A stretch of DNA of 64,000 bases from positions 66,315,057-66,379,056 of the forward strand of contig CM067344.1 of the NCBI GenBank assembly GCA_034190875.2, written 5' to 3'. The position numbers were made by a program, and so were the translations under genes. Origin of the DNA: Urechis unicinctus (Eukaryota; Annelida; Polychaeta; Xenopneusta; Urechidae). The notes below the pieces were generated by a model that was given only the letters and a program-made list of their open reading frames with translations, had not been told where the DNA came from and made no database searches. Positions within the stretch are counted from its first letter, which is position 1. Each line of letters starts with the position of its first letter. Positions 1 to 64,000 of this stretch are shown here, in pieces.

Positions 1-3000
1 TGGTTGTCGTTAATTGGACTTGTCTTGAGGGCGTGTGTTTGTGAATGCTCGGCTGAGTGGCATACCTGAGCGACATTGATCAGCGATGGAGTTCATGCTA
101 CAGGTGTATTGGTCGTGTCGGGAGTGGTCACGGGCGGGTGATACTGGTAAGTTGATTAACGTCGGCGAGAGAAATGTCAGGTGAGAGAGGGGTGTCGGGG
201 TTAATTGTAGCCGTGCTGTGAGGTTTGATGGTAAAGCTGGAGTCGGGTGAAGCTGGGGATGATCTGCGTCAGTGGCTGGGGTACCAGGTGCTGTGATCAG
301 GTGCGGTGATAGTCAATTGATGCGAGAGCAGGTGCGCATTAAGAGATGCTGATGACGGATGCTGGGTGTAATTGCTTTAATTAATTCACTTGGTGTGGTG
401 TCGATGGGGCGTTATCACGTGGAGCATGTGCGGAACGTTAACGGGTCGGAGAAGCCGGGAAGCAATCAAGCCAAGGTCCGCATCTTGCTTCTATACGTGC
501 TCACGCTCACCAAATCGCGTTAGTCACGACCTTTCGACGTCTTGCCCAGCTCAGCTGCAGTTAATGGCCTCTGCCTGTCTTGCAACCCCTACCAAACACT
601 CCGATAAGGCACAGTGATTTCTCTACGCTATCCGTCTGCTCTGTAGCTGTCGGCGCTGAAAGATGCAGATTCCGCGTAGATGTCGTCATTAGCGTAGCTG
701 GGAGGGTTACGCTTGGGTACTGCAGCTGCTGCAGCTGATGCTAGTCAGGTTTGGGGGCGTTGTGGTGGGCCGTGGTGCTTGTTTTACAAACAGCATCACT
801 AGCGTAATCAGTTTACAGCAGCAGCTTTACACACTCCAGTAGAAAAACCCTCCTCAATGTTTGTGCTCGCGTGATCATAGCTAGAGCGCCATATACTAAG
901 CCCGAGACGGGTTCTCTTCCCTGCTAGTTTTATATCGTGTCTTACAACACGAGGGCTGCTGAGAACGTTTTAGTGCCTCTTGGCAGCCAGGCTTGGCTCA
1001 GCATGACATGACGTGGCGAACGTGGAATGGTTATGTCCGTGTGCGTACAACTTTTGTCCTGGCAGCTGTATATCATGGTGATTAGGAGGTTGTTGGCGGG
1101 GGGAATCTGACAGCTTAATTGATCTAATTATAATCCACATGTCTGAGATGATAAGAGAAGTTGGCATGTTTAGTCATCTTGCCTCTGCATGTGGTGCGAA
1201 CCGTTAGGTCACTGGAGGGGTTGGATTTCCCTGGGGTCCATCTCCGGCTCCATAAATGCCCGTAGCAGTCGTGCCCTCAAACTTTTCTTTTTGGGTCTTT
1301 TTAATGTTATATTTTATGTGAAAGCCATGTTATCGATCTCTGGTGTGATCTCGGCGCCACCTAGCGGAGTTCTATCGCGGTTTATTGCCACCAAGCGCGT
1401 CTCATTCCGCTCTGTGTACGCCCTGACGCTTAGATAATCATTTGTCAACATTGGAACACCAATCCTACAAGCGACCGATCATTATTATCGATATAGCATA
1501 GCATATTGGTGATGGCTCAGTGACAAGACGAATGGGTATAAACCCGAAATATTTATCCACTGACCAGATCTTGTGATATGTAAGACATCGTCCTGGACAC
1601 TGCATGATGCCCTATCGCATCTTCCATCAAACCCCTCCACAGGAAGACCATTTGTCAAGCAATCGAATTAGCTCAGTTTCTTATTAAATTTACCGCTCCA
1701 CTCGCTTGTTAGCATGCTGTCAAGGGGTTATCGTGTATTATTGATTGGCTTAGATCTCCTTGTTCACTCCTATAAAAGCAGGATTCCGCCTGGTTAGTGT
1801 TGCTCTGTCTCCTGCGGGCCATCCGTCATAAGTTATCTCGCTATATGGTTAGAGTACCTCGTAGTGTATCTGCCTCGTTGCTGTGCCAAGCCAAGTGGCC
1901 ACTGGGCCTTGGTTGCACTGGCACTCGAGTCTTAATATGCCCAATCTCTTTTAATGCGTATATGTCTTCTCTTTGTGTGTTAGTCACAATGAGACTCGAG
2001 TGTCAGTGCTCGACTGTCTACAGACCTCATTTAAGTGTTCTGTGGTATATGGTTAGCAATGTATGCATTCAATGGAGGGGCTACCTTCAGGGATGTAGGG
2101 GTGTAATGTCTCGTCGGTAAACTCTCCCGGAGGAGTGTTACTTACGGAATATAGGCAGCGATACATGGTCGGCTAGGTGAATGCCATACGGAGCATGTAA
2201 CCAATTAATCGCATGGGGTGGGTGGATGGGGTATGGTAGGTGACCGAAGATTGTGGTATGGCGTGTCGTGTTTGTGTGTGTTCCATGAATGCGTAGTGTA
2301 TTAAAGTAATGGTTAGGTGTCCCATGGGGAGTCGGTCAACATTGAGGGCATTTGTTATTGGGGTTATGTAGCGGAGTAACATCATCGGGAGAGAGCCGGG
2401 GTATGGGTGTGTGTCATGGTCAGCATCTACAGATCGACGTCGTTGTCAGGTGCGTCGGCTGCTGAAGCTGAGGTGATGAGGGGAGTGAGAGAGAGGAAGC
2501 GGGATGTGTTGCTTTGGTACCGGGTAACGTGGAGGCTGGGGTTTCAGTAGCATGAGCTTGTAGCCGCTCTGAAGCCGACACGGCAGCTGCTTCAGCGCCA
2601 CTTATTCCAACTTACGCCCGCCGCCACCGCTCTCCTCTGTTGGAGTCAGCTTTCCTATCTGGGCTCGCGTCTTTGCCTCAAGCGGCGGCTGCCTTCTCTA
2701 TACTACATCGCCATCATTCTAAGCTAGCCACCCCTCTATTATCGCCCAGTTATCTGTTCGGGACAAGTACCAGGCCTGAAGAATATACGCCATGCTAACG
2801 TGTGTGTGATTATTGCTCGTGTTTCTATGGAGTATCTGCCTCATTCGAGCGGACAACCTCTCTCCATTGCTTTAATCGTCTGCTGGCCCGTGGGGAGACT
2901 CGTTTGTCGCTTCCAGTCCTGAATAACGCTGAGCCAAGTAGACATCGGTGAGTGAGAAATTGTTTTCGGGTGAAATGCGCCAGGGATAGAGAGAGAGAGA

Positions 3001-4425
3001 GAGTGTCTCTAAAGTTTTCGCTATGCTGTTAATCTTCTGATAAACCCGCCAGCATCCCCTCTGATGCTTGGGGCATCTCGTTTTATGAGTGCAGTATGCA
3101 TTATTTAATTGGTGTAGTGGGATGCGCGTTGAGGGGTGTGCAATCTGTTGGCACCTGTGTCCACTGACGCGCAGTGAACAGCCCGCCGCGTCGAGCCGTG
3201 TCAACGCCGTGAACAGCTGGTCACAGCGTCGTTAACATGGTCAGTTCTTTGTGCTAGGGGTCAGAAGTTCACGGAAGTGTATCTGAACGTAGATCAGTAT
3301 ACAATCGGGATGGATTGAGGTTTGGCTGCGGACGGTGCCATTTAGCGACAACTTCCAGCATGTGGGTTATTTTGCTTGGCTGTCCAATGACGTTACTTGT
3401 TGATGTCGGGAGAGTGCGGTCAGAGTCCAAGGCGTCAAGCAAGTTCTCCACCAGTTGTTGTTGGAGAATGTATGTAATGAGGTTCCCTGCTGATTAGACA
3501 TGTAATGGAGGGGAGCGCACTGGGTGAGCTGGCGTAGCCGTGAATCCGGGTGTCAAAAACCCCGCTCGTATCTGCTGTGTGTGCAACTGATAAGGCGTAG
3601 GCGAGGCACCAACACCGTGCATCCTCGTTAGGACCACGGGCGCTTAGGTATGTATGATCCTACCATCAGGCTGGCTTGTAGCACTATCATGTAGAAGTGT
3701 CTACTATATAATACTACTACATGCGAGCTTGATCGACGAATCATAATGGACAAAGCCAAAAGCGTCCATGGATTGTTCCCCGTTTTGCCCCGTGCTAGCG
3801 GGTCAGGTTCCGACACGGAGGGGCATTATGACCAGGTGTTTATTGATATATACCCTCTACTGGCGCATCCGGCTTGAGCCTACCCCGTGAAAGCCGGTAA
3901 ACAAGATGAACGCTCACCAACACTAGTTGTTTGTTGTGATGAGTGGAGAGCTTCGTCGTCCTAGAGACTGATACATACTAACCATATCACATGAAGGCCT
4001 GTATTCTCACTACTCAGTTACCTCGATTCCTGTATCCATGCCCTCACACTATACCCAACACCCATGTCGCTCTCTCACCGCACTAATACACCATCATGTC
4101 AGTATGAATAATTCGACCCTCTATGGATGAACGCTGAGTATATTTGCTGGCACGCAATTCCGTGTTCGGGTTGATTTCGTTGGTAGATATAGTTGCTTCT
4201 GTGAGATTTCGTATTGGCGTTTAGAGTCTCGCTCCATCTCGCGAGAGGAGGCTGACTCTTATCCCGGCTGATGATTGCTGTAGCAGGAGACAGCGCAGGG
4301 TGCCAGCGCTAGTAAAATCTGACCTTATTGGCCCAAGTATATGACATCTCCGCGCAGCCCCATTTCTTGGTGACCTTGGAGGAAACTGCATGACTATGAT
4401 TTATGCCTGGTGACTCAGTATAGCA

Positions 4426-4521
4426 ATGCCTTGATGACGCTGCGTGACCATGCCTTTTAGGATGCTGCGTGACCATGCCTTGATGACGCTGCATGACCAT
4501 GCCTTTTAGGACGCTGCGTGA
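4426..4521. repeat. Short tandem repeat, about 24 bp x 4
   Basis: Four imperfect copies sharing GCTGCGTGACCATGCCTT; alternate copies differ in TGATGAC versus TTAGGAC/TTAGGAT, so the true period may be the pair. Confidence 0.8.
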
Positions 4522-5589
4522 CAAAGCAACTAACGTCTTTAAATACATTACCAGTCCATTCATTTTACATGTGGCGTCCAGTTGCGCATTTACTACTCCC
4601 AGGTCCTTGTGAAATGCACACTCCGGTCAAGATCACTTTGACCTCTTAACCCTGACCCCATTCGTGATCAGACTGCTCTTGGTTCCACTAGTACAATTGT
4701 TCAGCATCCCAGCGGCCTTTGATCGTGGCTGTAGTGTTATGATAGAGACGCTTCTCTAGCTGTGATCCAGGCACTAGTGGTCCTAATGGTCGCTTCGTCT
4801 TATTTACGTCCTGTCGTAAACAGGCCGTTAAAGTGTCGTAATGGCCGCCGTAAAGGCTGCCGGATACCTGTCTGCCCAGCGCTTCATATAGCGCAACAGA
4901 CCGCCGACTACAATCGCCCCGTGTCGTTTAAACGTCCATAACTACAACAATGATGTTATTGTTAACGTAAGTAAGTCATACCGTTATATAAACGTAGGCG
5001 AGAAAGCTCTGGCCGTTACGTGACGTCCGAGTCGGTCGGTCGCCTTGAGCGCTTAGCGGTGCCTATTGGCACTATTATTACCGTGGAGGAATGATGCCTA
5101 ATCAACAACCTAAAGGTGTAGCGATACTTGGCTCGGCCTGCGCCAGTCGCCTACCGACAGTAACCCTCTTCTGCATACATAGACAGGCCGATGGATCGCT
5201 GATTTGTAAACTTGAATGTTCCCAGAATACATGGGGTTTGTTCCTGTACGAGATGGACTGTTTCTTCATGCGTAGTTACCTGACTCATTCGTCTCGCGCC
5301 GCTGTGTTTATAGTTAACGCTGACGTGTTTTGCGGAAAATCTCGCGTCCTTAACAGCTGTAGGGAGGAGAACCGGCGATCGGGGATCATCTTATTGTTGG
5401 TGGGAAACAAATATGCTTTGCGGGCGGGAAAGGAAATGTTTGAGTTGATGGTGAGTTATTGGCGGGGATTGGCAGCCTCGTGTGAGTGAGGTGAGATGGA
5501 TAGCTTTGCTGGCTGACCAGGTTGGCGACCGTTGCGTCAAGACTGTCATGTGGAATATACCAGAGAGATAGAGACTGGGGCGATGATAG

Positions 5590-6052
5590 AGGATGCTAAT
5601 GGCGGGAAACATTGACTGATGGTAGGGGAAGCTAACTGAGGGTAGGGGACGCTAATGGTAGGGAACGCTGACTGATAGTAGGGGATGCTAATGGTAGGGA
5701 ATGCTGACTGATAGTAGGGAACGCTAATGGTAGGGAACGCTGACTGATGGTAGGGAACGACGCTTATGGTAGGGAACGCTGACTGATGGTAGGGAACACT
5801 GACTGGTGATTGGGGACGCTAATGACAGGGAACGCTGACTGATGGTAGGGGGACGCTAATGATAGGGAACGCTGACTGATGGTAGGGGACGTTAATGATA
5901 GGGAACGGGACTGATGCTAGGGGACTAATGGTGCGGGACGCTGACTAATGGTGCGGCACACTGACTAATGGTGCGGGACGCTGACTGATGAAGTAGAGAC
6001 GCTGACTCACGGTGGAGACGCCGGCTGGTAGTAGTAAGGGACGCTGACTGAC
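5590..6052. repeat. Minisatellite with GGTAGGGAACGCTGACTGAT units
   Basis: About 20-bp units alternating with a shorter GGTAGGGGACGCTAAT form, degenerating toward 6050 (GTGCGGGACGCTGACTAAT variants). Non-coding; probably inside a Caskin intron. Confidence 0.9.
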
Positions 6053-7044
6053 ATTGGAATGACCTCTGACAGAAGTCGCATCAATGGTCTCAAGCCCCTT
6101 CACTCTCCTGCTCATCGTGTCGATCCGCGCCGCCTGCCTCGGGGAACACTCAGTGGCGTTATCGTAAATCTGCGCTTGCCATCATTATCTTCGTATTCAT
6201 CGCAATGCTGAGTGCCAAGTTAATAGCCATTATTGCTGCCATAACAATTGCTTATTGATCTACAGAACAGCATGTCCTGTTTAGCCACTTGCTGTGATGC
6301 GCGGCGATGTCTGTCTAAATACGGCGGCCAGTATGTGCCGTAATTGTCCCGTGGAAAAATGTTTGCTCGGCTCATTTCCCGCGAGATTTCACGCTAGTGG
6401 GAGCAACGTGGGCAACGTCTATTGAGGGAATGCTTTCACACCCAACTTTCAATCATGTGCTTCGTCAAATCGTCTCTCACAGCACTACCGACCTTCCTTA
6501 AATCGCTCTCAGAGTTTCCATTACCGTATTACTACTTCCGCAATGAGTTGCCGTTTAAAAGACTTACAGCAATGACAAGGTCGCGACCTCGACCTATTGC
6601 CGTTTTGTTCTGTTCTATAATGACCCCGGCATGACCTTTAGTGATAGGAGAGAGTGGAATGTTTGGCAGTTCCTCTTTAGTTCACTATAGGAACGAGTCG
6701 GGAATCAGAGCGGTCCTGCGGACACCGGAGAGCAGATCGCTGCTTGGTCACCCGGCCACAAAGCGTCCGAGATATATTACATCCGGTGTCCAACCGCTGT
6801 CATTTCCATTTGCGGACTTTGATTGTGAGATATGTGTTGGGTTTAGATCGGCGTCCATTTATCTAAAATCGATATAGCTGTTATGTCCACTGCTTTGTCA
6901 CCGTAATCTTTCGTATTTATGGCGATGTTTTCGATTTACTTCTGCTTAATGCGATTGAAATGATGGTGATTTCAATGGTATCCCATGTTAGTTGAATGTT
7001 GATTGCTGTTTTGATGTTGAATTTTGCCTTTTGTGTGATTTTAG

Positions 7045-7323
7045 GTGCCTGGTTCAGTTCCATCAAATCCTCATCAACACCACCACCAGCAACAGCAGCA
7101 GCAACAACAACACTATCAAAATAATTATTATTACCAACAACCTCTGCCGCCGCAAAATTACTCGCCAGGGGGCAGTAGTGGTGGACAGCAGGCTATCCCA
7201 GCCAATCAGCGCACGGCGGAGTGGTTAGGGCGTTATGTAGTGCCCGGAAGTGGAAGCGACGCGCATTCCGCTCCTACCACGCCAAACTACCGCAACGGCA
7301 CGCACACTGGGGCATTCTTCCAG
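7045..7323 (+). CDS. CASKIN: Caskin exon: His/Gln-rich linker
   Basis: Acceptor TTTTAG|GTG and donor CAG|GTCTGT bound 279 nt (93 codons, phase 0 at both ends). The encoded segment starts VPGSVPSNPHQHHH, continues into a polyglutamine run coded by mixed CAG/CAA at about 7087-7111, and then a Tyr/Gln/Pro-rich part ending in TGAFFQ. It is low complexity and has no recognised domain. Assignment to Caskin rests on matching strand, phase and position before the SAM exons, so it is less sure than they are. Confidence 0.75.
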
Positions 7324-10300
7324 GTCTGTTAGCCTTAGATCCATATGGTGTATTGTGCTTCGTGGTATCAGGCTTTATCACTACTGGGTGGAAGATGTCT
7401 CTTCCTCTCTGCATACTTGATCCCCCTTTCAGATCCCCGTTGGAAACGTGATCCAATACCCGTGACCCGCTCTCCAATTGACCCCTCACCAAAGCATATC
7501 ACTTCCGGTGTACGGTCACTCACATACATGATCCAAGCCTTACTCAAATCAACCCATCCATGTGTCATGCCCGGATCTCTTGAACATTCTAACTGGTTCA
7601 GGAATCGTATGTGTATTCCTTGCTCATTTCACATACATTTGTCTATGGAGCTAACTTGATTGAGTACACAGGTGGTGCCTTGTTTAAGCATCTCTGTTCC
7701 CGCGATCGTTTTTCTCCCAGTCAATACCTGATTTACGTTCTGTATGACGCACATACAGCGCTCGTGACGTCACCAACTAGTCTTCCCAGTATTTACTTTC
7801 TCAAGGTGAATTCAAGCTGGTATCTTGGTGGGTGGCGATTTATCTAATTTTAGGGGCTGCGACTCGTGAGCTCGTAGGAGGTGCGCGGTGCGTGTTTGAG
7901 TGTGTGGGTGGGTGGGATCCCTTGCTCCGTGTGGTTACAATTCCACATTGGTACACACGTTGAATGACTTAATCACGCTCAATTACATATTTGCATATTT
8001 GATTGCACATGTTACGTGTCGCGGTGGCAGGTGCGCACATGTGGCGGTTCTATATCGCTATTATTAAACGCGTCAACTCGGGTGGTCACGTCCGTACCAA
8101 CGCCCGCATGCCTGTGTCACAATCACATCATGGACGGAGAGATAGACAGTGATTGGTAATGGGAGACGAGCTGGTTGTGTGGTGACAGCATTCGTTGTTG
8201 TGACGTGAACTCGATGACCCAGTTTGCTGTCTGTTCGACATGACAAGGCGTTACTCGGCGGTGACACCAGAGCGACGATGATCCCGACTGTCAGTCAGCG
8301 GCGCTTAGACAAACAGTCCTGGTCGATTCTGTGTTAACAAAGGGGACCAGGTGATAGCAGTGACCCAGCTCGTGGTTACGTGATAAGGGAGTCATGACCG
8401 GGTTACGCGCCGGTGATAAGCTGCGTGTTCGTACGCACGCGCAATGACGTAATGATGAGCAGCGCGTCTTGCATATTAAGTATCTCCCCCAAATGTCCGC
8501 TCCTTTTTTGAACATGCAATTACACGTGAGGCATAGTCAATAAATGTGTCGATCACTAAGGGAGGGCCATCGCAGTACAAGCGTACCTGAATATGAAACG
8601 TTAACTGTCAACAGGCGGGGCTCGCTGTAATTTCTGTTATTGTGTGATTGTCGTCAAGTTCGCGGTTGACTGACGTCACATACTGCGCGCGGCGTGTCAG
8701 TTTCACCAATCATACTCATTGCGCTGCTATACCCTCTCGACTCGTAGCTGCTAGAAACCGGTCTGTTTGAGTTGCCTACACTTGATGTTTGCGTGCCATG
8801 ATCACTCCATGCGCTCTGGGCAAAGAACTCACGCTTAATGAAAACAGCACCGAATTGTTTACCGTGGACGAGGCGGCGTAGCTGGAGCTTTTCGGAACTC
8901 AGTTCCCACGCTGCTCTTCGCCAGCCCCATTGCCAGCATAAGAGACAAGATGGCAGACAACGCGCGGATTACATTAGCTTAAAGCGGTTTTTGATTCTAC
9001 TTTCGTGGGTTACTATGAAAACAGCAAAGCCTTTAGTTATCCGCGTCTTAGCGCTTTAAAGAAATCTCTATGTTGTAAACATGACATAGGGTCAACTCCA
9101 CTTATAATGCTGGAGAATGAAGAAGCCCTAATAAAACTTCCGTCAGATCAGATGGACCGAGAATTAGAGCCACTCGTCTTTTTCAGCAAATGATGCCGTC
9201 TAGTGAATAGATGACAAATTCAATTGCAATATGGGGAGCTGGAGATAGGGGTCTGTAGCCCTGTGGCGTCTAGACACACGCCGTGTAACGAGGCAACAGA
9301 GGGAGGCATCATGCTCACCAGTAGCCAGTTACTAAACGCGGTAATCTCAGAGCGGGCTATCTTTGCCGACATGAGATCGACCGTGGCTATAGGACTGGTC
9401 AACCAGGTAGCATGGCATGATGTCGGGCCATGACTGGTACGGGTCGTGACTGAAGCAGGTCGTGACTGGTGCAGGCCGAGACAGGTACGGGTCGTGACTG
9501 GTGCAGGCCGAGACAGGTACGGGTCGTGACTGGTGCAGGCCGTGACTGAAGCAGGTCGTGACTGGTGCAGGCCGTGACTGAAGCAGGTCGTGACTGGTGC
9601 AGGCCGTGACTGGTGCAGGCCATGACTGGTGCAGGCCGTGACTGGTACAATAAGTTACCGGTGCAAGCTATATACAGCCATGTTGGGGTAACTCGTCTCG
9701 AAGGTTCGCCTCAACAGTATTTTCATTGCTGTGTCCAGAGTAACCCACTGTTCACAGAGGGCGATGTGTAGTTTTAGTGACAAGCACAGCGCATTGCAGA
9801 CAAGCAATGCGACACAGGGCACTTAAATGAAACATGCATGCGATATGACACGCCGTCTGGTGTGGTCGCGAGCGTGCATAATCCACTCACGACTGGTCTA
9901 GAGTACTCTCCATAGCGTCCGTTATGCTGCGACCAATTAACAGATTAAAGCAAAACATCCCGTATGGGGCATCTGCTGAATCTGCGGCTCACTCTCGGCT
10001 GCTGATGGGGCCACTCCATGTGTTGCCATGTCGACGCCTGCATCAGCAGCTGACTGAGCATTATGATGCAATGGATGACTGGCGCACTCATTCACCCCTC
10101 ATCAGTCACTACCACAGTCACTTACATATCCTACTTAAAAACCACTTTGTTTTTTTATGGGGATTGTTCTATGGCAGTCACACGTAAGTGGGATGTCGCC
10201 TCTGAGCGGGGTATGTCCGCCCTGCCAGCACGTGGCCATACCAATCTACGCAGTACTTTTGCAGTTAACCTTTGCACCACTTGTACTCTACACAATGATT

Positions 10301-13300
10301 ACAGATCTGGATAGCACCAAAGCATTGCAGTAAAACGGATGATACTTCAAGCTTTAAGTAGCCGCACAGACCATTTTGGCAACGGCGGCATGCGTTTATT
10401 GACCACTCCAGGTCCTAATGGGGCAATGACGATGGTCACTAATGCTAGTGGCGCTGTCTCCATTGATTAAATAAAGCGGTGTTATAATGCATATCTAGGC
10501 CGTTGTATTGGTGCGAGGTGATGGGGATGGGTGTGTGGAGATGTTGTTTGTTGGCAGGGAGGGTTTACGACCCCCGTGGTGGGGGTGTTGACCGGTTATG
10601 TTGGGGAGTGGGGGGGGGGGGAGAGGTACATATCAATTCTGAACCTTGCCACCGTCCCCCCCCCCAACATCCCCCACCCCAATATAGTTGTACAGGTCGG
10701 CCCATTGATATATTGCCCAGCTTTCATCAGCTCCAAGCTCAACCCTGCTGTACCTGCAACTCAGGCAGTAAACAATTAGGCAAGCTTTGGCCAGGTTGTA
10801 TGTGTACATACCCACCACTAAATGACCTACACATGCCGTCTAATACATTATGCTGACATATACCCATGAACCATCTCATTCAGGCATATATATGGGTCTC
10901 CTTACAAGGCACCTACACTCAACCCGTGTATAACGGCCGTATCTGGTTCCTAACAACCCTGTCATATTCCCCCTATTTAACGCACGTTGAAGTGACGTCG
11001 CTCTACCTGTGTGTGTGTAGGGTAACCATGTAATTAACGGCGGTGCGGGAGGAGCACCATCACAGCACCGACTGTCTGCTCATAGCTACGACTCGTCGGG
11101 CATCTCTAGCGCCCGGCATAGCTACCACAGCTCGAGCAGCTCCAGTGTTGGCAGCCTGGATCGTCTGGAGGAAAGTGCTTACTCCAGCTCGCTCAATGTC
11201 CACCAGCGATACCAGGCCGGACTGCCCGTATGTATATTTTTATATCATCACTGTTCACACTTCACTGTAGGTAGGTTTAGACCCACTGACTGACTGACTG
11301 ACTGACTTACTCGCTCACTTTCTTGCTGCCAATCTCTCAGTTGCTCACTCATGAAAATCACTTGCCTACTAAATCTCCCTCCCTCTCTCCTCTTTCTCTT
11401 TCCCTCTTTGCCCTTTCTCTTTCTTTATCTCCCTATCTGCCTATCTCTATCTATACTAATACTTGCCTACATCAGTTGATCTCTCTTCATCTTCTCCTCC
11501 AGCTAAAACAAAGCAAATAAAGCCAGCAGTCCTGACATGACCTGTACTAGGACAGTATCTTATAACTGTGTTGATATTTCCATGGTACAATGCAGCTACA
11601 GCCTCCCTCAGCAATGACTCCCCATCACAGCATGTCCCTGTTGGTGGTGAATCATGTTCTGGGAGACTGGTGCTGGTATAAACCAGGCTGTAATGCTCTC
11701 TCTCTCTCTTTTATGATGGGCTTACTTAACATACACTCAACACTGCACCAGTTATGATCCGTAATGTGAGATACAGAGGCAGGGAGCCACTGCCAGGCCT
11801 ACATCTCCTGGTATTTCCACCATTGTGTCCTGCACCTGTTGGCTGTGACTGGTGAGGCTGTGAGGATGCACTGATTGTCCTGCTGTTTACTCTACTAATG
11901 CTGCCTTCACAGGAGTATACTCATCTCACATACTATATATACTGGACAAATTGCACATCTGTATTCTGGTTTCTTCACTGCTCTATTTTTTTTTATAAAT
12001 GTGCCTCATTGAAACAAACACTGCAGTATCACACATCACGGACAGATAGACAGACAGACTGGGATAATATGGTAAAGTCAGCTGGGAACGGTGGTAATTT
12101 GGGCAGAGGTCGTGGATGTGAGATAGGACCGACCCTGTGCGGTTCTCTGGAGGACATAACATATACATTATTGATTGCCACAGCATCCACTTCATCGAGT
12201 TAATTACGCGGAGTTGCTTTTGACTTATGTGGCCCATGCTGTCATCAAGCTGACAGTAGGCTAATTTGTCTTGGGGTTATTTAGGGATGTCACGTAGCTG
12301 TCCCTACTTTTAATTAAAAAACACCACTTTGAAGTGTGAAATAACATTGTTATTGTTATGGTGGGATCACAAATGTCATTTGTTTACATCCTGCTGTGTC
12401 ATTGTTATTGAAGTGGTCAATTATTGATGCTGTGCTGATTAAAGCACTGGCTTGTAGGGTTTGTGCTGTGCTCATGACGGCTGAGCTTGTTGGGTTTGTG
12501 CTGTGCTCATGGCGGCTGAGCTTGTCGGGCGTGTGCTGTGCTCATGGCGGCTGAGCTTTTCGGGTGTGTGCTGTGCTCATGGTGGCTGAGCTTGTCGGGC
12601 GTGTGCTGTGCTCATGGCGGCTGAGCTTGTCGGGCGTGTGCTGTTCTCATGGCGGCTGAGCTTGTCGGGCGTGTGCTGTGCTCATGGCGGCTGAGCTTGT
12701 CAGGCGTGTGCTGTGCTCATGGCGGCTGAGCTTGTCGGGCGTGTGCTGTGCTCATGGCGGCTGAGCTTGTCGGGCGTGTGCTGTGCTCATGGCGGCTGAG
12801 CTTGTCGGGCGTGTGCTGTGCTCATGGCGGCTGAGCTTCAGAGACCTGACACTACTCTGGTTAGACCTATGCAAGGTTTTGTGCTGTAAAGTACTATGAA
12901 TATGATTGTAACGTAGATGTGCAGCTCTATAACGTGTACTGGTGTATGTGTGTAGGATGAGGAGGTACTGCGGGCCTGGTTGACAGACCTGCATTTTGAG
13001 GATTACCTCATCCTCTTCCTCCAAGCTGGCTACGACATGCCCACCATATCACGCATGACCCCTGAGGTAAGGTCATATCACACATGACCCCTGAGGTAAG
13101 GTCATATCATGCATGACCCCTGAAGTAAGGTCATATGTCTCACTCCATAACCTCCTTGGTTAGGTTGTATTCAACACCCCATGACTCTCTTTGATAAGGT
13201 CATACCCAATACACCATGCCCCCCTCTGGGGAGGTCACACACCACTCCCGTAGTCTGCCGGCTACTCACTTGACCCTTGAGATGAAGTCAACCCTCAACC

Positions 13301-16300
13301 ATTTGTATACATACCTATCCATCATTCAGTCACCCAGTTAACCCTCTTGTGGTGACACTATAATTTGACAAGTTTTCTCCGGCACCTCCCTCATTATGGC
13401 TATTGTAAAGCCTGTCACTGTAATATATTTAGTTATTTTAAAAGGAAGCTCATATTACAAAACCCCAACATCTGCAGTTTGACAGCAGCTCTTCTGAAAT
13501 TAACCCCTCCTACACCCTATTTATTTGTCCCCCCTCAAGGTCTGCAATCAGCATTGTGACAGCTGTCTAGTGGCCTCGTTGGCTGTGTCCATGTGCTCCC
13601 AGCCAATAGTCAAATAGGATCTGATAATGTTAGCAGGCAATATTAGACTCCTCTCAGAGACAGGATGGGCTGATGGGACTTGATTCAGGACAGGGCTTAA
13701 TAGCTTCTCATTGTTATGGATATCAGTAATGTTTTGTCAGATCTGCCTTGCTGTATTGAGACTTTTTATTATGGTCCAGATTGTTAGAGAGTGGCCTTTT
13801 TGTTCTGGGGCAATCATGGTGGCTGGTCATTTCAGTACCATGTTGTTGCATCAATTTGATAGCTGAAGCATTTAAAGAGAAACATTACACTACTTGGCGT
13901 TTATTTATAAACTTCCCACAAGGCTTGTCTCCACTATGAAAACACGCTTAGCTTACTGTATTTTCTGCTGTTGCACATTTATTAAAAAAAACGCCTTTTT
14001 TTATACCATGCATTACCATTGGTAAGGCGACTCGAGTCCTCTGTTGGTAAGGCGACTCGAGTCCTAGGTTACACTTCGGTCACTAACCAGGTCTTATGTG
14101 ATTGGTGTAGGATCTCACAGCCATAGGAATCACCAAGCCAGCACACCGTAAGCGAATCAAAACCGAACTCAGTCGACTTCATATTCATGATGGCATCCCA
14201 GACTTTAAGCCTGTAAGTTTGTATTATTTATTATTTGTAGGGTGTAACCATAATATGAAGATGTTTTGTACATCCAGGCCTGTTTGGGATTGTACGTAAT
14301 GAAGTCTTGTTTGGGTGTGGTCATAAAGCAAAGTACCAAGTGTGTATGTGGTGATGTGTGTAGTAACTGATCAGGCTGCATTGTAACTGATCAGACTGTG
14401 ATTAAATGTAACTGATCAGACTGTGATTAGGTGTAACTGATCAGGCTGTGATAAGATGTAACTGATCAGGCTGTGATTAGATGTAACTGATCAGGCTGTG
14501 ATTAGATGTAACTGATCAGGCTGTGATTAGATGTAACTCATCAGGCTGTGATTAGATGTAACTCATCAGGCTGTGATTAGATGTAACTCATCAGGCTGTG
14601 ATTAGATGTAACTCATCAGGCTGTGATGTAACTGATCAGGCTGTGATTAGATGTAACTGATCAGGCTGTAATTAGATGTAACTCATCAGGCTGTGATTAG
14701 ATGTAACTGATCAGGCTGTGATGTAACTGATCAGGCTGTGATGTTGTGCAGGGAGATGTGCGTGAGTGGTTACAGCTGCTCAGCCTGGAGGAGTACATCC
14801 CTTCTCTCACAGCACAGGGTTACCTTGACATCGACTCCCTGGCCGACATCACATGGGAAGACCTGGAGGACATCGGGGTCAAGAAACTGGGTGAGTCACT
14901 TGTCAGAAGTCGAGTTGTAGATGGCTGTTATAGTATGATGGTAGTGTGGGTTGTATCATTGCTAATTCCTGGGTTTGAAGTCCAGCATAAAAATTTGGTC
15001 CATATTTTCAGTGAGTATGGTTGTACCATGTCGTTATCCTGCCTAGCGAGGGAGTGCACTTGTAGCCGCTGATGGTCCGTAGGATGTAGAGGATGCAGAG
15101 TGGCTTGTAGGTCAGGATGACATGTTGTGTGGGCCTGTGAGTTGATTTGTGCTGTATGTGCCTGGCAGGTCACCAGAAGAAGATCATGTTGGCACTGGAC
15201 CGCCTCAAAAAGATGGCCACGTCTGGTGTTAATAATGACCGCAGAGGGTCAGGGGACATACTAGAGCCTCCATCGGCATATCCCAGTCTCCAGTACACAG
15301 ACACAGACCCGCCAGCCTCTCCCAGCATGCCTCATCACAGTCACATGACGGAGGACGTCGTCATCACTTGCCCACGACGTTCCCCGTCTAGAGATAACAT
15401 GCACCTCAGTGGAATGAATGAGCTGAGGACGTTCCAACAACGACGCTCTCCAGATAAAGATGAGGCTGATGTGGTCCATCTGAGGCAGAAGAACTCCTAT
15501 CAGCCTGACGTTGTTGCCATTCACGTGAATCGTGCTCAGAATGTGCGCATGAGCAGTACTTCTGGTGACAGTGCGTATGAGAGTGAGGGAGGGGGAGGGG
15601 GGTCCAGTAACTCATCTCACTACTCTTCTTTCCAGGCTCCAGATCATCTCACCTCGTCATCTTCGCAGAACTCCTCCCAGCTCAGCCCCACCTACGAGAG
15701 CAATCACGAGAATGGCTGTCAACGTGATGCTGTGTCCGTGCCAAAGAGACCTTCTGCTAAGGTGAGCCCTCGACCCAAACCTAAACCCATGGCAATGATT
15801 GTGGCCAAACGTGCCAGTCGGGAAATGCCTGCAGACCTGAAATCCTGCCAGTATCAGGAATCACAGGAGCCTGCTTTATATACATCCAACACGCTGCCTC
15901 GCAAGTCATCTTCCTCAAAGACTCACTTGGAACACATCTACGATCAACCTGCAGAGATGAGCCACTTGCAGCCTTCACCCAAACACTCGACGTTTGGCCA
16001 TGTCACGCAGAACAGTGCGCCCAGTTCACCAGCCCACACGTCGACCAACGAGGGACATTTCGGAATGCCGTCGCCGTCTGGTAGGGCCAAGAGACCGCCA
16101 CCTCCTCCGCCCAAACGGACTAACTCGATGAAGACCCAGGACTTGCTACGCACACTATCAGAGCATTGCAAGTCTGCTGATGTCAGTGCCTCATTGCCTG
16201 CTTCACATCCCGCCTCCTCTTTGGCCGTCACCTCCTCCTTCTCGTCGGCCAACAGAGCCTTGTGTGCAAGTCAGGATCAGTCCTCGTCTTCCGCTATATA

Positions 16301-17575
16301 CTCTAACTCTGCTGCCATGAGGGACTCGTGTACAGGACCTCTTCAATCACAACCTCCCCCTCAAACCACCTCTCAGCCAGCCCCTCCCATGTACACCCCC
16401 CCAGAACTCGATAACCCTCTGGGTGAAGTCATTGAGAGACTGGAGCGAGGTAAGGCCTCCAACAGCCCTACTTCTACGGCCCCGGCCATACCTCCTAAAC
16501 CAGGCCGCAAGCAAGCCAAGCTTGGTGACTGGCAGGATGAAGCCAGTAGCGGTGAGGAGTCAGATTCCAGCAGCTCCTCGGCTACTCTAATGAGGTTGAG
16601 ACCCATCAATAAGTCTGTCCTCAACCCTTCCTGTACCAGTCTTGACTCAACCACCTCATCAGCGAGTACAGATTCTAATAACCTACCGTTTGCTAACGAG
16701 AATGTGGGCACCATCAAACAGCGCAGTGCAGTAGCCAAGACGTCCATCCTCACTGATGGGGAGGCTGGGGACGGAGTGGATGATGACAGGGACCTGGACG
16801 CCAGTCTCTTTGAGGAGGAGACGGATACAATGAAGCGCAACCCTAAAGCATCCTCCCGAGGTACTGTCAACCTTACGTACTTATGGCTCCTTGTAAAAAA
16901 TGACATGATTTGAGGTAACATCGTCCTTCAAATGTGTCCTTTGAAAGAAGTGAAAATGAGCTCGATAGTTTATCGCGAAAAAAACCAGTGGTTCAATGAC
17001 TTATCATAGCCTTATTTGTATCAAATCAGTTTCCACTATATTGGCTTAGAAACTACTTGATGTATTCTAATCCAACGTGCTGTATTTGACTTGCTTCATT
17101 GTGTATTGTGGTTTATCAGGTAAATCAATATCATCCTCAACAATATCAACTTCAACGGCTTCATCACAACCAGCCTCCGTAACGGACTTCACACCCCAAC
17201 TCAGGTAGGCTTCCATGTTATGCCTCTCTCATAAAGTGGGCTCTATACTGCTTCAACAATATCAACAATATCAACAATAGGCTAGTTGGGGGTCATGTCT
17301 AACATTGGAGTGGACTGGTGTTCTAGTACCGGCCAGTACTGGTCAGCTGGTACAGGTTTACAAACATGCATTGCTCAACACCTTTGCATGAAGGATCTTT
17401 ATATCCCTAATAAATGTTTCTCAACTGCTGCAGAATCGTAAATAAGCAATATGGTTTTCCTTCCTGCTGCAGAGAGACCAAAGGGTCTGACTCAGATGTG
17501 CTCAACGATATAGACAGTATGCTACAGGACTTGACAAGCGAGCTCGACGCTATGCTGGACTCGGATTTACTATAG
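7045..17575 (+). CDS. CASKIN: Caskin, 3' part of gene (8 exons, partial at 5' end)
   Basis: Spliced CDS of exons 7045-7323, 11021-11227, 12956-13066, 14111-14212, 14752-14890, 15169-16860, 17120-17204 and 17473-17575. The total is 2718 nt, exactly 906 codons including TAG, and all splice phases agree. Order of parts: a His/Gln-rich and Ser-rich linker, SAM1, SAM2, a long Ser/Pro-rich region with polyproline SH3-type ligands, and a conserved acidic C-terminal tail. In the Caskin family the N-terminus carries ankyrin repeats, an SH3 domain and a CASK-binding segment; none of these was found here, so the gene is partial. Caskins are cytoplasmic synaptic scaffolds whose tandem SAM domains can polymerise. 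Identification rests on SAM1 (YDMPTISRMTPEDLTAIGIT), SAM2 ending in LGHQKK, and the tail. A generic SAM-domain protein is unlikely given that order. Confidence 0.95.
7324..11020 (+). other. Caskin intron (3.7 kb)
   Basis: Between exons ending 7323 and starting 11021, both phase 0. CpG-rich until about 11 kb. Contains a 16-bp minisatellite at 9427-9650 and a run of 12 G at about 10610-10621. No further exon recognised. Confidence 0.7.
9427..9650. repeat. 16-bp minisatellite (GTGACTGGTGCAGGCC)
   Basis: About 14 copies of GTGACTGGTGCAGGCC and the variant GTGACTGAAGCAGGTC, with GAGACAGGTACGGGTC forms near the start. Variant types alternate, implying array growth by multi-unit duplication. Confidence 0.92.
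11021..11227 (+). CDS. CASKIN: Caskin exon: Ser-rich linker before SAM1
   Basis: Acceptor GTGTAG|GGT and donor CCC|GTATGT give 207 nt (69 codons, phase 0-0). The peptide is rich in serine and tyrosine and includes RLSAHSYDSSGISSARHSY and SSSSVGSLDRLEE. The SVGSLDR stretch resembles the serine-rich linker ahead of the SAM pair in vertebrate Caskins, as I recall it. It probably serves as a flexible, phosphorylatable linker. Confidence 0.85.
11228..12955 (+). other. Caskin intron (1.7 kb)
   Basis: CpG-poor intron with a (CTGA)n run near 11285-11307, a CT-rich stretch near 11375-11450, and the 35-bp minisatellite ending 118 bp before the SAM1 exon. No coding seen. Confidence 0.75.
12450..12838. 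repeat. 35-bp minisatellite, about 11 copies
   Basis: Units share GCTTGTCGGGCGTGTGCTGT followed by GCTCATGGCGGCTGA. Very homogeneous (one to three changes per copy), hence recently expanded. Lies just upstream of the SAM1 exon. Confidence 0.95.
12956..13066 (+). CDS. CASKIN: Caskin exon: SAM1, first half
   Basis: Acceptor GTGTAG|GAT and donor GAG|GTAAGG bound 37 codons in phase 0-0. They start DEEVLRAWLTDLHFEDYL and end AGYDMPTISRMTPE, the N-terminal helices of a SAM domain. Together with the next exon this makes a SAM domain of about 70 residues. The donor sits in a threefold 29-bp direct repeat described separately. Confidence 0.96.
13054..13136 (+). repeat. 29-bp triplication containing the SAM1 exon splice donor
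   Basis: Copies start at 13054, 13083 and 13112 and share CATGACCCCTGAGGTAAGGT. The first spans the exon end and real donor GAG|GTAAGG; the second copies the donor intact; the third has GAAGTAAGG. Confidence 0.95.
13137..14110 (+). other. Caskin intron between the SAM1 exons
   Basis: AT-rich intron with no coding signal. A small direct repeat (GGTAAGGCGACTCGAGTCCT) occurs twice near 14020-14065. Confidence 0.8.
14111..14212 (+). CDS. CASKIN: Caskin exon: SAM1, second half
   Basis: Acceptor GTGTAG|GAT and donor CCT|GTAAGT bound 34 codons, phase 0-0. The peptide reads DLTAIGITKPAHRKRI and continues to GIPDFKP. This is the C-terminal SAM helix with its typical GITKxxHRKRI signature, followed by the short inter-SAM linker. 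Confidence 0.96.
14365..14742. repeat. 25-bp minisatellite, about 15 copies, abutting SAM2 exon
   Basis: Units share TGTAACTGATCAGGCTGTGA plus TTAGA, with TAACTCATCAGG variants grouped in the middle and shortened units at the 3' end. The array stops 9 bp before the exon at 14752. Confidence 0.95.
14752..14890 (+). CDS. CASKIN: Caskin exon: SAM2, first part
   Basis: Acceptor TTGTGCAG|GGA and donor CTGG|GTGAGT give 139 nt, phase 0 to 1. The peptide begins GDVREWLQLLSLEEYIPSL and ends EDIGVKKLG. It is the second SAM domain; the WEDLEDIGV helix is characteristic. The acceptor lies only 9 bp after a 25-bp minisatellite. Confidence 0.96.
15169..16860 (+). CDS. CASKIN: Caskin exon: SAM2 end and Ser/Pro-rich region
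   Basis: This large exon of 1692 nt (phase 1-1) has acceptor TGGCAG|GT and donor CGAG|GTACTG. It opens with HQKKIMLALDRLKKMA, the last SAM2 helix. About 545 residues of low-complexity Ser/Pro-rich sequence follow, with a polyproline SH3-type ligand (RPPPPPPKR, about 16090-16118), a second PPKPGRK motif near 16490, and acidic serine clusters (SSGEESDSSSSS) near 16545. Reading on past the donor meets TGA at 16911-16913, so an intron-retained form would end there. In Caskins the equivalent region recruits SH3 partners; partners here are inferred only. Confidence 0.95.
17120..17204 (+). CDS. CASKIN: Caskin exon: Ser/Thr-rich, before tail
   Basis: This small exon of 85 nt (phase 1 to 2) has acceptor TTATCAG|GT and donor CTCAG|GTAGGC. 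It encodes a Ser/Thr-rich stretch (KSISSSTISTSTASSQPASV) ending DFTPQL. No domain is recognised. The phases join exactly to both neighbours, which is the main support. Confidence 0.88.
17473..17575 (+). CDS. CASKIN: Caskin terminal exon: conserved C-terminal tail
   Basis: Acceptor CTGCTGCAG|A is followed by 103 nt ending in TAG at 17573-17575. The peptide ends SDVLNDIDSMLQDLTSELDA followed by MLDSDLL. This acidic amphipathic ending matches the conserved Caskin tail by pattern (the Pfam Caskin-tail family, from memory). It fixes both the identity and the 3' end of the gene. Confidence 0.95.
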
Positions 17576-18690
17576 CAGCCATCCTCTCTAACACATTGAT
17601 TGTCACAACGTTGTGAACGTTATGACGGATGACTTGACGTTATGACGATGTTCGCTTGAAAGAGTTCATAACGGTCCTCATTTTGCAAGGCTGAGTATCG
17701 AGTATATCTGGTCCTGTTTCTTTTCGTTTTTGCCCTATTGTGGTTTTTCGTGTGACCTTTAGGTCATACTTATCTATGCTTATTTCTGTTGATCTTACAA
17801 GGTCATAATCCTGAAGTATGCAGCAAGCTGATAATTGAAACGGAGACTCTTGCAGACTTATACCTTAATATGCATTTGTCATATAAGTCTAACAGACGTT
17901 ATACACATCTATAGCTGCTGATATCTGCTATTATAAAGGGTTATATTCGTTCAGATCATAAATTGGATGTGCTGTTGTTGAAAATCAGAGGGCGATGACT
18001 AATTGTTGGTTTTGTAAATGTGAAATGCACCTGACTTAGGGGTAAGCTTATAAGGCTATAAAGTCTCAGGTTGTTCCTCCTCTCCCACCGCCCAATCAAT
18101 GAGATTACCCTCCCCACGACCCCAATTCCCTGTCAAATTATTGCTATTTATACAAGATTAACTGTAGGGGTGTTTTCCCAAATTTCGTTTAACGTTTAAC
18201 ACAAGCAACTTGTTTGAATCATGGCTGTTGAATGCTATTTATATTGCAAGCAATATGGACTTGGAATGAAAGTTTTGTTAATGACTGGCTGGGCTACCAT
18301 ACTGCTACAAATGTCGCCGCCTTCAACTACTCTTGTTCTTTATATTCTATTTTATCCAATTGTTAAGACTGCTGATTATTTTTACTTGTTTGTCTGAAGT
18401 GATTTTTAACTGTTGTCAAGCCCTTAAACATTTGCATTTTGTTGTTTTAGCTGTCAGCTGCAGCAACAAATATATAATTATGGTATCAATATTATGCATA
18501 CTTAATTATATTATTGTTATTGCAAGTTATCCACTGACTAAGGCTCACGGTGAATTGGTTGATTTTGAAACCATTGATTTGTTGACCGTATCTGAACTGA
18601 AGTCGGGTGACTCTGTGAGTCTTTATCATTCTTATTGCAACAAAGGATGTATGCAGCCTTTGTTAAACCAATACTTGTAATAAAACAATC
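17576..18690 (+). other. CASKIN: Probable Caskin 3' UTR
   Basis: No coding signal follows the TAG at 17575. The sequence is AT-rich with several T-rich runs. The first convincing poly(A) signal, AATAAA at 18679-18684, is followed by a T/G-containing stretch, giving a 3' UTR of about 1.1 kb. The end is inferred from this signal alone. The open frame at 18333-18680 is AT-rich and hydrophobic by composition and is not believed to be a gene. Confidence 0.5.
18679..18684 (+). terminator. Candidate Caskin poly(A) signal AATAAA
   Basis: Canonical hexamer about 1.1 kb after the Caskin stop, followed by a T-rich stretch. AATAAA is common in AT-rich DNA, so this is only the best candidate. Confidence 0.45.
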
Positions 18691-21479
18691 CTTTACTTCA
18701 ACTTGATTGTCATTTTATGAGCTTCCTGTTTGTGTCAAGAATCATCATTAATTATTGTAGTGGCAGTGAATGATGATATCCAGATATCCTGGGTATTCAT
18801 GTACATCATGGGTATTTATATATATTTGGGCTGTTTTTTGACATCTTGAATTTGGTATAAGACATCCTGGGTGTTTATAGACACCCAGAGTGTTTTTGCA
18901 GTCTGATTGAGAAATTCCTTCCAAAGATTGGCTGCCCCTGGCCCCCTTAGTCTTGATTTCTCACCGATAGTTTTGTCCCCAGGCCACCTTGCATTTTCTC
19001 CTACAAAGGGGAGATCAATCAAGATTTAACTTAGTCCGGCTCTCAGGATGATTGTCCTCATGTGGCTTCCATTTGGCAGGTAATTTAAGTCTTATGTAAT
19101 TTAAGTCTGATTTGTTGCAATGCACACAAGAGTACTTACTACCTATAATCAAATATATATTTGCATCTCTACCCCATCTTCACGGAGATGACATCCCGAC
19201 TGTCCCCAGTCAGCTGGCAATATTTACCCAGCCTGTGAAGTTCTGGCTCTGTTCATGTAATAGGCAGCCCATTGCCCTGAGCATCTATTTAGATGTCATC
19301 ATTTCCCAATTATGGTTTCCAAACCTTCATCTCCCCATGTTTTATATCTATATTAGTGATTCTGAATTAGATAAACTCATTTTGCCGGTCAAGTTGGATC
19401 AAATTCTGTGGTTAGGGTAGAAGAAAAACAGCACAGCCATGGATGGCAAACATTGACCACATTACATACATCCCGTCAGACACAACTGTCAATTCTTCAT
19501 TCTTCTAACAAAGAATGCAAAAAGGAGACTTCATCTTGTAACACATACAAAAATCCAGAGCTATTAAAAAATCAAAACATTGCATGTTGTAATAATTTGC
19601 TTTTATTTATATAAAAATGGTGATTCCCTGATGCGTGATTATACTCAGCAAGCGCCACGTGCTCAGATCAATAGTGCAAACGAGAAAGAAAGCTGGCGTA
19701 GACAAGCGGGGTGGGTTTGTGGGGATGGACAAAGTTGCGTTAAGAGCTGTAACTCTCTTGGCCAGAAGGCCCGTCTCCTGAACCAACAGGGCTCAATCGA
19801 TGCACCTCACTCTATCAGCAGAGACCCTGAACTCTCTCAAAAAAAGTGCTAAAATGAGTAAAATATGCCTCACCTAGCAACCCACAGGCAAATGTGACTA
19901 AAAGTCGATTGAATTCAGCTCTGCCTACTCTAACCCACAGGCATCATACATTCTTGGACACTGATCACACATTTGCATATTTGAGCATTTATCACGAGTG
20001 TACATACACACACATGTGCAGCATGCAGCGTAATGTCATTACGATGATCAACAAGATAACACTCCCCATGCACAAATTTGCATAACTTAAAATCAAGTGA
20101 ATTACTTAAGGAATATAAAGAAATTTATGTAATGTGCATATATGCTCCAGTGTATTCAGGGTGCAGGAGATGGGAAACATTCATTAAGTCTTGCAATGGT
20201 TGGAATAGGAAAGCCAGGAAGGCCTTCATCACTGCATTTACTACCCACCCCTATTGGTTGATTGACGGATAATGAAAACAAACATTTCTACTTTGGCACA
20301 AGTTGAACAGACTCGCCAGCCACAGTGACCACAATGACATCAGATATGGTTAATAATCTTGAGGAAACAAAAGTCATAAAAACATCAACAGATATGAAAG
20401 GTCGTCTTTTTTTCGTTTTCAGTATTGCTTGTGAGAGACAATAGCATGAAAGACAAGGCAAGAACTGTAACAAAACAACACCAGGAGAAAATTCAACTAA
20501 CAATATTCTATTATCCAACGTTAAAGAGGACTCTGGCCCCCCTTGAGGTAAGGTTTCTGCACAGTATGGGATTAAGTGACAGGGTTGCATTTATGTAGCA
20601 TTGAAACGGTGACCAGAGGAGAAATGTACGTGAGAAGCCACAAAGTCTCACCACTACAACCCAAATACACGTCTCTCACAGTACAACTCAACAGCTTCAA
20701 AGACTGAAAGCAAACAGCTAATGGAAACAGGCAATTAATAAATGTAAATAATGCACACCCAGAGATTCAACAAGTGCCAGATGACAAAGAGAAAGCAACT
20801 ATTCCTGGCACCATTCTCTTAATTTGCTTCTTGTGAAATATACAAGATTTCTATTGTTACACTAGTTTGTGCAGTCTTTAACTATATCAGTGAGGCACTG
20901 TATATTAAGAAAATGTACTTAAAGATACAATTATTTATGCAAACAACTTGGAAAATCTTTCACACACAAGGGCATTCATTCTTATTATTAGGATATGGTA
21001 ATTAAAAAATAACACCATTATTCATCTGTTAAAATGTTTTGTTAAATGAGATTAATTTAATGAAATGGTATTAAATACATTCACCCACATGGTTGACCTC
21101 AAACATATATGTATATATATATATATATTAATAATGATTAAATTATAGAATCACTTTGTACACTCAATAACTTGATTTGCTATCACAGTGACAACAATAC
21201 ATTAGTTGCAAACCAAATAAAAAAAGAGTCTTCAATGATGATATCATCTATTGATATAATCATGACTATACATTTTCTTGGTCAGGCAATGGGTTGCATT
21301 GATACAAACACAAATGACTCCTCAATTGTTATGCAATTTATACAGATGTATTCATGTTTGGTGATAGCATTTGAAACAATTTAACTATTATTCCAAAGGC
21401 AAAGGTCAAGGTAATTCTACAGAGGTCATAACCTAGCTCAAACACCTAAATGAATAAGTAAATGCCGAAGTTTTTTTGG
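18691..21479. other. Intergenic DNA between convergent genes
   Basis: AT-rich, CpG-poor sequence with only short open frames of random composition. A short (TA)n run lies at about 21108-21128. I see no gene, tRNA or mobile element here. Confidence 0.6.
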
Positions 21480-21482
21480 CTA

Positions 21483-21488
21483 TTTATT
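21483..21488 (-). terminator. Candidate Cav3 poly(A) signal
   Basis: TTTATT on the + strand reads AATAAA on the - strand, about 190 bp after the Cav3 stop codon. Other AT-rich hexamers exist further downstream, so the true cleavage site is uncertain. Confidence 0.4.
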
Positions 21489-21679
21489 ATGGTTGGTAAG
21501 TCCTAATAGGATTTTGCATTAATCTGGAACCAATAATAAAATCCGCAGCTATTGTGAATGGTCCAGACTAGTAGGATAACATAGCGTAATTGGCGGGCAG
21601 GAGTGAGCCGAGGTTGATGTCCATCTGCGGTCAAGTGCAGGCTAGCGACTAGAAGCCATGGCCTAGAGGTGGCCACTGG

Positions 21680-23313
21680 TCATACATAGGGTTGACAATG
21701 AGGGGCACCAGTGGTGCTGCTATCAGAGGTCGATGAGTGCATATCACAGGCTGATTGTGTAACACAAGAACCTAGAGCCTCCTGCTGGGACGATTCACTG
21801 CACTTACCACGCGGAGATGACGTATCCACTGAGGCTGGATCAGTACATGGAGAAATCGGGCCTGTGCCTATTGTCTGGGGCGTGACACAACGCGGACCAC
21901 ACACAGACTCACCCTCACCCGTACAAGTTTGACTTGTTACCGGTGTCGATGAGGAGGCATCAATAGTACGCGTCCTATTGCTCGAACCATGATGAGAATA
22001 TGACGGCTCACGGCATGGTCTACCTACCGATGAACCATGCATTGAATGAGAGGCTGGTTTGTGGCACAACATAGGCAAGTTTGAGGGTGAATTTTGACCT
22101 GAATGGGATGAATGGGCACTTTCTAAACTTGAAAACCGTATTTCGTCACAGATACGTGGTTGTTTGGTGTAAGGGGAAGAATGGCGTCGTTTATAGAGAC
22201 GAGGTTTGAACCCAGAGACGTCTTCTTCCATTTGTTGTGCCTGGGATGGGATGTGACCATTGTGGTCCAGTTCATGAGATCTATAGCTGAGTTGCGGAAG
22301 CAATCCTGATTTGGGGGGCGAGTCCTTGTGTAGCAAAGGCAATGAGGATGTTGGGGCATGTGTTGAAATGAGCTTGGCTTTGTTAAACAGGGGTTTGGGA
22401 GAAGATCCCGGTGCTACTATGGTGTTGAACGTGGGTTTTGGGCTAGATGAATTGGATCGGGAATTACACCCTGTGATCTGCTGAATCTCGGCATCACATT
22501 CCGGGTCTATCCATTCTTCATTGATATCATCCTCATCCTCTGCATCTATCTCCAACTCAATCTCACCAGCTTCCAAGTATGCTCGAGGGGGACTTTCTAC
22601 ACGGGGAGCAAACATTGTATCGGCACTTTTAAACTCTGGGTAAAGTTCATCCTGTCTTTCAGGGAAAGTCAACGTATGCATGGACAAACTTTCCAGTTCT
22701 TGCTTAACGGACTTGCTGCTATCGTGAATTGAGCAGTGACGTGGGAAAGGATCAAAGAAATTTAAATTAATTTCTGGGTCAGTCTTATATTTCCTTTTAC
22801 CAGGCAGGTTATGCCCAATTTGGTCAGGGTACTTGGTTTTATCACTGTCTTCCAATACTGAAGGCTGTGACCTATGCTGTAGATAAGGGGGCAGGGGGTT
22901 GGGGCTCTCTGGGTAAGACATTCCCAATGCTTGCTGGCTGTTAGCATGCATGTTTGGTGCGCTGGCACGAAGACGGTTTTCTGCCATGGCTTGCAGCCCC
23001 CAGTCGGGATTGAGGAGTAGCTTGTTATCCACCGCCATGAGCTGGCTGTCGTCAGGGGACGTGACACTGGGCGTGCTCCTGGGAGAGCTGTTCGTGCTGA
23101 TGGCATTCTGTCGAGACAGCTGGTTACGGTGGCTGGAATGAGAGCTGCCAGCTGAGCTGCCACGAGGCATGCGGGGCTCGCTCGAATAGAGGTTAGGATG
23201 GGGGAGTGTCAGAGTGATCCCACCCAAACTGTCCTCAGAGTCCTCTTCCAGTTCATCCTCCTGCACATCGGCAGGGATCTGTGACTCCACGGATGATGGG
23301 GACCGCCGCAAGT
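21680..23313 (-). CDS. Cav3: Cav3 terminal exon: long distal C-terminus
   Basis: 1634 nt, entering in phase 1 (acceptor TTGTAG|AC) and ending in TGA at 21680-21682. It starts [20 protein letters not shown]; about 540 residues of Ser/Pro/His-rich sequence follow, with an acidic block ([20 protein letters not shown]) near 22520-22570. It ends ...GAPHCQPYV. No folded domain is recognised. Large disordered C-termini are usual in Cav3. The single-frame length of over 1.6 kb and the exact phase join support it. Confidence 0.92.
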
Positions 23314-26300
23314 CTACAATCAACCCACCAAAGAGATATGACACAATCATGCTGACATGTCACCATTGATGAAGCTTGTATGGGGGACTGTTAATGTTGG
23401 TTATAAGACAGAGGGACTATGGCAGTGAATGTAAAGCTGCTTAGAACAATTCTACAAGCAGGAGTTAGCTAGATTAATGAGAGCCACAAGAAGCCATAAA
23501 TAGCATGTAATGAAATGAGCAAGTAATGCAAATCATCATAACGTCCTGATTATAATATACAGAACATCATAATGTCATCTACGTCAAGAAGTTATTCAAT
23601 CTGTTTAACATATTTACAACTCAATGTCTGCTAAGTGTCTGCTAAGAAACCAAAGTAGTTTAGAAATAAGTATGAAATGGTCATTCGTTTGACTTATTAA
23701 GGGCAAACAGATCTGGACAAAACAATCAATGATGCTCTTAATTGTAAAACAGAGAAAAACATCACAAATACACACAATAATTATTATTGAAACAATGTAG
23801 TTAAAACACAAAATTCACTGTTTTTCTGTGTTGTGAGACACTGGTATAAATTGCTGCATAGGCGTTCTTAAACCACTGTCATTGTTGGGCATGGGTTATG
23901 ATAAAATGACACATACTATAACAGGACATGAAAAAGAAAACAAGGAACAAGAGAGATATCTGAAGAATCCCTGATGAATAAGTCGAACTAACTGTGAGTC
24001 ATATTGTCAGGAATGACAGACTGGTGGATGGGATTACCAGCAGTGTAATTGAAGGACACTTTTTAAGTATGAAGAGGAATGGATAGGTATCACACATCAA
24101 TATGTGCCTTATATATCAACAGTCACATGATAAATCTGAAGATGAATGGGATGACATTTGGGGATGGAGACACAAGAAGTGGAGAAAGGTCACAGACAAC
24201 TTGTGGAGAGGAAAGAAATGCATTGACAAAACACACCACCATACATACATACACATATCCATTTCTTAATATAAATAAGAAGATATAAAAAATAAGGCAT
24301 GCACATGAAACCAAACTGACCTAGTCTTATTAGCGGAAGCTTTAATTTACGGCCTGAATCAAGTTCAAGGGAGAACACATCATTATTTATTGATAATCAC
24401 TTTGAAATCATCAAAATTGACATATGACCCTGTTGGGGTAAATATCATCATATGTTGATAATCACTGAGGATCATTGGGCAGAATGCAGTAGCTAAAGAG
24501 TGATTCGGTAATTTATGCATCTACAGGGTCTAGAAGAGTACAAATCATAACCAAAGGAACTGGCATATTTTCAAGGGTAAAGATGTTACATGAACAAGCT
24601 ACCAGGTAAAAATGCATGTGACAGGTATACAGGTTGAATTATCCATAAATTATTTCTGGCACAATTTATCCATTTATTAAGATGGCCAACTGTAATTCTC
24701 AGTGCCCCTATAATATAAAATACAAATCAGGAGTGTGACTAATAGAAAAGTCTAAATTTCAATGTCACCTGAGGAAGTGTGGTCTTCTGTCTGTGATCGT
24801 GCAAACACAGGACTTGGTGGTCTCACATTGATGGTGAAGTTGGTGGGTAGAGAGGCTTGTCTGGTCACTGGTTTGTGTATGGGGCTGTGGAATGGGGAAA
24901 TTCTGATCTTAGAGGCGTCGAGACGGTCCATTTTACTTCCTCTGCTACCGACCAAATCCAGGGTCAATACTGATTGCTCACTTTTGATCTGGACACACAA
25001 CAGTCTTTGGGCTCAAATGATGAATGCAGCAGATATACAGGGGCACAAATCAGCAAAATATCTCCGATACATAACCACCCATTCCATCATATCCTCACTT
25101 CACCCCCACGTAACCTACCTAACCCCTCTGGCACCATTCACATACAAATTACCCATGTTATACAATTGGCAATATTAGTCTCCCACAAACTATTATAAGC
25201 CAAGCATCCCATACACCCAAAATACTTCCAAAACCAAATAAGATGGATCCACTTGTACATTGGTGGATATATTCTCTTGTAAATGACACAAGTAATACAG
25301 GCTGTGTATCTCTCTACCACACCACATACTAAGTGAGTGATACAGGCTGTGTATCTCTCTACCACACCACACACTAAGTGAGTCATACAGGCTGTGTATC
25401 TCTCTACCACACCACACACTAAGTGAGTCATACAGGCTGTGTATCTCTCTACCACACCACACACTAAGTGAGTCATACAGGCTGTGTATCTCTCTACCAC
25501 ACCACACACTAAGTGAGTCATACAGGCTGTGTATCTCTCAACCACACCACACACTAAGTGACATACAGGCTGTGATCTCTCTACCACACCACACACTAAG
25601 TGAGTCATATAGGCTGTGTTGCCCTCAACCACACCCCACCCCACTCTACCTGAGTGATACAGGCTGCGTTATTGCGAGCATCCTCATCTTCCAGCTCCTG
25701 CTGTATCTCAGCCTCCAGCTCAGCATCTTCATCCATCTGTTTGTGTGACTCCTCCAGGTGTTTCATCAGAACAGCCACCACAACATTCACAAGCACAAAC
25801 TGAGCCATCAGCACAAATACCACAAAGAACACAGGCGCTATCACCAAGTTGACACAGCAGTTCCTCTTGCATTCAGATGATGCATCACAGTTGTCTCTCA
25901 GTGTGTCCTGCAACACATGTACAACCAAATATAGCCACGTCCATTGGTATACAACGTAAGTTATACCCACGCCAGTATATATAAGGGGTCAATGAGTTAA
26001 CAGGAGCATAACATACCTTCATAATACCATTCCAGTTGTCCCCTGTAGCCACCCTGAAGAGGGTGAGGAATGCCATGCCAAAGTTCTGGAAGTGAGCATG
26101 CTTGCTCAAGCCCTGGCAGGGGGTATCTTCTGTACACTCTGAAACAGGTGTGAAACAGTGTTAAAACACTGTCTTATGGCGAACAGGACCAATACAACAT
26201 ATATTGTAGGATATGGTTATTTGGGTCCTTTCATGGTTGAATGACTTACCAAGTCTCCCGAACAGTTCCACTCCAAGCGCAGCAAAGATGAAGAAAAGAA

Positions 26301-29300
26301 GAAAGAAGAGGAGGCCCAGATTTCCTACTTGGGGAAGAGCTTGAACCACAGTGTCTAACAGGGCGCGAATTCCCTTTGCCATCTTGAGTAACTTCAACAC
26401 TGTCACCACACATTACAATATAACATCACAAATAATGCCTTCATGTCATTGTCACGCAATGGAATTTATCATTTGATGTCACATGGAAAATAAGTTATGT
26501 GACTGTGTCAGGTGACCCTGACCTCTAGCTATGCGCAGTACTCTCATGACCCTGATGATAGTGGGGTTGATGGGAATAACGCCAGACTTCATCTCTTCAA
26601 GAACAATTCCTACAATGGACAAGATCACAATGGCCATGTCCAGCTGGTTCCACCTGATGACCACAACGACAGCATCATAACACTGACCCAATGGATAGAA
26701 ACAGGTCAACAAGAATGGAAGCCTCAACAGTCAATTGATATACAACACTGGGCTGGTGCATGTCAGGTTGGCCATGATGAACGTTATATCTTCAGTCACT
26801 CGGCTCATAAAATGCCTCTCTTCTCTGGCTTCTCATGTATTAATAGTTTATACATTAGTAGCCAGAGAGTAGGGGCATTATTTGATTCGAGTGCCTGTGA
26901 TTCTGTTCATGTTGAGTGCATAATGAGTGCAGAATCTTGATCAAGGTCAAATACTGCGGTTAATTTGGAAATGTTTACATGCTATGGTAATGATTGGTGT
27001 GGTAATTGAGCTGTCAGGCAAGGCAGGTGAGATGTTTGGCAAGGCAGGTAAACATACCTGTCCTTCATGTAACGTAGTCCACCAAGTGCTATGATCTTGA
27101 CAGAAGCTTCCAGGATGAAAACGGATGTGAAGAAAAAGTTAAAGATCTTTAAGGCATATTGCAAATTCTGAAATCAAAAAATGTATTGACCCCTTTATAA
27201 TCACACAGACAGAATCATATCCATGGTAGGAGTTATGATACAGGTGAGATGAATAAGGATGTAATAGGCTAACCAACCTGCGGCATCATGTAATACTCCA
27301 GCGCCATGGAGATAACATTGAGACCGATGACTCCAGCAATGGCCAGATCAAAGTATTTACTGCTGATGACGGTGTGGATAAACAGGCGTGGTTTGGAGTA
27401 GTTCGACCAGTAGGGAGGTTCCCTCATTTCTACAGGTGATGAACAGGTGATAATTAGTCTAAACGACACACCCTGTAGGTGTTAATGTCAGGTAAGCTTG
27501 TTCAAACTCTATTATAAAAACTAAATGAACAAGGCAATTTTTTTTACACTTTCAGGTGTCAAGTCATTCAATGATCATTTTACATACATCATCATCATTT
27601 AAGAAGTAACCATTACAGAGTGTTAATCACGTACCTCCATTTACAATAAGTTTGATTGAGCTATTTGTACACGCATGACAATCTTGCAGAGTAGCATGAG
27701 GAAGCAAGTGAACATTAATATAAGTACACTTCAAATGAGAACCGCCAATGAATATGTGTCTGTGTCATTTAACATCCACCTGCCAGACTCACTGCCACAA
27801 AAGATGGAACAAGGACCATCGGTATGTCAGGTGTGTCTGTGAGCGTTACATCTACAACATTTAGTTGATAATTTCTATGCACGTCATGTGATCAGAATAC
27901 ACAAGTTCATTTGACTCATGGATTCCAGGCAATTAGATACATTGGTCCGGTCATGCATTTGCTGAACTCACCTCAATTAATTGCTAAAAACAACATCAAA
28001 GGGTAATGAGAGGAGGGGTTAGGGGGAGAATTTATCGGGAGGGGGCGGGGGGTGTCACATTACACACATGACAACAACAGCACCACAGCTCCCACAATAC
28101 ACCAAACACTAACTATAACACAACAGCACAACAACAATTACCTGATAACACCAACTTAACATTACAGGGGAAGGGCAGGTAGGTGGTTTGATAATGGCTG
28201 AACCACTTAACTATATGATAAGAAGAACAATGAGAAAAGCTAGTGGAAGACGGATAGGTTGTAATGGCGACACCATGGGTATATTTCACATCACTGAGTC
28301 TGGCGTGTTTTACTCATCGTGAACGCTGTGTCCTTCTAAGGTCAAGCACATCAGCATACACCGCCCCTGATGCTTAACCCACTGCTAAGAATAATTGGAA
28401 TCATGATGAATAAATACAGTCTGTTAATATTCGTTTCAAGACCTATCAACATCATTTAAGTGATGATACAATCACTGATTCATCCTCAAACAACACAGAA
28501 ATAAAACAAACAAGGAGAGAATAGTAAGAGTGAGGTGGGGGGGAGGGGAGGGGGTATCAACTAGATGTAGTGTTTCATCTGTCTTATGGTAATTGATATC
28601 ATGGATTATTTCAGGAAGGAGGGTGTTCTTAAATGTCTCAATCACAAATGTCTATTTTACTCCGCGAAGAAGACATTGCATCAGGATGATTTCAACATGA
28701 AATCCCAACTTTGAAATGGATCAGAACCTAAGTTTGTTTTCACAAGAGTGACATTCGGTGTGTCAGGGATACACCAGGCTTCAATGATATATTTTTCTAG
28801 CACATGATGTTGGCTCATAAACGTTTAATTGGAAATACCGTGTATGGAAACATGAGAAGGTAACAGTCAATAAAAGAACCATTTATTTTGCTGTTATTTT
28901 GTGGACCCAAAGGAGGAAAATAGCCTGATTTAGTGTATTGCTGCAAGTACCAACAGGTCCAAAATAAGCAGGGTACCAAAAAAGGTTAATTGCTAATGTC
29001 TTGGAATAGAAATGATATCTGGCATCATTTGACCAATGCTAGTTTTTTCATCATGAATCAAATGACAAATGATAAATAAACCCAAATGTATTCAAAATGC
29101 AACTTTTGTACACGCTTCAGCATTCACATGCTTGCTACTTGTGTATAAAGCATCTGATGTAAACTACATTACAACCAAAATTCCCATCGTTTACTCTAGT
29201 GTCAGCTGAGCATACCAAATTAGTTTGGTAAAAACGCAGGAGAAATTGGGACTACCATCAATTGAAAACAGCGTTTCATCTGATGATTTAGGGATGGAAC

Positions 29301-32300
29301 GGCATTCACTTAATACATTAACCCTTAGTTTTCGACACAGTCGTTAATTCTGTATGCACAAGCAAGCCCTTTCACAGCCAGACTCAGGAGTAAACACAAT
29401 ACCAACCATACAACTTTTTTCGTCTCCGGGCAATAGTTTTAGAAGAGATAGATGCTGAAGAAGGGACCGTGGCTAATGATTGTAGGTCTTTCATACTTCT
29501 GCGTTTTTCCTCGAGTTTCTTGGCTCGTTTAGCCGCGCGTCGAGCCTTCTCCTCTTGCTCCTGACTCTCCCGACACTTGTGGAAGTTCTCCACCACAACA
29601 CCCACGAACATATTGAGAACGAAGAAACCGACGAGAAGCAGGAAAGAGATGAAATAGATGAGGCACCACTCGTTATAGTTCTCCTGCGGCTGTTAAACAA
29701 AAGGGATATAATGATGAAGTGACTGATTGGTAAATATGTCACCATGGGAACAAGAAGGTAAGCTGCTTACCTGTTGGTCCACACCCACTGCATCCAATCC
29801 TGTGTACATGATGTTAACCCATCCATCCTTGGAGGCGAGTACAAAGAGAGCCATCAATGCCTGGTTTACACACAAAGCCAGTGACTATGCATCCACATAC
29901 ACACCTACTTAATGGCAAAACCCTACCACGAATACCATCCAAAGGTCATAGGCTTACAAACACAACTACTGACCTGCCCCAAATCATCAAAGTTATATTT
30001 GCGGTTCACCCAGCGATAAGGAAGGCCCTTGTTAATGCAGTCTGTTTTGTTCTTGACATCTTGTATCATGGGACCATCACAGTAGTAAAATGTTCCCTTG
30101 AAAAGCTGCAGTTTAAACATTAAATTGTAAAAAAAAATCTGCGTACAATGTATATACTAATACAGCCAAGATGGAAAATAGCATGAGCATAACAAAGAAT
30201 ATAATGCTAATTTATAAGTATATTGACAAGAACACATTCTATTGAGTAAAACTGAGCCTCCGAGTTTATCCAATTTACAAATCAATGATTAAATAATAAC
30301 ACATCCTGAAAATATCCATTTTAACCTGATCACACAGAATTGACCCTCACCTGTGATTGCTGCCATAATTACAATTCACCTGTAATCACCGAACTCACCT
30401 GTACACCTAGGATGCCAAATATGATGAAGAAAGTACAGCAGATGAGTACAATATTGCCAATAGGTCGCAGTGATGAGAGGAGTGTCTGTACCACCAGCTT
30501 CAGTCCAGGTGCTCGGCTAATTACTCTACACACAACAAAACAACCATGGGCTTCCATAGAACCAAATAACAAAGTAACAATACACCAGGTGTGATGAAGG
30601 CAGATTAACCAGGCATACCTGAGAGGACGGAGTGTTCGCAGCAACCTGAACACCCGGAGGATGCCAAAGATGCGGGGGCTGGAGGAGGCTATCATGGAGA
30701 TGAAGAGGTCAACAAGGGAAATGATCACGAGGAAACCATCCATCACATTCCAGCCACTCTTGATGTACGAGTGCTCACCCAGTATGAAACCCTTAGCTAT
30801 CACCTGTACCAAGACCATCATACCAAACATAAAATAACATAACTATATCAGCAGAAAGTAACAGTTATCAGTTAGGTTATCAGACAGTCATAACGTATAA
30901 TAACAAATAGGTTGTCATGGCAATTGAAAAAACACAAAATGGTTTGGCATGGCGATGAGGTGCCAAAACAAACATTGTGAAGCTCATAACAGCACATTAC
31001 GGCTTTGATAAATAGTCCATTGAAAACGCAATTGTCTTAAATAGATAATTGTTGATTTCCGGTGGAGTATGAATGAGGGACAGTTGAGGAGTGATATAAT
31101 CTAATGATCACCTTGATAAACATCTCCACACCAAATGTCACAGTGAAGCAGTAGTTGGAAACCGTGAGAAACTTCCTCTCGAAGCTACCAGGTGGGATAT
31201 CAGGACGCTCCATGGCTAAAGTGATGCAGTTGAGCGCTATGAACAAGAGTACAGTGTAATCAAACCACTTCTGGGAGACCATCCTCGTACAAACAATCCT
31301 CAACCTACACAACACATAGACAACAATATCATCATTAAGACTGGATCATTGTCTGTGCAAAACTCTACTATATACTTTTGTTTATATCAAACTGGGGGTA
31401 TCTGGTTATGCAGACCTGTTTTCTGGTGAAAAGATGTAGAGGGCAAAATTAGCGCGAGTCTTGAAGCAGCCACGAGGTTCTGGGCACCAGCTACACCCAC
31501 ACGCCTGTTCCAACACACACCTCTCATATTACACCTGATCTAGCCATGCTCATTACTTAATAATCATATACCTGTTCAGGTGTTGCCAAGCCCCGGCAGA
31601 GAGAGAAAGAGAGAGAGAGAGAGTGAGAGAGAGAGTGTGAGAGAGAAAAGGAGATAGATAGATAAAGGAAAGACATCTCAAATACAGTCAAATACTAAAA
31701 CTTGTTGACAATTATCACTGAGACGAACTGGAGACAATGTGACAATGTACACCCACAATGCAATACAACAACATCTTCCAGTGACAAACAAGACACAGTG
31801 ACACAGCATATGTACATGCATTGGAAACCTTGATATGATGATTGCCAGCAGTAATGATGAGTAAACAGAGATGAAAGGACTCGTCTGATTAGACTAATTG
31901 GATTGTCATACAAGTGTTCTTCTCCTATAACCAAAGGGATATATTGATACATTGATGACCTGAAGGCTTGTGTAATTATTGTGGAAAAAGGGGAATTTTA
32001 TGAAATCTATGGTTTTGGTTGCAACATGCATTAGTTTGTTATATACATATACAGGTAATAATATGGCACCTTCAAGTCTAACACTCAATGATAGTAATGA
32101 ATTGACTATGAATGAGAGCTCTCACATACAATGCATTTCAGAAGTCACCAAGTCTGATGTATGAACAAACATAAATTCATCCATACAATATCAAGGACAA
32201 ACATTTGATCATCAAAATGCTTATTAATAACAACATCAATAAGAAGGTGTAAAATTAATTTCTTACCACTAATTTACAATACTTAACAATAACACCCAAA

Positions 32301-32626
32301 TAAAAGAAAATAGTTGTTACAAAGTGAGAAGTTTCTCAGAGAGAGAGAGAGATAACTGAATGTGATAGGGAGATAGGTATATTCACCAGAAGCTTGGCAA
32401 TGCCAGTCTTGGCACTTACTGCCTCGGCACCAGTGTCGCCATCGGCAACACCAGCAGCATCGGATGCCATCTTGATGCTGCTTGCACCAGAGAGGTTGTT
32501 TTGCTTGTACTCATCACGCGGTGTACCACTTCCTATGGAATTCTGAGGACTCAACGTTTGCTGGCTACTTACACACACACAAACACAGATCATACATGGA
32601 TAATGAGAGTTATCAATATCTAGAAG

Positions 32627-32658
<32 letters not shown>

Positions 32659-32665
32659 AACATAG

Positions 32666-32699
<34 letters not shown>

Positions 32700-35600
32700 A
32701 CACACACACAAACGTAGACACACACACACATCACCCATGGGTCTCAACGGTTAAGGCAACATAATTATTCTCGTTGGTTATCATTTACAAAAACAGAGCC
32801 AATCAAAACCACATTAGCACCTGTTTATGGAATTTTGCCGACTTAAGCGGAATGAGGCCGCACTGTAGTAACTGTGGAGAGAGTTTTGCCGACTGAGGGG
32901 TGGACGACCTTTGAGGGACTCCTGCTGACCCAGAGTGCGGAAGCTCTTAAGGGAGTTCTGAGGGCTTAGGGTTCGTTGGTTGTTGAGGGGTGGGTGTCCA
33001 TTGCAGTCACTGAAGCAGACAACACATGGTAGAAAGCTAGTGTTGCAACCGAGCACAATGATAGCGTTCAAAGATACCCAGTGAGCATTTTACTAAAAGA
33101 TTCAACAAGGCTGAGTTAAGATAGATTGGGCCCATTGGTGTTGTGTCATTGGATGCAGTGCACAAAATACCCAAACCAAAGGACAAAGCATAGAAATAGT
33201 GTAGTCTATCACTGACCATCCTAACAAATTTTCCAACAATTAACTTTGCTCTATTTTTACACCAACGACCCTCTGTAGACTCCCTGTTGATCACTTGAGT
33301 GAAATAATGAAAGTCATCTTGTTGACATAACATGACACTATCAACAGACAATGACATAACATGACACTATCAACAGTCACTGACATAACATGACACTATA
33401 AACAGTCACTGACATAACATGACACTATCAACAGACAATGACATAACATGACACTATCAACAGACAATGACATAACATGACACTATAAACAGACAATGAC
33501 ATAACATGACACTATAAACAGTCACTGACATAACATGACACTATCAACAGTCACTGATATAACACGACACTATCAACAGTCATTGACATAACATGACACA
33601 ACTCTGCTATATTCTGTGACTATTTCACTGAAGCAATACAGCATTTCACACACACTTCAAAGCTCTGCAACATCATTTCACAACATATCAGTGCAGGGAC
33701 AGCGTATAATATTACTGTCTAACAACGTGGAATTCATGCATTAAATAAGGCCCCAGTGGAACAAAGTACAGAAATCTCTAAACACAAACTGCCTGCTTTA
33801 TGACCGAGTGCTGTGTCAAGCTCTACAATGACAGGTCAGATTTGGATTCAACAAATAGTGTCAGAACACTATGTCTGTGAGGGGGTGAATGAAGGGATGG
33901 GCGGGTTAGATATGGAAGCAGTCAGCTACCTATAACGAAACACTTGTGGGGACAAAGGAGATAAACAAGGCGTGTATAGAACAGAGTATCGTCGCTTGTC
34001 ACGGCTGATGCTGGTGCTGCTGGTATGTATCAGCAGGATTTGGGAGCTACCTTTGTCCCATGGGGCAGGGCTGCAGACAACAGGTAACATACAAAAGACA
34101 TGCTACAAAGGGCAGCATTCAAGACATCATCACACCTACAAGTCATGCTTAATGGAAGCAGGTAGTCAGCAGGTATAATTATATCTATTATTTATGATTA
34201 CATGTAATGAGAAGATTCATAATGACAAGGGTATCATGATGAGAGCAATGTAATAATTAAGGGTGGGTGTGAAGGACACGGAAGATGACCACACTTGTGG
34301 ATCCAGAAGGTATTATAAAGTGGATGTAAGATGTAAAACAAGGTTAGTGAGAGAGATTAGATGGGGTGAGACTAGAAGTGGGATGAGGCATAATATGTGT
34401 GTGTGTGGGGGGGGGGGGGGGGTTGCAATAACACCATGAGACAGACAGATAACAAGGTGGATGAGACAGTAACAAGGGGATGAGACAGATAACAAAGTGG
34501 ATGAGATAGATAACAAGGTGGATGAAATAGAAAACAAGGTGGATGAGATAGTAATAAGGGGATGAGACAGATAACAAAGTGGATTAGATAGATAACAGGC
34601 AGGGCTGAGACAGGTAACAAGGAGATGAGATATATAGCAAGTGGATGAGATAGATAACATGGTGGATTAGATAGTAATAAGGTGGATGAGATAGTAATAA
34701 GGTGGATGAGATAGTAATAAGGTGGATGAGATAGTAATAAGGTGGATGAGACAAGTAACAAAGTGGATGAGACAGATAACAAAGTGGATGAGATAGATAA
34801 CAAGGTGGATGAGATAGTAATAAGGTGGATGAGATAGTAATAAGGTGGATGAGATAGATAACAAGGTGGATGAGATAGTAATAAGGTGGATGAGATAGTA
34901 ATAAGGTGGATGAGACAAGTAACAAAGTGGATGAGATAGATAACAAGGTGGATGAGATAGGTAACAAAGTGGATGAGATAGATAACAAGGTGGATGAGAT
35001 AGTAACAAGGTGGATGAGATAGATAACAAGGTGGATGAGATAGTAACAAGGTGGATGAGATAGTAACAAGGTGGATGAGATAGTAACAAGGGGATGAGAC
35101 AGATAACAAAGTGGATTAGATAGATAACAGGCAGGGCTGAGACAGGTAACAAGGAGATGAGATATATAGCAAGTGGATGAGATAGATAACATGGTGGATG
35201 AGATAGTAATAAGGTGGATGAGATAGTAATAAGGTGGATGAGATAGATAACAAGGTGGATGAGATAGTAATAAGGTGGATGAGATAGTAATAAGGTGGAT
35301 GAGACAGATAACAGGGAGGTGAGACAAATATCAAGTAGATGAGATAGATAACAAGGGGATGAGATAGATAACAAGGGGATGAGATAGATAACAAGGGGAT
35401 GAGATAGATAACAAGGGGATGAGATAGATAACAACATACTAAAGGATGCTACAGATAAACACAAAGTGGATGAGATATAAACAAGGGGGTGAAATAGATA
35501 TTAAGGGGATGAGACAGATAACAAAGTGAATGAGATAGATAACAAAGTGGATCAGATAGATAACAAAGTGGATCAGATAGATAACAAGGGGATGAGACAG

Positions 35601-38600
35601 ATAACCAAGTGGATCAGATAGATAACAAGATGGTGAGACAGACCAAATGAATTTGGAAGATAACAAAGTAGGTGAGACAGATAAAATGAATTAGAGATAT
35701 AACAAGGGGGTTATGACAGATAGCTAGGTGGATGGAAAAGATTACAAGGCAGACGATATAGATAACAAGATGGATAAGATAGATTACAATATACTCAAGA
35801 ATTCATCAAATAATGTGTGGTACAGTAATCATGTTGGATGGGAAGGACAATACAATGAATAGGCAGATTGTCTAGAGGGAGAAAAACCAAATGCTTTCAG
35901 TAATGAAAAAAGATGCCAAAATTAGAAAACATGGCACAGAATTATACATGGACAACTGTTAACAGCAATGTATTAAAGAATAGTGAAATGCATCAATATG
36001 CTACATGCACAAACATCCGACACTAAATGGGAGTAGTTACTAATGACTGGGGCAATGGCAAGCCAATACCACCGTTGTACTAGCAGGATCATACGATAGA
36101 CCATCCACAAAAATGAGAATGAATTACCTGCTAAGCATATTAACCCTAAATCTCCAGGCTAAAGGCTCATAAACCCATGGAGCAATCCCCTCAGAACATC
36201 AGTGTTTGTACCATAACAAAGACTGTTGCATCCCCAGGTGCTTTTAATCACTTTATAAGGAAATAAGCTTAGCATTAAGACAGCCTTATTCTTGCAATGG
36301 ACTGTGTGTTAGTACTGATCAATGAAAACCCTCAACACCAGCTCAACATTTTCTCCAGGATAAGTTAATTTTACCAAATGTCATCAAAGTAAAACCAACA
36401 CCTAATTAACAAAATACCAGGTAATTTTACGTACCTGTAATTATTGTAACTATGACGACGGCCCATTCCTGGTCGAGCAGCTTCATCCTCTCCATCTTCC
36501 CCACCACTGTCGGACGGGCTGTCTTCAACTAAACTTCTGGCATCGTCTTTTCCTCGTAATCGGTTGAACCAGCTGCGAGAACTGCGAGTGCTTTCTTTGC
36601 GCTGCAATCGGGGAGAGGTGTGGGGCGTGGCATTAGGTGAGGGCTGACTACTTCTTACACTCAGGGTGGAGGCCTTCATAATCAACAAAACCACAAATCA
36701 ATTAAACTAACAATTGATATGTTATCCCAGTGCACAAACACACTCACAAACTTACATGTATGGTCACACTTAAATGGGATTTCACACACGCACACTTGCA
36801 CACACACACACATGCCGTTTCACATGCAGACTCCCATGCATGGTCATACATACATTAAGTCTCACATACACAAAAACACACATACTATTGCACACAAACA
36901 TGCAGCTTTAAAAACCATACACAAACACATCGTTAATCACTTATTTCCAACAATTTATTTAACAAATAAAAAAGTACAAATATATCACAAAATTAAATGC
37001 CCTCAGTCATGATAGCAGCCAAACTCTCACCGAGGAAGATCTGTCGATTGAATCCAGGGACAAGGAACTAAGGTCAAAGGCACGGGCCACTGCTAGGCTG
37101 TTTTTCATGTCTTTGCTGTTGGAATTGGTTTCATTTGGGGAGCCCTGGGGTGTAGCCATGGGCGTGGCGGCGGTGTGAGTGATAATGGGGGGATGAATGG
37201 GGCCACCCGGGGCTGGTTCGTAAGGGCAGCAACCGTCTTCTTTGGTGATGGAGACAGAGGGGGGTAAACCCAGCATGATCTTCTCTGTAACAAGAAACAT
37301 ATGTCAATCAGATAGCAAGTATTAAGTATAACATATATAACGTTTTGGTTTAAGCAAAATAATCCTTGATTTTAAATTCTACCCTTGAATTGCATGGGGG
37401 GGGGGGAGTAGTTGTTTTATCTATCAAAGGTTGCAACAGCAAGAATTCAAGACATTGAAGTGGGTTTGATTCTAGGCATAACATTCCCAGGTATGTTATA
37501 TCTAGGGAATATCACACTCATGGAATGCAAGAAAACATCACTGCACTAATGAACCCGTGAAGACAATATTTTCCTCACATTCTTCCAGTGTAAGCCCAAA
37601 GGCTTGCTTGTTTTTTTCTTGCACATGAGCAACAAAATAATAACAGAAACGTTAGAGGAGAACTTGATTCGGTTTGCCATCACAATTGTTTTACATGCTT
37701 TCTGATGCCTATTCAAAGTGTGGCACATTATTTGGACTTCGACATTGGCATCAAGGACTTCAACTCAGGAGAAATTCCACCTCTGTCATCACAGCAGGTG
37801 AGTGCTACCTCATGGATACACGGTTTTAAGTAGCGGCAAGATGCAACCTTGCCTGAACAAGAAGATATTAATAAACTAAGTACTTGAACCATGAAGGATA
37901 AACTTACCTTTTTCCTTGTTGTTCTTGATGTCATCTCCAAGGCTCTGCTCCCCCTCTTTCAAGCTTGCTTGATGAGCAAGCTTACATTTGCATAGCTTCA
38001 CAAGTACTTCTTTATCTTCTAATTTATTGATGTCTTTTATCTTCATAATTTTCTCCTCTTCTTGTTTTTCCTTATCTTCTTCTTTCTTCTGCTCATCTCC
38101 CTGTAATACAGACATTCACTTAAGTCGTTCAGTGCCTTAATTTTATGTTCTATGCGCCATATAATTAGTCTTTTTTCCTCAAAATCTTTTCCCAGTAAAA
38201 ACTACATTAAAAGAGTGAGTAGGGGAAGTGCTTCACCTCTGATGAAAAGCCCTCCACAAGGATGGCTACCAGGAGGTTGAAGAGCACATAGTTACCAAAC
38301 GTCATAAGAGCAACAAAATACAGAGCTGCCCAGGCAGATGTCATGGACATGCCATTATAGAGGACCTCATTCCAATCCTCCTGAGTCAAGATCTAATCAA
38401 ACCAAAGTAAACACATAATAGAATACATTATAAACAGAATTAATCAAGCAAATTTTCTGAAACCAAAAAAAAATAGTTGAACATTTTGGTATGCTTCTAT
38501 TTTAGAATTTATGAATGTTCAACTATTCTTTTTGGTACACACATTTTATTTCTTAGACGAGTGATCTTATGTAAAAAAAAACCCCACAAACAATCAGATT

Positions 38601-41600
38601 ACTAGTTTAATTAAATTATATACATATAAATTATTAGCAATGTATTAATGTACATGTTAAGCAATTCTACATTTTTACAATTCAACTCATAGATGCTTGA
38701 ACATCAACACCATCCTACCTGGAATACTGTGACAAGTGACCAAAGTAGTGTATTAAAATTCTTTCGATGACATTTGCAAGGAACTTCATGTATCTCGTGG
38801 CAAGAACACTGTCGCTCAGTCACAGGATGAATGCAGAATTTACCGCCAAATAAATGCATACCAAGAACACTGCACAAAAAAAGGAAGAAGATACACAAAA
38901 TAATTGAAAAGACGCAAAAAAACAAAGGTAGGGAGCGCAAATGACACGGAAGGAAAGGCTGCATTCGTAGGGAATGCAATCAGCTTTTGATTCTGAAATA
39001 AAAAACAGCATGCTTATCACAGGGGATATATACAGCTCAAGTACGACATGGATAAACCAAGATATCTGTATTATATCATGGTGAATACTAGTGAGATATT
39101 GGCCAAATCACACTGTGACCCAATGATTCAATGTCCATGCCAATTACAACTCAATTTGAAGCATATCTTTCAAATGGGTGAATCCCCGGTTCTTGGTGCA
39201 TCAAGAAAAGTACAGAAGCACTTTTGTAAGCATACAGCTGCAAGATTGTAGCACACTCCAAAAGAAATGGCTCAAAATTACAGTGCATAATCAGTAAGCA
39301 CCTCAGTAGGGTTATGGAATCCAGGATTCTTGGTGCATTGGATAAGCTGTAGAAGCATTTTTGTATGCATTCTTTTGACTGCAACCCATTGTCTAAGCTA
39401 ATCCCAAACTACTGATAACTCAAAATGAGTCTCTGGCCTGAAAGAGGACCTATTGGGGCAGTGAATTTACAAATGAAACTCTCCAATTCCAAAGGAAATT
39501 GAGTAAGACCAAGAAATCAACATACACAAGACTGACAAACGTTTGTAACACACATGATGTCACAATAGGGTCAAATACAACATGATAAGGAGTAGAGTAT
39601 AAAATACGAGAAGACACCAAACAAATACAGGCCTCACTCCATCTACCTGAAATACAGTCATTATGGCCCACAAGAGCGAGTCAAAGTTTTTCCTTCCGTA
39701 GTGGTGCGCTTTACCATTGCTGTCCACTTTATTAAATTTGCACCCAAAGAGATTCATTCCAAGGATGCTGGTTTCATCAAGGGGGGAAAAAAAGACACAA
39801 TGATAGAAGCATGTGTAAATCTGCTCTGACGGGAACTCTTTGTCAGACCTCCAGTGAAGTCAATCAACAGACAGGTAAATGATGATAAATAATTAGAAAC
39901 AAAAACATTTGAGGAGATTGTCTGATTATTTGAATAGCTGCATGGCTATGTCGACGGTCATTAGACATATATTAGCATCCATCAAATGGGTGTTCTTTCA
40001 ATGTATGCCAGAGCAATGCAGTACCCCACAGTCTGTGACCATTCTTTGCACACAATACATTCCTACAATAGATTGTCCTAGCTGGCAGTGCTCACCAAAT
40101 GAATGAGTTCCTATAATAGAATCCATACTTTCTCATAATGTGTAAGTCACAACAATACACTAAGCCACTTATCACGGGCTTATTATGAAAGAAGACAAGG
40201 ACTGTTCCAAAATAATCATCCATGCTTACAGGATTCTCAAAAACACATAAATACAGAATACAATGGATTGGAATAACACAAATTCATAGCATATATGTTA
40301 ATCAAGGTAAGAAGAGCTTTAAATGCATAATTTATATACCGAGATCAATGTACACAGTTACAAGTTTGACTCACCTGAATATAAAAATGAACAGGATAAG
40401 CAAAGCGAAGAAGGTGGCCACATTATCCATGGTACGGAGCATAATGACCAGCTGATATCGCAGCGCTGGTAGGAAGCGAACCAGTTTGAGAATTCGTAGT
40501 AAGCGGAATGTTCGTAAAATAGAAAGCCCTCCTGTCCCACCCTGCACCAACTCCACAAGGCTGAAAACCACATCAGCAACAACTAAATCACATCGGTCAT
40601 TAAAAATCACATTGGTCATGAAAAATCACACCATCACACAAGACCATAAATGTCATAAAAAGAACAAATAAGCACAGAAGCAATGAAAATCTACACAAGT
40701 GATGAAACTTTTTCAATGAAACAACAACAATGGCAATAACATTGTCAATAGAATCGACATCAGCAATAACAATAACATGGACAAGGGCAATGACATTGAT
40801 ATGTCAGCAATGGAAACGCAACATATCAGCAATGGAAATAGGATTGGCTATAACTAAAATATAACATTAGCAATGTGTATAGCATTGGCTATAACTACCA
40901 AATAACATTGGCAATGTATATAGCATTGGCTTTAACTACCAAATAACATCAACAATAGATATAAAATTGGCTAAAACTATCAAATAACATTAGCAATGTA
41001 AAAAGCATTGGCTATAACTACCAAATAACATTAGCAATGTAAATAGCATTGGCTATAATTGCCAAATAACATTAGCAATAGAATATCATTGGCTTTAACT
41101 ACCAAATAACATTAGCAATGAAATATCATTGGCTTTAACTACCAAATAACATTAGCAATGGAAAGAGCATTAGCTTTAACTGCCAAATTGGCTCAAATGC
41201 TGGGGATGCACAGCCATGCAGAAGCAGTAAAGTAAGGCAGGTAGTGAGGGAGTGGGTATTTAACATGGCGGCACACAACAGTAATCTGTTATTCATCTGT
41301 GACAGTGAACCACCACCAACTCCCCTCCATCAGTCGTCCTCCCACAACAAACCTCTCACTATCTGTCCACCTCCCTCCATCAATCCACCTCCCACCATCA
41401 ATCCACCTCTCTCCATCAATCCACCTCCCACCATCAATCCACCTCTCTACATCAATCCACCTCCCACCATCAACCCACCTCTCTCCATCAGTCCACCTCC
41501 CTCCATCAATCCACCTCCAACTATCAGTCTACCTCCCTCCATCAATCCACCTCTCTCCATCAGTCCACCTCCCTCCATCAATCCACCTCCAACTATCAGT

Positions 41601-44600
41601 CAACCTCTCTCTATCAATCCACCTCTCTCCATCAGTCCACCTCCCTCCATCAATCCACCTCCAACTATCAGTCCACCTCCCTCCATCAATCCACCTCCCA
41701 CCATCAATCCACCCACTCCATCAATCCACCTCTTATCATCAGTCTACCTCCCTCCATCAAACGATCTCCCGCCATCAATCCATCTCCAACTATCAGTCCA
41801 CCTCCCAACATCAACCCACCTCTTTCCATCAGGCCACCTGCCTCCATCAGTCCACCTCTCACCATCAACCCACCTCTTTCCACCTCTTTCAATCAGTCCA
41901 CCTCTCACCATCAACCTACCATCAGTCCACCACCCTCCATCAGTCCACCTCATTCCATCAGACCATACCAGTCCATCAACTCGACGAAATCCGTAATCCA
42001 CATTATCTCATTCCACATCAATAATCATGACCTGCCAATATATAATGGTTGCCTGAAAAGCCAGCTTTGTATGACACAAGCTCCAACTTCCTCCCACCTT
42101 CTCCCCACCCCAAACTCCTCTCCATATATCTTGCCTGAAACAGCCAGCTTTGTATGACACCACTTGTGTTCCTCCCTCAACCTTCTCCACCCCCACATCC
42201 CCCACTTCTATATCAACACCACCACCACCGGTGCATTGCACGCAACCATATCAGCATACAGATTATTTTAATTTCACCACTTTCCTTCAGCATATAAACT
42301 GTCTATCCAAGAAACCTGTTGTTAACCCTGAACAGCAATATCTGAACAAACAGTGATCCTCTTGTTATAAGTTGTTGTCAGACAATGCAAGGTTTGGCAG
42401 ATGAGCGCGTGCTTGTATTAATACCTACCACGTAGCCCAACAACCATCTTAGACGGTATTGACCGTGTTCATGTGAATGCCGTACAGCTACTTCCATACC
42501 CTTATTTGCTCCCTAACACCACGGACCCGACCACTGGTGGTACAACATCAACACCACACGTAACAATAACGCGCTAGAGAACATGTTGACCTGTGCCATG
42601 AAATACGGTTGGTCCCTTGATCATAACCATACATATGATAATTAGTTTGCAGGTAAGATCACTATTAACATACCTGAGAATAACGATGAAGCCGTCAAAG
42701 ACATTAAAGCCGTTTTTAATGTAACCGAAGGGCCCCACGGCTAGAAGCTTGAGCGACATCTCGAACGCGAAGAGTGCGCTGAAGAATATGTTGCTGTATT
42801 CCAGCACCAAGGTCAAATTCGGAGGCTGCAACACAGCGGTAAAGCCATACTACATCATCAACCGAGTGATAGAATAAGAAGGGAATACGGAGAAAGGTGC
42901 ATGAATACAATAAAGAAGGTTATCTGTGTGGCCAAGAAACATCGCCGTCGACAGGATTCGTCGTTACATCGCGTTCTACACGGTCTTGACAACGCATCTT
43001 CGGAAGTAGGCGAAAGCAAATTGTTAGGTCGAATCTCAATATCTACGAGTTGTTAGGTCCAGCTTAGTTGTACAGCTTCAGTGGGCATCACATCTTCGGA
43101 AGTAAACAGGCGAAGCAAGAAACAGAATGAGGTCAGTATTGCGCGCGTGTTTTTGCCCAATCAAGCCTTCACTTCCGCTTATCAATGCTGCATTGCTTGT
43201 CCGGATGTTCCTCTCGAAAAATGCCAAGCATCAACTTGACTTTCAAGCCCAGCGAGGGAAGTGCGGTTGTTTGCAAGTCGAGGAGGTTGCTATTGGGTTC
43301 TGGGACAATTATATTTGTTCAGTGCCGTTGGAATATAAAACTGTCTTGTAAATTGATTGGGTGCCAGTGTGAAGCTTATCGCATGTTATGTGTGTTTTGA
43401 AAAACATGAAGTGTCGCTAATAAACCATGGAGCTGCCAAAAGGGTTTGGTTGAGTGGAGGTGCACAGCGGGACATAATATTCATAACACATTGACAGCAC
43501 GCTTAACACACTAACATAACACACTGACATCACGCTTAAAAAACTGACAAAACGCAAAATACATACTCACATAACATACTGGAACTCGGATAACTCACTG
43601 ACAACGCGCATTACACACTGACAACACGTATGACACACTGAAAACTCGCTTAACACACTGACAAAACGCTTAACACACTGACAAAACGCTTAACACACTG
43701 ATAATTCACTTAACACACAACACGCTTAATACACTGACAACTCACATAACACATTGAAAACATTCGATTGAGACTTAGAACGAAAATAAAAAGATACACC
43801 CCAAGACAGCTAAAAATATGAGCATCTTTCGGCCAACTTGCATAACACGATGAAAACACGGATTAACAAACACTTCGATCAATTATTCACTGCAGTTGCT
43901 TGCTGTTACCCCGTACACATATCGAGATGTGCCTGGTATTTGTAAAATGATTTTTTCTAACTGGCGAGACAGGTTGCCATTTGTTATGTGCATACGGTAA
44001 CAACGTTTTATGACGTGAACACTGTCACTACTTATGTGCACATTGCCACTCAACTTCAAGCAAACTACATGGAACCAAAAAAATATGACACACATCTGAT
44101 TAAAAAAAAACCCACAAAATCGACGACATCACGAACATATTCAAGTTCTCCAAAAGCTGCTGACCCAAAGGCTCAATCCATACAATTAAGCCAAAATTGT
44201 TAAAACCGACTTATAGACTATATTATGAACAAAGCCAGAGACAAAATTCTTGCAGACAGCATGATAGCAGCAATGTTCTTCGGGACACGCCCTCGGAATA
44301 TAAGCAACTTAAGCGAAGATGTCGTTATTGTACACAAGAAGGCTCGGGTGCAATACAACACTATGAAAATGCGCTCATCGACGGAAAGGTCTTTTAAACC
44401 GAAGACTGATGGCAGTTAAACAAAGCACGCGACGACATGTATTTGAAGCAGAATGTAACGTGACAACTGACTCGCCCTTTATGTATGTCATCGGAAACTA
44501 ATAAATACAGCGCCTTACTAGGCATAGCTATGAATTGGTCTTGCCGCGGTCAATGTGCACACGTAGCACAAATGGAACAATTAATATGTTGTTGTCATCT

Positions 44601-46848
44601 GTGGTTGCAGGGATGCACTGGCCTGTGAGGAACAACTGTTAAGATGTGTTGTGCAATGGTACGTAAGTATCGACTGACAAATTATGGCTTAGCAAATACA
44701 GCAATCGTCTGATGCCTGGCGTATGGAACAACTCATATACGGTTTTAGTGTGGATATAACAATCTCTCTCTACAGTGGAAGCAAAATTTGGTGCTTTATG
44801 CTGACAAGAGGCTGTCCATTCAACTTTGTGGCATTTTTTTTATGATATTTCTACTCCTATTAAATCAAATTTTCTCGGTCGAAAGAAAAGAAGTACAGTA
44901 ACATAAACATATTTCAAACTCACAGCGTTCCTCAAACGAACGCATGCACTTCGGCTAGACTTCGAGCATGGTGGTGCTTCACACCACACTATCACAGACT
45001 TCGTTGGTTTTGCTGTCGGGAAAAGACTGCAATGTTTACAAACATTAGAGGGTACGTGATATGCGATTCAGGCAGTCGGCTACAAGTTTCCCATGTTATG
45101 TCAGCGTTGAGCGATCGGTTTTAACAACGGACTTCGTTCAGGTCGTCTTGAAAGAAAACAGATTGACACACAAACAGGTTTATCAAGTGGTTGCGCATAG
45201 AGCGAGCGGAATCATCACAGTAACCGGTAAATAATTAAGTATCCACAGACACGGCTAACGTATAGGCTACGTTGGCTTTAACAAATTAATCATTTCCTAT
45301 GAATTGTTAAGTAATGGCTGATTGATCAGCCGTCAGACCGAGTAGGTTGTAATCGACAGAGAGCATTGCTCAACGTCTGCTCCCCACCCCACTACCCGCC
45401 CATATAACGATTAAATCAGTTACAATCTGCTAGCTGCCATGGATGCAGCGTGTGGTCTGCTAATGTAATAACATCAGCGGTAATAAATGCACTAGTCATT
45501 AAACACATGATCCCCGGGGCACACAGATAACGACTCCACTTTGATGTAAGGTTTGCTGGTGAAAACAAGAAGCCCCGTCTCTTGGCTGATTCACGTATGT
45601 GGTTTTATAGGTTTCAGATCACAAGAATAGGATTCACATGTTATAGTAAGCCAGGCAAAGCGGAATAGGGCATGATTTTTTTTAGCGCAACGATCAAAGT
45701 TTACGCATCTTAGATATAGGAGTTAACTTGGGAAATTCAGAATATGCTTGATATTAATTCACCGAACGAGACGTAACAGCAGCAGCAGGGGTTATTGGGT
45801 GCAGGCATGTGGTCATTTATGAGTCACCTGACGACACGTGACTTTAACCGGACTAATCGTCATCATTAGGGCCAACACCAGGTTCTGGGCGGCTTGTGAT
45901 GACCATTGATCGGACGCTTCAATAGAAACAATTTAGCGACGGACGGTGATTGCGCTGTACATTCCACAAGCGCTCGGACATCGTCGATTCTGGGGATCTA
46001 TCTCCCAGATTTAACTTTTCATAGCATATCGATTCGTTTAAATAGAGAATTGGTCTGTAACGAATCGGATGCCGCACATTGAGATTCAAGACCACCATCA
46101 GACCATAACGTTATAACACAGTGCGTTATGATGAAGCATACCTGTATGACGCAACACACCTGATTATGATGTTCGATCCCCATGCTGAGTGTATTGATGA
46201 GGATGGCACCCAAAATACCCCGCTGAAATGCGTTACCGTCGACGAATACTTTCAGCCTATCTTGAGCACGAGACAGCCAGTCTGCAAAAAAGAAAAACAC
46301 TATACATTATTCACAAGGTGTCTCCCATTTTGTCACAAACCTATATTGTCCTTTTGCCATGGCGTCTATTGATGGATATACGAGAGTGGCATTGAATAGA
46401 AGGAAGCTGCGACGATAAAAACATCATTAAGTGAATGTTGGGTAGCTCTTCATCTGGCCCAGTTATTATAGTGCTAGATCAGTTCTATTTATGGACGTGC
46501 AACTCATTCATTGACCCTGTGTATTCATCGACCCAGAACACTGTCGGGAGCTATGGCTTTGATCAGAGGAGTATAGAGAATTGCAGAGGATAGTAGCGTC
46601 AGGGGAACACTAGGTCAATTAGCTTCAGCAAACCAAGAGCTCTTTGTCGATCACCGCAATAGATTTGCTTAATATTACTGCTAACGATAATGTAGACAGG
46701 AGACAATACGGACCGTCACCATCTACAACACCGCAACCAATCCCTCTCACACACACCACACACACCAACACCCACTTACCCCTCCCCCCCACCCACACAT
46801 ATACACACATATATACACACACACATGCACACATATACACATGCGCAC

Positions 46849-46933
<85 letters not shown>

Positions 46934-49900
46934 ATCTCCCTCCCTCTCCTCCACCCCTCCCTAGCTCCCACAGTGCCTAACATGGCTCATTCACTTCATC
47001 AGAGTGTTGTGGTGTAAGGAAGCCACGTGATGTTTGGCCAGTGCAAGCTCCACTGGTCAGTATCTAATGTCCAAATATCCAATTGAGCAACTTCAAGGGG
47101 TGGACCAAGCGTATACCCTAGCATTACAGTGGTCTCAGAGAGGAACGCACCGGTAGTCTGACGAGCTTCAAACTCCACTCGTACGTGACTAACAGCACAT
47201 TTGCCATATCCACCTAGCGACAATGGATGAAGAAGCAGGCTCATGGGAATAAGAAGTATCACAAATCAAAATAACTGAAAGACAACTTGATCTACAGCCA
47301 TGTAAAAAAACTACCAGGGACCGGTGTAGACAAGATAAAACGTTGCTGTGACTAATTATTATCAAATGACGTACGCAACGCATACGCTTTAGCGAATAAA
47401 GCGGTTTTTCTTTACTGTTGGAGTTATGTTTTAGCATTCAACGGACATGTTTTGACATGCAAAGGACGCCATAAGTCGAGGACTTACTCTTCGTCTTCTT
47501 TTTCTTGGCGACATGGTCGTCGTCACTCCAGTCTGAACTCGACGTACTGTCATCCTCAGAGTCACTCGCATACTCGTACTCGGAGTGCGATCCAATGCGC
47601 ATGCGCGTGCCGGGCTCCAGACTCGTCGAACTGTAGACGCTTGATGAGCGAGCGGACGAGATGGACACCCTCTTCTCGACCGGCACTGGAAACGAAACCA
47701 GTCAACGTAAGCTCTGAGCGAGAATGTCGTTGAAGGAACGAATGAAATACAAAACTACGGTTATTCATCCACGTGAAAAAATGTCAGCATCAGACAGAGG
47801 AATCCGGGAGAGGAAGTAATCATTTGTTAACATGAAGTTTTTTCGGTCTCGTTTTACAAAACTCGATATTGGCGTAGGTCAATGAACCGGTCAATGTCTA
47901 TTTTGAGATAGGAGTGGGCAAAATGAGGAGTGCATTACGTTTCAATATGTACTTATTCAAAATAATCGCTTACTGAAAGGTACCTTGTAAATAAATTTGT
48001 CCATAAACCAAAAATATTTTAAGGTGAACTGGTGTCAGCGAAAAAACCCCACTCAAGTTGCAATGCATGATCCATAACAGAGTCTCAAACCACTATCCAT
48101 TTGCCTTACAATTAAGTCGATGTACATCGCCCATAAAGAACACTCTATAATATATAACCTAGTGCCCAAATGCCGAACAATTGCCCGACAATGCATAACA
48201 TATAACGAAATAGCTTGACATCCAATAATGTACAGCTAATAACCCAAATGAATTACTATACAGCAACCATCAAATTATGTCTCACTGTGGTAAGAATAGG
48301 TAAACAAATAGGCAGCTGTATTACACCCATGCGTCCGCCCACAATCAATTTCGTACCAGTCTTTCATTGAAGCTTTTCACCAGTTCACAGAAGCCACGCT
48401 CATAGTGTTCAACAATTCCTAGCCCGACCCACCTCACTTCAATACCATATGAGTGGCTTTTCGAAAGGTCTGAGCACTAATTATTTTTCATCAACTGCGT
48501 ACCATGAATGGCAGCATTATCTGCGTTAATAACACTCGGTTGCTTAGTGAGCGTATAAATAGCAATAACCACGGAGCCATTGGATATTAAGTAGGGGATA
48601 ATTGTTCCAACATGATGGAGAAGGCTTTCCGAGATCACCTCCTTGTAAAGTGGGAGTATAATAAGTGCGAGGGGAAATTGAAAAAAAAATTCTATCATTT
48701 ATCACACATAAAAGGAACACTTGCGCCACTCCAGTCCCCCTTACCTCATCCACCCATCGTGTACCCAGCTTACCCATCCATCCATTCACGAGGTTAAGTG
48801 TCAGTCTATCAATCTGTTTATCTATCCATTCATTCATCTATCCGTCCATCAACATTAGCTCAGCTCATTGACCAATGCGTTTGTTGCATGCTGTTGTTTC
48901 ATAAGAGTTTCATGCTCCGAACGAATTCACCGCTCCATCCAATACTGTAACATCATCTGCGGACCAGGGAACAGCAGTCACGCGTGCGCAAACAGCGCAT
49001 TCTTACCATGTTCTCCACCGAATCGAACAACGACAGCTAAACAGCGGTTGTTAATGCTCAAGTATTTATAGACAGTATTTAAAACACAGGCTCCCGTGTC
49101 AGGGTACAGTTAAGGATCACAAGGACAGAGTTAACCTCTGCAAACAAGGACAGGGCGAGTAAGGCAAAAGGGGCGAGACCGGTCTCGCGCGCCGTAAGAT
49201 ATTGACGCGCGGCGTGTGTAGAGGGGAGAGCTGACGGAGTGGCAGGCGTTGTTTGTCGTGGAATGAGCGATGACACTGCGATGTCTATGCATATAAACTG
49301 CTGTTGCCACATTCATACTCGCCACCGCCTTGTACCGAGCAGTTTATTAATTCCCTTTTGCAAATGCATAAGACCAATAGCCATTTATACAGCAGGAGGG
49401 CAAGGGATAAGCCCAATTGATTGGTGCGCCAAATAGATGGGGCGGGTAAGTAGAAGAAGGTCGGGTCGATTTGTTTCCATCATTAACTGAACATGAGTCG
49501 GCAGGGTGGTGCGGAATACGCGTCCACTCTACTGCTCCTTACCTAACGCTATATAAGCTGAGTGAATCCTTCCAGCAATCAACATCTCATTTACAATATC
49601 AGAACGCCAAAAATGGCTGACCTAGACATTTTTTTTCAATATTTCACAGTTGCCTTTGGTCTCACAAAAGATATATTTTACACCTTCACATTAAATTCTA
49701 GTAAGCAATCATCTGTATAGCTTCTAGACACTGATGAGTCATGACGGAACCGTTTGTTTAAAGTTTTCCAATTGAAATTGAAAGCGCCGATGCTTAACTA
49801 CGAGCTGACTCCGTTACAAAATGGAGGCTTTCCATGAGAAGGGCAGACAATATATGTGACGGTAGATATTAATAGGCCAGCGTGGCGAAGGACGACAAGC

Positions 49901-52900
49901 GAGCATCAGAAGGAGGCTGCACCTGGCACCTACAGCCCCATCATTAACTTCCTGTTTATATCACACACAAGCAAGACGACCCCGAAACGACTGTTCAATT
50001 AAAGCCCTCACCATCTGCGTCGTCGCTTCTTTAAATAACACAACGATTATTAAGTATTTTACATCGTGATTAACACGAAATATGTGTCAAGTTGAGCATC
50101 TTAAAGTATCTTCTCACATTTTAATCAACAGAAAATATGTGGAGCTACAAAGTCAACCTGAACATTCTGAATAATCTTTTCACCTCTTATGATAATGGCA
50201 AATTATGTGTGGCTTAAGACAACAGAAGATTCTTTTAGATTATAATCAACACAAAATATATGCGGCTTGAGTCAACTTTAGCATCTTATAGCACTTGCAG
50301 CATTATTATGGACACAAACTGTTTGCGGCTTAAGTCCGCAAACTCGAAGAGACCCGTCATTTGCAGGACAGTAATCGTAGTAGTCTGACTTACCCTTGTC
50401 CTCAACGTACAGCCGGTGAGGATGGAGAGTGTTGACGTCATGATGACACGTGACCGTGATGGCCGCCGGGAGCTGTAATCCGCTAGGCCGGCGTCCCGGC
50501 GAACTCAATGCTTGCACTTCCGGTGTCGTTGGAATGGTGAGGTGGCGCGTACTTCCGCTCAGGTTGAGAGAGGGTGTCCTGCCCAGAGACGCTAGATGTT
50601 TGGGGGAAGACTGTGGCGTGGATCCCAAGTGCAAAGTGTCTGCATTCCCAACAGTCTCACCGAGAAGACACTGTCTTTCAGCGGCGAGCGATGCAGTCTG
50701 TAAAGGGGTCGATGAACTCGTTTTTGTCTCGCCACTGGGGACGAGGAGATGGGTGGGTCGACGTGGAGTTGACACCAGATCAACATCGGACACCTCGGGA
50801 CTGGCTTGAGGGGCCAACCCCCCACTATCTCCTGTCGATGGATGAGCGTCCCCGCCGACGACTCCATTTGAACTGTTCGTGTGACCAGCACCGTTACTTT
50901 GGCCGGGCGATATATGGAACGGATGATGATAAAGATGATTTGGGTGAGTATTTACAATAGGCGACGATGCTGCTGTGTTGGTGCCACCGATCAGAGTACC
51001 CCCAGCGGCACCTACAGCTCGCTTTTTCCGTCGTTTACGACGAAGTGATATGGCCTTCTCGGGGGTAACTTTACGCTGGTTCCTTCCCCGAAAATTTTTC
51101 AAGTATCTGTTCACTTTTCGCTTACCCCTACGCATTATATGCGCTAAATATTTGATGATTTCATCGTAACATCCGCCAGGCTCTGAATTACTGGCCAGAG
51201 TACTGCTGGAGTGATAGCGCTTTCTTTCCTGAAGCATACGCTCTGTTTCTCGCTTCTTAGTCTCGGAAAATTGTGTAGCAATGACGACAAGACAGAGGTT
51301 GATCATAAAGAAAGCTCCAATCTGCAATCAATGAAAGCAAAGGTGAAGACCAATGAACAAAATGCACACTCTCAAAATGAATCTGTCGTGTTCATTATAT
51401 TACAATATAAATACCATCTTAGACGGGGTTTTTTCGCACATCATTATCATGGCAGTACAAAATGAATACTCTAAAATTATCATGATGACTTATTGCAGTC
51501 ATCATGGAACAAGGGTCGACTGATAGTTTCTAGATATGACACATTAGTGGAGGGTATGAGCGGGAGTGCGTTGTACACCATGCAGGCTTATGTGTGGACG
51601 GGGGGATAGCTGTAGCAACCACGATTGATTCAGGTCAGCCGCTAACCTTACAGGCATGTCCTAATTCAAACTAATCGGTCGCCATTTGCATTCTAGAAGC
51701 ATGGTGACGTTAGTCTAATCATTCCACAACCAGCAACTTTGCATTCCAACATATCGATATCTCATAAGTGATATCTAACCAAAGCCGGGTCCACTAAAAC
51801 TACATGTTATTACAAGCAAGATGGCAATGAAGCGGTCCTCTCTACAGCGGTAAGTAACACATCACGTGATCAACGCTCCGTCTATCAACTAACACGTGAT
51901 GTTGTCGACAGTCGGCCGTCACTCAACACCGGCGTTTATTGAATTACACGTCGGAAGATTCAATAACCTCCCCAAACCCAAATAATCCTTCGTAAACTCG
52001 ACGCCCAACGCGTGTGAATATTTGCCATGTTTGGTCATTAACCCTGTCCAACTGTCCTTCCTCCCCCTTCTTGTGGCACTGACCAGGCAATAAGACGCGG
52101 GCATGTGTGGGGGGGGGGGGGGGGGGTGGCTGGGTTCAGCTCGTACTGAAGCCTTTGACCAACCACACCCGGAAATGAGATCGAACTAAGTTCAGACAGC
52201 TTCCCGGCCATAAATGAGCGCGCAGTACAATTCAATTCACACGATAATAAGTATACGGCGTTTCCCATCCGATTATTACGCAACTTGAGTTCCTAGATAA
52301 GAGAGGCTTTTTTGTGTGTGTGGGATGGAAATGATGCTTATAAACATTATCCCCGAATACACAAACTAAATGATTCAACTGCTACCAAGACATACTTAAA
52401 TGTGTTTTTTCGAAATGGCCTTACTTAACATATACAAAAAACACTCCATGTTACCCAGTCTTAGACATATATTCGCTGAGTTAATACCCTGGTAAACCGT
52501 ACACTAATCGCGTTTTCGTCCCTCCGTCTAAGGGTGATGTGTTAAGACTCTCGGTGATAAGGACAAATGGGAGAAGAATCGTGGAAATCCTGCGAGTGAT
52601 GAGCTCTTAACGTCGACGAGTATGGCAACACACGAGCGGTGATGTAGCTGAGTTAATGCCGCATGGGGTTCTCCCACGAGTATACACACTAGACGAGCAG
52701 GGTATTTGGCCAGAATCACAACTATTACGCAGTAGGAGGAACTATAAATTACCCCCCAATTACCATCCTTTAAAGAGAAAAGACAACATCCGAGTAAGGC
52801 GAGTGTATGCAACAGAACGGATCACTCATACGATGATTAAACGAAAGACTAGCATAACGTTGGTACTAACCGAGCGATAATAGGGCCAATAAAAACCGAA

Positions 52901-53385
52901 TGTACTGCATAGGATTGATTCCGGATTGTTATCGCTCGTGAAGACCCTCCAATGACGGTCTGATCTACACGGATTCCTACTGGCCGGGACCTGTGATGGC
53001 CGCATTAGCCAAGAACTGATCTCCTATCAGACAAGGGTAACTACAGGAGATGATGTAGAGCGGCGAGGAGATCTACGGATTCTCAACGACCGCTCCCTCG
53101 ACTAATTACATATATCATGTATTCGGGGAAGCTTCATTTTGTTATTGCATAGGATGTACGAATCACATTTGGGACTTAAGAATATAAATGAGGTACCGAA
53201 GATTTATATATCAAACTAAGGGTGCACACTATGAATATAGGACGAAGATGTGCACCAAGTACTTAGATGAGCACATCTTACCCAAGATGTACGCATCGCA
53301 CACTTACTCAGAATGTACTCATGGTACTCAGGGTGTGCTAATCGTACATATGGCGTGCCCATCGTACTTAGGACGTGCATGCCTT

Positions 53386-53475
<90 letters not shown>

Positions 53476-53541
53476 TTATATATACGCATATATAAATATA
53501 TATATATGTATATATATATATATACATATATATATATAAAA

Positions 53542-53633
<92 letters not shown>

Positions 53634-55393
53634 CGTGCAACTTGTTTTATATATGTGTTCTTTCTACATAAAAAGTGCATGAGTGTATACTTGAGATCAA
53701 ACCAAACACATTACTCCAGAATGCAATGCATCATCGCTGAATCATTCCGCATACAATGGAACACATCCAATATACTTACCCTGCCGCTTAAGTCATCTGG
53801 TGCCCTGTGCTTACATTAGCATATTTAATTATAATAGTGAAAGCACTCCGAGGAGCCATGTTTACCTTACGCTTCACTAGCCGAAAGGGGCAGTTTAATT
53901 GATTTGGAATATAAGGTCACGTACCTCACATATATAAACGCCGAGCGTCCGTCCTTCACACTTGGTAACAATGGCAGTTAACGAAAAGTGGACACGCCCA
54001 CAAACGATCTTACGACCACGCCACATGGTTGTATCACCGACAATGACTTAGCCTTTACAAACGGGATGAATAGGTAAGGTTTGGAGCTCACGAACACCAA
54101 GCTAGCATTACGAGATTTCGCAACGGACAGCCACGCTCAAAAAATAAACACAGGACACAGAATGACACCAAAAATAAACCAGCAACCAACCACGTTGTTA
54201 ATACATTCTAGAATACAACAATGCTTGTTTAACCTATCCTAACTCTAAAGATGTGCGAACGATCAAGGCTCCCATATCATTAAGCTTTGGGTTAATACCA
54301 ACTAGCGGGTATTTGAGCGTGCTTTATTTAACAAGCGTCTGTTTCTTGATACATTGGGCAAGCAGGAGACATCCAGTTGACATAGCTGGGGTAAGAGGTG
54401 GAGGGGTTGGGATGCTTAGATGCTCCAGCACCACGCCTGACACTCACTTACCACAATTAGCGAGGCAAAATATATCCAGTCCCAGAAAGAATGTGCATCT
54501 TGAACATAATACATAATATTTACCCAGCCAGCAAGGCTGATGACCTGTAAAAACACAAACAAAAGCATAAACAAAGACACGTGGTTGTACAGTGTAGATA
54601 GTTGCTACTTACCACTATTAGTGCTACAAAATATATCCAATTCCAGAATGAATGGGCATCTTGAACATAATACATAATTTCAACCCAGCCCTCCAGACTT
54701 ATGACCTGCAAAACAAGTAAGAAAGCAAGGCAATGGAATGAATTAGACACTAGAACGACTTGGACGTCACATGACTGTTGACAATAACACATGATTGTAA
54801 TGGTCACAGGGTTATACTCAGTCACGTGATATACAGGTGCAACACGTGTGACACAAATTAGGATTCGAAGGAAAACAACAAAATCGAGGAGAGAATACAG
54901 GAAGCTAATTCAGATTGGATATTGATTTACGCAGTCCACGCCCCTTTCCACATAGAAAAGTTCATTGCATATTCAATAAAATAACATAGGCTATCCAATT
55001 ATCTATATTGAGTGGGGAGTGAAATGGGGGGGAGTGTGTATGGCTGGTGAGTGGTTGTTTGAGAATGCGAAAAAGAGCGATGGGGTAGGGGGTGGGAGGA
55101 AGAGAGAGAGGAGAAGAGGGCGGAGGGATAAAGAAAGAGAGAGAGAGAGATAGAGAGATGGAGAGAGGAAGAAAGAGGGAAAGAAAGAAGGAGAGAGGAA
55201 TATTTGCGCAGGAGAGAAAGAGTGAGAGAGAGAACGAGGAGAGGTAAAGAGAAAGGGAGATAGAGATAGAAAAAAAGAAAAAAAGGAGAGGAGGACAGGA
55301 GAGATAAAGGAATTGAGAGATAGAATGACATGGAAAGAGGTGGATATGGACGAAGAGAGCGGGAGAGATAGAGAGAGAGAGATAGAGAGAGAG

Positions 55394-55489
<96 letters not shown>

Positions 55490-56554
55490 AAGAGGGAGAG
55501 AGAGAGCGATGAAGGTCGTTAAGACAGGTGTTTATTCCGACCCCACACATGGTGTTCACGAGAAGAAGTCACGCAAGACAACCAGTGCCATATACAGTGA
55601 CCATGCTGTGACATGCTGCAGCATGCATGTCATTGTTAACATACACATGCAACGGCCACGGTCTTCTCAAGAGGAAGTTCTGCTGCAAAAATGTGAAAAG
55701 TAAAATTCGAGGAAAAATCTGTAATAAAAAGAAATGATCTTCACCAAAAATGCTTTCTGCATATTTTACATGGTTGGTCATATACGTGAGAATTGCGCTC
55801 ATGTCAAATTGCACAAAATAAGAAATCATACGGGTTCAAAATGCATGCAATCAGGCTTCCCAAAATAGAAAATTATGGAAGCAAATTGGGCTGATAAATG
55901 AAAAGTTGGTAGATGTAAAAAACAATGAACTACTATGAATCAATCTATGGCATGAAAACCAATGGGGCTTATAAAACAATGAGCAATGTAAAATAGATAA
56001 ATCAAATTGCTGTGGTAAAGGCATTGATTGTGAAATAAAATCACTTTGTATGAAATAGCACACAAGCAAAATTAGAAGGTGAATGGATCAACGAATTATT
56101 GAGTACATAATGTTGGCACTCCCCAAGAATATACAATATGTTGGTGGTCATATGAAGAGAAATGACTTCTTATCAAAATCTGCAAATATGTCCTTCCATA
56201 ATGCTTTACCGAGAAATACAATAGAAGGGCTTCAATAATCAAAATTATTGAAAGCAACAGTTAAAGCCAACCTGAAATATAGCCACCCAGGCTAGGCCTA
56301 TATTGTCAAATGATATGGCGCCTTGGAAGGGATTCTTGTCTCCCGGTTTGCATACAGAGTAATATCTGTTCCAGTCGACACACGATTCGTTGGTGGGTGT
56401 ATTGTTGGAGAATGTGAGGGCGGTCTCATTACATGGACGACCGAGCCAGCGATAGCGGGGTAGGTCACTGCACAAAGTCATGCCTGCATCTTCTGGGTGA
56501 CTGCATATAAAGTCCTTGTCTCTCTCGGTGATGTAGTAGTCCAGAAGGTAGCTC
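21680..56554 (-). CDS. Cav3: Cav3 T-type voltage-gated calcium channel alpha1 subunit (partial at 5' end)
   Basis: Pore-forming subunit of a low-voltage-activated calcium channel in the plasma membrane. Visible parts, in order: domain I extracellular loop, pore and S6; the gating-brake segment of the I-II linker; complete domains II, III and IV; and a long C-terminus. Using one member of each alternative pair, the exons sum to 7168 nt, one incoming nucleotide plus 2389 codons including TGA, with no frame break. Filter signatures are LEGW or LAGW (I), TQEDW (II), SKDGW (III) and TGDNW (IV); aspartates in III and IV define Cav3 against Cav1/Cav2 (EEEE). Other Cav3 hallmarks are [11 protein letters not shown] with [20 protein letters not shown] in the I-II linker, HTAATPM in the II-III linker, and [20 protein letters not shown] in IVS4-S5. 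Exons for domain I S1-S5 lie beyond 59 kb or outside the window. Confidence 0.97.
23314..24768 (-). other. Cav3 intron before terminal exon
   Basis: AT-rich, CpG-poor intron. The first 17 bases after the exon 28 donor hold the in-frame TAG used if splicing fails. No other feature seen. Confidence 0.8.
24769..24988 (-). CDS. Cav3: Cav3 exon: C-terminal tail
   Basis: 220 nt, phase 0 to 1. It encodes [20 protein letters not shown], then [40 protein letters not shown] and [13 protein letters not shown]. Donor TCAG|GTGACA is weak. If it is not used, the frame continues GDIEI and stops at TAG (24752-24754), giving a shorter C-terminus. Confidence 0.88.
25262..25649 (-). repeat. 45-bp minisatellite derived from an exon-intron junction
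   Basis: About seven copies; on the - strand each has CAGCCTGTATGACTCACTTA followed by GTGTGTGGTGTGGTAGAGAG. The unit resembles the end of the adjacent Cav3 exon plus its intron start (CAGCCTGTATCACTCAG|GTAG). The donor GT is lost in the copies. Confidence 0.93.
25650..25907 (-). CDS. Cav3: Cav3 exon: domain IV S6 and proximal C-terminus
   Basis: 258 nt, phase 0-0. It encodes [23 protein letters not shown]6 ([29 protein letters not shown]), then an acidic helix ([20 protein letters not shown]). A Cys-rich IVS6-proximal loop (four Cys) is present. Donor CAG|GTAGAG; the junction has spawned a 45-bp minisatellite. Confidence 0.97.
26017..26138 (-). CDS. Cav3: Cav3 exon: domain IV selectivity filter
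   Basis: 122 nt, phase 1 to 0. It encodes [20 protein letters not shown], then [20 protein letters not shown] and K. D of TGDNW is the fourth filter acid. The [28 protein letters not shown] block is a Cav3 hallmark. Confidence 0.98.
26250..26399 (-). CDS. Cav3: Cav3 exon: domain IV S4-S5 linker and S5
   Basis: 150 nt, phase 1-1. It encodes [20 protein letters not shown], then [20 protein letters not shown] and [10 protein letters not shown]. Donor CTTG|GTAAGT. Confidence 0.97.
26523..26653 (-). CDS. Cav3: Cav3 exon: domain IV S3-S4
   Basis: 131 nt, phase 2 to 1. It encodes [20 protein letters not shown], then [20 protein letters not shown] and RIAR. Matches vertebrate Cav3 IVS3-S4 almost residue for residue. 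Donor AGAG|GTCAGG. Confidence 0.96.
27058..27167 (-). CDS. Cav3: Cav3 exon: domain IV S2
   Basis: 110 nt, phase 0 to 2. It encodes [20 protein letters not shown] then [16 protein letters not shown]. Acceptor TTTCAG, donor GACAG|GTATGT. Confidence 0.96.
27278..27429 (-). CDS. Cav3: Cav3 exon: III-IV linker end and domain IV S1
   Basis: 152 nt, phase 1 to 0 (acceptor CTGTAG|AA, donor CAG|GTTGGT). It encodes [20 protein letters not shown], then [20 protein letters not shown] and [11 protein letters not shown]. Confidence 0.96.
27430..29406 (-). other. Cav3 intron, domain III-IV linker
   Basis: 2.0 kb AT-rich intron. It contains G-rich tracts on the + strand at about 28010-28052 and 28531-28554 that could form G-quadruplex. 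No exon recognised. Confidence 0.75.
29407..29689 (-). CDS. Cav3: Cav3 exon: domain III S6 and III-IV linker
   Basis: 283 nt, phase 0 to 1. It begins [20 protein letters not shown], then [20 protein letters not shown] and a charged coil ([20 protein letters not shown]). The donor chosen is TATG|GTTGGT, the only one nearby giving phase 1; phases 0 or 2 would create a stop with the next exon. The donor is weak in form. Confidence 0.92.
29771..29860 (-). CDS. Cav3: Cav3 exon: domain III selectivity filter
   Basis: 90 nt, phase 0-0. It encodes [20 protein letters not shown] then [11 protein letters not shown] of SKDGW is the third filter acid. Aspartate here rather than glutamate marks Cav3. Acceptor AACCAG, donor CAG|GTAAGC. 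Confidence 0.97.
29974..30105 (-). CDS. Cav3: Cav3 exon: domain III turret
   Basis: 132 nt, phase 0-0. It encodes [20 protein letters not shown], then [20 protein letters not shown] and DLGQ. Two cysteines and one NKT sequon are visible; [14 protein letters not shown] is conserved in Cav3 ahead of the pore. Confidence 0.97.
30399..30525 (-). CDS. Cav3: Cav3 exon: domain III S4-S5 linker and S5
   Basis: 127 nt, phase 2 to 0. It encodes [20 protein letters not shown], then [20 protein letters not shown] and GVQ. Close to vertebrate Cav3 across its whole length. Donor CAG|GTGAGT. Confidence 0.97.
30619..30803 (-). CDS. Cav3: Cav3 exon: domain III S3-S4
   Basis: 185 nt, phase 0 to 2. It encodes [20 protein letters not shown], then [14 protein letters not shown], and the S4 sensor [17 protein letters not shown] with regularly spaced arginines. 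Acceptor GTACAG, donor CTCAG|GTATGC. Confidence 0.97.
31112..31304 (-). CDS. Cav3: Cav3 exon: domain III S1-S2
   Basis: 193 nt, phase 2 to 0. It encodes [20 protein letters not shown], then [20 protein letters not shown] and [31 protein letters not shown] is the IIIS1 signature of Cav channels. Donor AAG|GTGATC. Confidence 0.97.
31416..31504 (-). CDS. Cav3: Cav3 exon: pre-domain III Cys-rich segment
   Basis: 89 nt, phase 0 to 2 (acceptor GAACAG|GCG, donor AACAG|GTCTGC). It encodes [20 protein letters not shown] then ALYIFSPEN. The YIFSPENR part matches the YIFPPQSR segment just ahead of IIIS1 in vertebrate Cav3. The CxCxxC cluster is notable. Confidence 0.93.
31594..31660. repeat. (GA)n microsatellite
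   Basis: GAGAGAGAAAGAGAGAGA type tract interrupted by T and A, in a Cav3 intron. Confidence 0.9.
31661..32386 (-). other. Cav3 intron without other features
   Basis: AT-rich intron between the exons at 32387 and 31504; a short GA run lies at 32336-32351. Nothing else seen. Confidence 0.7.
32387..32564 (-). CDS. Cav3: Cav3 exon: II-III linker, second QNS exon
   Basis: 178 nt, phase 2 to 0 (acceptor AAGTAG|C, donor CTTCTG|GTGAAT). It starts [20 protein letters not shown], echoing the previous exon, then an Ala/Gly/Asp-rich stretch ending KTGIAKLL. The acceptor lacks a good pyrimidine tract and follows a (TG)n run, so the start is a little less sure. Confidence 0.82.
32628..32735. repeat. (CT)n(CA)n compound microsatellite
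   Basis: CTCTCTCT followed by long CACACA tracts. It lies in the 256-bp intron between two Cav3 II-III linker exons and, on the sense strand, provides (TG)n just upstream of the acceptor at 32564. Confidence 0.95.
32821..33009 (-). CDS. Cav3: Cav3 exon: II-III linker with repeated QNS motifs
   Basis: 189 nt, phase 2-2 (acceptor CTTCAG|T, donor AACAG|GTGCTA). It has internal repeats: [19 protein letters not shown] and LSRQNSINS. The RQNS copies fit R-X-X-S basophilic kinase sites. No match outside Cav3 is recognised; phase agreement places it in the gene. Confidence 0.85.
33323..33597. repeat. 29-bp minisatellite
   Basis: About nine copies sharing GACATAACATGACACTATCA and ending in ACAGACAAT or ACAGTCACT; the two endings alternate irregularly. 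Confidence 0.94.
34430..35780. repeat. 20-21-bp minisatellite (GGTGGATGAGATAGATAACAA)
   Basis: About 65 copies over 1.35 kb of GTGGATGAGATAGATAACAA and GGATGAGATAGTAATAAG variants, arranged in higher-order blocks; a block containing GGCAGGGCTGAGACAGG occurs twice (about 34600 and 35130). Long - strand open frames here (for example 34667-35464) arise from the repeat and are not genes. Confidence 0.95.
36435..36673 (-). CDS. Cav3: Cav3 exon: Ser/Arg-rich II-III linker
   Basis: 239 nt, phase 0 to 2 (acceptor ATGAAG|GCC, donor TACAG|GTACGT). It encodes [20 protein letters not shown], a basic [10 protein letters not shown] segment and an acidic [11 protein letters not shown] run. Low complexity; several basophilic and proline-directed phosphorylation-like sites are visible. 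Confidence 0.88.
36719..36930. repeat. CA-rich simple sequence
   Basis: Irregular CACACA/CATACA-rich stretch in a Cav3 intron. Confidence 0.7.
37031..37284 (-). CDS. Cav3: Cav3 exon: II-III linker with HTAATPM motif
   Basis: 254 nt, phase 1 to 0. It contains [19 protein letters not shown], matching the HTAATPM motif of the Cav3 II-III linker, then a Ser-rich end ([16 protein letters not shown]). Donor TCG|GTGAGA. Confidence 0.92.
37908..38100 (-). CDS. Cav3: Cav3 exon: charged II-III linker start
   Basis: 193 nt, phase 0 to 1 (acceptor TTACAG|GGA, donor AAAG|GTAAGT). Highly charged sequence ([20 protein letters not shown] and on), likely helical or coiled, with a Cys/Lys stretch (KLCKCKLAH). 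Poorly conserved in the family; supported by splice sites and phase. Confidence 0.88.
38237..38392 (-). CDS. Cav3: Cav3 exon: domain II selectivity filter and S6
   Basis: 156 nt, phase 0-0 (acceptor GATTAG|ATC, donor GAG|GTGAAG). It begins [20 protein letters not shown] and continues to [20 protein letters not shown] of TQEDW is the second acid of the EEDD ring; IIS6 follows. Confidence 0.97.
38719..38869 (-). CDS. Cav3: Cav3 alternative exon: domain II turret, long Cys-rich form
   Basis: 151 nt, phase 2 to 0 (acceptor GTGCAG|T, donor TTCCAG|GTAGGA). It encodes [20 protein letters not shown], then [20 protein letters not shown] and [11 protein letters not shown]. It is ten residues longer than its partner and has five cysteines in the loop. 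It has the same entry and exit phases as 39647-39767 and a homologous pore helix. From memory, the snail Cav3 has an equivalent pair of turret exons that alter sodium versus calcium passage. Confidence 0.94.
39178..39384. repeat. Diverged direct repeat inside the intron between the two turret exons
   Basis: Two about 65-bp copies at 39178-39242 and 39316-39384 share TTCTTGGTGCAT, AGAAGCA and TTTTGTA blocks in the same order. They sit in the 777-bp intron separating the mutually exclusive domain II exons. Confidence 0.75.
39647..39767 (-). CDS. Cav3: Cav3 alternative exon: domain II turret, short form
   Basis: 121 nt, phase 2 to 0 (acceptor AACCAG|C, donor TTTCAG|GTAGAT). It encodes [20 protein letters not shown], then [20 protein letters not shown] and Q: the end of S5, a short extracellular loop with a single Cys, and the pore helix. 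This is the vertebrate-like version. Since the exon is not a multiple of 3 it must substitute for, not add to, the exon at 38719-38869. Confidence 0.95.
40375..40560 (-). CDS. Cav3: Cav3 exon: domain II S4 voltage sensor and S5
   Basis: 186 nt, phase 2-2. It encodes [20 protein letters not shown], then [20 protein letters not shown] and [20 protein letters not shown]. Regularly spaced arginines ([15 protein letters not shown]) form the S4 sensor. The S4-S5 linker and S5 follow and match Cav3 closely. Confidence 0.97.
40724..41190. repeat. About 41-bp minisatellite
   Basis: Copies share ATAACATTAGCAATG and AGCATTGGCTATAACTACCA; the first few units are more diverged. Confidence 0.9.
41318..41985. 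repeat. 18-bp minisatellite (CCACCTCCCTCCATCAAT)
   Basis: About 36 copies with variants CCACCTCTCTCCATCAGT and CCACCTCCAACTATCAGT. As 18 is divisible by 3, long open frames appear on both strands (for example 41244-41996 on +). They are repeat artefacts in an intron. Confidence 0.95.
42674..42825 (-). CDS. Cav3: Cav3 exon: domain II S2-S3
   Basis: 152 nt, phase 0 to 2 (acceptor TTGCAG|CCT, donor CTCAG|GTATGT). It encodes [20 protein letters not shown], then [20 protein letters not shown] and [10 protein letters not shown], that is IIS2, the S2-S3 loop and the start of S3. GPFGYIKN is strongly conserved in Cav3 domain II. Confidence 0.96.
42826..46159 (-). other. Cav3 intron between domain II S1 and S2 exons
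   Basis: 3.3 kb intron, CpG-frequent. Contains the 20-bp array at 43478-43762. Otherwise nothing recognised. Confidence 0.75.
43478..43762. repeat. About 20-bp minisatellite (CGCTTAACACACTGACAAAA)
   Basis: About 13 imperfect copies; variants replace CGCTTAAC with ACATAAC or GCATTAC. Confidence 0.9.
46160..46281 (-). CDS. Cav3: Cav3 exon: domain II S1
   Basis: 122 nt, phase 1 to 0. The peptide reads [20 protein letters not shown], then [32 protein letters not shown] is the Cav3 IIS1 signature. The donor used here is CAG|GTGTGT at 46160; a second in-frame donor CAG|GTATGC lies 18 nt downstream (exon end 46142) and would add VCCVIQ. Confidence 0.95.
46282..47487 (-). other. Cav3 intron with (CT)n tract
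   Basis: Contains CACACA-rich sequence and the (CT)n run at 46851-46941; the rest is unremarkable. Confidence 0.75.
46851..46941. repeat. (CT)n microsatellite, about 90 bp
   Basis: Nearly pure CT dinucleotide repeat on the + strand (GA on the Cav3 sense strand), preceded by CA-rich sequence from 46745. Confidence 0.98.
47488..47685 (-). CDS. Cav3: Cav3 exon: acidic I-II linker
   Basis: 198 nt, phase 1-1 (acceptor TTCCAG|TG, donor AAGA|GTAAGT). It encodes a basic start ([16 protein letters not shown]), a Ser/Asp/Glu cluster ([19 protein letters not shown]) and a lysine run (KKKKTKS). Vertebrate Cav3 linkers carry a similar acidic-serine stretch just ahead of domain II. The phases fit both neighbours. 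Confidence 0.9.
47686..50393 (-). other. Cav3 intron, no recognised features
   Basis: 2.7 kb CpG-containing intron in the I-II linker. Open frames are short and random in composition. Confidence 0.7.
50394..51321 (-). CDS. Cav3: Cav3 exon: domain I S6 and I-II linker gating brake
   Basis: 928 nt, phase 0 to 1 (acceptor TTGCAG|ATT, donor AAGG|GTAAGT). It begins [20 protein letters not shown] (S6) followed by [36 protein letters not shown] and a basic helix, which is the helix-loop-helix brake that keeps T-type channels closed at rest in the known family. The rest is a low-complexity linker with a polybasic run (LRRKRRKKR) and Ser/Pro/Thr-rich sequence. Confidence 0.95.
51322..54451 (-). other. 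Cav3 intron downstream of the domain I pore exon pair
   Basis: 3.1 kb intron containing an 18-G run at 52109-52126 and the (TA)n tract at 53383-53632. No third copy of the pore exon was found here. Confidence 0.8.
53383..53632. repeat. (TA)n microsatellite, about 250 bp
   Basis: Long AT dinucleotide array with a few G/C interruptions (ATAGATTATATATACGC near 53472). Open frames of Tyr/Ile repeats on both strands are artefacts. Confidence 0.98.
54452..54544 (-). CDS. Cav3: Cav3 alternative exon: domain I pore, alanine (AGW) version
   Basis: 93 nt, 31 codons, phase 0-0, acceptor TTTTTACAG|GTC and donor GTG|GTAAGT. The peptide starts [20 protein letters not shown] and continues [11 protein letters not shown]. 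Compared with its partner there are five residue changes, including the filter E to A and the acid four positions on (E to N), against seven silent codon differences. Frame, length and both splice sites are intact, so a dead duplicate is unlikely. GAG to GCT needs two base changes, so one sequencing error cannot explain it. Whether the exon is transcribed cannot be seen from DNA. Confidence 0.9.
54545..54612 (-). other. Cav3: 68-bp intron between the two domain I pore exons
   Basis: Begins GTAAGT and ends TTTTTACAG on the - strand. It is the shortest intron seen in the gene. Such a short gap may hinder splicing of one copy to the other and so favour either-or use; that is inference. Confidence 0.85.
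54613..54705 (-). CDS. Cav3: Cav3 alternative exon: domain I pore, glutamate (EGW) version
   Basis: 93 nt, 31 codons, phase 0-0, acceptor TTTTGCAG|GTC and donor GTG|GTAAGT. The peptide starts [20 protein letters not shown] and continues [11 protein letters not shown] into S6. E of LEGW is the domain I selectivity-filter acid of the Cav3 EEDD locus. It joins in frame with the upstream ...AIFQ exon and the downstream IGAFFMINL exon. A second copy lies 68 bp downstream in the direction of transcription. Confidence 0.96.
54706..56271 (-). other. Cav3 intron upstream of the domain I pore exon pair
   Basis: 1.6 kb intron holding the long (GA)n tract, which on the sense strand is a (CU)n polypyrimidine stretch ending about 370 nt before the first pore exon. 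No exon found. Confidence 0.8.
55075..55506. repeat. (GA)n purine tract, about 430 bp
   Basis: Purine-rich on the + strand; purest GA at about 55365-55506, more interrupted toward 55075. On the Cav3 sense strand it is CU-rich. Confidence 0.96.
56272..56554 (-). CDS. Cav3: Cav3 exon: domain I S5-P extracellular loop
   Basis: 283 nt, entering in phase 2 and leaving in phase 0 (acceptor GATTCAG|GAGC, donor TTTCAG|GTTGGC). It encodes a Cys-rich turret: [17 protein letters not shown], then [24 protein letters not shown], and ends [17 protein letters not shown] just before the pore loop. Two N-glycosylation-type sequons (NET, NES) are visible. The pattern CVDWNxYYxxC followed by NPFQGAIxFDNIG is diagnostic of Cav3 domain I. 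Confidence 0.96.
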
Positions 56555-57046
56555 CTGAATCAACACAGGTGAGATCAAATCATGAATTAGCACCTGAAAT
56601 AACACAGGTGAGATAAAGTCGTGAAATAGCTCCTGAATCAACACAGGAGAGATAAAGTCGTGAATTAGCTCCCGAATCAACACAAGTGAGATAAAGTCGT
56701 GAAATAGCTCCTGAATCAACACAGGAGAGATAAAGTCGTGAATTAGCTCCCGAATCAACACAGGTGAGATAAAGTCGTGAAATAGCTCCTGAATCAACTC
56801 AGGTGAGATAGAGTCGTGAAATAGCTCCTGAATCAACACTGGTGTGATAAAGTCGTGAATTAGCTCCTGAATCAACACAGGTGAGATAAAGTCGTGAACT
56901 AGATCCTGAATCAACACATGTGGGATAAAGTCGTGAATTAGCGCCTGAATCAACACAGGTGAGATCAAGTCGTGAATTAGTAACTGAATCAAGACAGGGA
57001 AGATATAGTCGTCAATTAGCTCCAGAATCAACACAGGTGAATTAGC
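56555..57046 (-). repeat. 39-bp minisatellite derived from a Cav3 splice acceptor
   Basis: About 12 copies; on the - strand units end GTGTTGATTCAGGAGCT, the same junction as the true acceptor GATTCAG|GAGC at 56554. Most copies keep the AG. The 39-bp period keeps a frame open (56465-57034), but it is not the frame of the exon. Confidence 0.94.
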
Positions 57047-59320
57047 TAAACCAACACATCCTACACTTGTAAATATAATCAGATAAAACTAGATACAAAG
57101 ACAAAGGATGCTTTAAAGACTTGTTTCTAAAATGAATCGATTGTTACCCATTCTTAGCATTGGGGAAAACAAATAATCGATAATTTTGGCGATATATTGG
57201 CAGTTTGTAATGTGTCGATTACTATCACGCATGTGCTATTGTCATTTGATGTGAATATCGCTCATTAACAGATAGTCTTCTGCTTCGATATATAATAGTG
57301 TCTACCATGTTGTATATAAGGTTTGCGTTTCACGTTTATGTCAAAATCGAGCTACTTAAAATGTAATCGTACGAAACATATGGTCAAGAGCCCGTGGATG
57401 AAGCATTACAGTTCAGCTGATGTACGACCAGAATGGTAATGGGAATATATTCTTTAAGGTAAGACAAAATTAAATCTTTGTGCATATTATACTACCCCAA
57501 TCACAATATACGAGTTTTAGAATCGATGGTATATGTCTTGTCATATACCAAACAAAATCACATTCCTTCGTCCTAAAAAAAAAATCCCTTTCATAAAAAA
57601 AACTATTCTTATGTATAAAACTCTCTTCTAACGAGAAACGAAACACCTGCCTGGTGGGCACGATCAGAGAGCCTAGTACACCTGCCAACATCACAACGAG
57701 TGAGTAATCTCAAATAAACGCCCCATTCTGTTGAGCCTAAGATTAACTGAACATTTGTTCCTCTGTCAGGGATATAAATCCAGTGCTCTACGTTTCTGGT
57801 CGACTTTTATTCATGATTTCACTGACCAGTTAACAGAATACTATGAAGTCGCGTACCACTCAGAGCGGTTCAAAGGTTGCATACCATACAGAACCATTTA
57901 CGGGCTTCACACCATACAGAGCGGCTCAGATGTCGCATACCATACAGAGCACATACCTCACAGGCTGCGTACTATACAGAGCGGTTCACAGGCTGCGTAC
58001 AACAATGAGCCAATTACAGGTAGCGTACCACATCGAGTCACTCAGGGACCGGGTACAGAGCCAATGGGACACCACTCAGGACATCAAGGTACCAGACAGT
58101 TAACAAAGTCCACACGGACAGTCAATAACACTCAGGCGCCAAGTGCGCATGCGCCGCGCCATTAACCACATGTCAACGCCTCACGCGTAACAGGTGGAAG
58201 GAGGAGTTCCAGACAATTCTGCAAACAAACTACGCAGTTCAATGAATATCGACCACAAGTAGTTTCTTGACATCTGTGACCAACGCTCTGGCATGTACAA
58301 CCAGCGCTGGTCTGCAACACGCATTCTCACGGTTAATAATTGCTTACTGTCTAGGCAGTTGGCCAGCACACGCAGGAGCGCTTGATCCCGGCTAGCCTCA
58401 CGTAAGGCATCTGTCCTGATGGAATTGCTGGTATATTGATTCGGGGGTGCAGAGATGGGGGTGCCTGAGGGTTGGGAGAGGGGGTGTGTGGGGGAAGGGA
58501 GAGGGGGAACCTGAGGGTGCAAGAACTGTCAAGTGGATTTGCTTGCAATAACGTTGCATTAGATAGGTCACATGTCCCGCTTGATGTAAGGACCAGAGCA
58601 GGTGACGGAGGGCGGTGTGGAGAAGGCTGTTACAGCAGTGTATATGGGCATGTCTTTCTCAGGAAGGAGGAAAGCATGAACAACAAAATCCCGGATGAAG
58701 CTTCCGAGGATTGAGATATTGTAGAAAGAATTGAAGAGGGGACAGAGCGTATGGGGAGGTTCAGAAAAAAGGAGTGAGACGGATGGGGTGAAGGGGTAGG
58801 GGGGGGGGGCAGAAAAGAGAGGGGGTTGAAGGAGAAGGTAGAGTGTTGGGAAGGGGTGGGTGGGAGCGAGAGAGAGATGGGAGAGAGAGATGGAGAGAGA
58901 GAGAGTGGATGTGGGGGCGGACTTTACGGCGAAAGAATGAGATATTGAGCTGTACGATAATAGGCTGTATTGTATTCCTAAATCACGGTTGGCCACTTTA
59001 CTTAATGTACGTAAGTTCATGGTAAAGTACACAATCATTTCTGCGAACGCGTTGCTTTATCGAATAATATTGCCCGAGAACATGTTAAGTACAGGATATG
59101 TGACTCTAGTTGCACGCACTAACCTGTTGATCCGCATGCAAAGGATAGTCATGTCAATTTACTTGGAAAACATTGGTCGGGTTTTCCACGAATCACCAAG
59201 TCGATGACGTGAGAACGCATGGCTGCAACAGCTTGTACATATGTCGCAACGCGTTCGTTTTTCGGATTCTCTGTCAACGGTTTCCCTGTCATGAAACCTA
59301 GCTATTCCTGAGGCAATCAA
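57047..59320 (-). other. Cav3 intron, 5' part within window
   Basis: No exon for domain I S1-S5 was recognised. A loose repeat of CATACAGAGCGG/GGCTGCGTAC blocks lies at about 57845-58060, and G- or GA-rich tracts at about 58790-58905. Confidence 0.65.
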
Positions 59321-59329
59321 TGTTGCTAG

Positions 59330-62300
59330 TGTTTTTGGTTTCTGTTACTAAATTTTTATTGCTTTATGACAACCAACTGTTGCTAGTGTTGGTGTTTTAT
59401 GTAACAATAAACTGTTGCTAGTGTTGGTGATTTATATAACAATAAACTGTTGGTAGAGTTGTTGATTTATACATTAAAAAACTGTTGCTAGAGTTGGTGT
59501 TTCATGTAACAATAAACTGTTGCTAGTGTTGGTGTTTCATGTAACAATAAACTGTTGCTAGTGTTGGTGTTTCATGTAACAATAAACTGTTGCTAGTGTT
59601 GGTGTTTTCATGTAACAATAAACTGTTGCTAGTGTTGGTGTTGGTGTAACAATAAAACAATAGTGTTGGTGTTGTAACAATAAACTGTTGGTGTTTCATG
59701 TAACAATAAACTGTTGCTAGTGTTGGTGTTTCATGTAACAATAAACTGTTGCTAGTGTTGGTGTTTCATGTAACAATAAACTAAAAAAGTGTTGTGTTTC
59801 ATGTAACAATAAACTGTTGCTAAACTGTTGGTGTTTTCATGTAACAATAAACTGTTTCTGTGTTGGTGTTTCAATAAATGTAACAATAAACTGTTGCTAG
59901 TGTTGGTGTTTCATGTAACAATAAACTGTTGCTAGTGTTGGTGTTTCATGTAACAATAAACTGTTGCTAGTGTTGGTGTTTCATGTAACAATAAACTGTT
60001 GCTAGTGTTGGTGTTTCATGTAACAATAAACTGTTGCTAGTGTTGGTGTTTTATGTAACAATAAACTGTTGCTGGTGTTTTCATGTAACAATAAACTGTT
60101 GCTAGTGTTGGTGTTTCATGTAACAATAAACTGTTGCTAGTGTTGGTGTTTCATGTAACAATAAACTGTTGCTGTTATGTAAACAAACTGTGTTGGTTGT
60201 TTTATGTAACAATAAACTGTTGCTAGTGTTGGTGTTTCATGTGTAACAATAAACTGTTTTCATGTAACAATAAACTGTTGCTAGTGTTGGTGTTTTATGT
60301 AACAATAAACTGTTGCTGGTGTTGCGTGTTTCATGTAACAATAAACTGTTGCTAGTGTTGGTGTTTCATGTAACAATAAACTGTTGCTAGTGTTGGTGTT
60401 TCATGTAACAATAAACTGTTGCTCACATGTAACAATAAACTGTTGCTAGTGTTGGTGTTTCATGTAACAATAACTGTTGTTGCTGGTGTTTTCATGTAAC
60501 AATAAACTGTTGCTGGTGTTGGTGTTTTATGTAACAATAAACTGTTGCTCACATGTAACAATAAACTGTTGTTGTTGGTTTTATGTAAACATAAAAACTA
60601 TGTGCTCACATGTCATGTAACAATAAACTGTTGCTAGTGTTGGTGTTTTATGTAACAATAAACTGTTTCTGGTGTTGGTGTTTTATGTAACAATAAACTG
60701 TTTCTGGTGTTGGTGTTTCATGTAACAATAAACTGTTGCTAGTGTTGGTGTTTTCATGTAACAATAACAAAACTGTTGCTAGTGTTGGTGTTTGTAACAA
60801 TAAACTGTTTCATGTAACAATAAACTGTTTCTGGTGGCTCACATGTAACAATAAACTGTTGCTAGTGTTGGTGTTTCATGTAACAATAAACTGTTGCTAG
60901 TGTTGGTGTTTCATGTAACAATAAACTGTTGCTAGTGTTGGTGTTTATGTAACAATAAACTAAGTGTTGGTGTTTTCATGTAACAATAAAACTGTTGCTC
61001 ACATGTAACTATAAACTGTTGCTAGTGTTGGTGTTTTATGTAACAATAAACTGTTGCTAGTGTTGGTGTTTCATGTAACAATAAACTGTTGCTTGTGTTG
61101 GTGTTTCATGTAACAATAAACTGTTGCTCACATGTAACAATAAACTGTTGCTAGTGTTGGTGTTTCATGTAACAATAAACTGTTGCTAGTGTTGGTGTTT
61201 CATGTAACTATAAACTGTTGCTAGTGTTGGTGTTTTATGTAACAATAAACTGTTGCTTGTGTTGGTGTTTTATGTAACAATAAACTGTTGCTCACATGTA
61301 ACAATAAACTGTTGCTAGTGTTGGTGTTTCATGTAACAATAAACTGTTGCTGGTGTTGGTGTTTCATGTAACAATAAACTGTTGCTTGTGTTGGTGTTTT
61401 ATGTAACAATAAACTGTTGCTCACATGTAACAATAAACTGTTGCTAGTGTTGGTGTTTTATGTAACAATAAACTGTTGCTTGTGTTGGTGTTTTATGTAA
61501 CAATAAACTGTTGCTCACATGTAACAATAAACTGTTGCTAGTGTTGGTGTTTTATGTAACAATAAACTGTTGCTCACATGTAACAATAAACTGTTGCTAG
61601 AGTTGGTGTTTTATGTAACAATAAAACTGTTGCTCACATGTAACAATAAACTGTTGCTAGTGTTGGTGTTTTATGTAACAATAAACTGTTTCTGGTTTTG
61701 GTGTTTCATGTAACAATAAACTGTTGCTAGTGTTGGTGTTTTATGTAACAATAAACTGTTGCTGGTGTTGGTGTTTTATGTAACAATAAACTGTTGCTAG
61801 TGTTGGTGTTTCATGTGTCAACAATAAAAACTGTTGCTAGTGTTGGTGTTTCATGTAACATAAACTGTTGCTCACATGTAAACATAAACTGTTGTTAACT
61901 GTTTGTTTATGTAACAATAAACTGTTGCTAGTGTTGGTGTTTTCATGTAACAATAAACTGTTGCTGTGTGTGTGTGTTTTCATGTAACAATAAACTGTTG
62001 CTGTGTTGGTGTTTTCATGTAACAATAAAACTAGTGTTGGTGTTTCATGTAACAATAAACTGTTGTTGCTGTGTTGGTGTTTTCATGTAACAATAAACTG
62101 TTGCTAGTGTTGGTGTTTTATGTAACAATAAACTGTTGCTAGTGTTGGTGTTTTATGTAACAATAAACTGTTGCTAGTGTTGTGTTTTGCTATGTGTTTT
62201 ATGTAACATGTAACAATAAACTGTTGCTAGTGTTGGTGTTTCATGTAACAATAAACTGTTGCTAGTGTTGGTGTTTCATGTAACAATAAACTGTTGCTGT

Positions 62301-64000
62301 GTATAAACTGTTGGTGTTGTAACAATGTAACAATAAAAACTGTGCTTAGTTGTTGGTGTTTTATGTAACAATAAAACTGTTTGTGTGTGTTTATGTAACA
62401 ATAACATGTGCTCAATAACAATACTGTTGCTAGTGTTGGTGTTTCATGTAACAATAAACTGTTGCTAGTGTTGGTGTTTCATGTAACAATAAACTGTTCT
62501 CTGTGTTGTGTTGTATGTAACAATAAACTGTTGCTGTTGGTGTTTCATGTAACAATAAACTGTTGCTAGTGTTGGTGTTTTATGTAACAATAAACTGTTG
62601 CTCACATGTAATAATTAACTGTTGCTAGTGTTGGTGTTTCATGTAACAATAAACTGTTGCTGCTCACATGTTTCATGTAACAATAAACTGTTGCTAGAGT
62701 TGGTGTTTTATGTAACAATAACTGTTGCTGCTATGTTGGTGTTTATGTAACAAAAAGCTGGTGTCACATGTAACAATAAACTGTTGCTGTGTTGGTGTTT
62801 CATGTAACAATAAACTGTTGCTAGTGTTGGTGTTTTTATGTAACAATAAACTGTTGCTTGTGTTGGTGTTTTATGTAACAATAAACTGTTGCATGTGTTG
62901 TTGGTGTTTTATGTAACAATAAACTGTTGCTGTGCTCACATGTAATATAAACTGTTGCTAGTGTTGGTGTTTTATGTAACAATAAACTGTTTTTTTATGT
63001 AACAATAAACTGGTGTTTTATGTAACAATAAAACTGTTGCTCACATGTACTTATTGTAACAACTGTTGCTAGTGTTGGTGTTTTATGTAACAATAAACTG
63101 TTGCTTTGTGGTGTTTTATGTAACAATAAACTGTTGCTCACATGTTTCATGTAATAAACTGTTGCTAGTGTTGGTTTTTATGTAACAATGTAAATGTTGT
63201 TGTAACAATAAACTGTGTCACATGTAACAATAACTGTTGTGTTTCACATGTAACAATAAAACTGTTGCTCACATGGTGTGTTTGTTGGTTGGTCACATGT
63301 AACAATAAACTGTTGCTAGTGTTGGTGTTCAATGTAACAATAAACTGTTGCAGTGTTGGTGTTTCATGTAACAAAAACTGTGTTGGTCACATGTATGTAA
63401 CAATAAAACTGTTGCTAGTGTTGGTGTTTATGTAACATAAACTGTTGCTAGTGTTGTGTTTTCATGGTGTTTCATGTAACAATGTTGCTAGTGTTGTTTC
63501 ATGTGTAAACTGTTTCATGTTCATGTTTTCATAAACTGTTGCTAGTGTTGGTGTTTCATGTAAAAATAAACTGTTGCTAGTGTTGGTGTTTTCATGTAAC
63601 AATAAACTGTTGCTGTGTTGGTGTTCATGTAACAATAAACTGTTGCTAGTGTTGGTGTTTCATGTAACAATAAAATGTTGCTCACATGTAATATAAACTG
63701 TTGCATGTTGGTGTTTCATGTAACATAAACTGTCGTGTTGGTTTGTAATAATCAAAAACTGTTGGTGTTTTGTTGTTGCTGGTGTTTCATGTAACAATAA
63801 ACTGTTGCTCATCATAACATAAACTGTTGTTAGTGTTGGTGTTTTCATGTAACAATAAACTTGCTTGTGTTGGTGTGTTTCATGTAACAATAAACTGTTG
63901 CTAGTGTTGGTGTTTTATGTAACAATAAACTGTTGCTCACATGTAACAATAAACTGTTGCTAGTGTTGGTGTTTTATGTAACAATAAACTGTTGCTCACA
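59330..64000. repeat. 35-bp minisatellite array, over 4.6 kb, cut by the window end
   Basis: Dominant unit TGTTGCTAGTGTTGGTGTTT then CATGTAACAATAAAC (35 bp), mixed with a 24-bp short form in which TGTTGCTCACATGTAACAAT replaces the middle. On the order of 130 copies. Many copies carry small insertions, deletions or truncations, densest at about 62160-62420 and 63170-63800. Lies in the presumed Cav3 5' intron. Confidence 0.97.

Follow-up and report, generated by a model that had tools for sequence, protein, structure and literature searches.

The selectivity of Cav channels is mainly attributed to the residues of the filter ring. In Cav3 (T-type) channels, two reviews give this ring as "universally" EEDD (PMC6259924) and as "always" EEDD, from choanoflagellates to humans (PMC10120453). 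The locus described here, in Urechis unicinctus, holds two tandem exons for the domain I pore loop of a Cav3 gene, one of which replaces the filter glutamate by alanine, and raises the question of whether a single T-type channel gene can switch its filter ring between EEDD and AEDD. An alternative Cav3 domain I filter exon was not named among the open-licence PubMed Central matches listed; the preliminary description of the locus had named none either, in agreement with these passages and with the two reviews.

The gene lies on the minus strand of the window (the whole stretch of 64,000 nucleotides that was analysed), which contains most of it, and its 5' end lies beyond the window. A 932-residue set of joined exon pieces scored 1148-1168 bits against four Cav3 sequences in the Protein Data Bank and at most 404 bits against the 14 Cav1 and Cav2 sequences listed at E 1e-100 or better. 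When a 78-residue piece comprising the alanine exon and its flanking exons was used as the query, Cav3 chains were the top four matches, with a best whole-chain E of 1.8e-52 and domain I as the best-matching stretch. Judged by these matches the gene is a Cav3 channel, as had been proposed at the outset, the bit scores to Cav3.1, Cav3.2 and Cav3.3 being far above those to Cav1 and Cav2. No second Cav3 gene was found in a genome search (1.19 Gb in 926 contigs) in which only the best candidates were scored. Immediately beyond the window on the 5' side of the gene, 5,000 bases read N. In the sequence that can be read, the domain I S5 piece had no match where it would be expected; the corresponding exon may lie inside these 5,000 N.

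Both pore-loop exons were delimited at their splice sites and named 7a and 7b by presumed homology with mouse Cacna1g exons 6-7-8. Exon 7a (54613..54705, minus strand; 93 nt, 31 codons, phase 0) encodes the domain I pore loop with the filter glutamate (SLEGWVE), and exon 7b (54452..54544, minus strand; 93 nt, phase 0) encodes the same loop as SLAGWVN, in which alanine replaces the filter glutamate and filter +4 is asparagine. They are separated by a GT-AG intron of 68 nt (54545..54612, minus strand). The 3' part of the upstream exon (56272..56514, minus strand) encodes the domain I S5-P extracellular loop and provides the donor CAG/GTTGGC common to both isoforms, and the 5' part of the downstream exon (51100..51321, minus strand) encodes domain I S6 and the start of the I-II linker. 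The acceptors of 7a and 7b read ...TTTTGCAG and ...TTTTACAG, and their donors GTAAGTAG and GTAAGTGA, so that both exons are flanked by AG and GTAAGT; the 7b acceptor has a long pyrimidine tract. When the upstream exon, ending in ...WVAIFQ, was joined through either 7a or 7b to the S6 exon, starting with IGAFFMINL, the frame stayed open over the 186 codons tested, with no stop in either join. Joins that keep both exons, or neither, are likewise in frame. Tandem and homologous, of equal length and the same phase and with intact splice sites, 7a and 7b have the makings of a mutually exclusive pair.

The shared upstream donor, CAG/GTTGGC (window 56266-56274, minus strand), departs from the GTAAGT of both alternative exons. 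A donor that departs from the consensus often accompanies regulated splicing. The consensus given in one review is GTRAGT, from which this donor deviates (PMC6259924).

In mouse Cacna1g, the intron that separates exons 6 and 7 interrupts the domain I pore loop, and exon 8 begins in S6 (PMC2696442); the start of Lymnaea exon 8 has likewise been placed at domain I S6 (PMC3376122). As the layout of the present gene is similar, the pair seems to have arisen by duplication of an old Cav3 exon on the spot. One review states that, of two domain I pore-loop splice sites common to other channels, one is absent in Cav3 (PMC6259924), a point that would weigh against the proposed pair if it concerned the boundary seen here.

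The two exons differ at 17 of 93 bases and 5 of 31 residues, each of the five replaced codons carrying two base changes and seven further codons being changed silently. From 7a to 7b, the filter residue changes from E to A, filter +4 from E to N and a residue before S6 from N to D, and at the start of S6 V becomes A and A becomes S. By our count along the alignment, the filter position, which is E in 7a and A in 7b, corresponds to human Cav3.1 E354 in the numbering of chain 6kzo. Thus, as in the NALCN pairs considered below, the exon both encodes the filter residue and changes it. With 7a the ring reads EEDD with D at +1 in domain II, as is typical of Cav3, whereas with 7b it reads AEDD, which departs from the Cav3 ring. 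Identity to human Cav3.1 is 22/31 residues for 7a and 20/31 for 7b, and identity to human Cav3.2 is 23/31 and 21/31, respectively. The filter glutamate and one N are the human Cav3.1-like residues that 7a keeps and 7b has lost, so that 7b is the derived copy at these positions. The preliminary description had reported two 93-bp domain I pore-loop exons with intact splice sites and equal phase, joined to exon boundaries at 56272 and 51321, five residue and seven silent codon differences between them, and a second exon that gives AEDD and removes the acid at +4; the coordinates, GT-AG sites, phase and codon comparison bear out each of these points.

The remaining ring residues are encoded by the domain II filter exon (38237..38392, minus strand; E, with D at filter +1) and by the pieces carrying the domain III filter (D; 29771..29860, minus strand) and the domain IV filter (D; 26017..26097, minus strand). 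A second copy was not found for the domain II exon, nor, in the gene region, for the domain III and IV pieces. At domain III, filter +4 is asparagine (window 29789-29833, minus strand), as in human Cav3.2, and the asparagine of 7b at +4 hence repeats a state present in another domain. At domain II, filter +4 is glutamate (EDWNE; window 38366-38380, minus strand), as against lysine in human Cav3.1 and valine in Cav3.2; one review gives the name "sodium beacon" to a glutamate in this position of sodium channels (PMC6259924).

A 24-base core of 7b, allowing at most 3 mismatches, had a single occurrence in the window and none in 100 shuffles. In a blastn search of 104 kb, of which 5 kb are N, two full-length copies were recovered and all other matches were short (at most 34 bases, E 0.02 or worse), and no third copy or relic of the exon was found in the gene within those 104 kb. 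Searching the genome with the alanine exon returned two places, the exon itself and its neighbour (2 of 2 candidates, only the best being scored); the domain II filter exon gave one full match, the other three matches having at most 55% identity. Chance similarity and an assembly duplicate are ruled out by the 17 base differences, by introns that do not align above shuffles and by the single locus found among the best-scoring genome candidates. Eight loci (L019-L026) were examined out of 12 fetched. Among them, the genes that we take from their motifs to be Cav1- and Cav2-like (two loci each) have the domain I filter MEGW, with the glutamate kept, in one copy each in about 3 kb; L024, L025 and L026, which have a domain I-like pore match, retain an acidic filter residue, and L023 corresponds to the domain II filter of the Cav3 gene itself. 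An exon derived from a Cav1, Cav2 or Nav gene is ruled out by the sequence matches and by what the Cav1- and Cav2-like genes carry in domain I. For an exon donated by another Cav3 gene, no donor was found among the best-scoring genome candidates.

We consider it rather probable that an old exon 7 tandem duplication has been kept as a mutually exclusive pair that switches the filter chemistry between EEDD and AEDD; from the genome sequence, we infer transcription, mutual exclusion, folding, selectivity and physiological use of the 7b form. Cav3 exon 7 would have been duplicated in tandem long ago and both copies retained, each transcript taking either 7a, with EEDD and an ordinary T-type pore, or 7b, with AEDD and a neutral residue also in place of the outer +4 acid. 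The 68-nt gap probably keeps 7a and 7b from being spliced together. Since the join that includes both exons is in frame, nonsense decay would offer no guard and another would be needed, of which the short intron seems the likelier: it is perhaps too short for easy 7a-to-7b splicing, which would make double inclusion unlikely. Within this intron, the A of a branch-point-like match (TTTAT) lies 45 nt from the donor, with 23 nt left to the acceptor, a position that together with the intron length suggests steric exclusion. Steric exclusion is the mechanism of other exon pairs. The 7b channel keeps the pore helix, the tryptophan, S6 and the voltage sensors, and should still fold and open at low voltage; its pore, lacking one of the four ring carboxylates and an outer acid, would bind calcium more weakly and pass more monovalent cation, namely sodium, and less calcium.

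Engineered channels offer a guide to this expectation. The same residue position has been neutralised in Cav2.1 and Cav2.2 (E to A; PMC6899504) and reversed in Cav3.2 (E378K; PMC7060640), although, unlike the natural exon 7b, these mutants are laboratory-made and concern either another subtype (Cav2) or another residue (lysine). The domain I E to A change left Cav2.2 and Cav2.1 with a small inward Ba current and a substantial outward current, which in Cav2.2 was carried mainly by Cs (PMC6899504). Surface expression in N2A cells fell by 53.5% for Cav2.2 and 33.5% for Cav2.1, and in hippocampal neurites the surface Cav2.2 channel fell by 76.3% (PMC6899504). Cav3.2 E378K, at the domain I filter, is cation-impermeant and trafficking-competent and has been used as a pore-dead control (PMC7060640). 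From this behaviour, 7b would be expected to be less calcium-selective and sodium-passing, the main rival being a form that does not conduct or is poorly trafficked. By analogy with these mutants of other Cav channels, the suggestion of the preliminary description, a product that is less calcium-selective or dominant-negative, is a reasonable conjecture.

According to that main rival, 7b is a Cav3 form that does not conduct, or traffics poorly, and lowers the T-type current wherever it is spliced in, acting as a splicing-controlled off switch or as a voltage sensor without calcium entry. The impermeant yet trafficking-competent E378K channel speaks for the non-conducting version and the reduced surface expression of the Cav2 mutants for the trafficking-poor one. 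The residue in 7b is alanine, however, and not lysine, and the E to A channels of Cav2 did pass substantial outward current; moreover, the conservation of the rest of the pore loop, tryptophan and pore helix included, suggests a working pore. We regard this rival as unlikely, although worth serious attention.

For 7b against 7a, the estimates of dS disagree between methods, at 1.06 (NG86), 0.76 (LWL85) and 0.50 (YN00), and a maximum-likelihood estimate of 5.9 was saturated and left unused; dN was 0.09-0.14. Omega, from 31 codons in one genome, was 0.087 (NG86), 0.16 (LWL85) and 0.28 (YN00), with a 97.5% bound of 0.25 for the NG86 value in a codon bootstrap. The flanking introns of the two copies aligned with a score within the range of 300 shuffles. 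In simulations of 1,500 runs per setting, both copies evolved for equal times from an ancestor resembling 7a, with 7a constrained at an omega of 0.05, and we counted the runs that ended with 8 or more synonymous and no more than 5 residue differences, absence of stops not being required. With 7b neutral, P ranged from 0 to 0.010 over all 8 settings; an omega of 0.5 was weakly disfavoured (P 0 to 0.084), 0.3 fitted (P 0.04-0.27), and 0.1 and 0.05 gave P 0.06-0.70 and 0.07-0.85, respectively. When all 17 changes were placed on one neutral branch, no more than 5 residue differences arose with a probability of 0, 0 and 0.00005. When the number of neutral changes on the alanine copy was fixed, in a two-branch shortcut, P was 1.0 (5 changes), 0.34 (8) and 0.013 (12). 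The shortcut does not reject neutrality at 5 or 8 changes and does reject it at 12; it was set aside in favour of the full simulation because it does not tie the silent and replacement rates together.

The omega of 0.09-0.28, the intact frame and splice sites and the neutral P of at most 0.010 do not fit a pseudo-exon or decaying duplicate. On the simulations and omega, 7b is an old copy that has been constrained for most of its life, perhaps less tightly than 7a, as a long-term average over 31 codons of one genome. The preliminary description had held that the alanine copy was kept under selection; purifying selection over most of its life stands, and the claim was slightly overstated to the extent that this is such an average, that an omega of 0.3 also fits and that use may have been lost recently. 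This bears on a second, unlikely rival, which we rate below the non-conducting form: 7b may be a relic, formerly used and now skipped or spliced only as noise. One genome is the basis of the estimates, an omega of 0.3 on 7b would suit a relic as well, and if use had ceased only recently, hardly any decay would be visible yet. Nevertheless, the frame, the pyrimidine-tract acceptor, the GTAAGT donor and all but 5 residues are intact despite a dS of about 0.5-1.1, and neutrality throughout is rejected in every setting simulated. A third rival, in which both exons are used and differ chiefly in gating or in block by protons, zinc, nickel or pore-mouth toxins and not in sodium versus calcium, draws on the changes at filter +4 and the start of S6 among the five and on the effect of outer-vestibule charges on divalent and toxin block (PMC10120453), but is very improbable, as the most radical change falls on the ring residue that is held mainly responsible for selectivity (PMC6259924).

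A switch between EEDD and AEDD by exon choice would have its nearest known counterpart in NALCN, in which exons 15a/15b (EEEE/EKEE) and 31a/31b (EEEE/EEKE) are mutually exclusive filter exons (PMC3557258). As in 7a/7b, these are tandem pore-loop exons of which the 5' copy has the filter glutamate and the 3' copy an altered filter residue, and their alternative use changes the filter chemistry (PMC3557258). NALCN differs in being a leak channel, in varying domain II or III and not domain I, and in exchanging E for K and not for A; furthermore, transcripts of the Lymnaea NALCN domain II pair (exon 15) have been sequenced (PMC3557258), whereas 7a/7b is described here from genomic sequence. For the ring itself, the DEEA filter of Nav2 offers a likeness, as it combines three acids with one alanine, like AEDD, and has been modelled as accommodating sodium, potassium and calcium (PMC6259924). 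Its alanine is in domain IV, however, its domain II filter is shortened and no exon switch is involved (PMC6259924).

Within the Cav3 family, the turret exons 12a/12b of molluscs and nematodes are known to switch the calcium/sodium preference (PMC9694082, PMC10120453, PMC4436565), and in Lymnaea Cav3 they switch the channel between sodium and calcium preference (PMC9694082). This pair alters the loop that overlies the domain II filter and does not touch EEDD itself, whereas 7a/7b alters the domain I filter residue itself. Twenty-two Cav3 query pieces, two of them 7a and 7b, were tested for tandem copies (the linkers and the C-terminus lying outside the set), and a second copy at the same position was found at two sites, one being the domain I filter and the other the domain II turret. 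A pair at the place of 12a/12b, and probably of that kind, is present in the U. unicinctus gene too, with a short form at the 12a position (39647..39767, minus strand; 121 nt, one cysteine) and a long form of the 12b type (38719..38869, minus strand; 151 nt, five cysteines). Known turret exons have five cysteines in 12b and three in the 12a of snails (PMC9694082, PMC10120453, PMC4436565); the long exon here has the expected five, and the single cysteine of the short exon is as reported for vertebrates.

These two sites allow a wider reading, which is tentative but quite possible: one Cav3 gene would have two independent pore switches, 7a/7b and 12a/12b, and its 7b forms would be, among animal Cav channels, the first natural ones to carry a neutral ring residue, namely low-threshold, sodium-permeable AEDD channels made by filter splicing. 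Given the synonymous divergence of the copies, other species should share exon 7b under this reading. If both pairs are used, up to four pores would come from one gene, the domain I switch sitting beside a second switch whose kind has been shown to alter selectivity. If an exon that takes away one of the four acids proved natural and conserved, the "always EEDD" rule for Cav3 would be broken, and EEDD and AEDD in one backbone would provide a ready-made test of the role of each carboxylate in a low-voltage channel. The swapping of filter exons, known for NALCN, would then have arisen in a true calcium channel as well.
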